A DNA stretch of 64,000 nucleotides from Isosphaeraceae bacterium (GTDB lineage: Bacteria > Planctomycetota > Planctomycetia > Isosphaerales > Isosphaeraceae). How positions within the stretch are numbered: the stretch's first letter is position 1; every line of letters starts with the position of its first letter. The position numbers and the translations under genes are program-made. This document shows, piece after piece, positions 1 to 64,000 of the stretch. The stretch is from assembly GCA_025356475.1 (NCBI GenBank), contig JANXSX010000150.1:1-64000 (forward strand). Reading direction: 5' to 3'. The notes beneath the pieces are model-generated. The model had not been told where the DNA came from. It did not search any database and saw only the letters and a list, made by a program, of their open reading frames with translations.

Positions 1-291
1 AGCAAACCGAAAAGTAAGTCACGAGACGTATCCGAGCGTCGGGACATGGCGTTTGTCTCTTCTTGCTAAGGAAATATGTGGGTCTGGCGATCGATATTTG
101 GGAATTGTGATCGGTGAACTGCATGGTAGCGATAGGAGGAGCGACTCGACTGTGTACAGATGTCCACAATTCTTGGGCTCATTTGCTCATTCGTAGAATG
201 AACATCGTCCGGCATGAGATGGTTGAGAGCAAGATGTCCCCGTTGCGTTCCCCCGAGGATGTCCCCTTCGCTTTGTGTCCCGCTTTGTCTG
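1..291. other. Left-edge region without a convincing gene
   Basis: I see no supportable gene in these 291 bases. Short open frames exist on both strands, but they lack a ribosome-binding site and recognisable protein character, and they run into the antisense of the rhodanese gene. A gene starting outside the window could reach into this edge, but no conserved C-terminus is visible. Confidence 0.4.
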
Positions 292-1140
292 TCAGGGTTT
301 GCCAGTCGCGACGGGTGTCTCATCGGAGTTACCCCAGTCCGACCAGCCGAGATAGTAGTTCCGAGTCGGGTAGCCGAGTCGTTCGAAGACGAACGCATCG
401 ACCGAGGCCCGGCCTCCCCCCTGGCAATGGGTCACGACCGGCTGACCAGGTTTGATCCCCAGTTTGGTCAGCTTGGCCTTCAGGATCGACTCGTCGAGAA
501 ACACCCCATTTGTATCAACCAGTGTCGTCCATTCGATGTGACAGGACTCTGGGATGCGTCCTCCTCGTTTCGACTTGGCGACGGCTCCTGTATGTTCCGT
601 CTCGCTTCTCGCATCAACAACCACCGTTTGGTTGGACTTGATGGCGGCGAGGACATCGGCGCGGGTCGCGTGCCGATCCTCGCGGAATTGGACCTTAAAC
701 GTGCTGGGCGAAACCTTGACGACCTCTTTACGAACGGGGCGATTCTGCTTGATCCAGAGAGGATAGTTGCCATCGATCAGGCCGACGTCATCCACCCCTA
801 AATAGCGAATAAGCCACCATGCACGTGCAGCATCGAGTTGGCGGGCACCGTCGACAATGAGGACATGAGACTTGGAAGTAATCCCCAGCGGCGCGAGCCA
901 AGTTGTCCAGGCTTGGGAATCACGAAGTCCGGCTGGTTGGCTCGCGAGTTTCTCGGCGGCCTTCATATCGACCCAGACCGATCCTGGCAAATGGCCAGCG
1001 TCAAAATCGGCCTGAGGGCGGGTGTCGAGGATGCGGAGTGCCGGATCCTGGAGCTGGGATTGAATCGTATCAAAGGTCGCCAGCGTAATAGGTTGACCGG
1101 CCAAGACGACCGCAACGAGGGACAGGAACGGGATGAACAT
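292..1140 (-). CDS. Secreted thiosulfate sulfurtransferase (two rhodanese domains)
   Basis: The 282-residue protein has two rhodanese domains and would transfer sulfane sulfur from thiosulfate-like donors to thiophilic acceptors. The C-terminal domain carries the active-site loop HCQGGGRAS, with Cys about residue 239. The N-terminal domain has VDGARQLDAAR at the equivalent place and no Cys, so it is the usual inactive half. The start MFIPFLSLVAVVLAG is a signal peptide and is preceded by AAGGAG at a good distance, so I prefer this ATG to one 20 codons upstream. The protein is probably periplasmic. The gene is divergent from the LRR gene and stands alone. Family assignment is secure; the physiological substrate is not visible. 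Confidence 0.9.
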   Translation of the reverse strand: MFIPFLSLVAVVLAGQPITLATFDTIQSQLQDPALRILDTRPQADFDAGHLPGSVWVDMKAAEKLASQPAGLRDSQAWTTWLAPLGITSKSHVLIVDGARQLDAARAWWLIRYLGVDDVGLIDGNYPLWIKQNRPVRKEVVKVSPSTFKVQFREDRHATRADVLAAIKSNQTVVVDARSETEHTGAVAKSKRGGRIPESCHIEWTTLVDTNGVFLDESILKAKLTKLGIKPGQPVVTHCQGGGRASVDAFVFERLGYPTRNYYLGWSDWGNSDETPVATGKP

Positions 1141-1280
1141 CAGGTGGGACTCCTTCTCGGAAGCCAAGTTCCCCAAACTTTTTGTCAGGCTACCAGACAT
1201 AAGGGGTGTCTCGCGAGCCCGTGCGCGGTATCTTGCGTCCAGTTGGCTGTCGCTCTCCGAGACTCCGAAGGAGGATATGC

Positions 1281-1751
1281 ATGCCTTTCCAAGCTCCCGA
1301 AGAAGCGATCGCCGCGATCCAGAAGCGTGGTGGTCGCGTCGAACGCGACGAGAAAGCGGCGGGGAAACCCGTCACCACCGTGAACCTTGCGACGACGGGC
1401 GCAGGGGATGAGGACCTGAAGCCGGTCGAGGGCATGACGACCCTCGTCAAGCTCACCCTCAATAATTGCAAGGTTACGGATGCAGGACTCGAAAAGCTCA
1501 AGGGCCTGACCAGCCTCAAGAAGCTTTACCTGGTCGATACCAAGATCACGGATGCAGGCCTGACGCATCTGAAGGAGTTGAAGACTCTCGAAGTCTTGAG
1601 TTTGGTCGGGACCGAGGTTACCGACGCGGGTCTTGAGCACTTGAAGGGGCTGGAAAACCTCAAGGAACTCTTCCTGCATGGGTCGAAAGTGACCGATGAG
1701 GGTGTCAAGAAGTTCAAGGAAGCCCTTCCCAAACTCAAGGTCGATCGATAG
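1281..1751 (+). CDS. Small leucine-rich-repeat protein
   Basis: The 156-residue protein is made largely of about four 24-residue leucine-rich repeats with the motif (V/I)TDAGLxxLKxLxxLxxLxL. This is the cysteine-containing/F-box-like LRR subtype that is abundant in planctomycetes. The ATG is chosen because GAAGGAGG lies 6 nt before it. No signal peptide or membrane segment is visible, so a cytoplasmic protein-binding role is likely but the partner is unknown. It is followed after 6 nt by the YjbQ gene, which suggests an operon. Confidence 0.8.
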   Translation: MPFQAPEEAIAAIQKRGGRVERDEKAAGKPVTTVNLATTGAGDEDLKPVEGMTTLVKLTLNNCKVTDAGLEKLKGLTSLKKLYLVDTKITDAGLTHLKELKTLEVLSLVGTEVTDAGLEHLKGLENLKELFLHGSKVTDEGVKKFKEALPKLKVDR

Positions 1752-1757
1752 ACCGCT

Positions 1758-2171
1758 ATGTACCACTCGGAAAGCTTATATTTGGCTACCGAAGGTCGGG
1801 GAACCTGGGAGATCACCGCTCAGGTCGCGCGGATCGTGCGAGACTCGGGGATCGCCCAGGGTCTCTGTACCATCTTCGTCCACCACACGAGTGCTTCGTT
1901 GATCTTGTGTGAGAACGCCGATCCTAGTGTTCGGAGTGACCTGGAACGCTACTTCGGGCGGCTGGTTGTCGACGGAGATCCCATTTTTCGCCACACGGCC
2001 GAGGGGCCCGACGATATGGCGGCGCACATTCGGTCGATCATGACCACGAACTCCCTGACGATCCCGGTTCGTGATGGTCGGCCCGACCTCGGCACCTGGC
2101 AAGGGATCTTCTTGTGGGAGCACAGAACCGAGCCTCACCGACGTCGGGTGACGGTCTCGATTCTGGGCTAA
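1758..2171 (+). CDS. YjbQ family protein (UPF0047)
   Basis: The 137-residue protein matches the full length of the YjbQ/UPF0047 family. Visible family motifs are HHTSASLILCENADPSV, HTAEGPDDMAAHI and GTWQGIFLWEHR. The conserved His, Asp and Glu residues form the probable metal/phosphate site. Family members have been reported to have weak thiamine-phosphate synthase activity, but their native role is unsettled, so I name only the family. The start codon lies 6 nt after the LRR stop, and the gene is convergent with the DUF1501 gene. Confidence 0.9.
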   Translation: MYHSESLYLATEGRGTWEITAQVARIVRDSGIAQGLCTIFVHHTSASLILCENADPSVRSDLERYFGRLVVDGDPIFRHTAEGPDDMAAHIRSIMTTNSLTIPVRDGRPDLGTWQGIFLWEHRTEPHRRRVTVSILG

Positions 2172-2191
2172 GCTGCGACCGAGGGTCATGA

Positions 2192-3565
2192 TCAGGCGAC
2201 GGACCCATCCCAGAGCGGGGTGATGGGGCTTCCCTTGGTCACGACTAGGGGGCGGTTCAGCCGATCGCGCATCTCAGATTCGGGATCGATGCCGAGTGCT
2301 TGATAGATTGTCGCTGCGAAGTCACCGGGGGTATACAGCCGGTTGGCGGGGTAGGCACCGATCTTGTCCGACGCCCCAATCACCTGTCCTCCCTGGACTC
2401 CAGCCCCTGCGAAGACGGCGGAGAAGACTTTCGACCAATGGTCGCGACCGTCCGCCTGATTGGCGTTGCCTGTATTCTGGCCCACCCTGGGAGTTCGGCC
2501 GAACTCGCCGGCAACGATGACCAGCGTCTCGTCGAGCAGACCAGAAGCTTGGAGGTCGTCGAGCAATGCGGAGACGCCTCGGTCCAGTGGGGGCAGGAGG
2601 TCGTTCTTGAGTCGTTTGAAGTTCGATCCATGGGTATCCCAGTTCTGGACCCGACCCATGTTAGCCTGGACGATCGGCACCCCCGCCTCGACGAGCCGTT
2701 TGGCCAAAAGGATCGACTGGCCGAACGGATGACGCCCATAGCGGTCACGGGTTTTGGGGTCTTCCCGGGCAAGGTCAAACGCCTTGGCCACCTTGCCGGA
2801 AAGCAAAAGCGAGTAGGCGCGATCGCGCTGCTCGGACATGGGATCACGCCCGAGACTCTCCCGGGTCTCGTTCAACTCTTCGAGCAGGTTCCGCCGACCG
2901 CCAAGTCGTTCGACACTGAATCCCTCGGGCAATCGGAGGCTTTCTTCCCGAAAGTTCGCGTTGTTCGGGTCCCCTTTGATCTGCCACGGGTCGTGTTTAG
3001 GGCCGAGGAACCCAGCATGTTGGCCCGGCCAAACCAGAGGACCTTCCATGAGGAAGGTGGGCAGCATCACGCCTGTCGGAATCCCGTCGGAGCGGGGCCG
3101 GAAGTAATTGAGTGCCGATGCGTAACACGGATAATCATCACGGGACGCGATCTTATCGAAGGTCGCGTTGGGCTGGGGATGGCCCGTCAGAACTTGATGG
3201 GTTGCGTTGAGGTGGTTTGTGTGAGCGTGCGAAAGCGATCTCACAACCGCGAGCTTGTCGGCCCGAGCGGCCATGCCGGGTAGGTGTTCGCAGAAGGTAA
3301 CGCCCGGAGCCTTCGTCGCCATCGTGGCGAATTCGCCTCGAATTCCTTCGGGGGCATCGGGCTTGGGGTCGAAGGTGTCGATGTGGCTCGGACCGCCGGT
3401 GAGGAAGACCAGGATCACGGACTTGGCACGAGCCCGCTGGACCGCGGTAGCCTGAGCCCGCCCCGCCAAGAGACCAGGCAATCCCAGCCCGATCAACCCC
3501 GAGAACCCCACCTGGAGGAATTCCCGGCGCACCAAACCATGCTCGTGAACGTGATCGATGCGCAT
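2192..3565 (-). CDS. DUF1501 protein, Tat-exported
   Basis: The 457-residue protein belongs to DUF1501, a sulfatase/alkaline-phosphatase-like fold family greatly expanded in planctomycetes. The N-terminus has a twin-arginine signal (VRREFLQVGFSGLIGLGLPGLLAG), implying folded export. Family motifs seen are FLTGGPSHIDTFDPKPDAPEGIRGEF, EFGRTPRVG and GRDHWSKVFSAVFAGAGVQGG. AAAGGTG before the ATG supports the start. In planctomycetes such genes often pair with a DUF1553/cytochrome partner, but none is adjacent here. Its reaction is unknown. Confidence 0.92.
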   Translation of the reverse strand: MRIDHVHEHGLVRREFLQVGFSGLIGLGLPGLLAGRAQATAVQRARAKSVILVFLTGGPSHIDTFDPKPDAPEGIRGEFATMATKAPGVTFCEHLPGMAARADKLAVVRSLSHAHTNHLNATHQVLTGHPQPNATFDKIASRDDYPCYASALNYFRPRSDGIPTGVMLPTFLMEGPLVWPGQHAGFLGPKHDPWQIKGDPNNANFREESLRLPEGFSVERLGGRRNLLEELNETRESLGRDPMSEQRDRAYSLLLSGKVAKAFDLAREDPKTRDRYGRHPFGQSILLAKRLVEAGVPIVQANMGRVQNWDTHGSNFKRLKNDLLPPLDRGVSALLDDLQASGLLDETLVIVAGEFGRTPRVGQNTGNANQADGRDHWSKVFSAVFAGAGVQGGQVIGASDKIGAYPANRLYTPGDFAATIYQALGIDPESEMRDRLNRPLVVTKGSPITPLWDGSVA

Positions 3566-3742
3566 GGAACGTCACCTTTAGCCCATCCTTTTAACACCCG
3601 TTCAACAATAGCCGGAAATCCGCCCCTGGGCAAGCGTGAGCTCTTTGGCTCTGGAATCGCGACTCACTTGATTCCGTCCACCTCCTGGAACCGTTAGACT
3701 CCATTTCTTGACGAGCAAGCCGACCTTTTCGGAGTCGATCCC

Positions 3743-5071
3743 ATGCACTCACGATGGACACGCAGGGAATTAATCGGTGGTGCCACCACGGTTGGATTGA
3801 CCGTGGCATCGGCCCGGAAGGCTTCAGCCGAAGGCATGCCGGCGATTCTGGGAGGTAAGCCGACGCACAGGGGCCAGAAGTTCTCACCCTGGCCGATCAT
3901 CGGCGACACTGACGTTTCTGGCCTGGTTGATGTTTTGAAGTCCGGGCTGTGGAACCGTCTCAATGGTCCGATCACGCCCCAATTTGAGAAGACCTGGGCC
4001 GACCGCTTGGGGGCGAAGCATGCGCTTGCAACCGCCAATGGGACAAGTGCTCTGTTCACTGCGCTGAACGCTCTTAATGTTGGTCCAGGAGACGAGGTGA
4101 TCGTCCCCCCTTACACGTTTGCCGCCACAGTGAACGCGGTACTCCTCACGCACGCGTTACCGGTCTTTGTGGACACCGATCGAGAAACCCTTCAGATTGA
4201 CGCCCGCAAGATTGAGGCATCACTCAGCGCGGATACAGCTTGCCTGATGCCTGCCCACATTGGCGGCTCGGTCGCGGATATGGATACGATTTTGAAGTTG
4301 GCCAAGGCGAAGAGTCTGCCCGTGATTGAGGATGCTTGCCAGTCACCGTTGGCCGAGTGGCGGCATAAGAAGGTTGCTACCCTGGGAGACATGGGTTGCT
4401 TCAGCTTCCAGGCTTCAAAGAATCTCAACAGCGGTGAAGGAGGCGCAATCCTCACCGATAACGGCACTCTCATCGAAGAGTGCCGTAGTTTTCACAACAA
4501 TGGCCGGAGTGCTCCAGGGCAGCCAGGGCTCTTCTCGCGAAATGGATGCAACCTGAGGATTACCGAGTTCCAAGCGGCCATTCTGCTCTCGCAGTTGAGT
4601 AGGCTGGAGGATCAGTCGCGAACTCGCGAACAGAACGCTCAATACCTAACTAAACAACTTGGCGAGATCCCGGGGATCAAGCCGGCCTCAATGTATGAAG
4701 GGTGTACCCGGAATGCGTATCATCTTTACATGTTCCGCTACGATCCGACCGCCTTCGCGAATTTGCCGAGGGCCGGTTTCCTCAAGGCCCTCTCGGCAGA
4801 AGGTATCCCGGGTTCTGGAGGATACACTCCCTTGACCGACGAGCCCTTCCTGAAGCATACGCTCCAGTCCAAGGGCTATCGGAGGATCTACGGTGAGAAG
4901 CGGCTTGCCGACCATCTGGATCGGATCAAGTGCCCTGTGAACGATCGCGTCTGCGGCGAGACAGTCTGGTTCACCCAAACGATGCTTTTGGGTCCACACT
5001 CCGACATGGATGCGATTGCCGAGGCAATTCGCAAGATCCAAACCCATGCCGGAGCCATCGCTAAACTGTAG
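3743..5071 (+). CDS. DegT/DnrJ/EryC1/StrS aminotransferase-like protein with Tat signal
   Basis: This 442-residue protein has the full fold-type I PLP enzyme of the DegT/StrS (sugar aminotransferase) family. The PLP lysine is about K226 in [15 protein letters not shown], preceded by the cofactor-stacking stretch [12 protein letters not shown]. Family members usually transfer an amino group from glutamate to a keto-sugar nucleotide in the cytoplasm. Here the N-terminus is a twin-arginine signal ([22 protein letters not shown]), suggesting export after cofactor loading. CGGAG 8 nt upstream supports the ATG. There are no neighbouring sugar-nucleotide genes, so the substrate cannot be inferred. 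Confidence 0.85.
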
Positions 5072-5091
5072 CGGACCCACACACTTTCACG

Positions 5092-5493
5092 TCACGACTT
5101 GGTGCCTAAAGCGGGATTCGAGGAATAGAAGCTTGCCAAGGTGGCCGGGTTCCTGAGGAAGGCTCCGACCCACGTCAGCGCCAGGAAGACTACAGCAGGA
5201 ATGTACCCATCATGCTGAGACATGTGGATGCAAATCACCCCGCCCCAGAAGCCGCTGGTCACCAGAGTCCCCAGCGACATGGTGACTGGGATAATCAGCA
5301 GGAGCCCGGCCAGCAGCTCGCCGACCCCGATGAGGGTCATCTCGTTGATCAAGTGGATCTTGGTCAGGTTGTCAACGATTTCCGCCGGCGGCTTACCGCT
5401 CGCTTTTAAGCCGCCGGCAAAGACCATCACGCCACCGATCAGGATATGTAAGACCAACCCGGTGATTCTGGCCCACTTAGGATTCTGAGACAT
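5092..5493 (-). CDS. DoxX-like small membrane protein
   Basis: A 133-residue integral membrane protein with four hydrophobic segments (roughly residues 8-28, 50-73, 76-95 and 100-118), matching the DoxX/DoxX-like family size and topology. The segment VGELLAGLLLIIPV is typical of the family. Family members are tied loosely to redox or thiosulfate metabolism, but no function can be assigned here. I prefer the ATG giving MSQNPKW because GGAGAG lies about 7 nt before it; another ATG lies five codons upstream without a good site. It is convergent with the DegT gene. Confidence 0.75.
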   Translation of the reverse strand: MSQNPKWARITGLVLHILIGGVMVFAGGLKASGKPPAEIVDNLTKIHLINEMTLIGVGELLAGLLLIIPVTMSLGTLVTSGFWGGVICIHMSQHDGYIPAVVFLALTWVGAFLRNPATLASFYSSNPALGTKS

Positions 5494-5546
5494 CGGTCGA
5501 CTCTCCATGAGGAGTGCCGACCGGTGCGCCTTGAGTAGCAGGGCGT

Positions 5547-6374
5547 TCAGGCCAGCACAGACATCAGATCACGCAGGGGTGACATTGCGCGTCCCCTCCG
5601 TCGACTCGACATTATTGCCAGTTGGTCAAGCCCGAGGGAGCAGCCAGCCAGCGGAATGAGCGTTTCTTGGCCTTCGAGGTCTTCGTCACGTTGACAGAGC
5701 GGTACCGGGAGCGTGATCACGTGGTGCTCGACCCCGAGGAAGAAGAGCATATACGGCATGGGCTCCTCGTCGTCGGCCCTGCGAAGAATAGCCGCCCACG
5801 GCGAGGCAAATGCTTGATCGGATCGCTCAAGCTGGGGGCGGAGCGGACCGAGTGCGTCACGATCGAACTCGTGATCGGGATTGATGACCCACTCCATTGC
5901 ATCGGCGAAGTAATCAAGTTCACCGTGCGGCATGAATCCGAGGGCAAGGCGCGTCAGCCCTTTGATCGCTGCGATGGGTACTCGCCTTGGAGGCAAGTCA
6001 TGTTTCATAGCAAGCAGAAGTGTATCAAGCGCGTCGTCCACCGATTCCTGGAATTGATCATGGCAGTCGTCGCAGACGTCCGCGCTGAAGACTGGCCAAC
6101 CTCCCAAGACCCGAGGCAAAGCGGGTACCGATTTGTCGAATGTGACACGCGGGCTGCCAAGCTCACAGAATCGGCAGACGTTGCGTTCAGAGTCTCCGAT
6201 GAGTGCCGCACCTCGTCCGTCGAGACGAACGATTCGGAGCATTTCATAGTTGAGACTGAGCAACAGGTCTTGTTCTGCGGCAAGCCAATTGGCTTCGTGG
6301 TGACCATGGGCTTGGCCCAGGCGTTCCCAGTGATAGTAGGCGGCGAGCTGGATTTGCGAGCGAGTCGGAAGCAT
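5547..6374 (-). CDS. DUF2934-like protein with two CxxC zinc knuckles
   Basis: The 275-residue protein starts with a DUF2934-like helix pattern (IQLAAYYHWERLGQAHGHH, then WLAAEQDLL). It continues with an HNH/zinc-ribbon-like pair, CRFC about residues 68-71 and CDDCHDQF about residues 101-108. The remaining 160 residues are unrecognised and mildly acidic. AGGAGG lies 11 nt before the ATG. It is the last gene of the potassium locus, 74 nt after the KdpD-like gene and on the same strand. I see no HNH catalytic histidine pattern strong enough to call a nuclease. A zinc-stabilised regulatory or binding role is inference only. Confidence 0.6.
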   Translation of the reverse strand: MLPTRSQIQLAAYYHWERLGQAHGHHEANWLAAEQDLLLSLNYEMLRIVRLDGRGAALIGDSERNVCRFCELGSPRVTFDKSVPALPRVLGGWPVFSADVCDDCHDQFQESVDDALDTLLLAMKHDLPPRRVPIAAIKGLTRLALGFMPHGELDYFADAMEWVINPDHEFDRDALGPLRPQLERSDQAFASPWAAILRRADDEEPMPYMLFFLGVEHHVITLPVPLCQRDEDLEGQETLIPLAGCSLGLDQLAIMSSRRRGRAMSPLRDLMSVLA

Positions 6375-6448
6375 AGCGGGGCGATCCTCCTGATACGGCC
6401 CACATGGACACCCCCCCTTTATCGACGAAGAGGACCTCGAACTTCGTG

Positions 6449-7579
6449 TCAGACATCGACGATCAGGAGGTCAACGTCGGTTGATTCACGCAAAATCCGC
6501 TCAAACAGAGAAACCGTTAAAATCCGTTTGTACCAGGGTCGAAGGCTCTTACCCATCACGACAATTCGAATATCGTACTCGCGCGCAAACGCCAGGATCG
6601 TCTCCGCGATCCCGGTCCCCTTGAATGTCATTGGTATGCCACCCAACTGCTGGGCAAGTTCGAGGTTTTTACTCAGGAGACGTTGGGTCGCAGCATCAAT
6701 CCGAGTCATCTCCTCGGGCGGTGTCTGGATATACACTGCGTACCAGGGAGCGTTTAGCCGATCGGCCAGTCGAGCGGTCTTCCGTAACAGAGCCGGAGCG
6801 TTGGGGCTGCGACTCGAAATCCCCACCATAACCCGATCCGTAGCCGAAATCGGAGCTTTGTCCGCTTCCGCCCTCCGACCGCGTCGATCGATTAGGTGGG
6901 CGATCTCCGTGAGGGTCAGCTCTCGGAGGCTCGTCAAGTTTGCCAAGGTGAAGAAGTTCGCCATGGCCCGCTCAGCGCGGTCCGGGTGGTACACCTTCCC
7001 TGCTTTGAGCCGATCGAGTAGGTCTTCGGCGGACACATCGACGTTGACGATCTGGTCGGCTTCGGCAATGACTCGGTCGGGCAATCGCTCCTTGACCTTG
7101 ACGCTCGTGAGCCGCTCAACCTGGTCGTAGAGACTCTCTAGGTGTTGGACATTGACGGTCGTGATGACGTGGATACCCGCCCGGATCAGTTCCTCGACGT
7201 CCTGGTATCGTTTTGGATTCTTGCTCCCAGGCGCATTCGTGTGAGCCAATTCATCAACTAAACAAATCGTCGGCTTTCGCGCCAGGATGCCCTCAAGGTC
7301 CATCTCTTGGAGCGTGACTCCATGGTATTCGATCAATCGGGCAGGAACACGTTCAAGGTCACCGAGTTGCTCAGCGGTCTCGACCCGCCCGTGGGTTTCG
7401 ACGACACCGATAACGACATCAATCCCCTGTTTTTGAAGTCGCTGACCTTCGCGAAGCATGGAATACGTTTTGCCGACACCTGCCGACGAGCCCAGGTAAA
7501 CCTTGAGCCGCCCCCGTTCCTGGCGACGGATCAGGTTAAGAAACTGTTCGGGAGTCGGGCGGGAAGGCTCAGCATTCAT
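6449..7579 (-). CDS. kdpD: KdpD N-terminal half (KdpD domain plus USP domain), no kinase
   Basis: The 376-residue protein matches only the cytoplasmic sensor half of KdpD. The KdpD domain has Walker A GSSAGVGKT (about 30-38), then LVDELAHTNAPGSKNPKRYQDVEELI, typical of the family. From about residue 250 there is a universal-stress-protein domain ending IRIVVMGKSLRPW. The four transmembrane segments, HisKA and ATPase domains of full KdpD (about 900 residues) are absent, and the reading frame ends cleanly rather than by obvious decay. Such stand-alone KdpD sensors are known. Here phosphorylation presumably comes from the histidine kinase upstream in the same locus. It follows kdpC with a 78-nt gap. 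Confidence 0.88.
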   Translation of the reverse strand: MNAEPSRPTPEQFLNLIRRQERGRLKVYLGSSAGVGKTYSMLREGQRLQKQGIDVVIGVVETHGRVETAEQLGDLERVPARLIEYHGVTLQEMDLEGILARKPTICLVDELAHTNAPGSKNPKRYQDVEELIRAGIHVITTVNVQHLESLYDQVERLTSVKVKERLPDRVIAEADQIVNVDVSAEDLLDRLKAGKVYHPDRAERAMANFFTLANLTSLRELTLTEIAHLIDRRGRRAEADKAPISATDRVMVGISSRSPNAPALLRKTARLADRLNAPWYAVYIQTPPEEMTRIDAATQRLLSKNLELAQQLGGIPMTFKGTGIAETILAFAREYDIRIVVMGKSLRPWYKRILTVSLFERILRESTDVDLLIVDV

Positions 7580-7657
7580 AAGTCATGATCGGCCGGGGCC
7601 GGTCTCCAAGCTTGCTTCATAAGTATCCGCAGCCCTGATTCGCGCGCGTTCGGTCGG

Positions 7658-9169
7658 TCAGCGCGATGCGGCTTTCTGCCGATAAAACCCCAACCATTCC
7701 CGCCCTAGTTCCTTGGGGAGGTCGGCAAACTCGGCATCAATTTCCCTGGAGCCATGGCTATTCTGGCGTTCGCGATCGACTCCCTTGAGTGCGAGCTGTT
7801 CGGTAGGTCCTGTCCACTGGCCGGTCGCAAAGCCGTTCGCAAGTGCGGAATAGTACCAGATTCGTGCGTCGTCGGGGCTTGAGTCGGCCAGGGCCCGCAA
7901 GGTGCCTGAAGCCGACGCAAACTGCCGCTCGCGGAAGAGCTTCGCAGCAGGCGCTAGGTTTAAGGCGGTGACCGGTTTCGCGACCAATCGCTCGGGGACC
8001 TTGCTGGCCTCTCGAAGCGTCTCAACTTCCGATCTGAGGGTCTGGAATTGCTTCTCCAGATCTGCAAGTGCGGTGATTGGAGAGAGAGCATCCCGAGTGG
8101 CTTTCAAATCCGCACGGGTCAACTGCAAATCACTTCCGTATGTCGTGACCTTCTCATCCAACTCCTTGAGCTGTTTCACCATCGCGTCGGTCTCCGAGAG
8201 ATTCGATACGGTAGCTTTGAGACTCTTAATGTCGGCATCGAGCCGAGCGATCGGAGCGGCCTCAACGCGTTCTTGGAGTTGATCGAAGCGGTGCGTCAGG
8301 GTCTCGACAGGCGACGGCGCAGGACTTTCTGCTTCCTTGTGTTCGACCGACGTCGAGGGCTGGATCTTATCTTCCGGAGTCGTCCGGACACTCGCGGGGG
8401 CGAGGCTGGTCTCCGTCTTAGGAGATTCTGCGTCGAGATCGAGATTGAGCAGAAGCACATTGACCCTCGGAGGAGCTCCGATGAGGGCACCCGAAGTGTC
8501 GACATGTTTGTCGATAATGCTCATGACCCGATCGGTGGAAATTCCGCGTGCTTTCGCGACTCGGGAAGCTTGGTAACGAGCACCCTCGGGACTGATGTGA
8601 GGGTCGAGTCCCGCACCTGAGGTGGTGACCAGATCCACAGGAACGTGGTTCTCAGAAGTCTCGCCAAGCTCGCTAGCGCGTGCATCAACGGCAGTCCGTC
8701 CGCCGCCGATTTCCGTCTCCAGCTTGGTGATCGCTGCGGTGTCCTCATCCGTCTTCTCGGGGATCCCGTTCTTGGTCTTGAGTTCGCCGAACTGTCCGAC
8801 CAGACCTTCGATCTTGGCCTTCAAATCGCTGTCGTCAGTCCTCAGAAGGATTTGTCGGGCAACATCCAGAGCGATCCGCTCGCGGAGTGCGGGAGTGGTC
8901 GTAGCCAGGTTCGAACCGCTCGCGGCATCGGCAGAGTAACCGTTCGGCCCAGCGGCGGAAGGGCGAGGCGAGAAGTACTTATCAGAACCGAACGGTTGGG
9001 CGATCAGCTCCGAACCGATCACCTTTCCGTCGCGTTCAATCAGACTTCCTTCCGCCTGCCTGGGGAACAGGGTGTGACCGACACCATAGACGACTGCCGG
9101 ATAGCCGACTGCGCAGAGCAGGAAGGTCACGACGCAGGCCAGGGTTGCATTCAAAATCTCGCGGATCAT
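7658..9169 (-). CDS. kdpC: KdpC with internal insertion and long coiled-coil/TPR-like C-terminal extension
   Basis: KdpC is the small single-pass subunit that stabilises the KdpFABC potassium-pumping ATPase. This one has 503 residues against about 190-200 normally. Residues 1-110 are a normal N-terminus with a membrane helix (about 8-30) and the SGSNLA motif. About 112-174 is an extra charged segment. Residues 177-246 return to the core (VPVDLVTTSGAGLDPHISP, VNVLLLNLDLD). Residues 247-503 are new: a Pro/Ser-rich linker, a long heptad-like helical stretch (about 290-400), then a TPR-like part (FRERQFASASGTLRALADSS, ARIWYYSALANGFA). The start is the ATG giving MIREILNATLA. It lies 27 nt after kdpB. 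The extension should face the same side as the KdpC core. Confidence 0.9.
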   Translation of the reverse strand: MIREILNATLACVVTFLLCAVGYPAVVYGVGHTLFPRQAEGSLIERDGKVIGSELIAQPFGSDKYFSPRPSAAGPNGYSADAASGSNLATTTPALRERIALDVARQILLRTDDSDLKAKIEGLVGQFGELKTKNGIPEKTDEDTAAITKLETEIGGGRTAVDARASELGETSENHVPVDLVTTSGAGLDPHISPEGARYQASRVAKARGISTDRVMSIIDKHVDTSGALIGAPPRVNVLLLNLDLDAESPKTETSLAPASVRTTPEDKIQPSTSVEHKEAESPAPSPVETLTHRFDQLQERVEAAPIARLDADIKSLKATVSNLSETDAMVKQLKELDEKVTTYGSDLQLTRADLKATRDALSPITALADLEKQFQTLRSEVETLREASKVPERLVAKPVTALNLAPAAKLFRERQFASASGTLRALADSSPDDARIWYYSALANGFATGQWTGPTEQLALKGVDRERQNSHGSREIDAEFADLPKELGREWLGFYRQKAASR

Positions 9170-9196
9170 CGCAAGTTGTCCTTTTCAAGATTTGGG

Positions 9197-11335
9197 TCAA
9201 ACGATCCCAACCAAGGCCAGCAGGGGGTCAATCCCCAGATCAATCAACTTGATACCGATAAACGGGGCGATCACGCCGCCGAGTCCGTAAAACAGCAGGT
9301 TGCGTCGCAGCAGAGCCCCTGCCCCTACTGGACGATAGTTCACCCCTTTGAGGGCGATCGGGATCAGAATTGGAATGATAATCGCATTGAAGATCACCGC
9401 TGCCAGGATCGCCGAGTATGCTCCTCCGTGTGTTGCCAGACCCATCAGATCGATCTGCTTGAGTTCGGGTAGGGTCCCGATAAACATGGCAGGGATGACC
9501 GCGAAGTATTTCGCCAGGTCGTTGGCAATCGAGAATGTAGTCAACGCACCTCGGGTCATGAGGAGTTGCTTGCCAATCTCGACGACCTCGATCAGCTTGG
9601 TGGGATCACTATCGAGGTCAACCATGTTGCCGGCCTCTTTGGCGGCCTGGGTGCCCGAGTTCATTGCTACGCCGATATCCGCTTGGGCGAGTGCGGGCGC
9701 GTCGTTCGTGCCATCGCCCATCATGGCGACAAGTTTGCCGCCGTCTTGTTCTTTGCGGATATAAGCAAGCTTGGCTTCAGGGGTGGCCTGAGCGATGTAA
9801 TCATCAACGCCTGCGAGGTCGGCGATCGCTTTCGCAGTCAGAGGGTTATCGCCGGTGACCATCACCACCCGCAGACCCATCTGCCGGAGCCGCGCGAACC
9901 GTTCACTAATGCCCGGCTTGAGGATATCTTCAAGCTTGATCACACCCAGGATCCGGTCATTCTCAGCGACTGCGAGCGGAGTGGCACCTCCCATGGCAAT
10001 CGCATCGACGGATTGTTGAAATCCATCAGGAATCGGACCACCGAGATCCTGAACATACTTCGCAACGGTATTGGGCGCACCCTTGCGGAGCTTTGAGCCA
10101 CCTGGTAGATCGACACCACTCATACGAGTTTGAGCAGTGAATGGGATAAATTCTGCACCATAAGGGATCTCGGAGTTGGCAGCCGCCATCGATCGCGCCA
10201 GCTCCAGGATGCTCTTGCCCTCGGGAGTAGTGTCGGCCATTGAGGCGAGGCTGGCGACTCGCGCCACCTCGCGTTCTGAAGCGCCACCGAGCGCCACAAA
10301 GTGGGTCGCACGACGATTACCAATCGTGATCGTGCCGGTCTTATCGAGCAAGAGTGTGTCGATATCACCTGCCACTTCGACTGCCTTACCACTCTTGGCG
10401 ATGATGTTCGCAGAGAGCGCCCTGTCCATACCTGCAATACCGATTGCGGCTAGCAAGGCCCCGATCGTGGTCGGGATCAAACAGACGAGCAATGCGATCA
10501 ATGTCGGAATTTCGAGGGTTAGGTCGAAGTATCGAGCCATCGGGTAAAGGGTCGCGGTCACGATCAAGAAGATCAACGAGAAAGCCGCCAACACAATTGT
10601 GAGCGCGATTTCGTTCGGGGTCTTCTGGCGACTCGCCCCTTCAACCAAGGCGATCATCTTGTCGAGAAAGCTTTGTCCTGGCTCGGCGGTCACCTGGATC
10701 ACAATGCGATCGGAGAGGACACGCGTTCCCCCGGTAACTCCGGAATGGTCACCGCCCGCCTCACGGATCACAGGAGCACTTTCTCCCGTGATCGCGCTTT
10801 CATCAACCGATGCAACCCCCTCGACGACTTCGCCATCAGTTGGGATGACCTGCCCTTCTTCGATGACGACGTAGTCACCTGCACGCAGCTTCGTCGAGGA
10901 GATGATCTCACCGATGTCGCTGCCGAGCGACTTCAGCCGGAAAGCCGGTGTGTCGGCTCGGGTGGCGCGAAGGCTGTCTGCCTGGGCCTTGCCTCGTGCT
11001 TCAGCGAGGGCCGAAGCAAAGTTAGCGAAAAGGACCGTCAACAGCAATAAAAGGGTTAGAGCCGCTTGGTACACAATCAGCCCGAGCGCAGCCCCTTGGA
11101 CGAGCGACTGGATTGTCACCATCGCGGTGAGGACGGTACCCACCTCGACCAGGAACATGACGGGGTTACGCGCCATCTCGCGAGGGTCGAGCATCTTGAA
11201 TGCTTGGATCGTAGCCATCTTGACGAGGGCTGGTTCAAATAGGCGAAGTTTGCGGGTGCCGCGACGCTGAAGCTTGGACGTCTGAGCTTCAATGGGGTCT
11301 CGCGCTAGCGGTTCCACATCAGTATCGACGCTCAT
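9197..11335 (-). CDS. kdpB: KdpB, P-type ATPase subunit of the potassium pump
   Basis: The 712-residue catalytic subunit hydrolyses ATP to drive high-affinity K+ import. The phosphorylation motif DKTGT begins at about D331. TGES (about 183-186) is the dephosphorylation loop, and [11 protein letters not shown] the hinge motif. Membrane helices occur near 58-110, 243-300 and at the C-terminus, as expected. Length is normal for the family with a slightly long N-terminus. It is downstream of kdpA (55-nt gap) and upstream of kdpC in the usual order. Confidence 0.98.
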
Positions 11336-11390
11336 CGGATTGAAATCCTTGTGAGATTGAAAGAAATCATCGAGTTCACTTCAGACGATA

Positions 11391-13148
11391 TCAAGGTTTG
11401 GCGACAGTCAACTGGTCCGCAATCGGGCCTAACACCACAGCAGGCATGAATGAAAGCGCTCCGACCAGGAGCACAGTACCAAGCAACATTCCTGCGAATG
11501 TCAAGTCGTCTGTCTTGAGCGTTCCTGTCGTCTGAGGAACACGTTTCTTGACCGACAGGCAACCGGCCACGGCTAATGGCAGAATTAGGGCTGGGAATCG
11601 GCCGAGCAGAAGAACCATTCCGGTGGCAATATTCCAGGCTGGATTGTTATCACCCAGTCCCTCAAACCCGGAACCGTTATTCGCAGACGCCGAAGTGAAT
11701 TCGTAAAGAATTTCACTGAAGCCATGGGCGTTTGGATTGGCTGTGGTCTTGCTGCCCCACTCGTTCGCGGCGAAGAGGCCGGTGCCACAACAGATCAGCA
11801 TCGGATGGATGAGGATGGCGATCATCGCCAATTTGACCTCCTTGGCCTCGACCTTCTTGCCAAGATATTCAGGCGTTCGGCCCACCATCAGTCCAGCGAT
11901 AAAAACCGCAACGATGATATACATAACCATGTTCTCGAACCCGGCACCAATGCCACTGAAAACAACGTTCAGCATCATCATTGTCATGGGGACTGCCCCC
12001 GTGATCGGGTTGAGGCTGTCGTGCATGCTGTTTACCGAGCCGTTGGACGTCGCCGTGGTCACTGCCGCCCAGGTTGCCGATGCGACAGGCCCAAAACGAA
12101 CTTCCTTGCCCTCCATGTTGGCGGTCTGGACCACCGGAAGACCCTTGGTCGCTTCACTTGCCGAAGATTCACCGCAGATAGCGATCACAGCCCCTACAAC
12201 GAGCAGACCAAGCATCACTCCAAAAATCACCATCGCATGCTTCATGTTCTTGAGCATTTGGCCTGCCATCACGATCGAACTCATCGGCAAGACGACGATA
12301 GAAATGATCGAAAGCAAGTTCGTCCACGGCGATGGATTTTCAAAAGGATGCGCCGAGTTGGGGCCGAAGAAACCACCACCATTGGTTCCCGCTTGTTTAA
12401 TTGCAACCAATGCCGCGACCGGACCCCGCGCGATCGTTTGAGTCTCGAACTTGGTTGCAGCCCCGTCAAGCGTCGTCGCGACTGCCGCCTTATCAAGTGT
12501 CATCGGGACCCCCAACCCGACCAAGACCACAGCAAGGATCACACAGTAAGGGATTAGCACGTAGATCAGAGTCCGGAACAGATCGACATAAAAGTTACCC
12601 AGATTTTTATCACCGCGCAAACCGCGAACTGTCGCCAGCATCACGCAGAGACCTGCCGCAGGCGTGACGAACATCAGCCAGACGATCGAGCCAAGTTGGC
12701 TGAAGTAACTCAGATGTTGCTCACCCGAGTAATGCTGGAGATTCGTATTCGTCACGAAGGAGCAGACTGTGTTAAAGATGACGGCCGTGTCGGCACCGGG
12801 GTGGTCAACGCCGGCGGTATCCTTGTAGCCGAGAGCTGCAAGAGAGCCCTTCGCGTCAGGATTCAGAACGGGTATCCGTTCCTGAAAGTAGAGGAGCCCG
12901 AACGTGATCAGAAAGAGCGCAGCATTGAATGCCAGCAGGGCGATTGAGTACCGCTTCCAATCCATTTTGACGGGCGTGCCCCGACCGATGAGTCGGCAAA
13001 GCATCGTGACAATCGCGTCGACTCCGCGACCGGCACGATCGGCGGGCACATCAAGTGAGCGCCACATCAGCCGGCCCAGCGGGAATGCCAGCGCAATTGG
13101 CAGGCTGAAGGCCCAGATCGGGTGCAGCCAGGACATCAAGGTATCCAC
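11391..13148 (-). CDS. kdpA: KdpA, potassium-selective channel subunit
   Basis: The 585-residue membrane protein is the K+-binding, channel-like subunit of KdpFABC. It has about ten hydrophobic segments and the four pore-loop regions. Readable examples are FVTNTNLQHYSGEQHLSYFSQ and IKQAGTNGGGFFGPNSAHP, which hold the selectivity-filter glycines. Length is normal. It follows kdpF after 34 nt and precedes kdpB. Confidence 0.97.
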   Translation of the reverse strand: MDTLMSWLHPIWAFSLPIALAFPLGRLMWRSLDVPADRAGRGVDAIVTMLCRLIGRGTPVKMDWKRYSIALLAFNAALFLITFGLLYFQERIPVLNPDAKGSLAALGYKDTAGVDHPGADTAVIFNTVCSFVTNTNLQHYSGEQHLSYFSQLGSIVWLMFVTPAAGLCVMLATVRGLRGDKNLGNFYVDLFRTLIYVLIPYCVILAVVLVGLGVPMTLDKAAVATTLDGAATKFETQTIARGPVAALVAIKQAGTNGGGFFGPNSAHPFENPSPWTNLLSIISIVVLPMSSIVMAGQMLKNMKHAMVIFGVMLGLLVVGAVIAICGESSASEATKGLPVVQTANMEGKEVRFGPVASATWAAVTTATSNGSVNSMHDSLNPITGAVPMTMMMLNVVFSGIGAGFENMVMYIIVAVFIAGLMVGRTPEYLGKKVEAKEVKLAMIAILIHPMLICCGTGLFAANEWGSKTTANPNAHGFSEILYEFTSASANNGSGFEGLGDNNPAWNIATGMVLLLGRFPALILPLAVAGCLSVKKRVPQTTGTLKTDDLTFAGMLLGTVLLVGALSFMPAVVLGPIADQLTVAKP

Positions 13149-13182
13149 GAGAATCTCCGTGCGAGTGGTTCAAACGTAATCG

Positions 13183-13263
13183 TCAGAACTGTTCAGGCCT
13201 GATCATGGCGTAAGTCAGATACACCAAGGCCAGTAGAGTGATCAACCCGGTCAGATAGAGCAT
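13183..13263 (-). CDS. kdpF: KdpF, 26-residue membrane subunit
   Basis: A 26-codon reading frame encodes one hydrophobic helix, starting MLYLTGLITLLALVYL and ending with the family-typical YAMIRPEQF. KdpF is the single-helix lipid-like stabiliser of the KdpABC complex and is usually 25-30 residues long. GGGAGG lies 6 nt before the ATG, and the gene sits immediately before kdpA as in other kdp operons. It is too short for routine gene finding. Confidence 0.92.
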   Translation of the reverse strand: MLYLTGLITLLALVYLTYAMIRPEQF

Positions 13264-13288
13264 TGCCAGCCTCCCAGTCTTTGTGATG

Positions 13289-13369
13289 TCAGAGGCGCTC
13301 ACAGGCCCCGACGAGTCCGAAAAACAAGGCGAAAAACGAAATTCCGATCGCAAGGGTCGCGAGTGTCAT
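13289..13369 (-). CDS. 26-residue hydrophobic microprotein preceding kdpF
   Basis: A second 26-codon frame lies 25 nt upstream of kdpF. It reads MTLATLAIGISFFALFFG, then LVGACERL: a single membrane helix ending in a Cys-Glu-Arg-Leu tail. AGAGG lies 8 nt before the ATG. It is not a duplicate of KdpF, since it lacks the RPEQF end. Position inside the operon, ribosome-binding site and clean helix suggest it is translated and may be an accessory to the pump. I have some memory of similar tiny frames before kdpF in other genomes, but this was not checked. Function is unknown. Confidence 0.65.
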   Translation of the reverse strand: MTLATLAIGISFFALFFGLVGACERL

Positions 13370-13406
13370 GTGATTGGCCTCTTAGAGTGGAACTCAGGCT
13401 CGTGGG

Positions 13407-14138
13407 TCATTCGTCCCCTAGGTCCAGGGGGACTTTGCTCGATCCGAACGTAAATCGTTCGTAATATCGTGTCATGTTATGCATAGCAGGTTCGTAATGC
13501 TTATCAGACTTGAGGGCAGCACGATAAGACGAGTACGCATCGTCATTTTGGCCTTTGAGTTCGCGAAGGACTCCCATGAGGTTATTGGCCTCGGCACTCT
13601 TCGAATCGAGAGCGGTCGCCTGGATTAGGAACACCTCAGCCTCATCGAACCGGCTTTGGTTCAAAGCTCGCTTAGCCTTCGCAAGATTAGCGACGAACTG
13701 GCCCGACAACGTAGCGAGGGCCGGTTCGTCGGCAGCCTTTGCTGATGACGGAGCATGGACGATTGAGTTGCGAGCGAGAACTTCGGAGACGACCCGGCGT
13801 AGTGCTTCAGGGGTAACGGGTTTCGATAAGAAGTCGATCGCGCCCAGTTTCATTGCTTCGACAGCATCCGGAACGCTCCCATGGGCGGTCACGATCACGA
13901 CAAAAACGTTCATCCTCAGTCGGCGCATTCCTCGGAGGGTTGCCATGCCGTCCAGGTTGGGCATATGATGGTCGAGCATGACGAGGTCGACCGGTGAATT
14001 TATCAGTGCATCGAGTGCAGCGGTGCCGTCAACGGCCTCGGAGATCGTATAGGCTGGCGACTCCAAGGTTGTTCGGAACATTAGTCGGACATTTGGCTCA
14101 TCATCAACGATCAGAATGCGAGATGGAGTACTCACCAT
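13407..14138 (-). CDS. Response-regulator receiver protein with TPR-like tail and no DNA-binding domain
   Basis: The 243-residue protein has an N-terminal receiver domain (about 5-125) with the acidic pocket DDE (12-14), phospho-acceptor D56 in MLDHHMP, and the conserved Lys in FLSKPV. From about 150 there are two TPR-like helical pairs (RALNQSRFDEAEVFLIQATALD and NLMGVLRELKGQNDDAYSSYRAAL). No winged-helix or other DNA-binding domain is seen, so it is not a KdpE. Its start overlaps the end of the histidine-kinase gene by 7 nt, which implies a cognate pair. Output is probably through protein contact. Confidence 0.88.
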   Translation of the reverse strand: MVSTPSRILIVDDEPNVRLMFRTTLESPAYTISEAVDGTAALDALINSPVDLVMLDHHMPNLDGMATLRGMRRLRMNVFVVIVTAHGSVPDAVEAMKLGAIDFLSKPVTPEALRRVVSEVLARNSIVHAPSSAKAADEPALATLSGQFVANLAKAKRALNQSRFDEAEVFLIQATALDSKSAEANNLMGVLRELKGQNDDAYSSYRAALKSDKHYEPAMHNMTRYYERFTFGSSKVPLDLGDE

Positions 14139-15988
14139 GGATCAGCTCCTATCCGAGATTCACTCGGCAACGTGATTGTGAATGTGCTCCCCTGTCCGAG
14201 TTCGCTAGCAGCCTCGATCCGGCCATCGTGAGCGAGGACAATCTCCCGAGCGATCGCTAGCCCAAGTCCCGCTCCTGCGGTGTGCGTAATTCCGGGGACA
14301 CGGTAGAATTTTTCGAAAATTTGCGGTAAGTGTTCCGGTGAGATTCCCTCCCCAGTATCCGTCACTTCAAAGCGCACTGCGGAGTGATCGGGCGAGGCCC
14401 CCGAAAGTGTGAGAGTCCCACCTCTGCGAGTATGTGCGAGCGCGTTATTAACGAGATTATCGAACACGTGTTCCATTCGTTCTTTGTCAACTTCCACACG
14501 AGGTAGATCAGGATCCACCCGACTGACCAATCGTATCCCCAGACTCGTCGAACGCGTTTCAAATCGTTCGATTGTCTCGCGGATCAGATCTCCGGGCGGG
14601 ACGGGGGCGAGCTCAAGGCGGACGCGACCTTGTTCGATTCGGGTCAGGTCGAGCAGATCGTTAACCATAGCCAGAAGTCGATCTGACTCCTGCCTTGCGG
14701 CTAGCAACAGTTCCACCTGTTTGGCTGTGAGTGGACCGACCGCCTCTTCGAGGAGCAAGTGGACAGCCATTTGCATACTCGTGAGAGGTGTTTTCAATTC
14801 ATGGCTCACGGTCGAAACCATGTCGCTCTTGAGCTGATCGACCAATCGAAATTTAGTGACGTCAGAGAGGACCAGGGCCGCACCCAGTAAGCCTTCCGAC
14901 GTGTCGCGAATAGCTAGGACTCGTGGAAGGAAATACCGCTCCTGGCCCTGATCTCGCAACGCGATCGCATGTTCAAGCGTGTTCGGCAGATGATCGGGAA
15001 GACCACTGAGGACCTCGCTGAGTGCGGGTCGAACAGAGGCAGGCGGACTCCAGGGCGTCGTCCCTCCCTGAGTTGAGACACCTAGGATGCGGACCGCAGC
15101 TGGGTTGGCACGTTCGACTGCACCGGTCGGGTCGAGCAAGATCACTGGGTCCGGAAACGAGTCAATTGTGGCCTGTGCCGTGGCTTGAGCACGCAAGAGC
15201 TTGGCAGTTCCCGCTTGCTGAAATGCGCGGATGGTCCGGGCCATTGAGTTGAATGCTTCAGCAAGCTCACCGATCTCATCATGAGAGTTTATTGGTACAA
15301 GTTGATCATAATGGCCGCATGCCATCGCCCGAACGCTCTCGGTGACGGCTCGGACCGGGACGAGGATGGACCTGCTCAGGACGATCGCAATCACCGAAGC
15401 CAAGACGGCGGCGGTCACTAATGCAACGATCATTAAACGAACTGATGTTTGAGCCGCTTGACGAGCCCGCTGGTCCTCGAATTCCATATTCCTTTGATTG
15501 AGATTCAGAACATCGTCGGCACGATTTTTGATCTGGTTGAATAGTGGCTGGAGCTGCAGGAAGTAAAGCTGAGTTCGATCTCCCTTCTGACTCGACTCGA
15601 TTGCGAAAAACTGGTCAGTCAAGGTATAATAGTTACCGCTCAAGTTCGTCAGGTCGTCGGCCATCGCTCCCTCGCCAGGGAGTGTGACGTTGCCAAGTTC
15701 GATCTTGAGGTGCTTGGCAAATTCCGGCCGATATTGAGCATACTGGTCACGAGCCTGTTTCTCCTCGCCCCCAATCGCGAAAAGCAGCGAGGAATCCATC
15801 CGTTCGATCGATTCCTTCATTCCTTCAGCAGCGAGGATACTCTTGTAGTTTTCACGCAAGATCACATCAATATTTCCACCCAGTTCTAAGAACATAAAAA
15901 CAGCCCACAACCCAAGCCCGACCATCAGGGCCAGAAGGGGGAGCAAACCAATCAACAATTTCGTACGTAGTGTCTTGATCATGTGCAA
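14132..15988 (-). CDS. KinB-like membrane sensor histidine kinase
   Basis: The 618-residue sensor has TM1 (about 11-33), a helical extracytoplasmic region (34-183) and TM2 (184-206). These are followed by HAMP (207-260), a PAS domain (about 268-380), HisKA with H396 in STVSHELKTPLTS, and a HATPase with NLVNNALAHT, DTGEGISPE and AGAGLGLAIA. This order resembles KinB of the AlgB/KinB pair. The start is uncertain. A TTG has AAGGA 6 nt before it, while an ATG two codons later is 12 nt from the same site. It lies between an NtrC-type activator gene and the receiver gene, in the potassium locus, and probably substitutes for the missing KdpD kinase half. Confidence 0.88.
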   Translation of the reverse strand: MHMIKTLRTKLLIGLLPLLALMVGLGLWAVFMFLELGGNIDVILRENYKSILAAEGMKESIERMDSSLLFAIGGEEKQARDQYAQYRPEFAKHLKIELGNVTLPGEGAMADDLTNLSGNYYTLTDQFFAIESSQKGDRTQLYFLQLQPLFNQIKNRADDVLNLNQRNMEFEDQRARQAAQTSVRLMIVALVTAAVLASVIAIVLSRSILVPVRAVTESVRAMACGHYDQLVPINSHDEIGELAEAFNSMARTIRAFQQAGTAKLLRAQATAQATIDSFPDPVILLDPTGAVERANPAAVRILGVSTQGGTTPWSPPASVRPALSEVLSGLPDHLPNTLEHAIALRDQGQERYFLPRVLAIRDTSEGLLGAALVLSDVTKFRLVDQLKSDMVSTVSHELKTPLTSMQMAVHLLLEEAVGPLTAKQVELLLAARQESDRLLAMVNDLLDLTRIEQGRVRLELAPVPPGDLIRETIERFETRSTSLGIRLVSRVDPDLPRVEVDKERMEHVFDNLVNNALAHTRRGGTLTLSGASPDHSAVRFEVTDTGEGISPEHLPQIFEKFYRVPGITHTAGAGLGLAIAREIVLAHDGRIEAASELGQGSTFTITLPSESRIGADPW

Positions 15989-16010
15989 TGAAAGTCCTTA
16001 TGAGTCAGAA

Positions 16011-16028
16011 ATGCAAGGGCCATGCCAA
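16011..16028 (-). promoter_or_regulatory. Sigma-54 (-24/-12) promoter before the kinase-receiver-kdp genes
   Basis: On the minus strand the sequence reads TTGGCATGGCCCTTGCAT. This matches the sigma-54 consensus TTGGCACGNNNNTTGCW with one change. The invariant GG (forward positions 16025-16026) and GC (16013-16014) are exactly 10 nt apart. The predicted start point is about 12 nt downstream, just before the kinase start codon. The upstream gene encodes a sigma-54 activator, which supports the call. Confidence 0.7.
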
Positions 16029-16113
16029 TAGAGAAAGATTGATCGTAACGCGATTATTTCTTGAGACTTGTGGCGGATTCCTGTCGTTTGATTGGAATGG
16101 AACAGACAGGCTC

Positions 16114-16132
16114 ATCGTGTAAAATGCACGAT
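16114..16132. promoter_or_regulatory. Candidate activator-binding dyad upstream of the sigma-54 promoter
   Basis: The perfect inverted repeat ATCGTG-N7-CACGAT lies about 90 nt upstream of the -24 element, where enhancer-binding sites of NtrC-type activators normally sit. A looser pair, CCTGTC (16079-16084) and GACAGG (16105-16110), lies beside it. Binding by the adjacent activator is inference. Confidence 0.35.
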
Positions 16133-16218
16133 AGGCAAGAGGCCAGCGTGCGAATTCCACGAAGCGGCCTTCGAGCGATTGTGTGGCTCGTTCTTCCTAA
16201 AATCTTGGGTTCGACTCC

Positions 16219-17556
16219 TTAGAGCCCGAACTGCTTACGCTTGCGATATAGGGTACTCGGGTCGATACCGAGTGTCTTCGCCGCAGATTCAAGGTTTGCA
16301 GACGATGAGAGGATTCTTCGAATATGCTCAGCTTCGAGCACATCGAGCGTGACAGCGCGACCGACTTCGATCGAGGCATCTCTCAAGAAAGCGGTCTGAG
16401 CGATCCGGTCCGGTAAGTCCGCGAGCCCGACTTGCGAGCCTTCTCCCAGGATCACAGCGCGTTCGATCGTGTTCCGCAACTCCCGCAGATTCCCAGGCCA
16501 GGAGTGTCGATCCATCGCGGCCTTGGCCTCGTTAGTGAAGCCTGCGAGGCTGCGACTTGTTTGATGGGCGAAGAAACCAAGGAGGTGTTCCGCGAGTATC
16601 AGCCGATCCGTCCGCTGGCGGAGGGGAGGAAGTGCCAATTCAATGACATTCAAACGATAAAGCAAATCCTCACGAAAGTGACCATCTTTCACGGACTGTT
16701 CCAGATCGCGATTCGTCGCGGCGATCAAACGAACATTAGCGGAGCGGGTCTTGTTATCGCCGACGCGTTCGTAAGCCTTCTCCTGGAGGAAGCGAAGCAG
16801 TTTCGGCTGGAGCGGGCTAGGGAGATCACCAATTTCATCAAGGAATAAGGTTCCACCTTGGGCAGCTTCAACCTTGCCGTCTGCATCGCGAATTGCGCTC
16901 GTGAATGCACCTCGCACATGACCGAACAGGTCACTCTCGAGTAGGTCGGCACTGAGACTTGGACAACTCACCGTGACAAATGGGGCAGTCGCTCTTTGGC
17001 TCCACGAATGAATTGCACGCGCGAGCACCCCTTTGCCACATCCATTTTCACCTCGAATCAGGACAGTCGCATCCGTCATAGCCACACGCCGCGCAAGGTC
17101 GAGGACCTTGGACATCGACGGATCGGTACTATTCAGTTCGACTTCTGGGATCGATACACGGACTTGATCCTCAAGTGCAGCGATCTTGCCGAGCAGCCCG
17201 CGTTCACGTGTCACGCGTTCGAGAACCCCACGGACCTGCGCAGGGGTGAATGGCTTAGGAAGATAATCGAACGCACCACGCTTCATCGCTTCAACCGCAG
17301 TGTCGATACCCGCATGTGCTGTGATGAGCACAACGGCAAGTCTGGGTGATTGGACGAGCAACACCGCTAGCAAGTCCAGACCTGACTCGTCACCGAGACG
17401 AAGGTCGACCAAAGCCACGTCGGTCAGTTGCTTGGCGATCAGAAAGGACGCTTCCGCCCCTGAACGGGCCTCAACGACGTCGTGCCCCATGGCCTCGATC
17501 GCGATCCGCAAGGTCGTCCGGATATTGGGTTCATCGTCAACAATCGCGATTCGCAT
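16219..17556 (-). CDS. NtrC/AlgB-type sigma-54-dependent response regulator
   Basis: The 445-residue regulator has a receiver domain (about 1-120, phospho-acceptor D51 in LVDLRLGDESG) and an AAA+ sigma-54 activation domain. The latter has Walker A GENGCGKG, the sigma-54 contact loop GAFTSA (usually GAFTGA) and Walker B GGTLFLDEIGDLP. A Fis-type HTH closes the protein (SAAKTLGIDPSTLYRKRKQFGL). It opens promoters bound by sigma-54 RNA polymerase. The gene begins 3 nt after the CehA-like gene and ends 230 nt before the kinase gene, with a -24/-12 promoter between. It is probably the DNA-binding output for the kinase and the potassium operon. Confidence 0.93.
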   Translation of the reverse strand: MRIAIVDDEPNIRTTLRIAIEAMGHDVVEARSGAEASFLIAKQLTDVALVDLRLGDESGLDLLAVLLVQSPRLAVVLITAHAGIDTAVEAMKRGAFDYLPKPFTPAQVRGVLERVTRERGLLGKIAALEDQVRVSIPEVELNSTDPSMSKVLDLARRVAMTDATVLIRGENGCGKGVLARAIHSWSQRATAPFVTVSCPSLSADLLESDLFGHVRGAFTSAIRDADGKVEAAQGGTLFLDEIGDLPSPLQPKLLRFLQEKAYERVGDNKTRSANVRLIAATNRDLEQSVKDGHFREDLLYRLNVIELALPPLRQRTDRLILAEHLLGFFAHQTSRSLAGFTNEAKAAMDRHSWPGNLRELRNTIERAVILGEGSQVGLADLPDRIAQTAFLRDASIEVGRAVTLDVLEAEHIRRILSSSANLESAAKTLGIDPSTLYRKRKQFGL

Positions 17557-17559
17557 GGG

Positions 17560-19692
17560 TCAGGGCTCGATCCAGACGGGCTGGGAGAACGCCCCATTCC
17601 CCGCGATATCCCAGGCCTCGACCCTGACCCAAGTTCGACCCGCGAGATTGAGAGAAATTGTCTTCGATTCTTGAACAAAGGCCCCTGTCTTCAACAGCTT
17701 AATCCGGTCGCGATAGACCGCTTGGCCGTCCCCGGAGATCACTTCGACATAGTTCATCGGGAACGTCCAGTCGAGACTAATGTGGATCTGGTTCTCCGGT
17801 CGTTTACCTCGCTTAATCGTCGCGCCACTCTGGTTTCCATCGACTGTAAAATCTCTAATCAAGACTTCACCTGTCGTGACGAAGAACTCTCCTCCTCGGA
17901 GTGCGTCGAGGATCGGTTTCCAGCCATCTTCAAACTTGGGCACCGACGAAAGTCGCAGATAATTCACATTCATGTGGCCGTAAAGCTCATGAGTGTGGTC
18001 GAGCTTGAACACGTCAACTTCCCCTAGAACTTGTTTATGAGCACCCCAGTTGTTCATGTCATCAAACAATCCAAGTACCCGGTCGCCCAGTTTGTCGTAC
18101 CCAGGATCCGCCGGCATCGCCTTCCACGCAGCACCTAGCCAGAAGCTCGCTTTGAAAAAGTCTTCCGACTTATAGGCGTCAGGCGTCCAGTTCGACGACT
18201 TGATCCGGGCGTGGGCTGTCCAGGCGAGCCCCCCCTCGGCGATCAGTAGATTGATCATGTCTGCTTTTGAGCCAACTCGGTACACTTTGCCATACTTGGG
18301 ATGAGCTTCAACGAAGGGCTCATCAGAGGTGCGTTTCATGATCCAGTAGACAGGTTTTGGGAAAAAATAGAGCCAATGACCGGCAGGTTCGTTCTTTTGT
18401 CGGTGGTCATTTTGCAGGTAGACATTGGCCTCTTCGCCGGGCATAAATAAAAGATTGTTATCGGAAAGACGCTTGCACTCGTCGTGCATCGCCTCAAGTT
18501 CCGGGAGGCGGAGCGGGCCCGGATCCTGCGGGTGACCATCACCATGGAACTCCGCGAGGTGGACTGACTGTGCGTTCATATCCTTGAACATTTTCACAAA
18601 GTCAGGCGTTGATCTAGGACCACCCTTGGCAAGCTCTTTCATGGCTGCGTCCGCGATCGCCATGTGCCAGTGACTGGTGAACGTGATGTGGCCGGGAAGA
18701 TTTGGAAACCGGTCCCCGTGCGTGTAACGCTGAGACTCGGCTACGGCCTGCGCAGCATTCTGAGTTGTGAGGAGTAAAAATAAGGTCATGGGCTGGCGAA
18801 GGCCGTTTCGCGCGTTGTACCAAGGAGAGAATCGGCCACCACCGGTCTTTGCTTGGCGGATCCCGAGACCCACAAAGCCTTTCAAAAGGTCGTAATCACG
18901 TCCATGCCAAGTGGTCTTGAGGTTGTCGGTAGAGTCGCGTGGGGAGAAGAAACGGTGAGGTGGGGGGAAGAGGGCCACCGAACCCGAGTTGGATTCGGCC
19001 ACGATCGTGCGATAACGGACCGCCTCGGGTTCGGCGGGTGCGTCGATGGCCGCACTTCTTTGGAGTTGCCCCTCGGTGTCGTACCAGGCGACCTTGGTCC
19101 ACGTTGGTTTTTCACTGATCAGCCCCGCATCATAGAAGTATGCAACGTTATCTACATTCGTTGCCATCTGGGCTTCGACCTGGACAAGCCGCGACCCCGA
19201 ATAGACACTTAGGACGAGATCGCCACTGAACGAGCCTGCCGAAATCGTCGAGAGCTTGATCGACGCACGCCCCCCCTTGCCTGTCACTCGGACTTTTTTG
19301 AGGTCCAGCTTCGCTCGATCCGTTTTATGTGGGCGGTCGGCGGGTGAGTCGAAAAAGACGTTAAATACACTCATCGACTCAGGGCGATCGGGGGGTGATT
19401 GACGGATGCCAGTCGTCACGAGAAATGCGGGATCGACCTCCTTCAACAGAACCTTCGTTGTTCCTTCCTCAACGACGGCAAGCCTCTGTATCAAAGGTTG
19501 CCCAGGTTTGAGATTCAAGAGCATCTGCCCGAGATTTCCGTCGCCCATGGGCCAGCTTAGGGTCAGGCTCTCCCCTTCGACCTCAACTCCGACCTGCAAG
19601 TCGGGGGTGAAGTCGAGGCGATCGACGGGCACTTGGGCAAGTGCCGGAATTGGGAGTAATACACCAAGGAAAATCGATCGCCAGATGTTCAT
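17560..19692 (-). CDS. Secreted CehA/McbA-like (PHP-related) metallohydrolase-type protein
   Basis: The 710-residue protein has a signal peptide (MNIWRSIFLGVLLPIPALAQ), a beta-rich N-terminal half, and a C-terminal region resembling the CehA/McbA branch of the PHP superfamily. Histidines are spread in the PHP manner: FTSHWHM, LAEFHGDGHPQDPG, WTAHARIK and LDHTHELYGHMN, with MPGEEANVYL between. A last beta domain (EVLIRDFTVDGN and ISLDWTFPMNYVEVISG) resembles the C-terminal part of CehA-like proteins. The chosen ATG is at the signal peptide; in-frame codons further upstream would overlap the DUF885 gene. It is co-linear with the NtrC-type gene (3-nt gap). Substrate unknown. Confidence 0.7.
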   Translation of the reverse strand: MNIWRSIFLGVLLPIPALAQVPVDRLDFTPDLQVGVEVEGESLTLSWPMGDGNLGQMLLNLKPGQPLIQRLAVVEEGTTKVLLKEVDPAFLVTTGIRQSPPDRPESMSVFNVFFDSPADRPHKTDRAKLDLKKVRVTGKGGRASIKLSTISAGSFSGDLVLSVYSGSRLVQVEAQMATNVDNVAYFYDAGLISEKPTWTKVAWYDTEGQLQRSAAIDAPAEPEAVRYRTIVAESNSGSVALFPPPHRFFSPRDSTDNLKTTWHGRDYDLLKGFVGLGIRQAKTGGGRFSPWYNARNGLRQPMTLFLLLTTQNAAQAVAESQRYTHGDRFPNLPGHITFTSHWHMAIADAAMKELAKGGPRSTPDFVKMFKDMNAQSVHLAEFHGDGHPQDPGPLRLPELEAMHDECKRLSDNNLLFMPGEEANVYLQNDHRQKNEPAGHWLYFFPKPVYWIMKRTSDEPFVEAHPKYGKVYRVGSKADMINLLIAEGGLAWTAHARIKSSNWTPDAYKSEDFFKASFWLGAAWKAMPADPGYDKLGDRVLGLFDDMNNWGAHKQVLGEVDVFKLDHTHELYGHMNVNYLRLSSVPKFEDGWKPILDALRGGEFFVTTGEVLIRDFTVDGNQSGATIKRGKRPENQIHISLDWTFPMNYVEVISGDGQAVYRDRIKLLKTGAFVQESKTISLNLAGRTWVRVEAWDIAGNGAFSQPVWIEP

Positions 19693-19729
19693 GGGGGAGA
19701 GCCTTTGGCCGTTATTGCTGAGCCCGTGA

Positions 19730-21487
19730 CTATCGCGGTTGTTCGAGACGAGCCCGCACAAGTTCGGGCAAGAATTTCACCGGGAGCGTGCCGTGGTCGA
19801 GAACTGCCTCATGAAATCGACCGATCTGGAACTTCTCGCCTTGCTCTCGTTGGATCGATTGGCGAAGTCGGTAGAAGGCAGTCCGGCCTGCGAAGTACGT
19901 CGAAAGCTGACAAGAACTCTGTTTGGAACGAATAATCTTGCCGAGTGCTTCTCCCTCAGTCTGGAACGCGCGTCCAGCAAGCAGGTCAAGAGCCTCGGCA
20001 TCACTCATGTCTGAGCAGTGCATCTTATGATCAAGGATCGAGTTGCAGACCGCACGAAGGTAGAACTTTAATTGTTGCAACCTGAGTTTCAGGTCTCCAT
20101 CACCGAACCCTTGGTCGAGCATCATTCGCTCGGTATAGACCGCCCAACCTTCGGCAAAGGTGCCCGATGAGTTGACGAGCCGGATCAGTGACTTACAACG
20201 GTTCGAGTACTCAAGCTGCACGTAATGGCCGGGATAGGCCTCGTGGATGGTGAGGACCTTGAGCATCAAGGCGTTGTTTTCCTCCAGATAGCTGGCAACC
20301 CTTGAGGCGTCCCAGTCGGAAGGAGGGGGGCTGATGGCGTACTCGCTCGGCCCATCTCGGTCGAGTGGAGGAGCGGATTCGAGGTAGGCGACCGAGTTAC
20401 CACGCTTGAACTCGGGCATCTCCAGGATCTTGCAGCGGTCGGGTTCAGGGAGTCGCAGGATGTCCCGCTCGGTGATGAACTTCTTGATGGCAGCGACGGT
20501 AGACTTCGCGTCTGGAACCAAGGTCGCGGGGGTGCCGTGGTCCTTGGCAATCTCAGCAAGGACGCGGCGTGTCATCAAGCGGCGGCCTTCGACATCGTCG
20601 GGCGGGACGGCTTCTTTAGGGAAGAGGCTTGCCCACAACGCCCGAGCGATGATCGCCATCTCGATCTCGACCCGGCTGGCCTCCGACTCAGCCTCTTTCA
20701 AGAGGTCGTCGGCTGAGATCCCCGCATCGATCTCGAATTCCAGCTTCTTGGCAAACTTCTCCTTGCCGATCCGCCACCCATCATCGGTGGAGCGTGGGAT
20801 TACCCCTTTCTCGAGGAATTCGAGGTGCGACTCCAGCGCAATGATGATCGCGGCAGCCTTCTGTCCGAGTTCGCCTTCCCCTTTGGGTTGGCCAGTCAAC
20901 GCGTAGATCTCGTCCTGATAAAAGTGAATCGCACCCTTCGTCTGATTGATCGCAGTCTTCACCTTAGCTTTGGCGGGATTGCCGATCGTTTCGCGGGCAA
21001 CCTTGACGATCGATGGGATCTTACCCATCCGTCCGAGCACATTCTTAAGATTCGTGGTCTTGGATAAGGTCGACTGCGAGAGGATCAGGTAGATGCTGTC
21101 CGTGAGATAGTCACCATAAACGCGCGGATCATCGACGAACGGGTCGAAGTTTTCGGACATCCAGATGCCTCGATTGAGGGCAGTGATCCAGATGTCGTAA
21201 TCCACTTTCCCATCGCGGGAGAGTTTGGCTCGATCAATTTTCGTGGGGATCTCGGTCAGGATTTGTTTGTCGCGTGCGACGCCCGCGTTTCGGGCCGCTT
21301 TGGAGATGTCGTCGAGATCGTCATCGAACCGGCGATCACCGAGCCTGGTCGCGCTCAGGGGCTCAGCCTTGAGAACGAGATCGAGGTAGGTCTTGAAGTA
21401 CGCGGCGAGTTTCGCATCCTCAGCGTTGGGGGCATCGGCCCCACAGAGAACTCCCACAGCCAGCAATCCCACGAGTGTCAGCCTCAT
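19730..21487 (-). CDS. DUF885 family secreted zinc-peptidase-like protein
   Basis: The 585-residue DUF885 protein carries the family's HEAYPGHYVQ motif, a zinc-binding HExxH-like site, about residue 420. A short signal peptide (MRLTLVGLLAVGVLCGA) points to the cell envelope. Other family stretches are EPLSATRLGDRRFDDDLDD and GTFAEGWAVYTERMMLDQGFGD. Family members are thought to be metallopeptidases, but the natural substrate is unknown. Length is normal. It is the first gene of a minus-strand run, 37 nt before the CehA-like gene. Confidence 0.88.
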   Translation of the reverse strand: MRLTLVGLLAVGVLCGADAPNAEDAKLAAYFKTYLDLVLKAEPLSATRLGDRRFDDDLDDISKAARNAGVARDKQILTEIPTKIDRAKLSRDGKVDYDIWITALNRGIWMSENFDPFVDDPRVYGDYLTDSIYLILSQSTLSKTTNLKNVLGRMGKIPSIVKVARETIGNPAKAKVKTAINQTKGAIHFYQDEIYALTGQPKGEGELGQKAAAIIIALESHLEFLEKGVIPRSTDDGWRIGKEKFAKKLEFEIDAGISADDLLKEAESEASRVEIEMAIIARALWASLFPKEAVPPDDVEGRRLMTRRVLAEIAKDHGTPATLVPDAKSTVAAIKKFITERDILRLPEPDRCKILEMPEFKRGNSVAYLESAPPLDRDGPSEYAISPPPSDWDASRVASYLEENNALMLKVLTIHEAYPGHYVQLEYSNRCKSLIRLVNSSGTFAEGWAVYTERMMLDQGFGDGDLKLRLQQLKFYLRAVCNSILDHKMHCSDMSDAEALDLLAGRAFQTEGEALGKIIRSKQSSCQLSTYFAGRTAFYRLRQSIQREQGEKFQIGRFHEAVLDHGTLPVKFLPELVRARLEQPR

Positions 21488-21618
21488 CGATCGTAGTCCT
21501 TCTGGGTCGCAAGAGTCGTGACCTTGAAGTCCCTATGCTACAAGTGGACCGACCGTTCGCCCAGGGGGCGGTGTCGGCCAAGTCAACCTCTAGCGATCCG
21601 ATGGGGAACCTCGCACCT

Positions 21619-22299
21619 TTACCGGAGGTAGTCCGCTTCCATGTGGTAGAGGATCGTGCCGACCGCTCCGCCCGACGTCTCTGGCTTGACTCGGAAGACC
21701 CCTGCAACCTTGCGGAGCTTGGTGTCGTAATCGAGCGTCAGGGGCTCCTTGAGCGTGACTTCGATCATGTCGTTGAGCTTTGGTTGGCCTCCAAAACAGC
21801 AATCGCCATTGTCGCGACACAAGACAAATTTCTTGATCCCGTAGTTCTCTTTTCCGGGATAGACATAGCCTCGGATGAAGACTTTCTTACCGTCGAGGTC
21901 CTGAGCAAACTTGGGGATTTGCTGTCCCGGCTCGTTAGACTGAAGGTCTTCATAGGCAACACGAATCGAACCTTCGGGGGCCTCGTTGGCGAGGATGTAT
22001 GCGCGGAGGGATTCTCCACCGACAAGTGATCCGATACTCAGAACCAGTCCAAATTTGGCGAGTCGACCTCCTGACATATCGTAGTGCTTGACCGCCTGGA
22101 GGCCTCGGATTCCTAGCAAGATCCCGGTGATCGGAAGAACCGCGAGGCTGAGTGGCCCCAGATCTTCCGCCAGGCTCATTGAAATGACCGACATGAGGCC
22201 GAAGGCCAAGCTCACCGCCGCCATCGGACTCATTGGTCGATAAGCAACCTGATCCGTCTGGAGAGCGGGGTATTCCAAGTTGTCGAGTTGGGCGCCCAT
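21619..22299 (-). CDS. DUF4190/DUF3299-like membrane protein, partner of the ABC transporter
   Basis: The 226-residue protein has an N-terminal pair of hydrophobic segments (about 27-62 and 82-100) typical of small DUF4190-like domains. A soluble C-terminal domain follows (GKKVFIRGYVYPGKENYGIKKFVLCRDNGDCCFGGQPKLNDMI) that resembles DUF3299, an OB-like domain with paired cysteines. It lies 51 nt downstream of the ABC permease on the same strand. DUF3299-type proteins often accompany MacB/LolD-type transporters in planctomycetes and proteobacteria. Role in the complex is not known. Confidence 0.7.
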   Translation of the reverse strand: MGAQLDNLEYPALQTDQVAYRPMSPMAAVSLAFGLMSVISMSLAEDLGPLSLAVLPITGILLGIRGLQAVKHYDMSGGRLAKFGLVLSIGSLVGGESLRAYILANEAPEGSIRVAYEDLQSNEPGQQIPKFAQDLDGKKVFIRGYVYPGKENYGIKKFVLCRDNGDCCFGGQPKLNDMIEVTLKEPLTLDYDTKLRKVAGVFRVKPETSGGAVGTILYHMEADYLR

Positions 22300-22350
22300 G
22301 GGTTCCTCGGGGATCGTAGAGGGATTCTCGCGGATGATGACGATCGAAAA

Positions 22351-23673
22351 TCATGGGGAGGCAACGAGTGCGCGAGCGACATCGGTTCGGTATGCGGTAA
22401 GGGCGGGCAGGTAGCCAGCCAGAGTCGCCAAGAGGACCAGGCCCGGAATGAGTGCGAGTTCCCACGCCACGAAGGGGGCCAACCCGAGTGAAACACCCGT
22501 TCGATCGGCGATCATCGGACTCATCAACGCAATCATGCCGTGGCCGAGCAACCAGCCTGAGACTCCGCCTGCCATGGAGAGGACGATCGACTCGATCAGG
22601 ACGATGGACATCACTGTCGATCGTCTCGCGCCCAACGCCCGCATCACCGCGATTTCACGACGGCGATCGTTCATCGAGTTGTAGATGCTGACCATGATAC
22701 CGATCCCGGAAACGATCACGATCAACACCGTCAGAGCCAGCAGTAACATCTGAATGGGTTCGACAATGACGTCGAACAGACCTCGGATCTCGCGGATTGG
22801 TAAGACAGCCTGGGCGATTGGGCCTTCGTTGATCTTGTTGGGCAATAGAATTCCGGCGGCTGGGGTCGAGGTTTGGAGCAGAATTGCGGTCAGTTCGCGT
22901 TGATTCTCTGGCAACCGCTCGTGTTCATGTTCATGTTCGTGATCATCATGGTCGTGATCGTGCTTCATGCCTTCGGTTTTTGGGGCATCGTGGTGATCCT
23001 TGGCCTCCTCGACCGGCTTCGCATGGTTGGCTTGGAGGTAAAATCCTTCGATATTGACGAAGATGGCCCGGTCGTTTGGTGTCCCGCTCGGCGCGAGGAT
23101 TCCCACAACTTTGAATGGTTCGTGCTTGTGTCCTTGGCCGTCATCGCGGACCCCGTGGGTTGGGCTGAAGGTGTCGCCCACTTTGAGGCCGGTCCGATGC
23201 GCAGCCAGGGCCCCGACTACCCCCTCGAAGTCGCCATCGGGTGTGAAGTTGCGTCCACTTGCAAATTCATAGCGTCTGCCACGGGCGTACTCGGTCTCGC
23301 CCAGGAAGTCGGCCACGGTCGCAACGACCCGCTGCCCTTCATATTGGTCGCCGAGGCAATAGGGGATCGCCTTTGTGACGTAGGGCTTGTATTGACCTTC
23401 GGTGAATTCTTTCAGCAATGAGTACGGGATGTTCTCGACGGGCGTGCTGAGATGGTAGACCGTGTTAAGAACGAGCTGGAGCTTACCCCCTTTGGCTCCG
23501 ACAATAATGTCGTATCCAAGTCCAGCATTGCGTTGAAATGAATCAGCGACGACGTTATGGACAACCAACACGGCCACGACAAGCGCGACCCCCAAGGCCA
23601 TCGAAAACCCTGTCAGGGCCGAGGCCAAGGCCCGCTGTTGAATGCTCCGCCAGGCGATCGTGAATAAGTTCAT
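22351..23673 (-). CDS. MacB/FtsX-type ABC transporter permease with His-rich loop
   Basis: The 440-residue permease has TM1 (about 18-42), a large extracytoplasmic domain (45-300) and three C-terminal helices (about 306-332, 355-382, 405-430). This is the MacB/LolC/FtsX topology used for mechanotransmission or extraction of lipoproteins and other envelope substrates. Within the outer domain, residues about 225-253 form an unusual His/Asp/Glu-rich stretch (KHDHDHDDHEHEHEHE) that could bind zinc or other metals. The start overlaps the ATPase gene stop by 4 nt, so the two are translated together. Confidence 0.9.
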   Translation of the reverse strand: MNLFTIAWRSIQQRALASALTGFSMALGVALVVAVLVVHNVVADSFQRNAGLGYDIIVGAKGGKLQLVLNTVYHLSTPVENIPYSLLKEFTEGQYKPYVTKAIPYCLGDQYEGQRVVATVADFLGETEYARGRRYEFASGRNFTPDGDFEGVVGALAAHRTGLKVGDTFSPTHGVRDDGQGHKHEPFKVVGILAPSGTPNDRAIFVNIEGFYLQANHAKPVEEAKDHHDAPKTEGMKHDHDHDDHEHEHEHERLPENQRELTAILLQTSTPAAGILLPNKINEGPIAQAVLPIREIRGLFDVIVEPIQMLLLALTVLIVIVSGIGIMVSIYNSMNDRRREIAVMRALGARRSTVMSIVLIESIVLSMAGGVSGWLLGHGMIALMSPMIADRTGVSLGLAPFVAWELALIPGLVLLATLAGYLPALTAYRTDVARALVASP

Positions 23674-24344
23674 CGCGCGTTCGCCTCCTGAGTGTTGAAG
23701 TCTTCCAGATGATCAACACGGTCGAATTGGGAGGCAATCTCACTTGCATGAGTCACAAGAAGTAATGAGACACCATCCTCGCGGCAGGTCGAGCGGATCA
23801 GGTCGATGATCTGTTGTTGGTGTTTGGCATCGACGCTGGCGGTCGGCTCGTCGGCAAGGAGCAATTTGGGCCGGTTGGCTAAAGAACGGGCCACCGCGAC
23901 GCGCTGCTGCTCCCCAACCGAAAGGGTCGTCGGCTTGTGCTTGAGCCGGTGGGCGAGCCCAACTCGCTCTAACAGGTTCCTGGCGCGGGGTTCGTCCTTC
24001 TTCCCCTGCGTGAACGACATTCCGAGCATGACATTTTCGAGGGCGGTGAATCCAGGCAACAGGTTGAAGGTCTGGAACACGTAGCCAATCTTCTCGGCTC
24101 GAACCCGGTCGCGAAGCGGCTCGGGCAGTCTGGTAATATCACGTCCGTCGACAACCACCTTGCCGCTATCGGGAGTACTGATTCCCGCGATGATATGGAG
24201 AAGAGTGGTCTTACCGCTGCCACTCCGACCGACAAGTGCGACTTGTTCGCCGGGGTCGAGATGGAAGCTACGAACATCCAAGATGGGGAGACGCTCGCCT
24301 CCCGGTTCTTGGAAGGACTTCTTGAGATCCGTGATCGTCAGCAT
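23670..24344 (-). CDS. LolD/MacB-type ABC transporter ATP-binding protein
   Basis: The 224-residue ATPase powers the adjacent permease. Walker A GRSGSGKTT, signature LSVGEQQRVAVARSLA and Walker B LLLADEPT are all present, followed by the D-loop SVDAKHQQ and switch LVTHASEIA. Size and sequence fit the LolD/MacB/FtsE branch. I use the ATG giving MLTITDLKKSF, where the conserved domain begins. A TTG ten codons upstream is an alternative, and neither has a strong ribosome-binding site. Confidence 0.93.
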   Translation of the reverse strand: MLTITDLKKSFQEPGGERLPILDVRSFHLDPGEQVALVGRSGSGKTTLLHIIAGISTPDSGKVVVDGRDITRLPEPLRDRVRAEKIGYVFQTFNLLPGFTALENVMLGMSFTQGKKDEPRARNLLERVGLAHRLKHKPTTLSVGEQQRVAVARSLANRPKLLLADEPTASVDAKHQQQIIDLIRSTCREDGVSLLLVTHASEIASQFDRVDHLEDFNTQEANAR

Positions 24345-24642
24345 AGGGAATGGCGCACAACTAAGGAGCGACAAGTCGACCGGACTCGCCGAGGACCTGA
24401 CCAGATGACACAGAACAACTGCCGCGGGGTTATCACCCTGTACGAACTGAGGCGGTACCTGGTTCAGTCGTAAGGCAAGACAAGTGGCCCGCGCTCGACT
24501 GATTTGTACCCAGACAGCAAGCCCAGCACTGCCGGAACTACGGGAACGGTCAGTTTACTCGATGATCGAGGTCGGCAGATCGGTTCTCCGACGGTATTGT
24601 AGCAATGTCAGAGCTCCGACTGGATCGCTCAAGGGGATCGAC

Positions 24643-25368
24643 GTGCCGCTTTTCGCCGCCCAAACCGAATCGGGGATCGGGACCTTTCTGCTCACGGGTC
24701 TCGATCTGATCGGCCCCTACCTGTTCATGGTCGGCCTTTATCTCTACCTCATGGTTCTACTGGAACAGCTCCTGTACGTCGCGATCAACCAGTCTGAAAT
24801 GGATACCAAGGTACGTCCCTGGCCTTGGACCGGTTTGATCGTCGGTTTGGTTTTTCCTCTGATCACCCCAGGTATTCATCTTGTACCGCCGTTCAGCCTA
24901 GTTGACCGAATCTTCGGGATGGACTTACGAGGGATCTGGATTAACGGGTTGCTCGGACTGGTCACCGGGTCGGCGGTGGGACTTGGCATCGCCCAGGGCT
25001 GGGACATCGGTCTGCGAAGGGCTCTGCTCGCGAGTCTAGGGCTCGTCGGCCTGTTCTTAGGCTGGCGTGCGAGCTTCTCCGTGGGTTTGACTACGGTCGT
25101 GCTAGGTCTACTAAGTCAGATTTCCGCCACGATTGGGAGGAAATCGCTTTCCGTCTCCGCGACTTGGTCCGTGTGGTTTGCGACTGTTCTCGAGTTGATC
25201 GTCTGGCGTTCCTACCCAGAAATACGTTGGTGGCCAGGCCCCGATGCGTCGCCAGTCGTCATGATTGCAGCGTGCATCCTGATGTTCGGTGGCTCGTCTC
25301 TTATTCCGCGGGTGGGAAGACGTCGGGCTCAACCTGGTAGCCCTCCGCCAACGCGTTCGTTGAGTTAA
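24643..25368 (+). CDS. Polytopic membrane protein of unknown function
   Basis: About 241 residues with six or seven hydrophobic segments (TFLLTGLDLIGPYLFMVGLY, TGLIVGLVFPLITPG, GLLGLVTGSAVGLGIAQG and others). I do not recognise the family. The layout of short hydrophobic helices is a little like prepilin-peptidase-type proteins, but no aspartate motif supports that. The GTG start is chosen because AAGGGG lies 6 nt before it. The frame is open upstream to a GTG at 24484. The last 68 nt overlap the convergent AhpD-like gene. Confidence 0.6.
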   Translation: MPLFAAQTESGIGTFLLTGLDLIGPYLFMVGLYLYLMVLLEQLLYVAINQSEMDTKVRPWPWTGLIVGLVFPLITPGIHLVPPFSLVDRIFGMDLRGIWINGLLGLVTGSAVGLGIAQGWDIGLRRALLASLGLVGLFLGWRASFSVGLTTVVLGLLSQISATIGRKSLSVSATWSVWFATVLELIVWRSYPEIRWWPGPDASPVVMIAACILMFGGSSLIPRVGRRRAQPGSPPPTRSLS

Positions 25369-25732
25369 AGAGGGCCACGACCGCCATCACTTCGCCGAGC
25401 GCCTCAACATCGAGCCCCAGTTTACGGACCGCCGCCGTATGCGAGTTCACGCAGTAGGAACACCCGTTGGTGGCTGAAACCGCGAGCGCGATGATCTCGC
25501 GGGTGAGTGGGTCTAGCTTCGACACTCGCCCCAACGCTTCGGGATGCATCGCCGACTTGAGGCGGGCCCAAGTTGATTCCAGCAGGTCGGCGTTGGTCGC
25601 GAGCACCTTCCAGAGTCTCGGGACGAAGTCGATTCCTTTCGTCGCCTTGATGTCGGCAAAGATCGCTGCCACACGACCGGTGGCCTCAGCCTCTTCAACA
25701 GGTCGGACGGTGGCAACCGATCGCTGCGACAT
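25301..25732 (-). CDS. AhpD-like (carboxymuconolactone decarboxylase family) protein, CxxC form
   Basis: The 143-residue protein belongs to the AhpD/CMD family. It has the redox motif NGCSYCVNSH (CxxCxxxH) with a conserved Glu 12 residues before the first Cys (TREIIALAVSATNGC), the same spacing as in mycobacterial AhpD. Such proteins reduce peroxides or recycle thiol partners. AAGGAG 8 nt before the ATG fixes the start. It follows the YceI gene by 12 nt. It is the Cys counterpart of the apparent selenoprotein at 47883-48479. Confidence 0.88.
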   Translation of the reverse strand: MSQRSVATVRPVEEAEATGRVAAIFADIKATKGIDFVPRLWKVLATNADLLESTWARLKSAMHPEALGRVSKLDPLTREIIALAVSATNGCSYCVNSHTAAVRKLGLDVEALGEVMAVVALFNSTNALAEGYQVEPDVFPPAE

Positions 25733-25744
25733 CACGCAAACTCC

Positions 25745-26425
25745 TTAGCTCTTGGGCTTTGCAGCGGTGATGTCAAGTTTCAGCACAACTTCGTTGCGGA
25801 TCAGGTCGTCCGTCTTGCCCGGGTAGATGATCCCGAAATCATTGCGATTTAGGGCGAACTCGCTCTTGAGGGTCGCGCCCTCTGGAGTCACGGCGACGGT
25901 TGCCGGGAACGTGATCGACTTCTTCACGCCGTGGAGGTCCAAGTTGCCAGTGATGGTGTGGGTTGCTCCCTTATCGCCGTCGGGCTTGATCTCGGTCGTA
26001 ACGAAGGCAGCCTTGGGGAATTTCGCAACGTCGAAGAAATCCGCATTCTTGAGGTGACCGGCCAGTCCATTGTTGTCGGCCCAAAGCGAATTCATGTCGA
26101 TCTCAGCGCTGACCTTAGCGACGCTGGTCGCATCGCTGCCCAATTCGATCGTACCACTGAAGGTCTTGAACCCACCGCTGTGGCTTCCCGTCACTTTGGA
26201 TCCGATGAAGTCGACCTTGGAGCTTGTGCCGTCGAATGCCAGGCCCGACCCGGTTGCTGCGGCGGGTGTCAATGTGGCCGTTGCCGCTGAGGTCGAGGTG
26301 GGGTCGACCGAGGCTACGGCTTGAGGAGGTTGGGCGGTCACCTTCGGGACGTTGTCGGCAGGATTCTCAGCACAGCCAGCAAGCGCGGCTATGACAATCA
26401 AGGGTGCAAATCGGAGGGATCGCAT
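25745..26425 (-). CDS. YceI family lipoprotein
   Basis: The 226-residue protein has a lipoprotein signal (MRSLRFAPLIVIAALAGC, lipobox LAGC), a Thr/Ala-rich linker, then the YceI lipocalin-like beta-barrel (about 65-222). Readable family stretches are SKVDFIGSKVTGSHSGGFKTFSGTIEL, KNADFFDVAKFPKAAF and GNLDLHGVKKSITFP. YceI proteins bind polyisoprenoid-like lipids in the envelope. It is the first gene of a pair with the AhpD-like gene, a combination suggesting a redox or lipid-protection role, which is inference. Confidence 0.92.
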   Translation of the reverse strand: MRSLRFAPLIVIAALAGCAENPADNVPKVTAQPPQAVASVDPTSTSAATATLTPAAATGSGLAFDGTSSKVDFIGSKVTGSHSGGFKTFSGTIELGSDATSVAKVSAEIDMNSLWADNNGLAGHLKNADFFDVAKFPKAAFVTTEIKPDGDKGATHTITGNLDLHGVKKSITFPATVAVTPEGATLKSEFALNRNDFGIIYPGKTDDLIRNEVVLKLDITAAKPKS

Positions 26426-26574
26426 GGGGTCGGCCTTAAAGGTGAGTTCATCGGGCAGTCTGACAGATCGATTGAGCTATAACCTAACGGTTTGGGTCAG
26501 AATGAGACAACCCCACCCACCAGCGGTCTAGGCTGATGGGCGGGGTTGGCTTCGGACATGTCCGATCGGTAGGC

Positions 26575-27825
26575 TCAGCTCTTCTTCTTGTCGATGCTCC
26601 ACTGCTTCCAGCTCCGCACCCATGCCACGTCGAAGGAGAAGGAAGCCTGACTGATCGGCTCGACCGAAACACCTGTCACAAGGGGATTGTCGTTCATAAC
26701 CTGAACGGGCTTCGTTGCGGGAGTGATCGCAGTCGTCACGGGAGTTGGGTCGGTGACCGCAACTGTCACCGGCACTGCAACAGGCACGACGACCGGAGTT
26801 GGGACAACCGGGGGAGTCACAATCGGGGCGACCGGAGTCCTGGTCGGAATCGAAACGACTGCAGGAGTCGCAACCGGGACGTTCACAGGAGCGTGGACGA
26901 CGGGAGTCGAATCCGACCCACCCTGCCAGGCGTTGCTGGTGATGAAGTCGATCTTGACGTTTTGGCTGCCGATCGAAGTGGTCTGAGACTTGACGATTTG
27001 ACTACCGATCCTAGCGGTAACTCGGTAGTTGCCTGGCGAGAGCTGCATCTGGTAGCCGCCCGCCGGCGTGGTCTGGGTGGAGGCGGTCACACCCGTTTGA
27101 AGGTCCGTGGCTGAGATGATGACGTCGGATCGACCTTCGCCTGGTGTGTAGAGCTGGTTGTTCGACTTGTCGTCAAAAGCGACCCCCAGCAACGTCGGCA
27201 GCTCGTTCCTCTTGGCTGCGAAGTCCTGGGTCACGACCAGAGGCCCAATTCCTGGCTTGGAGGTCGGAACGATGCCGAACCCAACCGAACTATAGGTATT
27301 GGCGGCGGGAGTACCTGGCTCCTGGATCGTGTTTCGGTGCGGGCTTCCGGCAACACCCCAGTCGATCAGGAATGCCTTGGCGGCATCCGAGACACTCTCG
27401 GAGTAGGCGTAGGTGTTTTCGCCCGTTTTGGAGGTATCTGTCAGGCCGGTTCGATCGATCCGGACCGAAAGAGTCGAGCCGTCCGACCCTGTGTGGGACT
27501 GGGTCCCCATATTGATCTGGTCGACACTCTGTCTGGTCGCCGACTGGCCAAGCTGGTCACTGTAAGCCAAGGGGGGTTGGACAGGAGCCGAAGCGATCTG
27601 GGCTTTAACCTGGTTCAGGTTGACATTATAGAAGTCGACAGTTGCCTGCTGGTCACCGCTCAGGTTCGAGGTTATGACCTCAGCCGCCTTGGGAGGGTCA
27701 GTCCTCGCCAGGTTGACCAATTCGAGCAAGTATTGCGCATCTGCCGAGGGAGCACCGCCGGAGAGAACTTGACGGGTCTCAAGGCTTTCGAGTCGGGGCT
27801 TCTGGCGAAGGTCTGGGCGAGCCAT
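26575..27825 (-). CDS. Secreted CAP (SCP/YkwD-like) domain protein with planctomycete LETRQVLS motif
   Basis: The 416-residue protein starts with RLESLETRQVLSGG, the N-terminal motif found on many planctomycete exported proteins. A CAP domain follows (about 28-220), with QYLLELVNLARTDP, SQSHTGSDG, GENTYAYSES, SPHRNTI and YSSVGFGIV, as in the YkwD group. Next comes a carboxypeptidase-regulatory-like beta domain (about 230-290), then a long Pro/Val/Thr-rich linker (about 305-375). The end is a short tail with KQWSIDKKKS. CAP proteins are extracellular and have varied roles. No neighbours inform the function. Confidence 0.85.
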   Translation of the reverse strand: MARPDLRQKPRLESLETRQVLSGGAPSADAQYLLELVNLARTDPPKAAEVITSNLSGDQQATVDFYNVNLNQVKAQIASAPVQPPLAYSDQLGQSATRQSVDQINMGTQSHTGSDGSTLSVRIDRTGLTDTSKTGENTYAYSESVSDAAKAFLIDWGVAGSPHRNTIQEPGTPAANTYSSVGFGIVPTSKPGIGPLVVTQDFAAKRNELPTLLGVAFDDKSNNQLYTPGEGRSDVIISATDLQTGVTASTQTTPAGGYQMQLSPGNYRVTARIGSQIVKSQTTSIGSQNVKIDFITSNAWQGGSDSTPVVHAPVNVPVATPAVVSIPTRTPVAPIVTPPVVPTPVVVPVAVPVTVAVTDPTPVTTAITPATKPVQVMNDNPLVTGVSVEPISQASFSFDVAWVRSWKQWSIDKKKS

Positions 27826-28631
27826 GGTCCGGGCCTCCGTGCCTCTCTCGAGGCGTACGCCTTGAAGGGCGTAAAATGTATGAGATCAACGAGAGAAACT
27901 GCCTTCAGCCTCTCCCGAACACAATGACGACCGCGTTCAAACTTGAGACAAACTTGGTGTGAGTCGTTTGAAGGGCGGGCTTAACGGAGAACTCGTAATG
28001 CAAGGTGCGTGCCACTCGGAATCCAAGCTACCGAGTAGAAATCGTAAGAGATGAACTGGCATGGAGTTAAAAATCGTATTTTGGGGCGAGAGCAACCTCC
28101 TCAAGGCCTTGGCAATTTCGTCAAGGCCGGTCTTTGGGACATTCTTTTTTACAATCAGACGGCAATTTCAACAACTTGCTACCAAACGAGTTAGAACAAT
28201 CTTTTTCTTTAAGGTTTGCGTCTCGAAACGCTGAAATCGACCATGCTTGGCCTAAACTTGAGTCAACCTTGAAGCCGTCAAGCTCTGAAGCGCAGGATAA
28301 CCGGGTCGGAGAGCGTTATGACCTGACACTCACCTTACGAATATGCTCACGGGTGAATCATGCTCAGAAGCAAAACCTCCTGACCAAACAATCTTCTTAA
28401 AACCATCCAGAATCCCCGAAGTCTTTTATCCCGTATGCCGATAGCGATTTCGTGAAGTGCGACGTTGCGCCCTTTTTACGGGATTGCGGGGAAAAGGGTC
28501 GGGCTTTGCAATCCTCCTGGCCAGACTTGCGGAGTTGATACCCTCGGGGACATGATGGCTTACAATGCACCAAGCGCACGGGCGTGAGCTTGCGGATCGA
28601 TTGTCGCGATGGTCATAGAGAGATCAGACTC
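27826..28631. other. Long AT-richer intergenic region
   Basis: About 800 bases separate the divergent CAP and phosphohexomutase genes. The sequence is more AT-rich than its surroundings. It has short open frames (for example 28134-28400) without ribosome-binding sites or protein character. I see no convincing hairpin, repeat or tRNA. It presumably holds two divergent promoters, but I could not place a -35/-10 pair with correct spacing. Confidence 0.4.
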
Positions 28632-30476
28632 ATGTCGCAGGACCAAACTCAAGACTCGCTGGCGAAGTTGGCTGCGGCGGAATCTGCTGGGAAAATCTCT
28701 CGCTCAGCGGCGACGAATATCCGTGCGTGGTTGTCGGAACCCCCATTTGTGGCATATCGGCCCAAACTCGTTGAGGACATCCAGGCGGGTCAGTTCAAGA
28801 TCCTGGACGATGCCTTCTATGCGACCTTGGAATTCGGCACGGGCGGTCGACGAGGCAAGATGTATCCGGTCGGTACGAATGTCCTCAACATGCGCACAAT
28901 GTCTGAGAGCGCCCGAGGTCTGGCGGACTATGTGACTGCCAGGAAGGGTGCAAGTGCTCTCCGGTCTTGCGTGATCGCTCGCGATAGTCGGCACAACTCC
29001 CCCGAGTTCGCGACCCAGTGTGCCCGAGTCCTCGTGGCCGCAGGATTTAAGATCTATCTATTTCGTGAGATGCGCTCGACGCCTCTGCTTTCGACAGCAG
29101 TCCGCTACCTGAAGTGCGACGCGGGCATCATGATCACCGCCTCGCACAACCCCCCGTCCGATAATGGATTCAAATGTTACGCCGCAACCGGGGGCCAGGT
29201 CGTCCCTCCTGATGATGCCGGGATCATCGCCTGCGTGAAGGCGTTGTCGGACCAGGAAATCCCTGAAGCCGATTACGACCAATCTATCGCCAACGGCTCG
29301 ATTGTGCTGGTCGGAGCGGAGATTGATGACGTCTACATCAACGCCGTGGTCGGTGTCTCAGTGAGCGAGGAACGCGACCTGGGGATCGTCTATACGCCGA
29401 TGCACGGCGTTGGGGAGACCTCGGTTGCCGCCGCCCTGCTGAAGGCTGGGTTTGGGCGACTGAATATCTTGGCGAGTCAGCGGACACCCGATGGGGATTT
29501 CCCGAACATCCCGGGTCACGTCTCGAATCCGGAGATCCCTAAGACGCTGTTCGCCTCGATTGAGGAAGCCAAAACGACCAGCGCTGACCTGGTGCTCGCC
29601 TCCGACCCCGACGCCGACCGCATCGGGGTCGGCCTGCCAGTGACGGGCGATCCCAAAGGCGATTGGACCACGCTTGATGGCAACCAGATTGGTGCGCTTC
29701 TCGCTGCGTTCGTGATCGAAGAAACTAAGGCCGCAGGCAAGCTTACTCCCAAGGATTATATCGTCACTACTCTCGTGACTAGCCAGATGGCCAAGGCGAT
29801 CGCTGCCAAGCATGGGGTTCATACCGAAGACGATTTGCTGGTTGGGTTCAAGTGGATCGGTCAGCGAATCGACCAGGTTGGACCCGCGAATTTCTTGTTT
29901 GGCTTTGAAGAGTCGCATGGTTATATGAAGGGAACTCACGCTCGCGACAAAGATGCAGCCGCTGCAGCCCTCTTGTTCGCAGAATTGGCCGCCAAAGTTA
30001 AGTCGCGGGGTCAGACGGTCCTCGAATATCTCGATGGACTCTACCTCCAGGTTGGCTACTTCGGTGAGTCTCTAATCAACAAAACGATGGAGGGTCGCGA
30101 AGGAGCGGCCCAGATCCAGAAACTCATGGCCGCGTTCCGGACCGAGCCTCCCAAGACGATCGCTGGGCTTGCCGTCACCAAGGTCCACGACTACCAAACG
30201 CATGAAGTCCGCAACCTGGTCGACGGTACGAAGACTCCCTTGCCTGCGCCTTCGGGTGATCTGATGATCTTTCAACTCGACGCCCCCGGGGTCCGCTTCG
30301 CCGCCCGGCCTTCAGGGACCGAGCCCAAGATCAAGTTTTACCTCTTCGATCGCGGTGAGACGATTGGAATCTCTGCTTCTGGTTTGGCCGAGGTAAAGGC
30401 CCAGACGAAGGCAAGGCTCGACCAGATGAGTGCCGACATCGAAAAATACGTGGCAAAGATTCTCCAGGCTTCTTAG
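28632..30476 (+). CDS. Phosphohexomutase (phosphoglucomutase/phosphomannomutase)
   Basis: The 614-residue alpha-D-phosphohexomutase interconverts hexose 1- and 6-phosphates through a phosphoserine. The active-site loop TASHNPPSDNGFK has S172. The metal-binding loop DPDADR (about 327), sugar-specificity loop FEESHGY and phosphate-binding loop RPSGTEPKIKFY are all present. Length fits the longer PGM2/PgcA-like branch. The ATG chosen gives MSQDQTQ with a weak GAGAGA upstream; the frame is open 48 nt further. It is followed after 29 nt by uvrC. Glucose versus mannose preference cannot be read from sequence. Confidence 0.92.
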   Translation: MSQDQTQDSLAKLAAAESAGKISRSAATNIRAWLSEPPFVAYRPKLVEDIQAGQFKILDDAFYATLEFGTGGRRGKMYPVGTNVLNMRTMSESARGLADYVTARKGASALRSCVIARDSRHNSPEFATQCARVLVAAGFKIYLFREMRSTPLLSTAVRYLKCDAGIMITASHNPPSDNGFKCYAATGGQVVPPDDAGIIACVKALSDQEIPEADYDQSIANGSIVLVGAEIDDVYINAVVGVSVSEERDLGIVYTPMHGVGETSVAAALLKAGFGRLNILASQRTPDGDFPNIPGHVSNPEIPKTLFASIEEAKTTSADLVLASDPDADRIGVGLPVTGDPKGDWTTLDGNQIGALLAAFVIEETKAAGKLTPKDYIVTTLVTSQMAKAIAAKHGVHTEDDLLVGFKWIGQRIDQVGPANFLFGFEESHGYMKGTHARDKDAAAAALLFAELAAKVKSRGQTVLEYLDGLYLQVGYFGESLINKTMEGREGAAQIQKLMAAFRTEPPKTIAGLAVTKVHDYQTHEVRNLVDGTKTPLPAPSGDLMIFQLDAPGVRFAARPSGTEPKIKFYLFDRGETIGISASGLAEVKAQTKARLDQMSADIEKYVAKILQAS

Positions 30477-30505
30477 CCCAAAGCCGCTTCCGCAGGGACG
30501 CCTTT

Positions 30506-31843
30506 ATGTCCGACACCCCGCCGATTGCAACCACGGCCCAAACCTGTGCCCAGCAGATCCGCGCCTTTCCGACCTCATCGGGTATCTACCTAATGAAGGA
30601 CGCTCAGGGACGGGTTGTGTATATCGGCAAAGCCAAGAACCTGAGAGCCCGAGCCGCCTCTTACTTCCAGAAGACCGCAGAGGGCGATGTCCGAATCAAG
30701 GATTGGATCGGCGAGGTCGTCGATGTGGATTTTCTCGAAGCTGAGAGTGAAATCGATGCTCTCCTGCTCGAAGCCCGGCTGATCAAGGATATTCAACCAA
30801 GGCACAATGTCGATCTCAAGGATGATAAGTCCTTTCCCTATCTGCAGATCACGACCGGCGAGGACTTTCCCAGAGTCAACTTCACCCGTGAGCCGCTCGA
30901 TAAAGGGGTCAAGCTCTATGGCCCGTTTCCTAGGGCGAAGAGCTTACGAGGTGCGATCCAGGTCCTCCAAAAGATCTTCAAATTCCGCACATGTTCACTC
31001 GATATCCAAGAGGGCGACCCGCGTTGGCGGTGGTTTCGGCCTTGCCTCCTTGCATCGATCAACCAGTGTACGGCCCCGTGCAATCTACGGATCGACCGGG
31101 AGGCGTATCGCAAGGATATCCGACGACTTTGTTTATTCCTGGACGGTAAAAAGGATGCGGTCTTCAAGGAGATGGAAGACGAGATGCGTGAGGCGAGCAA
31201 AGTCCTTCAATTCGAGAAGGCTGCTCGGCTCCGCGACGAACTCAAGTCCTTGCGGTCGATCAAACTCAGGGGCAACCTGAGTGACCACGCCCAGCCCGAG
31301 GTCTTTTACGTTGATCCCCGCAAGGGGCTCAAGGGGCTTCAGAAAGTCCTCAAGCTCGAACACGCACCTCGGACAATCACCGGGGTTGATATTGCCCACC
31401 TTGGAGGGACAGAGACGGTCGGTTCACTCGTCACCTTCATTGATGGCCTGCCATTCAAGCCGGGTTATCGTCGCTACAAGATCAACAGTGTTCGCGGAGT
31501 TGACGACTTCGCCTCGATCCGTGAAGTCGTGAGTCGCCGAATCCAAGGCCTGAAAGAGCGCGACGAACCCTTCCCGGATATCTGGTTGATCGACGGGGGC
31601 AAAGGTCAGTTGAATGCCGCCCTTGAGGCGTTTTCGGTTCTGGGGATCACTCCTCCGACTCTCATCTCGTTGGCGAAGAAGGAGGAAGAGATCTATATCC
31701 CAGGTCGGTCCGACCCGATTGTGCTCGCCAGGCGCTCCTTCTCGCTTCGTCTGCTACAATATGTCCGCGACGAAGCACACCGATTTGCCCAGCATTATCA
31801 TCACATGCTGAGGAAAAAGCGGACGTTGGGCGAAGGTGATTGA
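30506..31843 (+). CDS. uvrC: UvrC-like excinuclease subunit lacking the C-terminal HhH domain
   Basis: UvrC makes the two incisions in nucleotide-excision repair. The 445 residues include the GIY-YIG nuclease (GIY 26-28, YIG 39-41), the cysteine region (PCLLASINQCTAPC), the UVR motif that contacts UvrB (about 205-240), and the RNase H-like second nuclease (GVDIAHLGGTE, LIDGGKGQLNAA, VRDEAHRFAQHYH). Typical UvrC has about 600 residues and ends in a helix-hairpin-helix pair. Here the protein stops just after the RNase H-like domain with no HhH remnant seen downstream. Lineage-specific shortening or Cho-like specialisation are the alternatives. Confidence 0.88.
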   Translation: MSDTPPIATTAQTCAQQIRAFPTSSGIYLMKDAQGRVVYIGKAKNLRARAASYFQKTAEGDVRIKDWIGEVVDVDFLEAESEIDALLLEARLIKDIQPRHNVDLKDDKSFPYLQITTGEDFPRVNFTREPLDKGVKLYGPFPRAKSLRGAIQVLQKIFKFRTCSLDIQEGDPRWRWFRPCLLASINQCTAPCNLRIDREAYRKDIRRLCLFLDGKKDAVFKEMEDEMREASKVLQFEKAARLRDELKSLRSIKLRGNLSDHAQPEVFYVDPRKGLKGLQKVLKLEHAPRTITGVDIAHLGGTETVGSLVTFIDGLPFKPGYRRYKINSVRGVDDFASIREVVSRRIQGLKERDEPFPDIWLIDGGKGQLNAALEAFSVLGITPPTLISLAKKEEEIYIPGRSDPIVLARRSFSLRLLQYVRDEAHRFAQHYHHMLRKKRTLGEGD

Positions 31844-31921
31844 ACGGGTCCGCGAATTTGGTGGGACCACGATTGATCTCTCGGGATTCACCTGCTCCCA
31901 CGACACTTTGAAACGAAGATC

Positions 31922-33823
31922 ATGATCCTGACCTCTGCCAGCGGCCTTGGCCGACAGTTTGCCGGTGATCCTGTGTTCCAGGACCTCAAATTTGAGGTTC
32001 GCGCGGGCGAGCGTATTGGTCTAGTAGGACCCAACGGCGCAGGGAAGACGACCCTGATGCGTCTGTTGGCTCGCGAAGACCAAGCGGACTACGGCCAGCT
32101 TTACATCAGGCCAGGTATTCGGGTCAGCCTGCTCCGTCAACAGCCGGAATTTGGTTCCGACCAGACATTGATCGACGTGGCTCGCTCGGGAATGGGCTCC
32201 TTGATCGATCTCCAGATCGCTCTTGAGGAAGCCGCTCAAGAGATCGCCGAGGCGGACGACGACGCAGACCTTGAACGCGCGACCAAACGCTACACCGAGC
32301 TCCATGACCGACTCGAACACCAGGACGCGTACTCGATCGACCACCGGGTTGAGGAAGTCCTGGGCGGGCTGGCCTTCTCGACGATCGACTTTACTCGACC
32401 TGCACGGACGTTCTCGGGTGGTCAGCAGTCTCGCTTGATGCTGGCAAAACTTCTGCTCGAATCGCCCGACCTCATGCTGCTCGACGAGCCATCCAATCAC
32501 CTCGACATTGCAACGACCACCTGGTTGGAGAGTTATCTCTCCAGGCAATCAGTTGGTATGGTCATCGTCAGCCACGACCGCTACTTCCTCGACCGGGTGG
32601 TCACCAAGATCTGGGAACTCCACAAGGGGAAGATTGACCCTTATCCCGGTAACTACACGCAATACTGGAGACTTCGCGAGGAGAAGGCGAAAGTTCTTCA
32701 GAAGCAGTATGAGAAACAACAAGAATATATCGCAGATCAAGAAGCATACATTCGTAAATACAAAGCGGGTCAGAGGTCGACCCAGGCTCACGACCGGGAG
32801 AAAAAGCTAGCGAGGGTCGAGCGAATCGAACTTGTCTCTCAGATCGTTGGACCTGTCATGGGTTTCGGCGAGGTTGATCGTTCGGGTGATATCGTCATCG
32901 AGTCACGCCACCTCACCAAAGCCTACGATAAGGTCCTCTTCAAGGATTTCAACTTCAGCCTTTTACGCGGCCAGTGCGTCGGTGTCATGGGCCCGAACGG
33001 CGCGGGCAAGTCGACTTTGATCAAGACACTGATCGGTCGAGAGCAGGCCGATTCCGGCGAGGTGAAACTTGGCCATCGCGTGATCGTAGGCTATCATGAT
33101 CAAGGGCTTGAATCGCTCGCCCCGGAGACGACCGTCATCCGCGCTGTCTGGCCCGAGGACGATCCCGATTGGGTTCAAGGCGAGATCCGCGACTTGCTCG
33201 CGAGATTCGGACTGACCGGCGAGATTGTCTTCCAGACGGTTGGCCAATGCTCGGGTGGTGAGAAAGGGAAAGCTGCCCTGGCTCGATTGGCGGCGACCTC
33301 GGCCAACTTCTTGGTCATGGACGAACCGACCAACCACCTCGATATCTGGTCTTGCGAAGCTTTGGAGCGATCCATCAAGGAATTCGAGGGAACGGTCCTG
33401 GTTGTTAGCCACGATCGCTACTTCTTGAATCAGGTGGCCGATCGGTTGATTGTTGTTGCTGATGGCCGGGCCAAGACGATCGAAGGGGATTACGAAACCT
33501 ATCAGCGACTCATTCAACAAGAGTCTGAGGCCGCAGCCGCCAAGGCCGAGCGGGTTGAAGCAAATCAGCCGAGCTCGACAACGAGTCCCAACAAGAGTGA
33601 TAAGAAGAAGCGCAAGTATCCCTATCGCAAGACACCTGAGATTGAACGTGAAATCGCCTCGGTCGAGGTTGAAGTGGCTGAACTCCAGGACGTCTTGGGG
33701 CAGCCGATCACCTGGCGAGATCCCATCAAGGCTCGGGCAACTCAAGATCGGCACGATACGCTTGCTGTCAAGCTCGCGACCCTCTATGAGCACTGGGAAG
33801 AAGCGGTCGAATTGAATTCCTGA
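31922..33823 (+). CDS. ABC-F family ATPase (ribosome-associated type)
   Basis: The 633-residue protein has two complete ABC cassettes and no membrane segments, as in Uup/EttA/ABC-F proteins that act on the ribosome. Cassette 1 shows GPNGAGKTTL (about 38), FSGGQQSRLMLAK and LMLLDEPSNHLD. Cassette 2 shows GPNGAGKSTL, CSGGEKGKAALARL and LVMDEPTNHLD. The linker is highly charged (about 255-310). The C-terminal tail (about 530-633) is a Lys/Glu-rich coiled coil, as in Uup. The start ATG lies 78 nt after uvrC. Confidence 0.93.
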   Translation: MILTSASGLGRQFAGDPVFQDLKFEVRAGERIGLVGPNGAGKTTLMRLLAREDQADYGQLYIRPGIRVSLLRQQPEFGSDQTLIDVARSGMGSLIDLQIALEEAAQEIAEADDDADLERATKRYTELHDRLEHQDAYSIDHRVEEVLGGLAFSTIDFTRPARTFSGGQQSRLMLAKLLLESPDLMLLDEPSNHLDIATTTWLESYLSRQSVGMVIVSHDRYFLDRVVTKIWELHKGKIDPYPGNYTQYWRLREEKAKVLQKQYEKQQEYIADQEAYIRKYKAGQRSTQAHDREKKLARVERIELVSQIVGPVMGFGEVDRSGDIVIESRHLTKAYDKVLFKDFNFSLLRGQCVGVMGPNGAGKSTLIKTLIGREQADSGEVKLGHRVIVGYHDQGLESLAPETTVIRAVWPEDDPDWVQGEIRDLLARFGLTGEIVFQTVGQCSGGEKGKAALARLAATSANFLVMDEPTNHLDIWSCEALERSIKEFEGTVLVVSHDRYFLNQVADRLIVVADGRAKTIEGDYETYQRLIQQESEAAAAKAERVEANQPSSTTSPNKSDKKKRKYPYRKTPEIEREIASVEVEVAELQDVLGQPITWRDPIKARATQDRHDTLAVKLATLYEHWEEAVELNS

Positions 33824-33875
33824 TCAGATTTTCGTATCTCGCCCCAAGACGTTGCTCATTCCGGGAATCGAATCC

Positions 33876-34742
33876 ATGCCCGACGCCTCCAAGGTTGTAA
33901 CCACGGTCCGTCGTGCTGCAAGCCTGTTTCGAAACACCCCAGGACGCAAGGGGTCGGTGGTCCATCTCGACTCGGCTCAAGAGGTCATGGTCGTTGGAGA
34001 CTTGCATGGGAATGTCCCGGCTTTTCGCCAGATTCTCGAACTGGCCGCTCTCACCAAGAACCCCGGTCGGCACCTGGTCCTCCAGGAACTCGTCCACGGC
34101 CCAAGGATGTATCCTAACGATGGGGGCGACAAGTCCCATCAGTTGGTCGATCTTGTCTCTGCCCTCAAGGTCGCGTGCCCGGACCGTGTGCATCTGATCT
34201 TGGGCAACCATGAGCTTTCCGAGCTGACGGGTCGACCGATCGGCAAGAATGGAGTGCCACTCAACGGACTGTTCCGGGCAGGTCTTGATACCGCCTATGG
34301 TGTTTTCGCCGACGACGTGATGGCGGCCTACCACGAGCTCTTCAAGTCTCTCCCGCTGGTGGCTCAGACGCCGAATCGCGTCATGCTTTGCCACACGATT
34401 CCCGAGGCCAAAGAACTCGATCGAATCGATCTCGCTATTCTTAAAGCCGACGAGTGGGCTTTGCCATTCGAGATGAAGCGGGGTGGAGCGGTCTACGCTC
34501 TCACTTGGGGTCGCGATGATTCTACGGAAACGATCAATCGCTTCGCTTCGCTCGTCGATGTCGACCTCTTCGTCACAGGCCATCAGCCCTGCGACCAGGG
34601 ATTCCGGCAGGCAAACCATCGACAAATCATCATCGATGGCACCGATCCCTACCCTGCCTATTGTCTCTTCCCAGCCCAAACTGAAATCACCATTGAGGAT
34701 CTGTTCAACGGGGTCAAACTCGTGCCAATGCATCACTCGTAA
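33876..34742 (+). CDS. Calcineurin-like metallophosphoesterase
   Basis: The 288-residue protein is a PPP-type metallophosphoesterase. Metal-ligand motifs are GDLHGN (about 45-50), a displaced Asp stretch, GNHE about residue 110, CHTIPE, and a final VTGHQPC. It could act on phosphoproteins or small phosphoesters; the substrate cannot be told. The ATG giving MPDASKVV is preferred, with an in-frame TTG eight codons upstream as alternative. The tandem RNA-like units begin about 20 nt after its stop codon. Confidence 0.85.
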   Translation: MPDASKVVTTVRRAASLFRNTPGRKGSVVHLDSAQEVMVVGDLHGNVPAFRQILELAALTKNPGRHLVLQELVHGPRMYPNDGGDKSHQLVDLVSALKVACPDRVHLILGNHELSELTGRPIGKNGVPLNGLFRAGLDTAYGVFADDVMAAYHELFKSLPLVAQTPNRVMLCHTIPEAKELDRIDLAILKADEWALPFEMKRGGAVYALTWGRDDSTETINRFASLVDVDLFVTGHQPCDQGFRQANHRQIIIDGTDPYPAYCLFPAQTEITIEDLFNGVKLVPMHHS

Positions 34743-34761
34743 GGGCTTCGAAATCACATAA

Positions 34762-34870
34762 GCCGACCATGATTGAAAACGTCGACCGGCCACCTCTCCC
34801 GTAGCCGCTTCCGCAATCAATCATGGCCGGCCTAAGACGCAGGCGGTAAGTCTGCCGGGCGACTCACCGC
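34762..34870 (+). ncRNA. Structured-RNA candidate, unit A
   Basis: A 15-position outer stem pairs 34762-34776 with 34817-34831 (one mismatch). Inside it a small hairpin, GGCCAC/GTAGCC, presents the loop CTCTCCC (34794-34800). A second hairpin follows, GCGGTAAGTC (34843-34852) with GACTCACCGC (34861-34870). Unit B, about 130 nt downstream, shares the 15-base core ACCTCTCCCGTAGCC and the layout but has different paired bases in the outer stem. Strand is assumed from the neighbours and the downstream terminator. A DNA repeat rather than an RNA is possible. Confidence 0.5.
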
Positions 34871-34891
34871 AATTCTAACTCTGAAACTAAA

Positions 34892-34992
34892 CCTGCCAGG
34901 ATCGTCAGTCTCGGCGAGCTACCTCTCCCGTAGCCACTCTGAAAATCGATCCTGACAGGCTTAAGTCTGCGGATGACCTATGGAGGTCACCG
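34892..34992 (+). ncRNA. Structured-RNA candidate, unit B
   Basis: The outer stem pairs 34892-34904 with 34947-34959 (13 positions, one mismatch). The inner hairpin GCTAC/GTAGC carries the same CTCTCCC loop (34923-34929). A second hairpin pairs CGGATGACC (34970-34978) with GGTCACCG (34985-34992), with one bulged A. TAAGTCTGC occurs here (34962-34970), in unit A (34847-34855) and once more at 35137-35145. The stems differ in sequence from unit A yet keep pairing, which favours selection on structure. Confidence 0.5.
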
Positions 34993-35000
34993 TATGAGAC

Positions 35001-35041
35001 AGGGCGAGCGGGGGGGTCGTGCGAGGCAACCCGCTCGCCCT
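35001..35041 (+). terminator. Strong hairpin closing the RNA-like region
   Basis: A perfect 12-bp stem pairs AGGGCGAGCGGG with CCCGCTCGCCCT around a 17-nt loop, followed by only a short T run. It probably ends transcription from the phosphoesterase gene or the RNA units. The weak T-tract leaves intrinsic termination uncertain. Confidence 0.6.
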
Positions 35042-35415
35042 TTGGCGGTAAGTAAAACTGGACCGAAGTCCCGGATCACCGTCGCCATTGGGGTGGCTCA
35101 GTTCAGGACCATTTCCTGAACGTATATTAGTGCGACTAAGTCTGCAACTGAATGATCTCTTCACTCACATTGCATCTCGTCATCAACGCTTTACACAGAA
35201 AGCATGAGGCGTGCCAAAGCCCGGCGTACCTGACGTAAGAATTCTGGAATCACGACTCAAAGTCTTTGCAAAAAACAACTTAGACGCGATAGAATTTTCC
35301 ACTGCCGGTCGTGAAGGCCTGGGAGTCGACCACTTCGCCCTCAGGTGTACCCCCCAAAGGGTCGAAAAACCGTGCATTGCTGCCCGCAGAATGTGCATGT
35401 CGAGGAATTTTTGGA
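35042..35415. other. Intergenic region with a short perfect hairpin
   Basis: I see no gene here. A perfect 8-bp hairpin, GTTCAGGA-CCATT-TCCTGAAC, lies at 35101-35121, followed by a third TAAGTCTGC. It may be a decayed third unit of the structured repeats. The ribosome-binding site AGGAA of the next gene is at the right end. Confidence 0.4.
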
Positions 35416-36660
35416 ATGACCTTGTCACGTACGCTTCAAGATCCGCTCGCAAAGCTTCAATTGGCATTGGCCGATCTTCACGAGGCGACAGCGAATCGTG
35501 CGCGGGTTGAGACTTGGTTGGACGCGGAACTCGACGAGGGTGGGGTTCCTCGGACCTTACCGATTCCTCGATGGGCGGAGGCATTGGCCCTCTTGAGCAA
35601 GGCCAAGAGCGCCGACCCAAGCTGGATTCTCGGGCACGAGGATCGTGTGACGTCCTTCGTAAAAGCGTGCCTTCGATTCGCACGCCCTGATGGTTCGATG
35701 TGTTTTCGAGCCACACCACTGAAGAGCGACATGCTTGGTCGATGTGCTCTCCATCTCAGTAATGATCCGGGAGTCGCACGCGTTGTGGCCTGGTGGTTCC
35801 CCAAACTTGCCGAGGACGACGATGACCTGGGGGCTCCGTTCCTTCCTGCCGGTGGTGGGAATGAACTTCCTCTAGCTTGTCTGCGATCCGACTGGACCAA
35901 ACGAGGTGAGTGGTTGGCGGTCGATGCGCGTTCCAAGGGTTCGGTGACCCAAGTTGAGCTGGGTTTGAATGGCCAGCCTTGGCTCGGCTCCGACTGGCGA
36001 ACAGGCGAGGATCTTCGCGCGGGAGTCGCCCAGCCCCAGCCGATCTATTGGTCGACCCGGTCGATGGCCGACGTTTTCGAGTGGTCGGTCAAGGTCGGTC
36101 CGACCAAAGTGACCCGCACGGTCGTCCTGCTCCGTGGTCAAAAATTAGCCTTGCTGGCCGAGCAACAGGACGGATTGGCGAGCCCAGGCTGTTGGTCGAT
36201 CGGCCTTGAAGCTGGCCTCGAACCGCGGGCCTTCGCAGAGCATGGAGGGCTACGGCTCGACGCTTCTGGATCGCGAGGTTCCGCCCTGGCGATCCCACTC
36301 GGCGCTGCCAGCCAGCCCGGCAAGACCCTGAGCAGTTCCGATGGAAAACTCATTCTGCAAGCCACCGACCAAGGTCAACGCCGTTGGTTGCCGCTCTTGA
36401 TGTCTTGGGATGGGTTGAGGCACAAGAAGGCAATGACCTGGCGAAGATTGACGGTGGCGGAGAAGTCGAAGGCGGTTCCTTCCGATGTCGCCTTCGCTGC
36501 GCGAATCTCCTTCGGTCGCGATGAAACCTTGGTTGTTTACCGAAGCCTCGGTCCTCCCGCGCTGAGGTCGTTCCTCGGCCACCAGACCAATGCCCGCTTT
36601 GTGCTTGGCTGGTTTAATGCCGAGGGGAACATTCAACCGATCGTGACGATTAACGCTTAA
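35416..36660 (+). CDS. Unrecognised 414-residue protein
   Basis: I do not recognise this protein. It starts with a helical segment (SRTLQDPLAKLQLALADLHEA), and contains a Trp-rich helical part (about 75-140), then a long beta-rich half (about 170-410) with GEWLAVDARSKGSVTQVELGLNGQPWLGSDW and RKGQ-like strands. The second half is a little like the beta domain of polysaccharide-lyase or heparinase-type proteins, but no catalytic motif supports that. No signal peptide is seen. AGGAA 9 nt before the ATG fixes the start; the frame is open 105 nt upstream. The gene stands alone. Confidence 0.7.
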   Translation: MTLSRTLQDPLAKLQLALADLHEATANRARVETWLDAELDEGGVPRTLPIPRWAEALALLSKAKSADPSWILGHEDRVTSFVKACLRFARPDGSMCFRATPLKSDMLGRCALHLSNDPGVARVVAWWFPKLAEDDDDLGAPFLPAGGGNELPLACLRSDWTKRGEWLAVDARSKGSVTQVELGLNGQPWLGSDWRTGEDLRAGVAQPQPIYWSTRSMADVFEWSVKVGPTKVTRTVVLLRGQKLALLAEQQDGLASPGCWSIGLEAGLEPRAFAEHGGLRLDASGSRGSALAIPLGAASQPGKTLSSSDGKLILQATDQGQRRWLPLLMSWDGLRHKKAMTWRRLTVAEKSKAVPSDVAFAARISFGRDETLVVYRSLGPPALRSFLGHQTNARFVLGWFNAEGNIQPIVTINA

Positions 36661-36699
36661 CCATTGTGGTAAGGCACCAAATGTAAGCGGCCGCTCAAG

Positions 36700-36918
36700 T
36701 CAGCGGTCCTTCTGGGCGGGGACTGATGCGATGACCATCAGCGAGAGTCCCAGATAGAGAATGGAACAGGCGACCGTCAAGTATCCCGAATGCTGGTGCG
36801 CCTTGATGAGGCTGGCTTGGCCATTCACGATCAGCAAGCCCATGACGAGTTGGCTAATAATCAACATGCCCGAGACGGCCCCGAGCACGATCAAGAAGAG
36901 TTTCAACGATCCGTTCAT
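36700..36918 (-). CDS. Small two-helix membrane protein
   Basis: The 72-residue protein has two hydrophobic segments (about 5-31 and 45-66) and a short charged tail. The loop between them contains KAHQHSGYL. No family is recognised. Hydrophobic pattern and isolation between two genes suggest it is real, but the evidence is limited. Confidence 0.55.
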   Translation of the reverse strand: MNGSLKLFLIVLGAVSGMLIISQLVMGLLIVNGQASLIKAHQHSGYLTVACSILYLGLSLMVIASVPAQKDR

Positions 36919-37039
36919 CAGAAAGCTCGCAAGGAGAAGGTGACATCGCGGGCAGCATACCCTTCGCTACAATAGTCGATCCAGGTCCCGGAGTCACTCC
37001 GTGCTGCCGACCTTGGTCTCGGTCCCTGAGCGAGTCGGA

Positions 37040-37735
37040 ATGAATATCGAACGATTGCGGCAGAATGTGGGCGACGTCCGAGGCAGGATCGCGGAGGCTG
37101 AGCACCGCTCGGGCCGCTCGTCTGGCGGGGTCAAGCTCGTTGCTGTCACGAAGCGGCAGCCGATCGAAGCCGTCCGAGCTCTCATTGATTGTGGAGCATC
37201 CGACCTTGGGGAGAATTATCCCCAGGAGCTTTGGAGCAAAGTCGAAGCCTTGCCTGACCCCAAACTTCGCTGGCACCTGATCGGCCACCTTCAAGGAAAC
37301 AAGGCCAAACGCACCTTGCCACTCGTTGTGATGGTCCACGGAGTCGATTCGCTCAAACTCCTCCAGAACCTCGACGAACTCGCGGAGTCCCTCCCGAACC
37401 CACCGTCGGTCTGCCTCCAGGCCAATCTTTCGGGCGAAGAGTCGAAGCATGGCTGGACCTACGAAGCAATGCTCGCCGATTCTGAAGTGATTGCGGCCTG
37501 TCAAAAAATCTCGATCGTTGGCTTGATGACGATGGCCGGTTATGGGACGACCGATGAGGAAGCTCGGCCAACCTTCTCCAAGCTAAGAGAGCTTCGGGAT
37601 CAGCTCCGCACTCGTTCCGGACTCGCTCTGGCCGAGCTCTCGATGGGAATGTCGGGCGACTTCGTCGCGGCTGTGGAAGAAGGCGCAACCCTCGTGAGGG
37701 TCGGCTCCGCCTTTTTTGAGGGGATCGAGACATGA
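37040..37735 (+). CDS. yggS: YggS family pyridoxal-phosphate homeostasis protein
   Basis: The 231-residue protein is a PLP-binding YggS/PROSC protein, which buffers pyridoxal phosphate rather than catalysing a known reaction. The PLP lysine is in VKLVAVTKRQPIEAV. Other family motifs are LGENYPQEL, WHLIGHLQGNKAK and SMGMSGDFVAAVEEGATLVRVGSAFF. The ATG giving MNIERLRQNVGDVR matches the family N-terminus; an upstream GTG is unlikely. It overlaps the next gene by 4 nt. Confidence 0.95.
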   Translation: MNIERLRQNVGDVRGRIAEAEHRSGRSSGGVKLVAVTKRQPIEAVRALIDCGASDLGENYPQELWSKVEALPDPKLRWHLIGHLQGNKAKRTLPLVVMVHGVDSLKLLQNLDELAESLPNPPSVCLQANLSGEESKHGWTYEAMLADSEVIAACQKISIVGLMTMAGYGTTDEEARPTFSKLRELRDQLRTRSGLALAELSMGMSGDFVAAVEEGATLVRVGSAFFEGIET

Positions 37736-38034
37736 TCGTGCCCCAAGTTCATTCCGACGGAGTAACGATCTCGGTGCGGGCCCAACCTGGTGCCCGCAAG
37801 AACGGGATCTTGGGAGAGCGAGCAGGATCTCTTAGGGTCGCAGTCACCGCCGCTCCCGAAAAAGGAAAGGCCAACGAGGCGATTGCCGAAGTCCTCGCCC
37901 GGTCGCTTTCGCTCCGTTCGTCGCAGGTCGTCCTGCTGAGCGGAGAGACTTCACGAGACAAACGGTTCTTGATCACTGGGATCAAGACAGAAGAGCTTTC
38001 GACACGTTTGTCGAATCTAGCTAAAAAGACATGA
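37732..38034 (+). CDS. DUF167/YggU family protein
   Basis: The 100-residue protein matches the DUF167 (YggU) family in full. Motifs are VRAQPGARKNGILGERAGSLRVAVTAAPEKGKANEAI and LLSGETSRDKRFLI. Function is unknown. Genes of this family commonly follow yggS, as here. Its ATG overlaps the yggS stop (ATGA), so translation is coupled. Confidence 0.93.
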   Translation: MIVPQVHSDGVTISVRAQPGARKNGILGERAGSLRVAVTAAPEKGKANEAIAEVLARSLSLRSSQVVLLSGETSRDKRFLITGIKTEELSTRLSNLAKKT

Positions 38035-38079
38035 TGTTAAACTTTGCAGTTGACCTCTCTGAATTCAGGACCAGTTTTT

Positions 38080-39369
38080 ATGTTCAGCTACCCCGACTCG
38101 ATCACAATCAGCCCAAGACTCTCCGTGCAAGCCAGGGTCAAGGTGCCCGGCTCCAAGAGCCTGACCAACCGCGCTCTGATTTTGGCCGCACTTGCGAATG
38201 GCACGACCACAATGACCGGTGCTCTCGACAGCGATGACACCCGGGTGATGCTCACCGCCTTGTCAACGCTTGGCTTTGACGTCAAGCATGATGCCGAGTC
38301 TGCCACGATCGTGATCGTCGGCCGGAGTGGGAAGATCCCCGCAAAGGGTGCGCAACTCTTCCTTGGAAACTCGGGTACCAGCCTGAGATTTCTGACCGCA
38401 ATGACGGCCATCGGCTACGGCGACTTTACGCTCGATGGCGTCCCGCGAATGCGGGAACGACCGATCGCGGACCTGATCCAAGCCCTCAACGGGCTCGGCT
38501 CGACCGTCAAGAGCGAACTCGGAACAGGATGCCCTCCTGTTCTCGTCCATGCGTCCGGCCTCGACGGCGGTATCGCGATCGTCAAAGGGGATGTCTCCAG
38601 TCAATTCCTCAGCGCACTTCTGATGGTCTCACCTTATTGTCGAGAGGCGACCAGCATCATCGTTGATGGAGAACTTGTCTCGACGCCTTATGTGTCCATG
38701 ACACTTGATCTGATGGAAATCTTTGGTGTTCAGATCAGCAATCGCAAGTTCCGCCGCTTCGACATTGTTCCCCAACGCTACCACAGTCGCCCCTTCGCGA
38801 TCGAGCCTGACGCCTCATCGGCCAGCTACTTCTTCGCTGGAGCTGCGTTGGCCGGTGGTTCGATCACCGTCGACGGCTTGGGCTCGACCAGCAAGCAAGG
38901 CGACCTCCGGTTCGTGGATTTGCTGGAGGTCATGGGTTGCAAAGTCGAACGGGGCAAGACCGAGACAACCGTCTCGAGCGGCGACTTCCTCCGTGGTATT
39001 GATGCGGATATGAACAATATCAGTGATACGGTAATGACCCTGGCTGTCTTGGCGGTGTTTGCCCAAGGTCATACACGAATCCGGAACGTCGGCCACATTC
39101 GACACAAGGAAACCGATCGGTTGGCTGCCTTGGCGACAGAGCTCCGCAAGCTCGGCGCGACAGTGGATGAACTGGCCGACGGATTGGTGATTTTTCCACC
39201 GGCGAAGGTCACCCCTGCATCGATCGAAACCTACGACGATCACCGCATGGCAATGGCATTTGCACTCGCGGGTCTCAGAACTGAGGGGATCAACATTCAG
39301 AACCCTGGCTGTGTGGCCAAGACCTACCCAGGATTCTGGGAGGCTTTCCAAGTGTTTCCCGCCAAGTAA
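38080..39369 (+). CDS. aroA: 3-phosphoshikimate 1-carboxyvinyltransferase (EPSP synthase)
   Basis: The 429-residue enzyme transfers enolpyruvyl from PEP to shikimate 3-phosphate in aromatic amino-acid synthesis. Family signatures are PGSKSLTNRALILAALA near the N-terminus, GNSGTSLRFLTA, RMRERPIADLI, and the late RHKETDRLAALATELRKLGA with DDHRMAMAFALAGL. The ATG chosen has AGGA about 10 nt upstream. In-frame TTG codons further upstream are less likely. It follows the yggS-yggU pair by 45 nt and is convergent with the gamma-glutamyltransferase gene. Confidence 0.97.
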   Translation: MFSYPDSITISPRLSVQARVKVPGSKSLTNRALILAALANGTTTMTGALDSDDTRVMLTALSTLGFDVKHDAESATIVIVGRSGKIPAKGAQLFLGNSGTSLRFLTAMTAIGYGDFTLDGVPRMRERPIADLIQALNGLGSTVKSELGTGCPPVLVHASGLDGGIAIVKGDVSSQFLSALLMVSPYCREATSIIVDGELVSTPYVSMTLDLMEIFGVQISNRKFRRFDIVPQRYHSRPFAIEPDASSASYFFAGAALAGGSITVDGLGSTSKQGDLRFVDLLEVMGCKVERGKTETTVSSGDFLRGIDADMNNISDTVMTLAVLAVFAQGHTRIRNVGHIRHKETDRLAALATELRKLGATVDELADGLVIFPPAKVTPASIETYDDHRMAMAFALAGLRTEGINIQNPGCVAKTYPGFWEAFQVFPAK

Positions 39370-39396
39370 TTCTTGAACCAGGGTCTTGCGACTTCC

Positions 39397-41097
39397 TCAA
39401 TACCCCATCGCTGCCCCGTCTTTACGTGGGTCGGATCCACCGCTCAAGACCCCACGCTCGACGTCAATTCGGATCGCCTGATAACCGCCGAATCCTCCAC
39501 GCGAGTCGATCAACCGATGTCCTTTGGCGATCAAGGCCACACGGACATCGGGGCCGACTCCGGATTCCAGGGCGACGGATCCACCATCGACCGCTCTCTG
39601 CCCGGTCGGTTCCGATGAGCCAAGGTGACGGAACCTGGCCGCATCACCAGCCTCTTGGACATCCATACCGAAGTCGATCATATTGACAATCATCTGGACA
39701 TGCCCTTGAGCCTGCATATCCCCTCCCATCAGACCGAACGAAAGCCAAGGCTTGCCCTCTTTGGTTACGAAGGCCGGGATGATGGTGTGAAACGGGCGTT
39801 TACCGGGTTCCAACTTGTTTGCGTGGCTGGCATCGAGCGCGAACAAGCACCCCCGGTTCTGGAGCGGAAAGCCGAGATTGCCTGGGACATGCTCCGAACC
39901 GAAGCCATTGAAGTTGCTCTGGATCAGGCTGACGGCATTAAAGTCCTTGTCGACCACAGTCAGATAGATCGTGTCGGCTTCGGCGGGCTCGCCAGCGAGC
40001 GGTTTCTCGTTGGCCCGATCCCGGTCGATTACGCGAGTTTTCGCATAAGATTTGGAGATGAGCGAGGCGACCGGCACCTTGGCGAACGTGGGGTCGGTGT
40101 AAAACTTGGCCCGGTCTTCATAGGCAAGCTTCTTGGCTTCGATTAACAGGTGGAGCGTCTCAGCCGAGTTGGGACCGAGGGCTTTCAGGTCGAACGGTTC
40201 CAGAAGGTTGAGCATCTGTAAGGCTGCAATCCCTTGGCCGTTGGGCGGCAATTCCCAGACGTCGTATCCACGATAGTTGGTCGAAACGGGTTCAACCCAT
40301 GTACTGGTATGGCTTGCGAAGTCGTCCAGGTCGAACAGACCTCCGACTTCGCGGGAATAAGCCACAATCTCGGTGGCGATCGACCCTCGGTAATAAGCAT
40401 CTCGTCCGTGTTGAGCAATCAGGGTGAGGCTTTTGGCCAGGTCAGGATTCGCGAAGATTGTCCCTGCCTTGGGAGGCTGACCCCCCGGAAGGAAGCACCT
40501 GGCAGAGGTGTGAATGCGAGCGAGTTTGGACGAACTCGCGAGCCAGTCGCCGGCGATGATCTCGCTCACGGGGAAGCCATTCTGAGCATAGTCGATCGCC
40601 GGTGCAAGCAGCTCGGCGATTGGCTTGGTGCCGAACTTCTGATGAAGCTGATCCCAGCCATCCACACAGCCGGGAACGGACCAAGAGAGGGGTCCCGACG
40701 TCGGAATCTGACTGAGCTTCAACGACTTGAACTTGTCGAGAGTCGCATTCTGCGGGGCTCGGCCACTGGCGTTGAGACCAGAAAGCTTCTGGGTTTTTGC
40801 ATCCCAAACGATCGCGAACAGGTCGCCCCCGATCCCACACGACATCGGTTCGACGACGCCGAGCACCGCGTTGGCGGCGATCGCGGCATCGACCGCCGTA
40901 CCCCCGTCTTGCAGCACCCGAATCGCAGCGGCGGTGGCCAACGGTTGGCTGGTCGCGGCCATTCCGTGGCGACTCATGACCGAAGAACGAGTCTTATGGA
41001 GCGGTCCAAGAGGTCGATCGTGTGCATTCAGGGTCGTGGATATCATGGAGAACACCACAAGCCCAAGCGTGAATTGGTGTAGTCGTGAAGCGTTCAT
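39397..41097 (-). CDS. ggt: Gamma-glutamyltransferase (secreted)
   Basis: The 566-residue protein is an autoprocessing gamma-glutamyltransferase that cleaves glutathione and other gamma-glutamyl compounds outside the cytoplasm. A signal peptide (LHQFTLGLVVFSMISTTLNA) is present. The catalytic Thr, which becomes the N-terminus of the small subunit, is about T376 in ADTIYLTVVD, aligned on the conserved VVD. The large subunit shows GGTAVDAAIAANAVLGVVEP and GIGGD. The end has FLGG-like motifs replaced by RHLGSSEPTG and ESGVG. Its product chemistry could supply 5-oxoproline precursors to the pxp genes in the same window. Confidence 0.92.
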   Translation of the reverse strand: MNASRLHQFTLGLVVFSMISTTLNAHDRPLGPLHKTRSSVMSRHGMAATSQPLATAAAIRVLQDGGTAVDAAIAANAVLGVVEPMSCGIGGDLFAIVWDAKTQKLSGLNASGRAPQNATLDKFKSLKLSQIPTSGPLSWSVPGCVDGWDQLHQKFGTKPIAELLAPAIDYAQNGFPVSEIIAGDWLASSSKLARIHTSARCFLPGGQPPKAGTIFANPDLAKSLTLIAQHGRDAYYRGSIATEIVAYSREVGGLFDLDDFASHTSTWVEPVSTNYRGYDVWELPPNGQGIAALQMLNLLEPFDLKALGPNSAETLHLLIEAKKLAYEDRAKFYTDPTFAKVPVASLISKSYAKTRVIDRDRANEKPLAGEPAEADTIYLTVVDKDFNAVSLIQSNFNGFGSEHVPGNLGFPLQNRGCLFALDASHANKLEPGKRPFHTIIPAFVTKEGKPWLSFGLMGGDMQAQGHVQMIVNMIDFGMDVQEAGDAARFRHLGSSEPTGQRAVDGGSVALESGVGPDVRVALIAKGHRLIDSRGGFGGYQAIRIDVERGVLSGGSDPRKDGAAMGY

Positions 41098-41106
41098 CCG
41101 GGGTTC

Positions 41107-42114
41107 TCACGTAGGATCAAAGCCAGGCGTGGGATGTTCGTGGAGCATCAGCTCGATTGCGTCGCGAGCCGCAAGGCCCCCTTGGGCCCCCGGTTTCAGA
41201 ACGGAGAGAGCCGCAGCCGCATTGGCCCATGAGGCAGATTGGACGACGTTCTTGCCCTCGGCCAGTGCCGCAGCGAATGCCCCATTGAAGGCATCGCCGG
41301 CACCCACGGTGTCGATTGCTTCAACCTGGATCGCCGGGATGTAGAAGACGACGTGGACTTCCGCCGTTGAAGGCTCAATGAGCGCACAACCATGCTCGCC
41401 CAACGTCGTCAACACACATGGCGAACCATGTCTGACGAGCATCTCGGCATAGACGATCGTCTCTCGCCAAGCTTCGTCCTCGGGAGTTGAAGCGAACTTC
41501 GCGCGGGTCGCTTCGACCACTTCCGGAGGGATCAGTAGCCTGGTCTCGTCCTCGTTCGGAGTGAGGACGTCCACGAGCCGAAGGATCTCGACCAGTTGGG
41601 AACGATCGACAGCCGGGGCTGGGTTCAAGACGACCGTCATCCCCGACCTTTTCGCCCGTCCAATCGCGCGGACGACCACCGGGATCGGCACTTCAAGGCT
41701 GGCGAGGAGGATGGAGCCCGCCTGGAAGACGCTGTCCGGTAGAGCGTCGATATCCTCCGGCGTGAGCTGGAGGTTGGCACCCGGGTCGATCCCAATCAGG
41801 TTCCGGCCTGCCCCATCAACCAGGATCAGCGCGACCCCACATGTTCCGCCCGGTACGATCTTGGCATAGGTCAGATCGATCCCTTCCGCGTGGTCATGCT
41901 CTATCACCTTCCGGCTAAGCTCATCGTCACCGAACGCCGTCAGGAACGTGACGTCTGCACCCGCCCGTCGAGCGGCAACAGCCTGGTTGGCTCCTTTGCC
42001 TCCTGGAGCCATGAAGAACCCGGAACCAAGCCGGGTCTCCCCTGCCCTGGGTAATTCACCCAGGCGCATGTTCATGTCGGTAGTACTGGCTCCGAGGACG
42101 ACAACGCGTGGCAT
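41107..42114 (-). CDS. Ribokinase-like PfkB sugar kinase
   Basis: The 335-residue protein is a PfkB family kinase closest in pattern to ribokinase. The N-terminus MPRVVVLGASTTDMNMRL is followed by the substrate motif GGKGANQAVAARRAGADVTFLTAFGDD. The C-terminal signature is DTVGAGDAFNGAF with the catalytic Asp. It would phosphorylate ribose or a related sugar or nucleoside. The ATG is chosen over a TTG two codons upstream. It sits 9 nt upstream of the gamma-glutamyltransferase gene on the same strand. Confidence 0.9.
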   Translation of the reverse strand: MPRVVVLGASTTDMNMRLGELPRAGETRLGSGFFMAPGGKGANQAVAARRAGADVTFLTAFGDDELSRKVIEHDHAEGIDLTYAKIVPGGTCGVALILVDGAGRNLIGIDPGANLQLTPEDIDALPDSVFQAGSILLASLEVPIPVVVRAIGRAKRSGMTVVLNPAPAVDRSQLVEILRLVDVLTPNEDETRLLIPPEVVEATRAKFASTPEDEAWRETIVYAEMLVRHGSPCVLTTLGEHGCALIEPSTAEVHVVFYIPAIQVEAIDTVGAGDAFNGAFAAALAEGKNVVQSASWANAAAALSVLKPGAQGGLAARDAIELMLHEHPTPGFDPT

Positions 42115-42201
42115 GAGCAAGCTCGGTCGGGGTGTCAGAATCGATACCCCTTTGTAGTCGACTACGAGCCCCGACTCAAGCGTTCAGACCGATTCAGTCC
42201 T

Positions 42202-42432
42202 TCAAGTGGGAACGATCGGCAAGATTTCGGGCTCGATGGCCGGTTCCACGACGATTGGCAGCCCGGTATCGGGGTCCTTTGGAACGGTGCCCCCCCGCTT
42301 TGTCTTGACCGGGTCGTACTGGCTTACGGCACACTGGGGGTGAATCCCTGCGCGGGAGTAAACAGCCTCGTGGCAGACTGGGCATCGCGCCCGATCGGTG
42401 GGCGGTGAATGATAATGCTTGGGGGTAGCCAA
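42202..42432 (-). CDS. Small zinc-ribbon-like protein
   Basis: The 76-residue protein has CPVCHEAVYSRAGIHPQCA, a likely zinc site (CxxC followed by H and C). The basic, Pro-rich remainder has DPDTGLPIVVEPAIEPEILP. There is no in-frame ATG and the start appears to be TTG. An extended -10 element (TGGTATACT on the minus strand, 42490-42498) lies about 60 nt upstream. Function unknown. Confidence 0.6.
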   Translation of the reverse strand: MATPKHYHSPPTDRARCPVCHEAVYSRAGIHPQCAVSQYDPVKTKRGGTVPKDPDTGLPIVVEPAIEPEILPIVPT

Positions 42433-42570
42433 TGTGTGCTCATCGTTCTGTGAGAGTCAAGAGGCGTTGCCCTGGAACGAATGAGTCCTAGTATACCATA
42501 ACGGTGCTCAAACTTCGATGGAAACCGAAAAGCCAATCAGGAACCGACTTTAGGCGTGCTCTTCAATTTC

Positions 42571-42918
42571 TCAGAGATAGTCTTCACGGATCGGGTGGAA
42601 CACATCCAAGGCAACGGCAGTACCATGGATGGTCTTCACCGAGTGCCGCACGCCTCCGGGAATCCGCCACTGATCGCCAGGACCAAGCACCTTTACTTGG
42701 CCGCCGATCGTGAATTCAAGTTGGCCGGCAAGCATGATACCCATCTGCTCGTGAGGATGGGCGTGGTCGGGAACGAAGGAATCGGGCTCGAAGGTCACAA
42801 CCGAAAGCATCATCTCCTGCCCAGCAGTCGTCCGAATCTCGACGCCTGGGAACAAGTGGTGATGCGAGCCGGTTCCACCTTTGACGAAGTAGTCGTCAAT
42901 CGCATGTGTTGCAGGCAT
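42571..42918 (-). CDS. Cupin domain protein
   Basis: The 115-residue single-domain cupin shows the metal-ligand motifs DHAHPHEQMGIMLAG (G(X)5HXH(X)4E-like) and PGGVRHSVKTIHGT. Such small cupins may be dioxygenases, isomerases or ligand sensors; nothing here distinguishes them. Its ATG overlaps the TAA stop of the cytochrome gene (TAATG), so translation is coupled. Confidence 0.9.
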   Translation of the reverse strand: MPATHAIDDYFVKGGTGSHHHLFPGVEIRTTAGQEMMLSVVTFEPDSFVPDHAHPHEQMGIMLAGQLEFTIGGQVKVLGPGDQWRIPGGVRHSVKTIHGTAVALDVFHPIREDYL

Positions 42919-44381
42919 TAGCGTGCTCGGGCGTATTGGGACATGACGAACTCACCCGCCCCAGCGAGAAACTGCTCGCGGTTGGCTCCTAGAATCTCAC
43001 CGATCACCTGGTCCAGCTTCTCTTGCCCTTCAAGCATCCCGCGGACGAACGTGGTAAACGTTTGCGCGCCTTCGGAAGCCATGAATTCGAGGATGGCAAA
43101 GCCAATGGCACGGACCTTGTCGTCCGCGAGCTGACCACCCAAGGCGTCTTGCGCCTTGTCACGCCAACCGAGCTTGGCCTGTTCATAGGCAATCGATCGC
43201 TGGCGACGATAATAAGGGCTTCGAGGCTCGACTGTCGATCCCAGGAAAACCCCCAACCCGAGGCTAAGCCATCGAGGTGGCTTACCACTGGCCGTGGTTG
43301 CCGCCGTTGCGAGGCTCTCGGTCAGGAGTCCGGCTAAGCTACGCTCGGGTCCCGAAGGTTCATCGGAACCTGCCCCCTTCTTGGGACGAGGTGCCGCCTT
43401 CTTAGGTGCAGGTGCTTCCTCGCGACCACTGGCAGGGTCGACGACCGCGATGTAAGGAGTCTCGACGGCGAGGTTGCCATGACCGTCAACCCCATTCTCA
43501 ACCTCACGACTTTCGATTGAGCGGACGAATTCCACGTAGGATGCGCGATCTTTGAAGATGTAGAGGCTGACCTTCTCCGGCCCATCCAGGACAAACTTGC
43601 CAGTCGTGTTCAAAAGGTTCGCCAGCTTGGAATATTGTGATTCCATCTGCTTGAGAGTGGGATCAACCCGCGTTTTGGGCAAGTTGCCAAACATTAGGAA
43701 GTGCTTGCCAGTGTAAGTCTCGGGCTTGGCGGTTGGGTTGGCCTTGGTCCAACGTTCGAGTGCCTTGGCTTCGACCAGCTTGTCTCGTTCACCTTCAGGA
43801 AGCTTGGCGAGCTTATCCTTCTTGAGCTGATCGGGAGAAGCCGCATAGGTCGTCATCGGCTTATTGGGGTCGAGACCCCCGTCGAGCGTGGCACCAGCCT
43901 TGACCCAGGCTTCGATCTTGTCGATCGCGGCTTTGCCAAGTCGGTTTTGCCCCGGAGGCATTCGAGCCCCTTCGTCTTCGCCCTTGATCCGCAAGACCAG
44001 GTGGCTCTTGTCGGGCTCGTTGGGGATGATGGCGTCGCCGATCTCACCCCCTGCCATCAAGCCCTTGAACGTGGATTGATCGAACTTGGTACGTGTCGAT
44101 TTACCGTTATGGCAACGTGCGCAGTTGGCCGTCAGGATCGGAGCGATATCGCGCGAAAACTTGATGGTCCCATCATCGGCGGCTGGGGCAGTCTCTTCGC
44201 TCTTGGCGGGAGCTTCGGCTGTTGTCTCCTTGGCCACCACCCCGCGTTTGCCTTTGGGCTTCGCTTGCTTTTGGGAAACGCGAATTCCTTTGACTGGGGC
44301 GGCTGGGTCCTGGGCGAGCGTCGACAAGCTCAATATGAGCGATACACCGACCACGGTCAGGCCTTGAACCAGTCGAGCCAT
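42918..44381 (-). CDS. Secreted c-type cytochrome-domain protein with gluzincin-like C-terminal half
   Basis: The 487-residue protein has a signal peptide, a charged linker, and a planctomycete-type cytochrome c domain (about 72-165). The haem motif is CARCH in ILTANCARCHNGKS, with probable Met ligand in EGARMPPGQN. The C-terminal half (about 220-480) looks like the peptidase-MA/gluzincin-like modules of planctomycetes. At the expected HExxH place the sequence is LAGLLTESLATAATTASG, so the zinc site appears lost. It is coupled to the cupin gene. An electron-transfer or binding role is likely, and catalysis unlikely. Confidence 0.8.
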   Translation of the reverse strand: MARLVQGLTVVGVSLILSLSTLAQDPAAPVKGIRVSQKQAKPKGKRGVVAKETTAEAPAKSEETAPAADDGTIKFSRDIAPILTANCARCHNGKSTRTKFDQSTFKGLMAGGEIGDAIIPNEPDKSHLVLRIKGEDEGARMPPGQNRLGKAAIDKIEAWVKAGATLDGGLDPNKPMTTYAASPDQLKKDKLAKLPEGERDKLVEAKALERWTKANPTAKPETYTGKHFLMFGNLPKTRVDPTLKQMESQYSKLANLLNTTGKFVLDGPEKVSLYIFKDRASYVEFVRSIESREVENGVDGHGNLAVETPYIAVVDPASGREEAPAPKKAAPRPKKGAGSDEPSGPERSLAGLLTESLATAATTASGKPPRWLSLGLGVFLGSTVEPRSPYYRRQRSIAYEQAKLGWRDKAQDALGGQLADDKVRAIGFAILEFMASEGAQTFTTFVRGMLEGQEKLDQVIGEILGANREQFLAGAGEFVMSQYARAR

Positions 44382-44491
44382 GCTGTACTCCCGCCGATCA
44401 AACCTGAGACGTGCAAGATTGGATGCTATCCATTGTGTTGCCAGGGCTGGCCACGTTCAAGTGGTAACTCCCGCGACATAAGGGCAGCGTA

Positions 44492-45517
44492 TCAAGGTTT
44501 GACGCGAAAGACCAAGATTCGTGACGACGACCGACCGGCGATCGTGTCGGTCTGAGTCAATCGTAATTCATAGGCCCCGCTCGGGAGTGTTGCCGGCAGG
44601 TCAACGCGAGAATTGACGTAATAGTCACGGCGACGCTTGCGACATCGGTCTTCAACTGGGCTCAACGTCTGGCTGAGGATTGCAGCCCCGCCCGCTTGAG
44701 GGACAACTTCCACCTGCGCGGCGAGTCGGGTGCGGAATCCGTTCTCGACCGCTTCGTGGCGAAGGCCATTCACCTCCCAATAGAGGATCACCGGTTGGCC
44801 GGGCTTGATCGTATCAAGGCCCAGACTCTCGAAGTCCCCGAACCCGAGGACCTTTTGGCAGAGCTGGATTTCGGAGATCTCCAGCGGGGCTCGGTCCTCC
44901 AAAGCGGTGACTGCCTCGCGGATGCGATCAGACCTGTGAGTGATATCGCCCGAATCGTTGGGGAGTGCGGCGATCAGGGTGCTTCCCAGGCGATCCGCCT
45001 CCGGATCGGCCCCGATCCGACCAATCCAGTCGAGCCAGGCAGCCCTGGCGGACCATGTTGAAGAGGGCTGATCGGCAGGCCTCTGCCTCGCAAGTCCCCG
45101 CAGAGTTTCTAGACTCTCACGCCAGAGTTCGGCGGGGGTCGGCGGAGGTTTTGGAGGTTCGACCGGGATAGATTCTCGTTTTTCCTCGGGCAAGAGCGCA
45201 GGCACCGGCAGCTCGGGCACCGCGATCTCATCGAACACCTGGAGTTGCGTCGCCTTCGCTCTGACCAGGGCTTCGTCAAGAAGTGGAGTTGGCTCGGCGG
45301 GCTCAAGAGGGAGTTCCGGCAATGTGGACTCGCTCTTGAACTGCGGATCGATCCGGTCGGGGACCTTTAGAACTCCCTCGGGACGCTGAATTGTTGCGCC
45401 TGGAGTGGGAGTCGCAGGTCCAGAGGAACCACGCGGGATCGGAAAGGCCGAACAGCCTGGCAAGAGACCCAGACCGAACAGAATCAAGACGATCGGACGT
45501 GGGTAGCCGAGTGGCAT
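44492..45517 (-). CDS. Proline-rich lipoprotein of unknown function
   Basis: The 341-residue protein starts with a lipoprotein signal (MPLGYPRPIVLILFGLGLLPGC, lipobox LPGC). A Pro-rich region follows, then helices (TPAELWRESLETLRGLARQRPAD) and a C-terminal beta-rich domain (LCQKVLGFGDFESL and GQPVILYWEVNGLRHEAV). The end is AYELRLTQTDTIAGRSSSRILVFRVKP. No family is recognised, although similar lipoproteins are frequent in planctomycetes. The ATG at the signal peptide is preferred to an upstream codon. Confidence 0.75.
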   Translation of the reverse strand: MPLGYPRPIVLILFGLGLLPGCSAFPIPRGSSGPATPTPGATIQRPEGVLKVPDRIDPQFKSESTLPELPLEPAEPTPLLDEALVRAKATQLQVFDEIAVPELPVPALLPEEKRESIPVEPPKPPPTPAELWRESLETLRGLARQRPADQPSSTWSARAAWLDWIGRIGADPEADRLGSTLIAALPNDSGDITHRSDRIREAVTALEDRAPLEISEIQLCQKVLGFGDFESLGLDTIKPGQPVILYWEVNGLRHEAVENGFRTRLAAQVEVVPQAGGAAILSQTLSPVEDRCRKRRRDYYVNSRVDLPATLPSGAYELRLTQTDTIAGRSSSRILVFRVKP

Positions 45518-45663
45518 CGGGGGTCCCTGTCCTTTGAGTGGCGAAAAGCGAGATAATCCGAGCCGAAGCGATACCGGATTTCCCACAATTGGACAAGGTC
45601 AACCAGGAACGCGATTCTCTCGCGTCGACTCAGTTTTCTTATGCGGGCAGCGTATCCGATAGG

Positions 45664-46557
45664 TCAGTGCCCCCGACCTATCGAACAAAAGCTGCGAATC
45701 GTCCTCAGGCGTTTTGTGAGCTGAATCCGACGTTGGTGATCGAGTCTCCTCGCCTCGCTAACCTCAATTCGGTGGAATTGGATTTCATCGCCGGGAGCGA
45801 GTTGCCCCAGCCGGTCGAGGTCGGCAGTGATGACCTGGCCGACGTGGGGGTAACCTCCCATCGTGCCGCCAGCGACTCCCAATAGGATTGGCAACCCGCC
45901 TGCGAGCTGAATCGAACCGGGAAGAACGGGCGTCGAGACGCGGTTCGGGTCGATTGCCAGGTTGATCTGAGCCCCTTCTAAGATGATGCCCATCCGCGTG
46001 CTGCTGGAATGGACGCGCCACGTGCGCTCAGACCACGAAATCGGTTCAAAGGCGATAACGTCTGGGCCGTCGATGAGCCGGATTGGTGAGGGATCGTCTG
46101 GCGCGTCAAGGATCCACCGCGCTACCGTCTGGCTCGATTCAGCGAGAACCAGGTCACCAGTCCGGAGAGGCTGTTCCCGTTTACGCGGGTTGGTCCAGCC
46201 CCCAATGACGGCGAGATATCCACGCCAACCGCGTCGTCGATAGCCAATCCTCAGTCGCTGCCCAGGTCGGAGTGTGAAGCTTTGACCGTGAGGACGCAGC
46301 GAGATCCCATCGACCTGCAACGGCATGTCAGCTCCAGCGAACCCCAACGCGAGCGGAGTCTCCGTTTCAAACTCGCCGCCAAATCCGGTCAGTTCTAGAG
46401 TTGAACACCCGGGCTCATTGCCGACGAGTGCGTTGGCGATTGCGTGCGATTCTCGATCAAACGGTCCGCGGAGGGGGACCCCCCAGGCCCGTCGGCCTGG
46501 CTGCCCAGGGTCTTGAACCGTGGTGAAGAGGCCAGGATCGATGCATCGGAGACTCAT
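45664..46557 (-). CDS. pxpC: 5-oxoprolinase subunit C (KipA/biotin-dependent carboxyltransferase family)
   Basis: The 297-residue protein matches PxpC/KipA, one of three subunits that open 5-oxoproline to glutamate using ATP. Family motifs are TVQDPGQPGRRAWGVPLRGPFDRESHAIANALVGN, LELTGFGGEFE and LAGGLPILLGVAGGTMGGYPHVGQVITADLDRLGQL. Its ATG overlaps the pxpA stop by 4 nt. It is the last gene of the run. Alternatives such as allophanate or urea-carboxylase subunits are less likely because PxpA and PxpB are present. Confidence 0.93.
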   Translation of the reverse strand: MSLRCIDPGLFTTVQDPGQPGRRAWGVPLRGPFDRESHAIANALVGNEPGCSTLELTGFGGEFETETPLALGFAGADMPLQVDGISLRPHGQSFTLRPGQRLRIGYRRRGWRGYLAVIGGWTNPRKREQPLRTGDLVLAESSQTVARWILDAPDDPSPIRLIDGPDVIAFEPISWSERTWRVHSSSTRMGIILEGAQINLAIDPNRVSTPVLPGSIQLAGGLPILLGVAGGTMGGYPHVGQVITADLDRLGQLAPGDEIQFHRIEVSEARRLDHQRRIQLTKRLRTIRSFCSIGRGH

Positions 46558-47255
46558 TGATTGAGGAAGGGTCGGATTGTGACTCCGGCCCCCTCAAGGG
46601 TTCTTCGAACCAACTGACCGATCTCGACGGAGTTGGGTTGATCACCATGGAGGCAGATCGTCTCGATCCCACGATCCACGAGTGCAAGCACCTGATCGGC
46701 GATCTCACGAGGGTCGTCGAGCACAGCGTCCTCCTGGGAACGCGGGACAAGTTGGCCGTCGGGTCCATAGCGACGGTCCGCGAAGCCTTCCTGTACAAAC
46801 CTTAATCCAGCATGCGTGCATCGCTTCTCAGCCCACCCACCGGCGAGTCCCAGGATCGGCCAGCCATACGGCAGGATCGCCGCCACCAGTCCTTCGGCGA
46901 TCGACTCGACCCGCTGGGCTTGGTTATAGAGGGCTCCGTGAGGTTTGACGAAGTGGAGGACGGCCCCAAGTCGTTGAAAATGGACGACTTGCAACTCGAC
47001 CATCCGAGCGATTTCCAGTGCAGATGTTCTCAGATCCCACTCGCGCCTTCCAAAATGGACGGGGTCGGGATAGCTAGGGTGAGCTCCGATCACGACCCCT
47101 CTTCGGGTCGCTTCGCTCAAAGTCACTTTGAGGCCGAGGTCATCACCCGCATGGGCTCCGCAGGAAATACTCGCGCTGGTCACCAGGTCGAGAAGGTCGT
47201 TCTCCCAGGCAAATCCTTCTCCCAGATCGGCGTTGAGGTCGATCGATATCGTCAT
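46554..47255 (-). CDS. pxpA: 5-oxoprolinase subunit A (LamB/YcsF family)
   Basis: The 233-residue LamB/YcsF protein is the PxpA subunit. Motifs are IDLNADLGEGF at the N-terminus, SISCGAHAGDD, GAHPSYPD, VKPHGALYN, FADRRYGPDGQLVPRS and ICLHGDQPNSVE. With PxpB and PxpC it degrades 5-oxoproline, a damage product of glutamine and glutathione metabolism. It overlaps both neighbours by 4 nt. Confidence 0.96.
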   Translation of the reverse strand: MTISIDLNADLGEGFAWENDLLDLVTSASISCGAHAGDDLGLKVTLSEATRRGVVIGAHPSYPDPVHFGRREWDLRTSALEIARMVELQVVHFQRLGAVLHFVKPHGALYNQAQRVESIAEGLVAAILPYGWPILGLAGGWAEKRCTHAGLRFVQEGFADRRYGPDGQLVPRSQEDAVLDDPREIADQVLALVDRGIETICLHGDQPNSVEIGQLVRRTLEGAGVTIRPFLNQ

Positions 47256-47896
47256 GTCAAACGTTCCCCGAGCCGTTCGTGGTACTCATCGATCTCGATC
47301 GGGACGAACTGGACTCGGTCGCCTGCACTGATTGGAAAGTGGTCCGCGTCCACATCGACAATGGCTAGAGGAGTTCGACCGATCAAGTGCCAACCACCTG
47401 GCGAGTCACAGGGATAGATTCCCGCCTGCCGCCCCGCAATGGCAACCGAACCGGCAGCAACCCGTGGTCTGGGTGAGGCCAACCGGCGCAGACCCGCGAT
47501 CTTGGGATTGAGGTAACCGAGGTAAGGAAAGCCGGGTAGGAAACCGATTGCGAAGACTCGGTAGATTTCCCCAACATGGTAATCGATCAACTCTTGCGTC
47601 GAGAGTTCAAGTTGTTGGCCAGCTCCAACAAGGTCGGGGCCATCGTAATGAACTGGGACGAGTAGCGTTCGCCCGGACTCGTCGCCAACGTCGGTCGCAA
47701 CGATCTTGAGGAGTGTAACCTCAAGCGAGTCGAGATCTTGGAACTCATCGTTCGGAATGACGGCGACGGAATCATAGGCAAGCACAACCTCGCCGAGCCC
47801 CAAACCACGAACAGTGGCGGCCCAGGACGAGGCAGCCCGCTCGGAGTCGAATCTGGCCAGAAAGGCGTGATCTCCCAGCGGTTCAAGTCGGACCAT
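47252..47896 (-). CDS. pxpB: 5-oxoprolinase subunit B (KipI family)
   Basis: The 214-residue protein is KipI/PxpB. Motifs are VRLEPLGDHAFLARF at the N-terminus, VPVHYDGPDLV, YRVFAIGFLPGFPYLGYL and GRQAGIYPCDSPGGWHLIGRTP. The start overlaps the end of the AhpD-like selenoprotein frame by 14 nt, so translation is probably coupled. AGAGGGA lies upstream of the ATG. With pxpA and pxpC it makes a complete ATP-dependent 5-oxoprolinase. Confidence 0.95.
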   Translation of the reverse strand: MVRLEPLGDHAFLARFDSERAASSWAATVRGLGLGEVVLAYDSVAVIPNDEFQDLDSLEVTLLKIVATDVGDESGRTLLVPVHYDGPDLVGAGQQLELSTQELIDYHVGEIYRVFAIGFLPGFPYLGYLNPKIAGLRRLASPRPRVAAGSVAIAGRQAGIYPCDSPGGWHLIGRTPLAIVDVDADHFPISAGDRVQFVPIEIDEYHERLGERLT

Positions 47897-48479
47897 CGGT
47901 CGGTTGAATCCCTCTCGGAGGAGGACTTGCGAAGTAGTTGGGGTCTTCGAGCCCAAACGCATCCGCGACTCGGTTGAAGAACGCAAACAGAGCGGTGATG
48001 TAAACGGCCTCAGCGATCTGGGGGTCGCTCCATCCCAGATCTCGCAGGCGATGAATGTCCTCGTTGGTTGTTTTGTAGGCCGTCAACGTGATGAGTTTGA
48101 CCACTTCGAGTAGTCCGCGTTCCGCATCAGATAGACAGGCTGCGTCGAGGTCGGCTCGCTGAAGTGATTGATACAGCGCCGGTTCGGGATCCTGCAACTG
48201 CAGGAAGAAGCCATGCGAGCCCAGTCAGTAAGGGCACTGATTGAGCGCGGAGACATACGTCGCGATCATCTCTTTGAGGCGGCAACTCAGGTGTCCATCT
48301 CGGAAGTGGAGGCGTCCCGAGAGGTCCTCCATGGCCCGAAAGAGATCCGGACTCAAGCTCAAGCATTTGAGTATCCCGGGAATCGCCGCCCTACCGGGGT
48401 TAGCTTGAAACCAGTCGGCATAGGCGGAGGCCGCCTCTCCTGTTGCTTCCGACTCCTCGACCCAGCGGATTCGAGCCAC
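47883..48479 (-). CDS. AhpD-like selenoprotein candidate with in-frame UGA at CxxU
   Basis: The frame encodes 198 residues if UGA at 48225-48227 is read as selenocysteine (residue 85). The active site is then C82-P-Y-U85-L-G-S-H89, the CxxCxxxH motif of AhpD with Sec at the second Cys. A Glu lies 12 residues before C82 (E70), as in mycobacterial AhpD. Both halves are in one frame, keep family character (ARIRWVEESEATGEAASAYADWF before, DAERGLLEVVKLITLTAYKTTNEDI after) and fit the peroxidase-related AhpD-like length. The GTG start has AGGAGG 6 nt before it. The 3' end overlaps pxpB by 14 nt. Alternatives are a single nonsense mutation or sequencing error. Selenium machinery is not in this window. 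Confidence 0.82.
48190..48205 (-). promoter_or_regulatory. Candidate bacterial SECIS stem-loop
   Basis: In the RNA the sequence UCCUGC-AGUU-GCAGGA forms a perfect 6-bp stem with a 4-nt loop, starting 20 nt after the UGA. The loop has G at its second position and U next. Bacterial SECIS elements need a G in the first two loop positions, with the loop roughly 16-37 nt from UGA; here it is 26-29 nt. A lower stem GGG/CCC can extend it. Sequence resembles the tip of the E. coli fdhF element (UGCAGGUCUGCA). Confidence 0.7.
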
Positions 48480-48602
48480 TTGCAACCTCCTCGCAAAATA
48501 GCAGGCGACAATGCCCAACTCTAAGTTTACAATCACTCATGCAGTCCTTGGCGACTGCTCAGGATTTACGAATCATATCGTCCCAGATTCACGAGGGACA
48601 TG

Positions 48603-49757
48603 ATGGCGACCTCCGTCTTGCTAGTGCTCTTGGGAATGGTGAGCACCCCGGTCGGCGACTCGGTGGTACTCCGCGACGGACGGGTTTTGGTGGGACTCGT
48701 GATTGAGCCAGCGCCTCGGTCTGGAGGATCGGCCATTGTTGTGAGCCGTTCTCGGGCCGAGAAGGAATGGCCGGACCTGGTCAAACAGGCCGATCAGGCC
48801 GAAGAACCCCGCCAACAACAGGTGAGGTCCGAACGTCTCCGCCGACTGCAACAGTGGCGAGTCGATCGAAAGTCTCAAGGAGCCGACCGGATCGGGACTT
48901 GGCTCGATGACGCGATCGCGGAGGCAACGAAGCCTGACGTTCCCGCGAAGTCTCGGCTCGTGGAGTTGAAGGTCAGATCCTCCGACCTGAAATCGGTCAC
49001 CAAGGGGAGCCGGGCGAATCGCAACCGACTCTCCAAGGCATGGCTGATCGGACTGGAAGGGGCCGAAGAGTCATCTGGAGAGGAGTTGGGCCAGGCACTT
49101 GAAGGCCGGGGTGTCGATCTGAAGACGATCGGCCCTGTCTCGCTCGAGACGATTCTTCCCCCGAGCAGTGAATCCAACGACCGCTGGCTGATCCGACGCG
49201 CCTCGACCGAAGTTCTGAACGACGAGGGGCTTCGGTTCATCCGCTACGACGCGATCGTCATGGCGGAGCCCACTCCTGGCCAGCCCCCGAACCTGCAAGC
49301 CGCATTGGGTTCGATCGGTAACCTGACGTCCCTCCTCAGCGGTGAAGCCCCTCGCGACCCTTGGCCCGATCGGCTCCGCGAGATTGAAGGACGTGGCAAG
49401 ATCGGCGCGATCTTAACAACCTTACGCATGGCCCCCGACTTCTCACAGGTGTCGGTCGATGTCACGCTCTGGCTGAAACTTGGGCCGAACCGTTGGGTTC
49501 CGAGCGGGACGCGGTCGGGGGTGGTCCGGACCGATTCGCTTCCTGGAAATGCTGGTGCGAATCTGGCCGAAGACCCCCAGATCAAGGGCATCTTCCAAAT
49601 GGTGGAAGGCCTCGGACTTGGTCAGCTTCCGGAAGATCTCAAAAAACGGAGCCTGAATGTTGGCTCAGCCACCCAGCAGGCTTTGGGAATAGCGCGTGAA
49701 GCCGCAGATCGGGACTTGAGAGCGTTGGGAATCGACATTGCATCGCCCCGACCCTGA
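48603..49757 (+). CDS. Secreted protein of unknown function
   Basis: The 384-residue protein has a short signal peptide (MATSVLLVLLGMVSTPVGD) and then SVVLRDGRVLVGLVIEP, a small beta motif common at the start of planctomycete secreted proteins. A charged coiled-coil-like region (about 50-90) and a mixed domain follow. GAGGG lies 5 nt before the chosen ATG; another ATG lies one codon upstream. It is divergent from the selenoprotein gene (123-nt gap). Function unknown. Confidence 0.75.
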   Translation: MATSVLLVLLGMVSTPVGDSVVLRDGRVLVGLVIEPAPRSGGSAIVVSRSRAEKEWPDLVKQADQAEEPRQQQVRSERLRRLQQWRVDRKSQGADRIGTWLDDAIAEATKPDVPAKSRLVELKVRSSDLKSVTKGSRANRNRLSKAWLIGLEGAEESSGEELGQALEGRGVDLKTIGPVSLETILPPSSESNDRWLIRRASTEVLNDEGLRFIRYDAIVMAEPTPGQPPNLQAALGSIGNLTSLLSGEAPRDPWPDRLREIEGRGKIGAILTTLRMAPDFSQVSVDVTLWLKLGPNRWVPSGTRSGVVRTDSLPGNAGANLAEDPQIKGIFQMVEGLGLGQLPEDLKKRSLNVGSATQQALGIAREAADRDLRALGIDIASPRP

Positions 49758-49834
49758 ATTCGAGACGGTGGTCGATTCTTACGGCCTTCTTTTTCGAGTA
49801 GGCTAATTCGCAACTTGCGACGGTTCGATCTCGC

Positions 49835-51154
49835 GTGGGGCTCTGGACGGTGAACGGACAAGAAAACTCGGAGACTCAGGCGCAGGCGACGCCGCGTTGG
49901 GTGCTGATCTTAGTCGGGATTGCTCTGGTGTTTGGCTCGGTGCTACGCTTAGTTTGGCTTGAAGACATGCCTTGGCATTACGACCAGGGCTGGCTCCACG
50001 ACCGGACCGAGTTCGCCGGTCGGACCGAGCCATGGCCGATGATTGGGATCGAGTCGAGCTTGGGAATCATGAATCCGGGCCTGAGTGCTTGGTATATCAT
50101 CTCCCTGGGACGATTGGCTGAAAATCCGGTCGACCGACTTCGCGTGATCGTGGTTATCAACATCGCGGCGATGTTTGGCCTCTTTCTGCTCGTCTGGAAG
50201 ATGATACCCGCAACGCGTCGCGAGCCCTGGCTGTGGATGCTTGCCTTGTTTGCCGTGAATCCGTTTACGGTCCGTTTCTCCAAGCGAATCTGGCAACAGT
50301 CGGTCCTTCCTCCTTGGGTCTTAGCCTTTTTTCTGGCGCATCTCAAACGTGGAACCAGGTGGGGGTCGTTTACCTGGGGGCTTGTGGGGGCACTCATTGG
50401 CCAAATCCACATGAGCGGGTTCTTTCTGGCCTTCTCGATTCTTGTGGGGACTATCGTTTCCGAGATCCGGGCTCGTCAGGTATCAACGCGTTGGGGATGG
50501 TGGTTTCTCGGCAGTCTTATTGGAGTTCCACCGCTGGTCCCATGGTTAGTGGCTGTGGGTGCGGGAGACCGGGCAATTCCAGTAGGCTGGACGATCGGCA
50601 ACATGTTCTTCCGGGCGAGGATGTTGACGTACAACTGGTTTCAAATTTGTTCTGGCACAGGTTTGTGGTACACGCTCCAGGGCGAGATGACCGAGTTCCT
50701 GGCCAGCCCGGTGGTCGGCGGCACCCCAACCTATGCGATGGCGTTCGTGTATGTCTTCCTGCTGGGGGTCACTGCGTATGCTCTCGTTCGCCTCGTCTGC
50801 CGAATTAGCCGGTTTCGGCGAAATCAACTTCCTGGATACTCGCAGGAGCCCGAGGCGTGGTTCTATCTCTTTTGGGGCGCGATCGGCCTGACTTTTCTTT
50901 TTTTTGCCATCGTTCGCATCAATTGGGACCACTATTTGTTTATCTCGAGTACATTCATTCTTTTGGCGGTGGTCATTTTGCTGCTGCCGAATCGTAAGCT
51001 GCTGGCGGCGGTCGTTTTGGCACAGGCGCTGGTATCAGGGGGATTTTACCTCTATATTCATGAGCATGGCGGCGTCTCGGGAGAGTCTGAGTACAGACGA
51101 ACACTGGCTTGGAAGCTCGAGCATAACGAAGTGATTTTGCCGGCATACCGCTAG
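49835..51154 (+). CDS. Polytopic glycosyltransferase-like membrane protein (ArnT/GT39-like)
   Basis: The 439-residue protein has about ten hydrophobic helices and an N-terminal acidic loop, LEDMPWHYDQGWLHD. This resembles the first extracytoplasmic loop of GT-C glycosyltransferases such as ArnT and PMT, where Asp/Glu residues bind the sugar donor. The pattern VNPFTVRFSKRIWQQSVLPPWVLAFF is also typical. A polyprenyl-phosphate sugar donor is therefore likely but not proved. The start is a GTG; a second GTG five codons later is possible. Confidence 0.7.
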   Translation: MGLWTVNGQENSETQAQATPRWVLILVGIALVFGSVLRLVWLEDMPWHYDQGWLHDRTEFAGRTEPWPMIGIESSLGIMNPGLSAWYIISLGRLAENPVDRLRVIVVINIAAMFGLFLLVWKMIPATRREPWLWMLALFAVNPFTVRFSKRIWQQSVLPPWVLAFFLAHLKRGTRWGSFTWGLVGALIGQIHMSGFFLAFSILVGTIVSEIRARQVSTRWGWWFLGSLIGVPPLVPWLVAVGAGDRAIPVGWTIGNMFFRARMLTYNWFQICSGTGLWYTLQGEMTEFLASPVVGGTPTYAMAFVYVFLLGVTAYALVRLVCRISRFRRNQLPGYSQEPEAWFYLFWGAIGLTFLFFAIVRINWDHYLFISSTFILLAVVILLLPNRKLLAAVVLAQALVSGGFYLYIHEHGGVSGESEYRRTLAWKLEHNEVILPAYR

Positions 51155-51224
51155 CTTTTGACGCTATTCCTAATGACACGGAAACCTCTTCCAACGGGAT
51201 CGCTCTTCTCGGAGTTCTACACCC

Positions 51225-52199
51225 ATGACCGTTCGTCCCTCGTCCGCCTTTGCATTCGTACTACTTGCCGCCATTGGCACCTTCGCCCGTTCGGCCGAGC
51301 CGTCAGCTTCGGTGACGACGGTTTCTTTCGACTCGCCGTCGGTGGGCCGGAAGATGGCGTATAACATCACTCTTCCTGCGGGTTATGACACGTCAAGCGA
51401 GACGCGTTACCCTGTGGTCTATCTTCTCCATGGCTTTACGAGCAATTACTCCGCATGGGCTCAACTCGGTGCCGGTCGGGCTGCCAAAGGGCTCGATCTC
51501 ATTGTCGTGATGCCCGATGCAGGGAATTCCTGGTATGTCAACTGGGCCGAGAGTGACGAGGGACAAAAGAATGCCTGGGAAGATGCGATCATCAAAGACC
51601 TGATCGGTCACGTTGATAGCACGTATCGCACGATCGCCAAACGCGAGGGTCGGGCGATCAACGGTCTCTCGATGGGGGGTTACGGAGGGCTGACCTTGGG
51701 GCTCCGGCATCCTGAACTTTTTTGCTCAATCGGTAGTCATTCGGGAGCGATTGGTTTTGCCCGCGCTGTGGGTGACCGACTCCGAAAAGGAGAGACGGTT
51801 CAATCCCCTCCGCCCGCCGCCAATTCTGATAAACCGAACGCGCAGATCCAGATTGAGGGGTTCCAGTCCAGGGCCGAACGCTCACCCAAGGGGAAGATCT
51901 TCCTCAAGGCCGAGGACGCAGATGCCGCTGACCCCTTCAAGCTGGTCCTCGCCATTCCCAAAGAGAAACTGCCACATATCTATGTTGATTGTGGCACGGA
52001 AGATCGGCTGATCGCGTCGAGTCGAGAGTTCGCCAAACTCCTGATTGAGAACAACATCCCGTTCACCTACTCCGAGTCCCCCGGTGGTCATGTTCCTGCC
52101 TATTGGTCACGCGAGATCGGCACGTCGGTCGCACTCCAGTATTTGATCATCAAACGCAGCCTCGCAGCTCAGGCGGAGAGCAAGGACCCGAAACCCTGA
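51225..52199 (+). CDS. Secreted alpha/beta-hydrolase esterase (PF00756 type)
   Basis: The 324-residue protein has a signal peptide (SSAFAFVLLAAIGTFARSA) and the esterase D/antigen 85-like fold. The nucleophile elbow is GLSMGGYGG, the oxyanion region YLLHGFTSNYSAW, and the probable catalytic His is in ESPGGHVPAYW. The Asp is probably in the DCGTEDRLI region. Acyl or feruloyl ester hydrolysis outside the cell is likely. It is followed by a strong terminator hairpin. Confidence 0.88.
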   Translation: MTVRPSSAFAFVLLAAIGTFARSAEPSASVTTVSFDSPSVGRKMAYNITLPAGYDTSSETRYPVVYLLHGFTSNYSAWAQLGAGRAAKGLDLIVVMPDAGNSWYVNWAESDEGQKNAWEDAIIKDLIGHVDSTYRTIAKREGRAINGLSMGGYGGLTLGLRHPELFCSIGSHSGAIGFARAVGDRLRKGETVQSPPPAANSDKPNAQIQIEGFQSRAERSPKGKIFLKAEDADAADPFKLVLAIPKEKLPHIYVDCGTEDRLIASSREFAKLLIENNIPFTYSESPGGHVPAYWSREIGTSVALQYLIIKRSLAAQAESKDPKP

Positions 52200-52283
52200 G
52201 ATGTGCGTCCGTTCTTGGACTCGACGTTGATGGACCTCGGATGGGCTTCTCAATCGCACAGAGTATCGTGTGAATCAGGCACG

Positions 52284-52313
52284 AGGGCCGGATCGACGGC
52301 GATCCGGCCCCTC
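52284..52313 (+). terminator. Terminator-like hairpin after the esterase gene
   Basis: A perfect 9-bp stem GGCCGGATC-GACGGC-GATCCGGCC (52286-52309), extendable to GAG/CTC, lies 85 nt after the esterase stop. No long T-tract follows, so Rho-independent activity is uncertain. Little else is seen in the 196-nt gap. Confidence 0.5.
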
Positions 52314-52395
52314 CCTCGCCTAGACGACCTGAAAGTCGATCGCATTTTCACATGATCCGACTCCAGGCCAAGGCTTGAAAGGTCAGCGACGTATA

Positions 52396-53472
52396 ATGAA
52401 ACGGGTCCCCGAACTCGATGCGCTTCGGGGGCTGGCCGTGCTTGCTGTCGCGTTGTTCCACTTGAATCTCAAGTCGACCAACCTCTTTCAGTGGGGTTGG
52501 ACCGGCGTCGATGTGTTCTTCTTGCTGTCTGGTTACTTGATCACCACGATCCTCTTGAAAAACGGCGGGACACCTGGATTTCTGTTTAACTTTTATGCTC
52601 GTCGATGTCTTCGGATCTGGCCTATCTATTATTTGACATTGATCCTGATGTGTTTGGCTTACCGTATTTTCATGCAAGGGATTCGGCTCGATGGCTTGTG
52701 GGTGTACTTGCTCTATTTTCAATATGGTTCGCTCTATTGGAACGGGACGGAGCCCCCGCTGGATCTGCCGCTGTCTCACACCTGGAGCCTGGCAGTCGAG
52801 GAACAGTTTTACTTGGTCTGGCCATTCCTGTTAGCGATTTTTGGCAAACGAGGCTTGATCCCGATCGCTCTGATTACGATCGCGATCGCGGTCCTTATGC
52901 GGCAGTACGGGTATCCCACATGGTTGCTCCTGACCCGTTGCGATAGCCTAGCGTTAGGTTCGTTGCTTTCCCTCGTGTTCCTTGACGCCGAGTGGAGCCA
53001 GCGAAAGGTGATCCAAATACGTTGCGCGTTTGCTGGTTTGCTGATCCTCACTTGTTTCGTACCCGTGGGCTACTGGCTGCTGACAGGTGAGCAGTACACC
53101 ATGGAGGTGATCAATCGGACCGGATTTGGCCTATTGCTGATCGAGATTGCCTATGCAAGCTTTCTCGGGCTCATTCTGACGATGCTGGGTCGACCGATTC
53201 TTGCCCCGCTCCGGATGCGCTGGCTGGTCGGTCTGGGGACGATCAGCTACGGTTTTTACTTGTACCACTGGATCATTTTTGTTCTGTCCCTTGGGATTGG
53301 GCGGAGACTTGGAATCCTTGGGCTTTGGTGGTTCGATCTGGCGAGGCTGGTCATCTCGATTTTCGTCGCAACCCTGTCCTGGTTCCTGGTCGAAAAGCCG
53401 ATCCTGAGCCTCAAGAGCCGCTTCGAGTATGCCCGGAGTTCGAAACCCGATCTCGAGTCAGTGTCTGGCTGA
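52396..53472 (+). CDS. Acyltransferase 3 family membrane protein (OafA/YrhL-like), copy 1
   Basis: The 358-residue protein has about ten membrane helices and the acyltransferase-3 signature LDALRGLAVLAVALFHL, with the conserved Arg and His. It also has GVDVFFLLSGYLITTILLKN and LAVEEQFYLVWPFLL. Members add O-acyl groups to surface polysaccharides, peptidoglycan or lipids. It is followed by a closely similar gene, so the pair is a tandem duplication. The ATG giving MKRVPELDALRG is chosen because its paralogue starts the same way. Confidence 0.9.
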   Translation: MKRVPELDALRGLAVLAVALFHLNLKSTNLFQWGWTGVDVFFLLSGYLITTILLKNGGTPGFLFNFYARRCLRIWPIYYLTLILMCLAYRIFMQGIRLDGLWVYLLYFQYGSLYWNGTEPPLDLPLSHTWSLAVEEQFYLVWPFLLAIFGKRGLIPIALITIAIAVLMRQYGYPTWLLLTRCDSLALGSLLSLVFLDAEWSQRKVIQIRCAFAGLLILTCFVPVGYWLLTGEQYTMEVINRTGFGLLLIEIAYASFLGLILTMLGRPILAPLRMRWLVGLGTISYGFYLYHWIIFVLSLGIGRRLGILGLWWFDLARLVISIFVATLSWFLVEKPILSLKSRFEYARSSKPDLESVSG

Positions 53473-53552
53473 TCTTGGCCAAAGCAACAATCGACCACTC
53501 GGATCCGAATCGAGCGAATTGCCTCATTGATGTTGTGCCCAAGCCTCACGGA

Positions 53553-53582
53553 CCTCACCCTAACTTGACGTTCGGGGTGAGG
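53553..53582 (+). terminator. Hairpin between the two acyltransferase genes
   Basis: Inverted repeat CCTCACCC and GGGTGAGG around a 14-nt loop, 80 nt after the first acyltransferase stop. It is consistent with a terminator. The rest of this 256-nt gap shows no gene. Confidence 0.5.
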
Positions 53583-53728
53583 TCTGATTTACTAGGTATC
53601 GCTGAGCAAGCATGGAGCAACAAAAGCCATTCACAAAACAAGTCGGCAAGTGTTCATTCTGGATTAAGAATGCCCTCGAGTCTCACCGAGTATCGGGCTG
53701 GCCTATCTCTCCTTGAGGTCTCTCGTCG

Positions 53729-54817
53729 ATGAAGAGGGTTCCCGAACTTGACGCCCTCCGTGGCTTGGCCGCCCTCTTTGTGGCGATGTTCCACCTCAAC
53801 CTCACCTCGACACCTATTTTCCAGATCGGGTGGTCTGGCGTCGATGTGTTCTTTCTACTCTCGGGATATCTGATCACAACGATCATCCTCAAGAACGGTG
53901 ACAAGCCCGGCTTTCTCTTGAATTTTTACATGAGACGAAGTCTGCGGATCTGGCCGATCTATTACTTGACATTGATCTTCTTGGCGATCATGCACTCGCT
54001 ATTCATGAAGAATGCCCGGCTCGATGGGCTTTGGCTTTACCTCCTCTATCTTCAGAATGTGCCGCTTTACTGGAATTCGGCAATGCCTCCGCTTGATATG
54101 CACATGTTTCATACATGGACACTTGCGGTTGAAGAACAGTTCTACCTGATCTGGCCCTTCCTCCTCACCTATTTTGGCCGCCGGGGGCTGATTCCGATAT
54201 CGCTGGTCACGATTGCGGTTGCATTGGCGATGCGATCGGTCGGTTACCCCAACATCCTGCTGCTGACCCGTTGTGACAGCCTGGCGCTCGGATCTTTGCT
54301 CTCACTCGTTTTCATTGATCCCCAATGGAGCGAGCGGAATGCCAGTCGGATTCGGGGTCTTTTCGGTCTTGGCTTGGTGGTCTCTCTGAGTGTGGCTGCG
54401 GGCGAGTGGTACATCTCGGGTGTTTGCCCCTTTGTTGAGCCGCTCCGTTATCCGGCTCACCAACTCTTCAATATCGAGATCATCTTTTTGTGCATGCTTG
54501 GCGTGATCTTGACCCTCGTGGGGAAGCCAATCCTTGCCCCTCTCAGAATGCGGTGGCTCGTGGGGCTGGGGACGATCAGCTACGGCTTCTACCTCTACCA
54601 CACGATCATTTTCGTGTTCTCAGTCTCGATCTTCCTTCGTTTGGGTTGGCCCGAGCCGTGGTGGTTTAACATCATGCGGCTCTCGCTGGCTATCTTGGCT
54701 GCGACCCTTTCCTGGTTCCTGGTCGAGAAGCCGATCCTGAGACTGAAGGATCGGTTCAAATACGACCCGGCTCCCAAAGGTCAAACGTTGCCCGAACTCA
54801 CCACGACCACGGCTTGA
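53729..54817 (+). CDS. Acyltransferase 3 family membrane protein, copy 2
   Basis: The 362-residue protein is a tandem paralogue of the preceding gene. By eye most positions agree, with identical blocks such as RIWPIYYLTLI, LLLTRCDSLALGSLLSLVF and APLRMRWLVGLGTISYGFYLYH. The central outer loops differ (LPLSHTWSLAVEEQ against MHMFHTWTLAVEEQ, and the region near residue 215), which may give different acceptors. Separate terminator and leader sequences suggest independent transcription. Confidence 0.9.
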   Translation: MKRVPELDALRGLAALFVAMFHLNLTSTPIFQIGWSGVDVFFLLSGYLITTIILKNGDKPGFLLNFYMRRSLRIWPIYYLTLIFLAIMHSLFMKNARLDGLWLYLLYLQNVPLYWNSAMPPLDMHMFHTWTLAVEEQFYLIWPFLLTYFGRRGLIPISLVTIAVALAMRSVGYPNILLLTRCDSLALGSLLSLVFIDPQWSERNASRIRGLFGLGLVVSLSVAAGEWYISGVCPFVEPLRYPAHQLFNIEIIFLCMLGVILTLVGKPILAPLRMRWLVGLGTISYGFYLYHTIIFVFSVSIFLRLGWPEPWWFNIMRLSLAILAATLSWFLVEKPILRLKDRFKYDPAPKGQTLPELTTTTA

Positions 54818-54952
54818 AACAACACCCAAGTCACAGGTCGGGACGAGTGAGGTTGAGACTTGGGGGAGTTGACGCTATTGTGACGGGCGTTGCCGACCCC
54901 CGAGGTCGGCTTGCCGTGTTTTCAGACGCGTGAGCGAGAGAGAGGCCGGTCG

Positions 54953-55765
54953 ATGGGCTTGTTTACCGGAAAAAAAGGGCTGGTACTGGGCGTTGCCAAC
55001 GACTTCAGCATCGCGTGGGCGATCAGTTTGAAGCTGCTGGCCGAAGGGGCCGACATCGGCTTTACTCACCTTCCAGGCGAGAAGATGGAGCGACGCGTCC
55101 GCAAGCTCGCTGAGCCGGTCGGCTCCAAACTCATCACCTCTTGCGATGTCCAGAAGGACGAAGACGTCGCCCGAGTCTTCGCCGAAGCTCGCGAGGTCTA
55201 CGGCTCGCTCGACTTCGTCTTGCACTCGATTGCGTTCGCACCCATCGAAGATCTCAAGAAGCCATTCGTCCAGTCCAGTCGGGAAGGATTCAAGACGGCG
55301 ATGGACATTAGTGTCTACTCGCTCGCCTGCGTCTCAAAGAATGCTGCGTTAAGCATGCCAAACGGCGGTTCGATCGTGACTCTCACCTATTTCGGTGGCG
55401 AGAAAGTCGTCTCAGGCTACAACCTGATGGGCGTCTGCAAAGCTGCGCTCGACATGTCGATGAAGTACATTGCGTACGACCTCGGCCCGCAAAAGATCCG
55501 AGTCAACGCCCTCTCCGCCGGACCTGTGAAGACCTTGGCCGCCTCCGCCGTGGGCGAGTCCGACAAGCTCGCAGGACTCTATGAAGCGGTCGCCCCCCTG
55601 GGACGAAACATCGACCGTGAAGAGGTCGGCTCGGCGGGGATGTTCCTGCTGTCGGACCTGGCGTCGGGGATTACCGGCGAGGTCCTTCACGTTGATGCTG
55701 GCTACAACGCAATGGGCTCACCCGGTCGCGCGATCGAAGCCGCTAAGGCTGGAAAGCCGGTCTGA
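54953..55765 (+). CDS. fabI: Enoyl-[acyl-carrier-protein] reductase (FabI)
   Basis: The 270-residue short-chain dehydrogenase performs the last reduction of each fatty-acid elongation cycle. FabI hallmarks are GVANDFSIAWAISLKL (cofactor loop), SIAFAP, and the catalytic Tyr/Lys in SGYNLMGVCKAALDMSMKYIAYDLG, with the late RVNALSAGPVKTLAAS. AGAGG 7 nt before the ATG giving MGLFTGKKG fixes the start. The Nudix gene begins 1 nt after its stop. Confidence 0.95.
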   Translation: MGLFTGKKGLVLGVANDFSIAWAISLKLLAEGADIGFTHLPGEKMERRVRKLAEPVGSKLITSCDVQKDEDVARVFAEAREVYGSLDFVLHSIAFAPIEDLKKPFVQSSREGFKTAMDISVYSLACVSKNAALSMPNGGSIVTLTYFGGEKVVSGYNLMGVCKAALDMSMKYIAYDLGPQKIRVNALSAGPVKTLAASAVGESDKLAGLYEAVAPLGRNIDREEVGSAGMFLLSDLASGITGEVLHVDAGYNAMGSPGRAIEAAKAGKPV

Positions 55766-55766
55766 C

Positions 55767-56177
55767 GTGCCTCCCGAGCGACCGATCCAGGTCGGCATTG
55801 GATTGATTGTACGGAGAGGATCCTACCTGATCCGCCGCCGCCCTCCCCTGCCCGGCTCTCCCATGCCGGGCCTGTGGGAGTTCCCCGGCGGCAAGTGCGA
55901 AGTGGGGGAAACTCCGTCGCAGGCTTCCAAGCGGGAATGCCGCGAGGAGGTTGGGGTCGAGGTCGTCATTGGGCGGTTACGCCGGGTGACGACGCATCAA
56001 TATGCGCATGGATTTATCGAACTTCAATACTTTGATGCATCGACCTTGGACCCCAGAGCCGAGCCTGATCCCAATTCCGGCTTCGTCTGGGTCCCAGCTT
56101 CAAACTTGGATCAATACACTTTCCCCGAAGCAAATGAACCGATCATCGCAGAACTGATGGGATCGTGGGAGAGCTAA
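55767..56177 (+). CDS. MutT-like Nudix hydrolase
   Basis: The 136-residue protein contains a perfect Nudix box, GX5EX7REUXEEXGU (GGKCEVGETPSQASKRECREEVGV, shared between a helix and loop), preceded by PMPGLWEFPGG as in MutT and MutY C-terminal domains. It probably hydrolyses 8-oxo-dGTP or another nucleotide. The start is a GTG 1 nt after the fabI stop, so translation is coupled. Confidence 0.9.
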   Translation: MPPERPIQVGIGLIVRRGSYLIRRRPPLPGSPMPGLWEFPGGKCEVGETPSQASKRECREEVGVEVVIGRLRRVTTHQYAHGFIELQYFDASTLDPRAEPDPNSGFVWVPASNLDQYTFPEANEPIIAELMGSWES

Positions 56178-56349
56178 TTCTCCAGCATGGATTGGGACGC
56201 GATGCGAACCATCCGAACGAGTGCCGATTCTGATCGGTTCCGAAGAAAGCCGTGATCTTGACGAAGTCCCTGGGAATGCTGACGAAATAACTTCCCGATT
56301 TTGCGCCCATTCACGAATGACTCTGCCTTACGAATCACGCACCAAAACT

Positions 56350-56523
56350 CGTTCCCAAGGTCCTCCGTGGGAATGCCGTCCGGGACGCTCCTGCGTCCCC
56401 GGTTGAGTCCTGGAAGCACTCGTTCGCCGGGCCTGGATTGCCCTACGATCTTACTCGCGGTACGGGATCGGAAACGACGCAGGAGCGCCGCAGACTGCAT
56501 TCCCACGGAGGACCGAGGGAACG
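56350..56523. repeat. Long imperfect inverted repeat (MITE-like or intergenic palindrome)
   Basis: Arms of about 50 nt (56350-56400 and 56471-56523) are near reverse complements. The left arm starts CGTTCCCAAGGTCCTCCG and continues TGGGAATGC; the right ends TGCATTCCCACGGAGGACCG then AGGGAACG. The inner parts share CGCTCCTGCGTC. A 70-nt spacer separates them. I recall similar CGTTCCCACGG-type palindromes between genes of planctomycetes and some other phyla, but could not check. No transposase is present. Confidence 0.7.
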
Positions 56524-56614
56524 AGTCTCGTGAGCAGATCGGCTCAAAAAGAGGGAGGTTATTTCGTCAGCGTTCCGGCGGACCTCGTGGGCGAGAGCAA
56601 GAGGAGTCAAGAAC

Positions 56615-56978
56615 ATGCCTCGACTGAAATCATTTCGTGAGCCCGACGAACGTTATTCCGTTCTGCGAGTGTTCATCTACGTCTTTCTAGGGTTCGGAAT
56701 CGTAGCGTCGCTAGTCGGCATTGGCCTCAAGGGATACGGAATTCTCTCGCTGTTTTTAATCGATCGCGCCGAGCCAGTTCGGTTTGCCGAGCGTCTTTGC
56801 GCTGATGTACGGGTTTGCAAGCCTGATTGCGGGCTTGCAATCTCTGGTGGTGTCATCGCTTTTGCGACTGGCCATCCACATTGAAGAGAATACCCGAGCT
56901 ACAGCACAGGTCTTAGAGCAAATGAGACTCGGCACGCTAGCGAGGGCAGACCCCGCGAGTCCGTTGTTCCGCTCATGA
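56615..56978 (+). pseudogene. Frameshifted small membrane protein gene
   Basis: A gene starts at 56615 with GAGGAG 8 nt upstream and reads MPRLKSFREPDERYSVLRVF, then a membrane helix (VFLGFGIVASLVGIGLKGYGIL). In this frame the sequence loses membrane character after about 56760 and stops at 56884. The +1 frame, open from 56760, reads ALMYGFASLIAGLQSLVVSS then LLRLAIHIEENTRATAQVLEQM, the expected second helix and amphipathic tail, ending at 56978. A single +1 shift between 56760 and 56884 joins them into about 121 residues. Mutation, sequencing error or programmed frameshift are possible. Confidence 0.6.
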
Positions 56979-57066
56979 GCTTTCGGACCAATGGAAGAAG
57001 GGCTAGCCATCGCTCGTGCGATCGCCAGCCCTTGCTTGTGGTAAGCCGTTGTCTTGGAGACCCTAA

Positions 57067-57681
57067 TCAGGGGATCGGGTTCGGGTTGAGTGCGATCGAG
57101 GGTTCGCGATCGACAACGAAGTCGATCAGGCCGTATTCCTTCGCCTCTTCGGGGGACATGAAGCGATCGCGATCGGTATCATCCTGGAGCTTGGCCAAGG
57201 TCTGGCCGGTGTGCTTCATGTAGATTTCATTGAGCTGCTTTTTCATCCGGATAAACTCTTCAGCGTGGATCGCGATGTCGGTCGCGGTCCCGCGCATTCC
57301 AGCGAGAGGCTGATGGATCATGATCCGGCTGTGTGGCAGGGCGAACCGCTTCTTAGGAGCACCGGCCGCCATAAGCAACGAGCCCATGCTGGCGCACTGG
57401 CCCATGCAATAAGTTGCGACGTCGCAGGGGACCCACTGCATGGTGTCGTAGATCGCCATGCCTGCAGTAACGCTACCGCCGGGGCTGTTGAGATAGAGGT
57501 GGATGTCGGCCTTAGGGTCCTGGTGGGCCAGGACTAGAAGCTGGGCCACGACCAGGTTGGCGACGTTATCGTCGATCTCGGTGCCGAGAATAATGATGCG
57601 GTCTTGGAGCAGGCGTGAATAGATATCCATCGCCCGTTCTTCACGGCCGCTTCGCTCAATGACGATCGGGACCAACGGCAT
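57067..57681 (-). CDS. clpP: ATP-dependent Clp protease proteolytic subunit, copy 1
   Basis: The 204-residue ClpP has a complete catalytic triad by motif: Ser in [11 protein letters not shown], His in [11 protein letters not shown], and Asp in DTDRDRF. The handle region and [14 protein letters not shown] are normal. It forms the degradation chamber with a ClpX/ClpA partner, which is not in this window. It follows the second clpP by 78 nt on the same strand. Two ClpP copies allow mixed or alternative tetradecamers. Confidence 0.96.
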
Positions 57682-57759
57682 GAGTTTGATCCTGGGTTAG
57701 GTGGGTCAGGCGGTCGTGATCACGCAAAAACGACAACGCAGGAACGCGATCCTCAACTA

Positions 57760-58392
57760 TTAGCTCGCGATGACTTTGGCGGCCTCGGCGGGCGGAATCT
57801 GGCCGACGACTTCATCGACCAGCCCGTACTCTTTGGCCTGGATCGCGCTGAGGTAACGGTCCCGTTCGGTTTCCTTGGCAACCTTCTCGATCGGCTGGCC
57901 CGTATGCTTGGCCAGGATCTCGTTGATCACCTGCTTGCTCTTGATGATCTCTTCCGCCTGGATCTCAATATCCGAGATCTGCCCGCCAACCTGTCCGTGA
58001 GGCTGGTGAATCATCACTTTCGAGTGGGGCAGCGAGAACCGGCGTCCCTTGGTTCCACCCGCGAGCAAGACTGCGGCCCCGGAAGCCGCCATGCCGATGC
58101 AATAGGTTGCGATCGGGCACTCGATAAACTGCATCGTGTCGTAGATGGCCAGCGTACTCGAGACGCTTCCACCCGGACTATTGATGTAGAAACTGATCCC
58201 TTGCGTACGATTCTCGTACTGGAGGAAAAGAAACTTCATCACTGCTTCATTGGCAACCCCGTCGTCGATCACCCCTTGAAGGAAGATGATCCGATTTTCG
58301 AGGAGAAGGTCGCCGAGAGTCATCTGACGCTGCCGGGCATAGTCGCGGTAGCGCTGGATCCGAGGCTCGGCGAGCGGATGATCATACATCAT
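57760..58392 (-). CDS. clpP: ATP-dependent Clp protease proteolytic subunit, copy 2
   Basis: The 210-residue ClpP has Ser in GMAASGAAVLLAGG, His in LPHSKVMIHQP and Asp in TERDRYLS, so it should be active. It differs clearly from copy 1 (GMAASG in place of GQCASM, and a longer N-terminus MMYDHPLAEPRIQRYRDYA). GAGGA 8 nt before the ATG supports this start rather than a codon 33 nt upstream. It lies upstream of copy 1 and downstream of the trigger factor gene, the classic tig-clpP order. Confidence 0.95.
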   Translation of the reverse strand: MMYDHPLAEPRIQRYRDYARQRQMTLGDLLLENRIIFLQGVIDDGVANEAVMKFLFLQYENRTQGISFYINSPGGSVSSTLAIYDTMQFIECPIATYCIGMAASGAAVLLAGGTKGRRFSLPHSKVMIHQPHGQVGGQISDIEIQAEEIIKSKQVINEILAKHTGQPIEKVAKETERDRYLSAIQAKEYGLVDEVVGQIPPAEAAKVIAS

Positions 58393-58520
58393 TGGCACGG
58401 TCCTCGGCGGGCACACAGCCCACAACGGCGACTAGCCCTTTGCCTCGGCGAAGAGGTTCGAAGGCCGAGATCACCGAGCGAGCCGGGCCGATAGAGAAAA
58501 ACTCAACCCCAACACGTCAG

Positions 58521-58551
58521 GAGCGTCCAGGCCTTTCGACCTGGAACGCTC
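58521..58551 (-). terminator. Hairpin between tig and clpP
   Basis: An imperfect stem pairs GAGCGTCCAGG (58521-58531) with CCTGGAACGCTC (58540-58551) with one irregular position. It lies 70 nt after the trigger factor stop codon in transcription direction. The T-rich tail is weak, so it may attenuate rather than stop read-through into clpP. Confidence 0.45.
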
Positions 58552-58620
58552 ACTCGTTGACGACATTGTATGCGATCAGGGCAAGCCTTGCGCCGATCTG
58601 GTGCAAACCCAATTCCGAAA

Positions 58621-60147
58621 TTATTCGGAAGGAGTGGCCTTTGGCGTGCCTGCAGCCTCTGCGGCCTCAGCAGCTTCTGCTGCGTCGATCGCGGCAGGGT
58701 CGGCAATTTCAGGAGCGGCGAACGCGGCCTGGTCAAGAGTCTCGACCGCCCGCTGTTCTTCCATCGGCACGTCTTCGACGCTGATGTACTGAAGAATACG
58801 CTCGATGGTCTTCTCTTCAAGGATCTGGGAAGCCAGCGCTTCTCCGAGTCCTTCCTTCTCGATCCGAGCCCGGACGCGTCGTGGGCTCTCGTCGGTTCGA
58901 GCGGCAAGGACCCTGATCTGCTCTTCAAGGTCTTCTTCTTCAACCTTGATCTCTTCGGCGTCTGCGATCTTCGAGAGCAAGAAGTATTCCTTCAAGCTGC
59001 GAGTCGTCGACTCATGAGCATTGGCCCGGATCTCCGCCTCGCGAGCCCGGATGTCCATATCACCGAGCCCACCTTGACGCATCTCGCTGACCAGTCGTCG
59101 CAGTGTCGACTGTTCCTGACGCGCCACCAGGTTGGTTGGCAGATCGAACGGGATCTCGACAATCAACTTGTCGAGGATCTCTTTACGAATCGCCTGCTTC
59201 TGCTGATAAGCCAGCCGTTTCTCAAGTGTGGTCTTCACCTCATCGCGGAGGTCGTCCATGTCTTCAAAGCCTGTGGACGCGAAGTACGCGGGGGTGGGAT
59301 CGGGCAGGCGGAGCTGCTTGAGGTCGAGAATCGTGATATCGACCTGAACCTCCTGACCGCGGAGAGCGGGGTCTGGCGAGGAGGAACCAATCTCTGCCTG
59401 GGCAACTCGTTGCTCGCCGGGCTTGGCACCTGCGACAACACTCCCGAAGTCGCGAACAATGCCGTCCTGGAACCGAAGGTCGGGCTGGAGCCGGAACTTC
59501 ACCTCTTTGGCTTCGTTCAGGGCAATGCCATTGCGGCTGAACGCAAGGTCGGCCGTGACGTAATCATTAATCTCGGCCCCACCCTCCAACTTCGGCACCA
59601 TCAGGGCCGACCGCTCCAGGAAGAGCCGGACCTGGGCGTCGATGTCCGCCTCAGAGATCGTTTTCACCGGTCGGTGAACCACGAGATTCTTGTAGGCGGG
59701 GAGTGGGAAGTCGGGCTGAACCTCGACATCGATCTCGAATCGCATCGGCCCGTGTTCGGGGAGTTCGATCGCATCAATATCAAGATTTGGGGCCGTAATT
59801 GGCTTAATCTTGTAGTCTAGATCAATCTGTCCGAGGGCGGCCATGAGAAGGTCGGTCTTGACCTGCCCCGCAACCTGCTTCTTGAACATTTTCTCGACCA
59901 GTTGACGAGGAGCGCGACCGGGTCGGAAACCCGGAACGGCAGCTTCCTTCTTCATGGTGCCGAACGTCTCTTCGAACTGTTTGTCGATGTCGGTTCGGGC
60001 AACCGCGATCTTGAGGTGTTTTTTGCACGGACCAACATCCGTGATTACCACCTCGAGATCAAGTTTAGCCTTAACTTCTTCCGTGGCAACTTCTGCCTCG
60101 GCGACGGCACCATCGTCTGCTTGTGATTCTGTCTCGCCGGTGTTCAT
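58621..60147 (-). CDS. tig: Trigger factor (ribosome-associated chaperone/PPIase)
   Basis: The 508-residue trigger factor binds nascent chains at the ribosome exit. The ribosome-binding signature is GFRPGRAP (about 73-80). A PPIase-like domain (about 180-260) and a long helical C-terminal arm region follow. The protein is longer than usual (about 430) because of an acidic N-terminal extension (MNTGETESQADDGAVAEAEV) and an Ala-rich C-terminal tail. GAGGA 9 nt before the ATG fixes the start; the frame is open further upstream but would run into the tRNA gene. Confidence 0.95.
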   Translation of the reverse strand: MNTGETESQADDGAVAEAEVATEEVKAKLDLEVVITDVGPCKKHLKIAVARTDIDKQFEETFGTMKKEAAVPGFRPGRAPRQLVEKMFKKQVAGQVKTDLLMAALGQIDLDYKIKPITAPNLDIDAIELPEHGPMRFEIDVEVQPDFPLPAYKNLVVHRPVKTISEADIDAQVRLFLERSALMVPKLEGGAEINDYVTADLAFSRNGIALNEAKEVKFRLQPDLRFQDGIVRDFGSVVAGAKPGEQRVAQAEIGSSSPDPALRGQEVQVDITILDLKQLRLPDPTPAYFASTGFEDMDDLRDEVKTTLEKRLAYQQKQAIRKEILDKLIVEIPFDLPTNLVARQEQSTLRRLVSEMRQGGLGDMDIRAREAEIRANAHESTTRSLKEYFLLSKIADAEEIKVEEEDLEEQIRVLAARTDESPRRVRARIEKEGLGEALASQILEEKTIERILQYISVEDVPMEEQRAVETLDQAAFAAPEIADPAAIDAAEAAEAAEAAGTPKATPSE

Positions 60148-60255
60148 CGGGGCAATCCTCGGTCGTCGTCGTGGGCCGCCGCGGCAAAAGACCGCCAACA
60201 CGCACCCGACGCGCTCGAGCGTTGCCGCTGGCCCTGAAGTGGCGAAGAAAAAAAA

Positions 60256-60330
60256 TGGAGCGGGAGATGGGATTTGAACCCACGACAACCACGTTGGCAA
60301 CGTGGCGCTCTACCCCTGAGCTACTCCCGC
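60256..60330 (-). tRNA. tRNA-Gly (GCC anticodon)
   Basis: The minus strand folds as a tRNA. The acceptor stem is GCGGGAG/CTCCCGC, the D arm AGCTCAGGGGTAGAGC, the anticodon stem CCACG/CGTGG with loop TTGCCAA (anticodon GCC), and the T arm contains GGGTTCAAATCCC. CCA is encoded (60256-60258). A run of eight T residues follows immediately (60248-60255), acting as the terminator tail. Confidence 0.97.
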
Positions 60331-60411
60331 TATGAGTTTGACGGCTCACCACCGAAACGGTAAATGAGAGTCACAACGTCACTCACCCCGCAACTTAGGC
60401 GAGGTAGGAAA

Positions 60412-60439
60412 AGTATAAAGGGATTAGCCCCAATTGCAA
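60412..60439 (-). promoter_or_regulatory. Housekeeping promoter of tRNA-Gly
   Basis: On the minus strand TTGCAA (60434-60439) and TATACT (60412-60417) are separated by 16 nt, a good sigma-70-type pair. The predicted start is about 75 nt upstream of the tRNA. The rest of the 60331-60654 gap shows no gene. Confidence 0.6.
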
Positions 60440-60654
60440 GAAGTTTCCGCCCAATTCCAAAATTCCTGACCAAATGACCACACGACCTGATTCCATGAGG
60501 CGTGAAAACCCTCGACTTCTCGCGTGCGTTTACCTTGTCCTTGCCACACAGCCACGGGCATGTTAGTTTCCACCGCATTCCGCTCACGCCAGAACGCGTA
60601 AGCATCCAATATGCGGGGTAAGCTACCCCGAGCGCTCCTTAGGTGCGACCTCTC

Positions 60655-61272
60655 ATGGACTTTCAACTCGTCGTGGTCAAAGGGCGGAGCCAGGCAAACG
60701 CATTCAAGCTAGCCGATGGCATAACCACGGTTGGACGCCAGGACGATTGCGAGTTACCGATCAAGTCCTCCCAGGTGAGTCGACGGCATTGTCAGCTCTT
60801 TGAGAAGAAGGGCATGCTGATGGTCAAGGACCTGGGGAGCTCGAATGGGGTCTTTGTCAACGGTAAACGCATCAACGAGCAGCAAGTCCTTGAGCCAGGC
60901 GATGAAATTACGATCGGCCAGGCGACGTTCCGGGTCGAGAAGCTTGGCCAGCCCGCCTCAACCGTCGCGAAGCCGATGCCTGCAAAGGCCGGCGATACGG
61001 CCATCACCGACGCAATTATCGACGATTCGTCCGACGAGGAGTTTGAGATCGATTTTGATGAAGAGCCCGCCAAGCCTGCTCCGAAGCCGGCACCGGCTCC
61101 AGTACCTGCCCCCGCAGTTGCGGTTGTGCCCGTCAAGCCAATCCCGCCGTCCGCCGCACCGATTCCGACTCCGACTCCTGCACCCGCACCCGTTGTTGAG
61201 GAGAATTCGACCCCCATGGCGGACGACGCGGTCGCGGACTTCCTGCTCAACATTAAGTTAGACGACGACTAA
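60655..61272 (+). CDS. FHA domain protein
   Basis: The 205-residue protein has an N-terminal forkhead-associated domain (about 1-98) with GRQDDCELPI, SSQVSRRHC and GSSNGVFVNGKRI, the phosphothreonine-binding residues. The remainder is an acidic stretch (DDSSDEEFEIDFDEEP) followed by a Pro/Ala-rich linker and a short acidic end (FLLNIKLDDD). It probably reads a Ser/Thr-kinase signal in the cytoplasm. The ATG giving MDFQLVVVKG is preferred to a GTG four codons upstream. Confidence 0.9.
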   Translation: MDFQLVVVKGRSQANAFKLADGITTVGRQDDCELPIKSSQVSRRHCQLFEKKGMLMVKDLGSSNGVFVNGKRINEQQVLEPGDEITIGQATFRVEKLGQPASTVAKPMPAKAGDTAITDAIIDDSSDEEFEIDFDEEPAKPAPKPAPAPVPAPAVAVVPVKPIPPSAAPIPTPTPAPAPVVEENSTPMADDAVADFLLNIKLDDD

Positions 61273-61337
61273 TCCCAACCGAAGTTGCTTTGTTGGGCTG
61301 CGATTGAGAATTCGTAGTTATGAGTAACAGAACCCTG

Positions 61338-61360
61338 GGCAGACGGTTAAACGGTCTGCC
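61338..61360. promoter_or_regulatory. Near-perfect 23-bp dyad, candidate operator
   Basis: Arms GGCAGAC and GTCTGCC flank an inner GTT-A-AAC. Ten of eleven half-site positions are symmetrical around A61349. It lies 23 nt before the start codon of the XRE regulator, which suits repressor autoregulation, and could instead act as a terminator for the FHA gene. Confidence 0.45.
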
Positions 61361-61383
61361 TGCACACTATTGAGTCCTCAACG

Positions 61384-62199
61384 ATGGCCCGAATCAAGAA
61401 CTCCCCTGAGGTGGTTCAGAAAAAGTACTCACTCGCCGAGCGGCTTCGCGTACTGCGAGTCGAAAAGTACGGTGAGCGTGGCGGCCCTGAACTCGCCAGG
61501 CAGTTAGGTGTTCCGATTCGAACATGGTACAACTATGAGTCCGGTATCACCGTACCGGCTGAAGTTGTCCTAAGACTTGTTGAACTGACAGGGGTTGAAC
61601 CACTCTGGTTACTGAATGGTCAGGGCGACAGCGGCGTGTCCAAGTTGGGCGATCAGAGCACGAATTGTGCGCAACCGGCCCGATTCACTTCGGCAGAATC
61701 GCACCTTCGCGAGGCACTCCGTCAGCTTGAGTCAAGGCTGGAGGTCGATGGAGCCACACCACGTCGTCAGAGATCACCAGACGCCGTGAACGGTAAACAT
61801 CAAGAAACCGACACGAGCGAGCACGCAACCGGCTTTGGTGGAACGAATTGCCCTAACCCTGACGGACAACGTTCTGCCGTATCGCATCGAGCGTGGGGGG
61901 AAGAAGAGGTTGCACTCTGTGTTCGTGTCTTCGGAGAACACATGGCCCCAGTTCTCGGTGATGGGGCGTATGTTGCCTTCTCTGAGCTGGCTGTCGATCC
62001 CATTGAACTTCACAGTAAGCTTGTGGTCGCCTGGATTCAGGGGAAGCCAATCGTGCGCTGGTATCAGTTCGCGGGTTCGCACGCGATCCTGGTCGCTGAA
62101 AACCTGACGGCTGCCCCGACCTCGATTCTCGTTCCACTGGTTCGTGAGTCGGAACATGACAAGATTCGACGAGTCTTGTGGGTCACCACGCCGCACTGA
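61384..62199 (+). CDS. XRE-HTH regulator with S24/LexA-like C-terminal domain lacking the catalytic Ser and Lys
   Basis: The 271-residue protein has an N-terminal helix-turn-helix (about 15-80; GGPELARQLGVPIRTWYNYESG), a charged linker (about 90-165), and a C-terminal domain shaped like LexA/CI/S24 repressors (CVRVFGEHMAPVLGDGAYVAFS, then GKPIVRWYQF). In active members GDSMxP holds the nucleophilic Ser and a Lys follows. Here these positions are His (GEHMAP) and Arg, so self-cleavage is unlikely and the domain may only dimerise or bind ligand. A 23-bp dyad lies just upstream. It is convergent with the PII-like gene. Confidence 0.85.
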   Translation: MARIKNSPEVVQKKYSLAERLRVLRVEKYGERGGPELARQLGVPIRTWYNYESGITVPAEVVLRLVELTGVEPLWLLNGQGDSGVSKLGDQSTNCAQPARFTSAESHLREALRQLESRLEVDGATPRRQRSPDAVNGKHQETDTSEHATGFGGTNCPNPDGQRSAVSHRAWGEEEVALCVRVFGEHMAPVLGDGAYVAFSELAVDPIELHSKLVVAWIQGKPIVRWYQFAGSHAILVAENLTAAPTSILVPLVRESEHDKIRRVLWVTTPH

Positions 62200-62208
62200 T
62201 GCGTTGGG

Positions 62209-62520
62209 CTACCAGCTCACGTGCTCATCCAGGCAGGGCATGATCATTATCTTACCATCCCCCATCCTCCCCGTGCGTCCGTTGCCAACGATCGCGCGGA
62301 TTGCTGCTGGGAGATCGTCGTCCATGACAAAGAGTGTGAATTCGATCTTGGGTAGGAATGAGCTATTATATTCGCTACCGAGGTAGCGATGGAGCCGGTT
62401 TTTCTGGCGGTTATAGCCCATCGCTTCCCGGACGGTTCCCCCCAGGATTTCGAGACCTTCGAGGGCGGCAAGCACTGCGCCAGCGCGGAAAGGTTTCACG
62501 AGTGCGATGATCTGAACCAA
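62209..62520 (-). CDS. PII-like (GlnB/GlnK family) signalling protein
   Basis: The 103-residue protein follows the PII fold: VQIIALVKPFRAGAVLAAL, then TVREAMGYNRQKNR, the T-loop region with Tyr in GSEYNSSFLPKIEF, and GRTGRMGDGKIMIMP. A T-loop Tyr aligned with Y51 of E. coli GlnB is kept. The C-terminus ends early with CLDEHVSW in place of the usual IRTGE end, so ligand binding may differ. The start appears to be TTG with GGGAG 7 nt upstream. No glnA or amtB is adjacent. Confidence 0.82.
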   Translation of the reverse strand: MVQIIALVKPFRAGAVLAALEGLEILGGTVREAMGYNRQKNRLHRYLGSEYNSSFLPKIEFTLFVMDDDLPAAIRAIVGNGRTGRMGDGKIMIMPCLDEHVSW

Positions 62521-62701
62521 TGGACCGCTCCCAGGATTGGCTGGATGGGTGGCACGCAACTTGACAAGGCGTGCCCGACTACGGACAGTGTGAGCCAGTG
62601 GAAACGGCGGGCCACTGTCAGCAAGTCTAGCACGAGCCGACCTCCTACGACGATTCGGGCCCCGGACCGACTGAACGATCGACTCAAGCGCGAGGTGGGA
62701 A

Positions 62702-63445
62702 ATGCGACGGGTGTCTGCGATGCTGCTCTCCGCCAGCTTTATGATTGCGTGCGGCTGCGGCAAGCCCGCCTACGACAAGCGGCTCGAGGCGACGATCGAG
62801 AAGATCCGGTACCAGGCTGAGCTGAACAAGAAGCTCTCCCTGCCTCCCGCCACCACCGATGGCAAGTTTGTGGAAATGCAAGTCTTCGTGCGTCCCCCCA
62901 AGGGCGACACATACATCAAGACTTTCTTCCTGGGCGAGCCCACCCCTGGGATCTTCGACCTCACCGAGAGCTTCACGGACAAGGCGACTGGGCACGCCTT
63001 TCATACAATTGCTCGAGTGAAGCAAGCGAAGAAGGCCCCCGCCAAAGGCCAGCCAGCCGCCGCCGCCGAGCCTGCCGTTGCCCGTGGCGAGTTCACAGCC
63101 GATCTGCTCGCTTTCTTGCAGCAAGTCTATGGAGCCGCCGACGAGATTCAGCCCGCCAAGCTCAAAAACGAGAAGAAGAAGAATAACGATTTTCGCAAGT
63201 TGAGCTTCGTTACCACAGGCGCAAACAACGTCTCGACCACGGTCCAGGTGTTCATTTACAAGAAAGAACCCCACGACGTGGCTCTTGTCTTCGTCATGCC
63301 GACCGCAAACGTCGCGAAGCAACTCTCGACAATCGACCTCTGCCTCGAATCCTTCGCTGTTGGCAATAAAGCCAAGTCCGCCTACTCCGGAGGAGCGAGC
63401 GAGGAAGAAGGGGGCGAGGCAGCGGCCTCAGGCTCAAACTTCTAG
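62702..63445 (+). CDS. Lipoprotein of unknown function
   Basis: The 247-residue protein begins with a lipoprotein signal (MRRVSAMLLSASFMIACGCG, lipobox IACG or nearby). A soluble domain of alternating strands and helices follows, with a Lys/Ala/Pro-rich insert (KQAKKAPAKGQPAAAAEP) about residue 103. The end is acidic and Gly/Ser-rich. No family is recognised. It is divergent from the PII-like gene and followed by strong hairpins. Confidence 0.78.
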   Translation: MRRVSAMLLSASFMIACGCGKPAYDKRLEATIEKIRYQAELNKKLSLPPATTDGKFVEMQVFVRPPKGDTYIKTFFLGEPTPGIFDLTESFTDKATGHAFHTIARVKQAKKAPAKGQPAAAAEPAVARGEFTADLLAFLQQVYGAADEIQPAKLKNEKKKNNDFRKLSFVTTGANNVSTTVQVFIYKKEPHDVALVFVMPTANVAKQLSTIDLCLESFAVGNKAKSAYSGGASEEEGGEAAASGSNF

Positions 63446-63464
63446 TTGCTCCGTTTTGCGGTCG

Positions 63465-63570
63465 CGAGAGGTGGGTAAGACCCACCTCTCGATCGCTCAG
63501 AGTCGAGCATTCCGTGAAGGCAAAATGCCCACGCGTCCGTGGGCATTGCTGCCGCATCATTGATGCGGCC
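63465..63570. terminator. Three successive strong hairpins between convergent genes
   Basis: CGAGAGGTGGG/CCCACCTCTCG (63465-63491, 11 bp), AATGCCCACG/CGTGGGCATT (63524-63547, 10 bp) and GCCGCATCA/TGATGCGGC (63551-63569, 9 bp) lie between the lipoprotein gene and csrA, which converge here. They probably form terminators for both strands. T-tracts are poor on both sides. Confidence 0.65.
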
Positions 63571-63603
63571 GTTACGCGGTTGTTTTGGAGAGGTTGAGCT
63601 TGG

Positions 63604-63837
63604 TTACACCAGCTCTACCGATTCGGTGACCTCAACGTCGGAGGCAATCCAAGCCTCCTGAGCCATTCGGTCTTCGTCATCGCCGATGTGTTCGAGAAGT
63701 TCTTCCCGAACGATCATCACGTCGGGCGGGGCTTCGATCCCGATCCTGACCTGGTTGCGGTCGAAGCGAACAATCGTGATCACGATGTTCTCGCCAATCC
63801 GAATCTGTTCCGATCGCTTACGGCTGAGTACAAGCAT
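63604..63837 (-). CDS. csrA: CsrA translational regulator
   Basis: The 77-residue CsrA binds GGA motifs in mRNA leaders and controls translation or stability. Motifs are MLVLSRKRSEQIRIGENIVI at the N-terminus and VRIGIEAPPDVMIVREE, the RNA-binding strand. I use the ATG giving MLVLSRK, because AAGGAGG lies 9 nt before it; an ATG three codons upstream touches that site. The leader carries its own GGA-loop hairpin. Confidence 0.96.
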   Translation of the reverse strand: MLVLSRKRSEQIRIGENIVITIVRFDRNQVRIGIEAPPDVMIVREELLEHIGDDEDRMAQEAWIASDVEVTESVELV

Positions 63838-63895
63838 GAGAAGCATCCTCCTTGCGATCTCGTAGGGGCCTCGGCTCCTCCTGGCTCTGGCCCGT

Positions 63896-63911
63896 GGTGG
63901 TTCCTACCACC
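63896..63911 (-). promoter_or_regulatory. Candidate CsrA-binding hairpin in the csrA leader
   Basis: In the csrA RNA the sequence GGUGGU-AGGA-ACCACC forms a perfect 6-bp hairpin whose loop is AGGA, the form CsrA prefers. It lies 58 nt upstream of the start codon. The ribosome-binding site AAGGAGG could be the second contact of a CsrA dimer. This suggests autoregulation. Confidence 0.5.
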
Positions 63912-63973
63912 TAGTCAATCGCAATTACTACAATCTGAACGACAGCTCGTCTTTAGCATTTTGTAAAATTAGC

Positions 63974-63987
63974 ATAACGATCGTTAT
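63974..63987. repeat. Perfect 14-bp palindrome upstream of csrA
   Basis: ATAACGATCGTTAT is a perfect palindrome in an AT-rich stretch, about 140 nt before the csrA start. It could be an operator, but nothing identifies a regulator. The window ends shortly after. Confidence 0.3.
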
Positions 63988-64000
63988 CAGACAAAGGCGA

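Follow-up and report, generated by a model that had tools for sequence, protein, structure and literature searches.

The question raised by this locus is whether the window, the whole stretch of 64,000 nucleotides that was analysed, contains an RNA gene at 34762–35041, where two tandem hairpin units with identical loops had been described from the sequence, and, if so, which strand carries it, how far it extends and what its RNA might do.

Identification of the GGGAGAGG-loop RNA

The locus is a previously uncatalogued structured RNA gene that occurs across the Isosphaeraceae, and the two units form its 3' half. We infer from the sequence evidence described below that this RNA, referred to here as the GGGAGAGG-loop RNA, is transcribed from the minus strand of the window. 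The preliminary description correctly recognised two structured units with a shared core and an identical inner loop, both of which fold far better than shuffled sequence, but the limits given for the element were too narrow, since it reaches to about 35100 and includes hairpin P1 and a 5' lead. The 12-bp terminator-like hairpin that had been placed after the units does not terminate them; it is P2 (35001–35041), which on the minus strand precedes them and shows the highest conservation within the RNA. From 5' to 3' on that strand, a CCACCCC lead is followed by P1, P2, a variable P3 and long hairpins with an (N)GGGAGAGG loop (G-loop hairpins). The features are as follows.

34757–35100, minus strand: whole predicted RNA, about 340 nt, with its 5' end near 35100 and its 3' end near 34757
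35090–35098, minus strand: conserved 5' lead (A)GCCACCCC (alignment A2)
35043–35087, minus strand: hairpin P1, closing stem TGGCG/CGCCA and a variable upper stem (pairing and covariation)
35001–35041, minus strand: hairpin P2, 12-bp stem with GGGCGAGCGGG/CCCGCTCGCCC (pairing and covariation)
35016–35028, minus strand: P2 loop GCCUCGCACGACC, 13 nt, near-invariant (alignment A2)
34970–34992, minus strand: variable hairpin P3 (fold, z −2.8; sequence unconserved)
34886–34965, minus strand: first G-loop hairpin, the second unit of the preliminary description, with an 18-bp outer stem and an inner stem (fold; R2 match of 48.9 bits)
34922–34930, minus strand: invariant loop CGGGAGAGG of the first G-loop hairpin (alignment A5 and R2-recovered hairpins)
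34843–34870, minus strand: variable hairpin separating the two G-loop hairpins (fold, z −3.1)
34757–34836, minus strand: second, 3'-terminal G-loop hairpin, the first unit of the preliminary description (fold, z −8.4; R2 match of 51.1 bits; weak U-run)
34793–34801, minus strand: invariant loop CGGGAGAGG of the second G-loop hairpin (alignment A5 and R2-recovered hairpins)

The P1–P2 covariance model (R1) matched 34991–35100 on the minus strand with an E value of 1.9e-22, this sequence belonging to the model's own training set, and the G-loop hairpin model (R2) matched twice. Among relatives, conservation ended abruptly upstream of the 5' lead. The two units have ACCTCTCCCGTAGCC in common (at 34792 and 34921), and the only two copies of CTCTCCCGTAGCC in the genome of 5.9 Mb lie within the units (34762–34960). 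The many genome-wide copies expected of a dispersed repeat were not found. The absence of a named family was confirmed by Rfam 15, which at gathering score returned only tRNA from either strand of the window; a local Rfam scan (E up to 5), together with 20 relatives (E up to 1), yielded nothing near the gathering score.

Strand of the RNA

On either strand, the fold of each unit was better than those of nearly all of 200 shuffles. The plus-strand folds of the two units had energies of −29.1 and −30.0 kcal/mol (z −5.0 and −4.6) and interrupted stems, and the minus-strand folds had energies of −48.2 and −40.8 kcal/mol (z −8.4 and −5.4) and an unbroken 18-bp outer stem. For the longer element, the 318-nt plus strand (34743–35060) gave −130.7 kcal/mol (z −5.5), and the 342-nt minus strand (34757–35098) gave −167.6 kcal/mol (z −7.1), with none of 100 shuffles folding as well. 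The comparison with shuffled sequence that had been proposed as a check thus came out in favour of a structured RNA.

Homologous hairpins showed the same preference. The minus strand folded better in 42 of 45 loop hairpins, with mean energies of −46.6 (minus) and −35.0 (plus), and these hairpins contained 197 G-U pairs on the minus strand versus 36 on the plus strand. A run of at least four U followed 27 of the 45 hairpins on the minus strand, whereas its mirror image, an A-run, accompanied none of the 45; the U-run at the window's own 3' hairpin is poor. The plus-strand alignment of the core contained A.C mismatches and almost no G-U pairs in the P2 stem, the same positions being G-U on the minus strand, and alignment A1, in which the core was read on the plus strand, was dropped on account of these mismatches. 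P1 was nearly strand-neutral, and both P2 alone and P1–P2 alone folded better on the plus strand, which for P2 is due to its G-rich loop on that strand. Since the P1 and P2 energies are neutral or favour plus, the minus strand was assigned from the loop hairpins, from the U-runs and from the asymmetry of G-U pairs in P2.

Because folding favours the minus strand, the functional loop is probably (N)GGGAGAGG rather than CTCTCCC, which was a reading of the wrong strand. The proposal that C-rich loops pair with GGGAGAG-type ribosome-binding sites depended on the plus strand and falls with it, the loop on the supported strand being GGGAGAGG.

In most relatives, a weak −10-like ACTTNTAAG immediately precedes the conserved block when the minus strand is read, with a poor match in the window itself, and no conserved −35 element was found upstream of the RNA among relatives. 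At seven loci (L029, L032, L034, L035, L036, L037 and L040), the U-run 3' of the G-loop hairpin was often followed by TGCGC or ATGCGCC.

Covariation of the stems and invariance of the loops

When 58 related genomes were searched at the DNA level, the highest conservation fell not on the units but on approximately 34992–35100, which comprises the P2 hairpin and the stretch beyond it and reaches up to 100% identity over 53 bases in relatives. Most of the loci fetched shared one anatomy, with at least one hairpin carrying CCTCTCCC on the plus strand (GGGAGAGG on the minus strand), a variable hairpin and the conserved core.

In P1–P2, 98.7% of cells were paired and 10 of 17 pairs showed two-sided changes; none of 500 shuffles was as good, and slid controls paired 46–57% of cells. 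The P2 stem accounted for most of these changes (8 of 12 pairs, 99.8% of cells paired), and two of the five closing pairs of P1 changed on both sides, with 96% of cells paired. Most columns of the P2 loop were identical across all 40 aligned cores (A2), which were gathered by a motif within that loop; at one locus (L123) the loop has diverged.

The inner stem of the G-loop hairpin showed two-sided changes in all nine pairs, with 91.2% of cells paired (slid controls, 27–59%). The compensatory variation that had been noted in the differing outer stems of the two units was borne out by the folds of the units. GGGAGAGG was identical in 40 of 40 rows of alignment A5, although the hairpins were chosen by the GGGAGAGG motif, so that the loop invariance in this alignment is partly by construction. 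R2, which can tolerate loop changes even though it rewards a loop match, recovered the exact GGGAGAGG loop beside the core with the diverged P2 loop (L123) and also in genus g5 (L120 and L121), where no core was detectable. Conserved structure with covariation, a criterion of trans-acting bacterial sRNAs, was thus found for this RNA.

Distribution within the Isosphaeraceae

R1 was built from 40 training sequences, to which most of the matched copies belong, and it matched at E 1e-5 or better in 39 of 45 family genomes, including 24 of the 26 near-complete ones, and in 20 of 21 genera. The covariance search of planctomycete genomes that had been suggested for the units thus returned covarying homologues. 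The organisms with the RNA include Paludisphaera soli, Aquisphaera insulae, Tautonia sociabilis, a Singulisphaera sp. and other Isosphaeraceae. The RNA is usually single-copy per genome, and strong R2 matches lay only beside its core, two of them in the window's genome. The number of G-loop hairpins per RNA ranged from one to seven and was usually one to three, mostly one; the largest arrays had seven (L075), five (L076) and four (L107).

In the rest of the phylum, for which 293 genomes were searched, R1 found nothing convincing, its four marginal matches having E values of 0.003–0.009. R2 gave two marginal matches outside the family (E 0.001–0.003), which were taken as chance. A long hairpin with an exact AGGGAGAGG loop was seen in another planctomycete family (genome G041, contig C130, 34412–34486; E 0.0015), and it is either a chance match or a distant relative. 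Matches to the exact pattern in Denitromonas, Burkholderia, Streptomyces, Actinoalloteichus and two Betaproteobacteria were rejected as chance, as they lay inside long open frames without G-loops, and so was a match in genome G050 (L059), where the rest of the RNA was absent. The P2 motif had no match in IMG/VR viral contigs. On the reading favoured below, the RNA family has been inherited vertically within the Isosphaeraceae.

Genomic setting

The gene upstream of the RNA in the window is divergent from it.

35416–36660, plus strand: divergent neighbour gene, about 400 aa, with a predicted heparinase II/III-like fold, adjoining the RNA in all 22 examined genomes that possess the gene

It lies on the 5' side of the RNA in every one of the 22 family genomes that possess it. 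The window's protein had no Pfam or NCBIfam match; its AlphaFold model (pLDDT 87.7) resembled HepC/heparinase III lyases in Foldseek (best E 7.6e-12) but is shorter, and it is predicted to represent an unnamed family with a heparinase II/III-like fold. In many genomes, YggS, DUF167 and AroA come after the divergent gene. The RNA persists where the divergent gene is absent (L105, G007 and G025), and at L105, where that gene was not found, it still precedes YggS.

The 3' side of the RNA varies. The phosphoesterase gene directly before the units in the window, as stated in the preliminary description, is no conserved neighbour, and in most relatives it is not adjacent to the RNA. No conserved same-strand gene was found downstream on the minus strand, the open frames differing from locus to locus in their strand, size and distance, which makes a role as a minus-strand cis leader or riboswitch unlikely. 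As the upstream neighbour is divergent, the RNA would need a promoter of its own. In G007 and G025, GC-rich repeat-like stretches bearing CCTCTCCC were seen near the phosphoesterase locus (L005 and L008) and are probably unrelated.

Core-only copies

At the examined loci, either a hairpin bearing the exact loop came after the core or the core had no loop copy within reach. The latter was the case for one of the two cores of L060 and for L038, L045, L047, L048 and L055, which are core-only copies consisting of P1–P2 without G-loop hairpins and with other 3' ends. In L048 and L055 the core-only copies form tandems with a spacing of 121 bp.

In G008 and G026, the copy that is linked to the gene and bears G-loops carries a changed P2 loop, CCUUCGCACGACGA, while the canonical loop persists in the tandem core-only copies. 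The same split between copies was found in G009, in which the P2 loop of the G-loop copy has strongly diverged, while in G014 the canonical P2 loop is present in both kinds of copy. These sequences suggest that the P2 loop and the G-loops may serve separable functions. A kissing contact between CCUC of the P2 loop and GAGG of the G-loop is possible in most copies; it was rejected, because it is broken in L123 and core-only copies retain CCUC without a G-loop.

Possible function

We put about an even chance on the GGGAGAGG-loop RNA representing a new small RNA family, free-standing and highly structured, that acts in trans through two recognition modules. Such an RNA would be made from its own unit, divergently from the heparinase-fold gene, and would have at its 3' end a terminator-like hairpin or several of them in tandem. 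One module would be the P2 loop GCCUCGCACGACC; the other, separable from it, would consist of the (N)GGGAGAGG loops on the 3' hairpins. Since the stems change freely, the loops are fixed and the loop number ranges from one to seven, the G-loops most likely serve as repeated binding sites. Their sequence-specific partner would most plausibly be an RNA-binding protein, which they would titrate or recruit.

A protein reader would be our first choice over base pairing, and antisense action is the main rival. As a base-pairing sRNA, for which we see a real but minor likelihood, the RNA would use the GGGAGAGG loops, the P2 loop or both as seeds for CU-rich (CCUCUCCC-like) or GGUCGUGCGAGG-like mRNA sites. 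Loops that are single-stranded and invariant while their stems change, the repetition of the identical loop and a terminator-like 3' end are all compatible with this. Several genomes contained more copies of ACCTCTCCC than of the reversed control (83 versus 50 in G000 and 201 versus 63 in G025, although CCTCTCCC repeats exist at least in the G025 group and may inflate the CCTCTCCC counts in G025). However, the excess is not general, with none or a deficit in G019 and G010 and almost none in G011; the complement of the P2 loop was not enriched over its reversed control in 12 genomes, and a purine-rich seed is unlike the usual logic of C-rich seeds. Pairing of either loop with 16S rRNA gave nothing consistent across species. 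A special case of the trans-acting reading, a CsrB/RsmZ-like sponge for CsrA-family proteins, would account for the GGA in every G-loop, the variable array size and the many CsrA paralogues, but we regard it as unlikely, as the loop size, the absent ACA, the very stable stems and the few GGA loops per RNA depart from described sites and CsrA leaves the invariance of the trailing GAGG unexplained.

The hairpins are terminator-like, and in the window the RNA is convergent with the phosphoesterase gene, as would suit terminators combined with a cis element; this is quite improbable, because ordinary terminators keep neither an invariant 8-nt loop nor, upstream, a core whose loop is itself invariant, and termination needs no arrays of up to seven hairpins. 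Read on the plus strand, the element lies upstream of the heparinase-fold gene and is co-oriented with it in 22 of 22 genomes and could be its riboswitch-like 5' leader. We give this little credence, however, as the hairpin energies, the G-U asymmetry and the U-runs favour minus, the stretch beyond the conserved block toward the heparinase-fold gene is unconserved, and the RNA is kept in the three cases without that gene. The tandem arrangement of the units would also fit a mobile element, a repeat or chance structure, an explanation made extremely improbable by the restriction of strong R2 matches to sites beside the core, the lack of many dispersed copies, the conserved address beside the divergent gene and YggS, and the covariation.

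If the trans-acting reading is developed further, the RNA may be a family-specific, dosage-tunable hub, in which the 3' terminator hairpin of a conserved core RNA has been amplified to as many as seven identical GGGAGAGG loops. A dedicated regulatory protein, perhaps one of the CsrA paralogues binding at a non-canonical site, would be titrated by these loops, and the P2 loop would provide an independent second function. We offer this speculatively and with low confidence; were it true, the P2 function could be separated into RNAs of its own. The RNA would be family-wide, mostly confined to a single locus and present in cultured genera (Tautonia, Paludisphaera and Aquisphaera). Its strand is supported, its boundaries are approximately defined, and its two invariant loops can be mutated independently of each other. 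This makes it possible to ask by experiment what reads the GGGAGAGG loops and why their number ranges from one to seven.

Comparison with known systems

In the papers searched on planctomycete sRNAs, a regulatory RNA of such form was not found. The 6C RNA of Actinobacteria has two adjacent hairpins with identical, homogeneous C-rich loops, and the adjacent identical-loop hairpins described here would resemble it on the plus-strand reading. On the supported strand, however, the GGGAGAGG-loop RNA has G/A-rich loops, and it comes from another phylum and has no Rfam match. CcsR/'cuckoo' sRNAs, RNAIII and similar RNAs target Shine-Dalgarno-like sites with C-rich loops. They share with the GGGAGAGG-loop RNA the use of repeated invariant loops as putative recognition sites, whereas the GGGAGAGG loop itself resembles a Shine-Dalgarno-like site. 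The Rhodopirellula-1 motif is a structured RNA from Proteobacteria and Planctomycetes that is listed with no accession beside it (PMC2864571); the comparison with it extends to that listing, and the Rfam scan may not cover it.

CsrB/RsmZ are free-standing RNAs with repeated GGA hairpin loops; the GGGAGAGG-loop RNA likewise has GGA in each G-loop, with mostly one and up to seven such loops per RNA, and CsrA-family genes were found in 44 of 44 genomes tested, with 2 to 17 matches each and seven in the window's genome. The CsrA SELEX consensus RUACARGGAUGU was presented mostly in six-nucleotide loops on weak stems (PMC7652899). In contrast to these hexaloops, the GGGAGAGG loops are 7–9 nt long and lack ACA, and the outer stem in the window has 18 bp. 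The GGGAGAGG-loop RNA also has usually one to three loops instead of many, contains the invariant P2 module in addition, and matches no Rfam family. Since loop size, the missing ACA, the very stable stems and the low site number differ from described CsrA sites, we do not file the GGGAGAGG-loop RNA as CsrB-type, and CsrA would fit only imperfectly as the reader of its loops.
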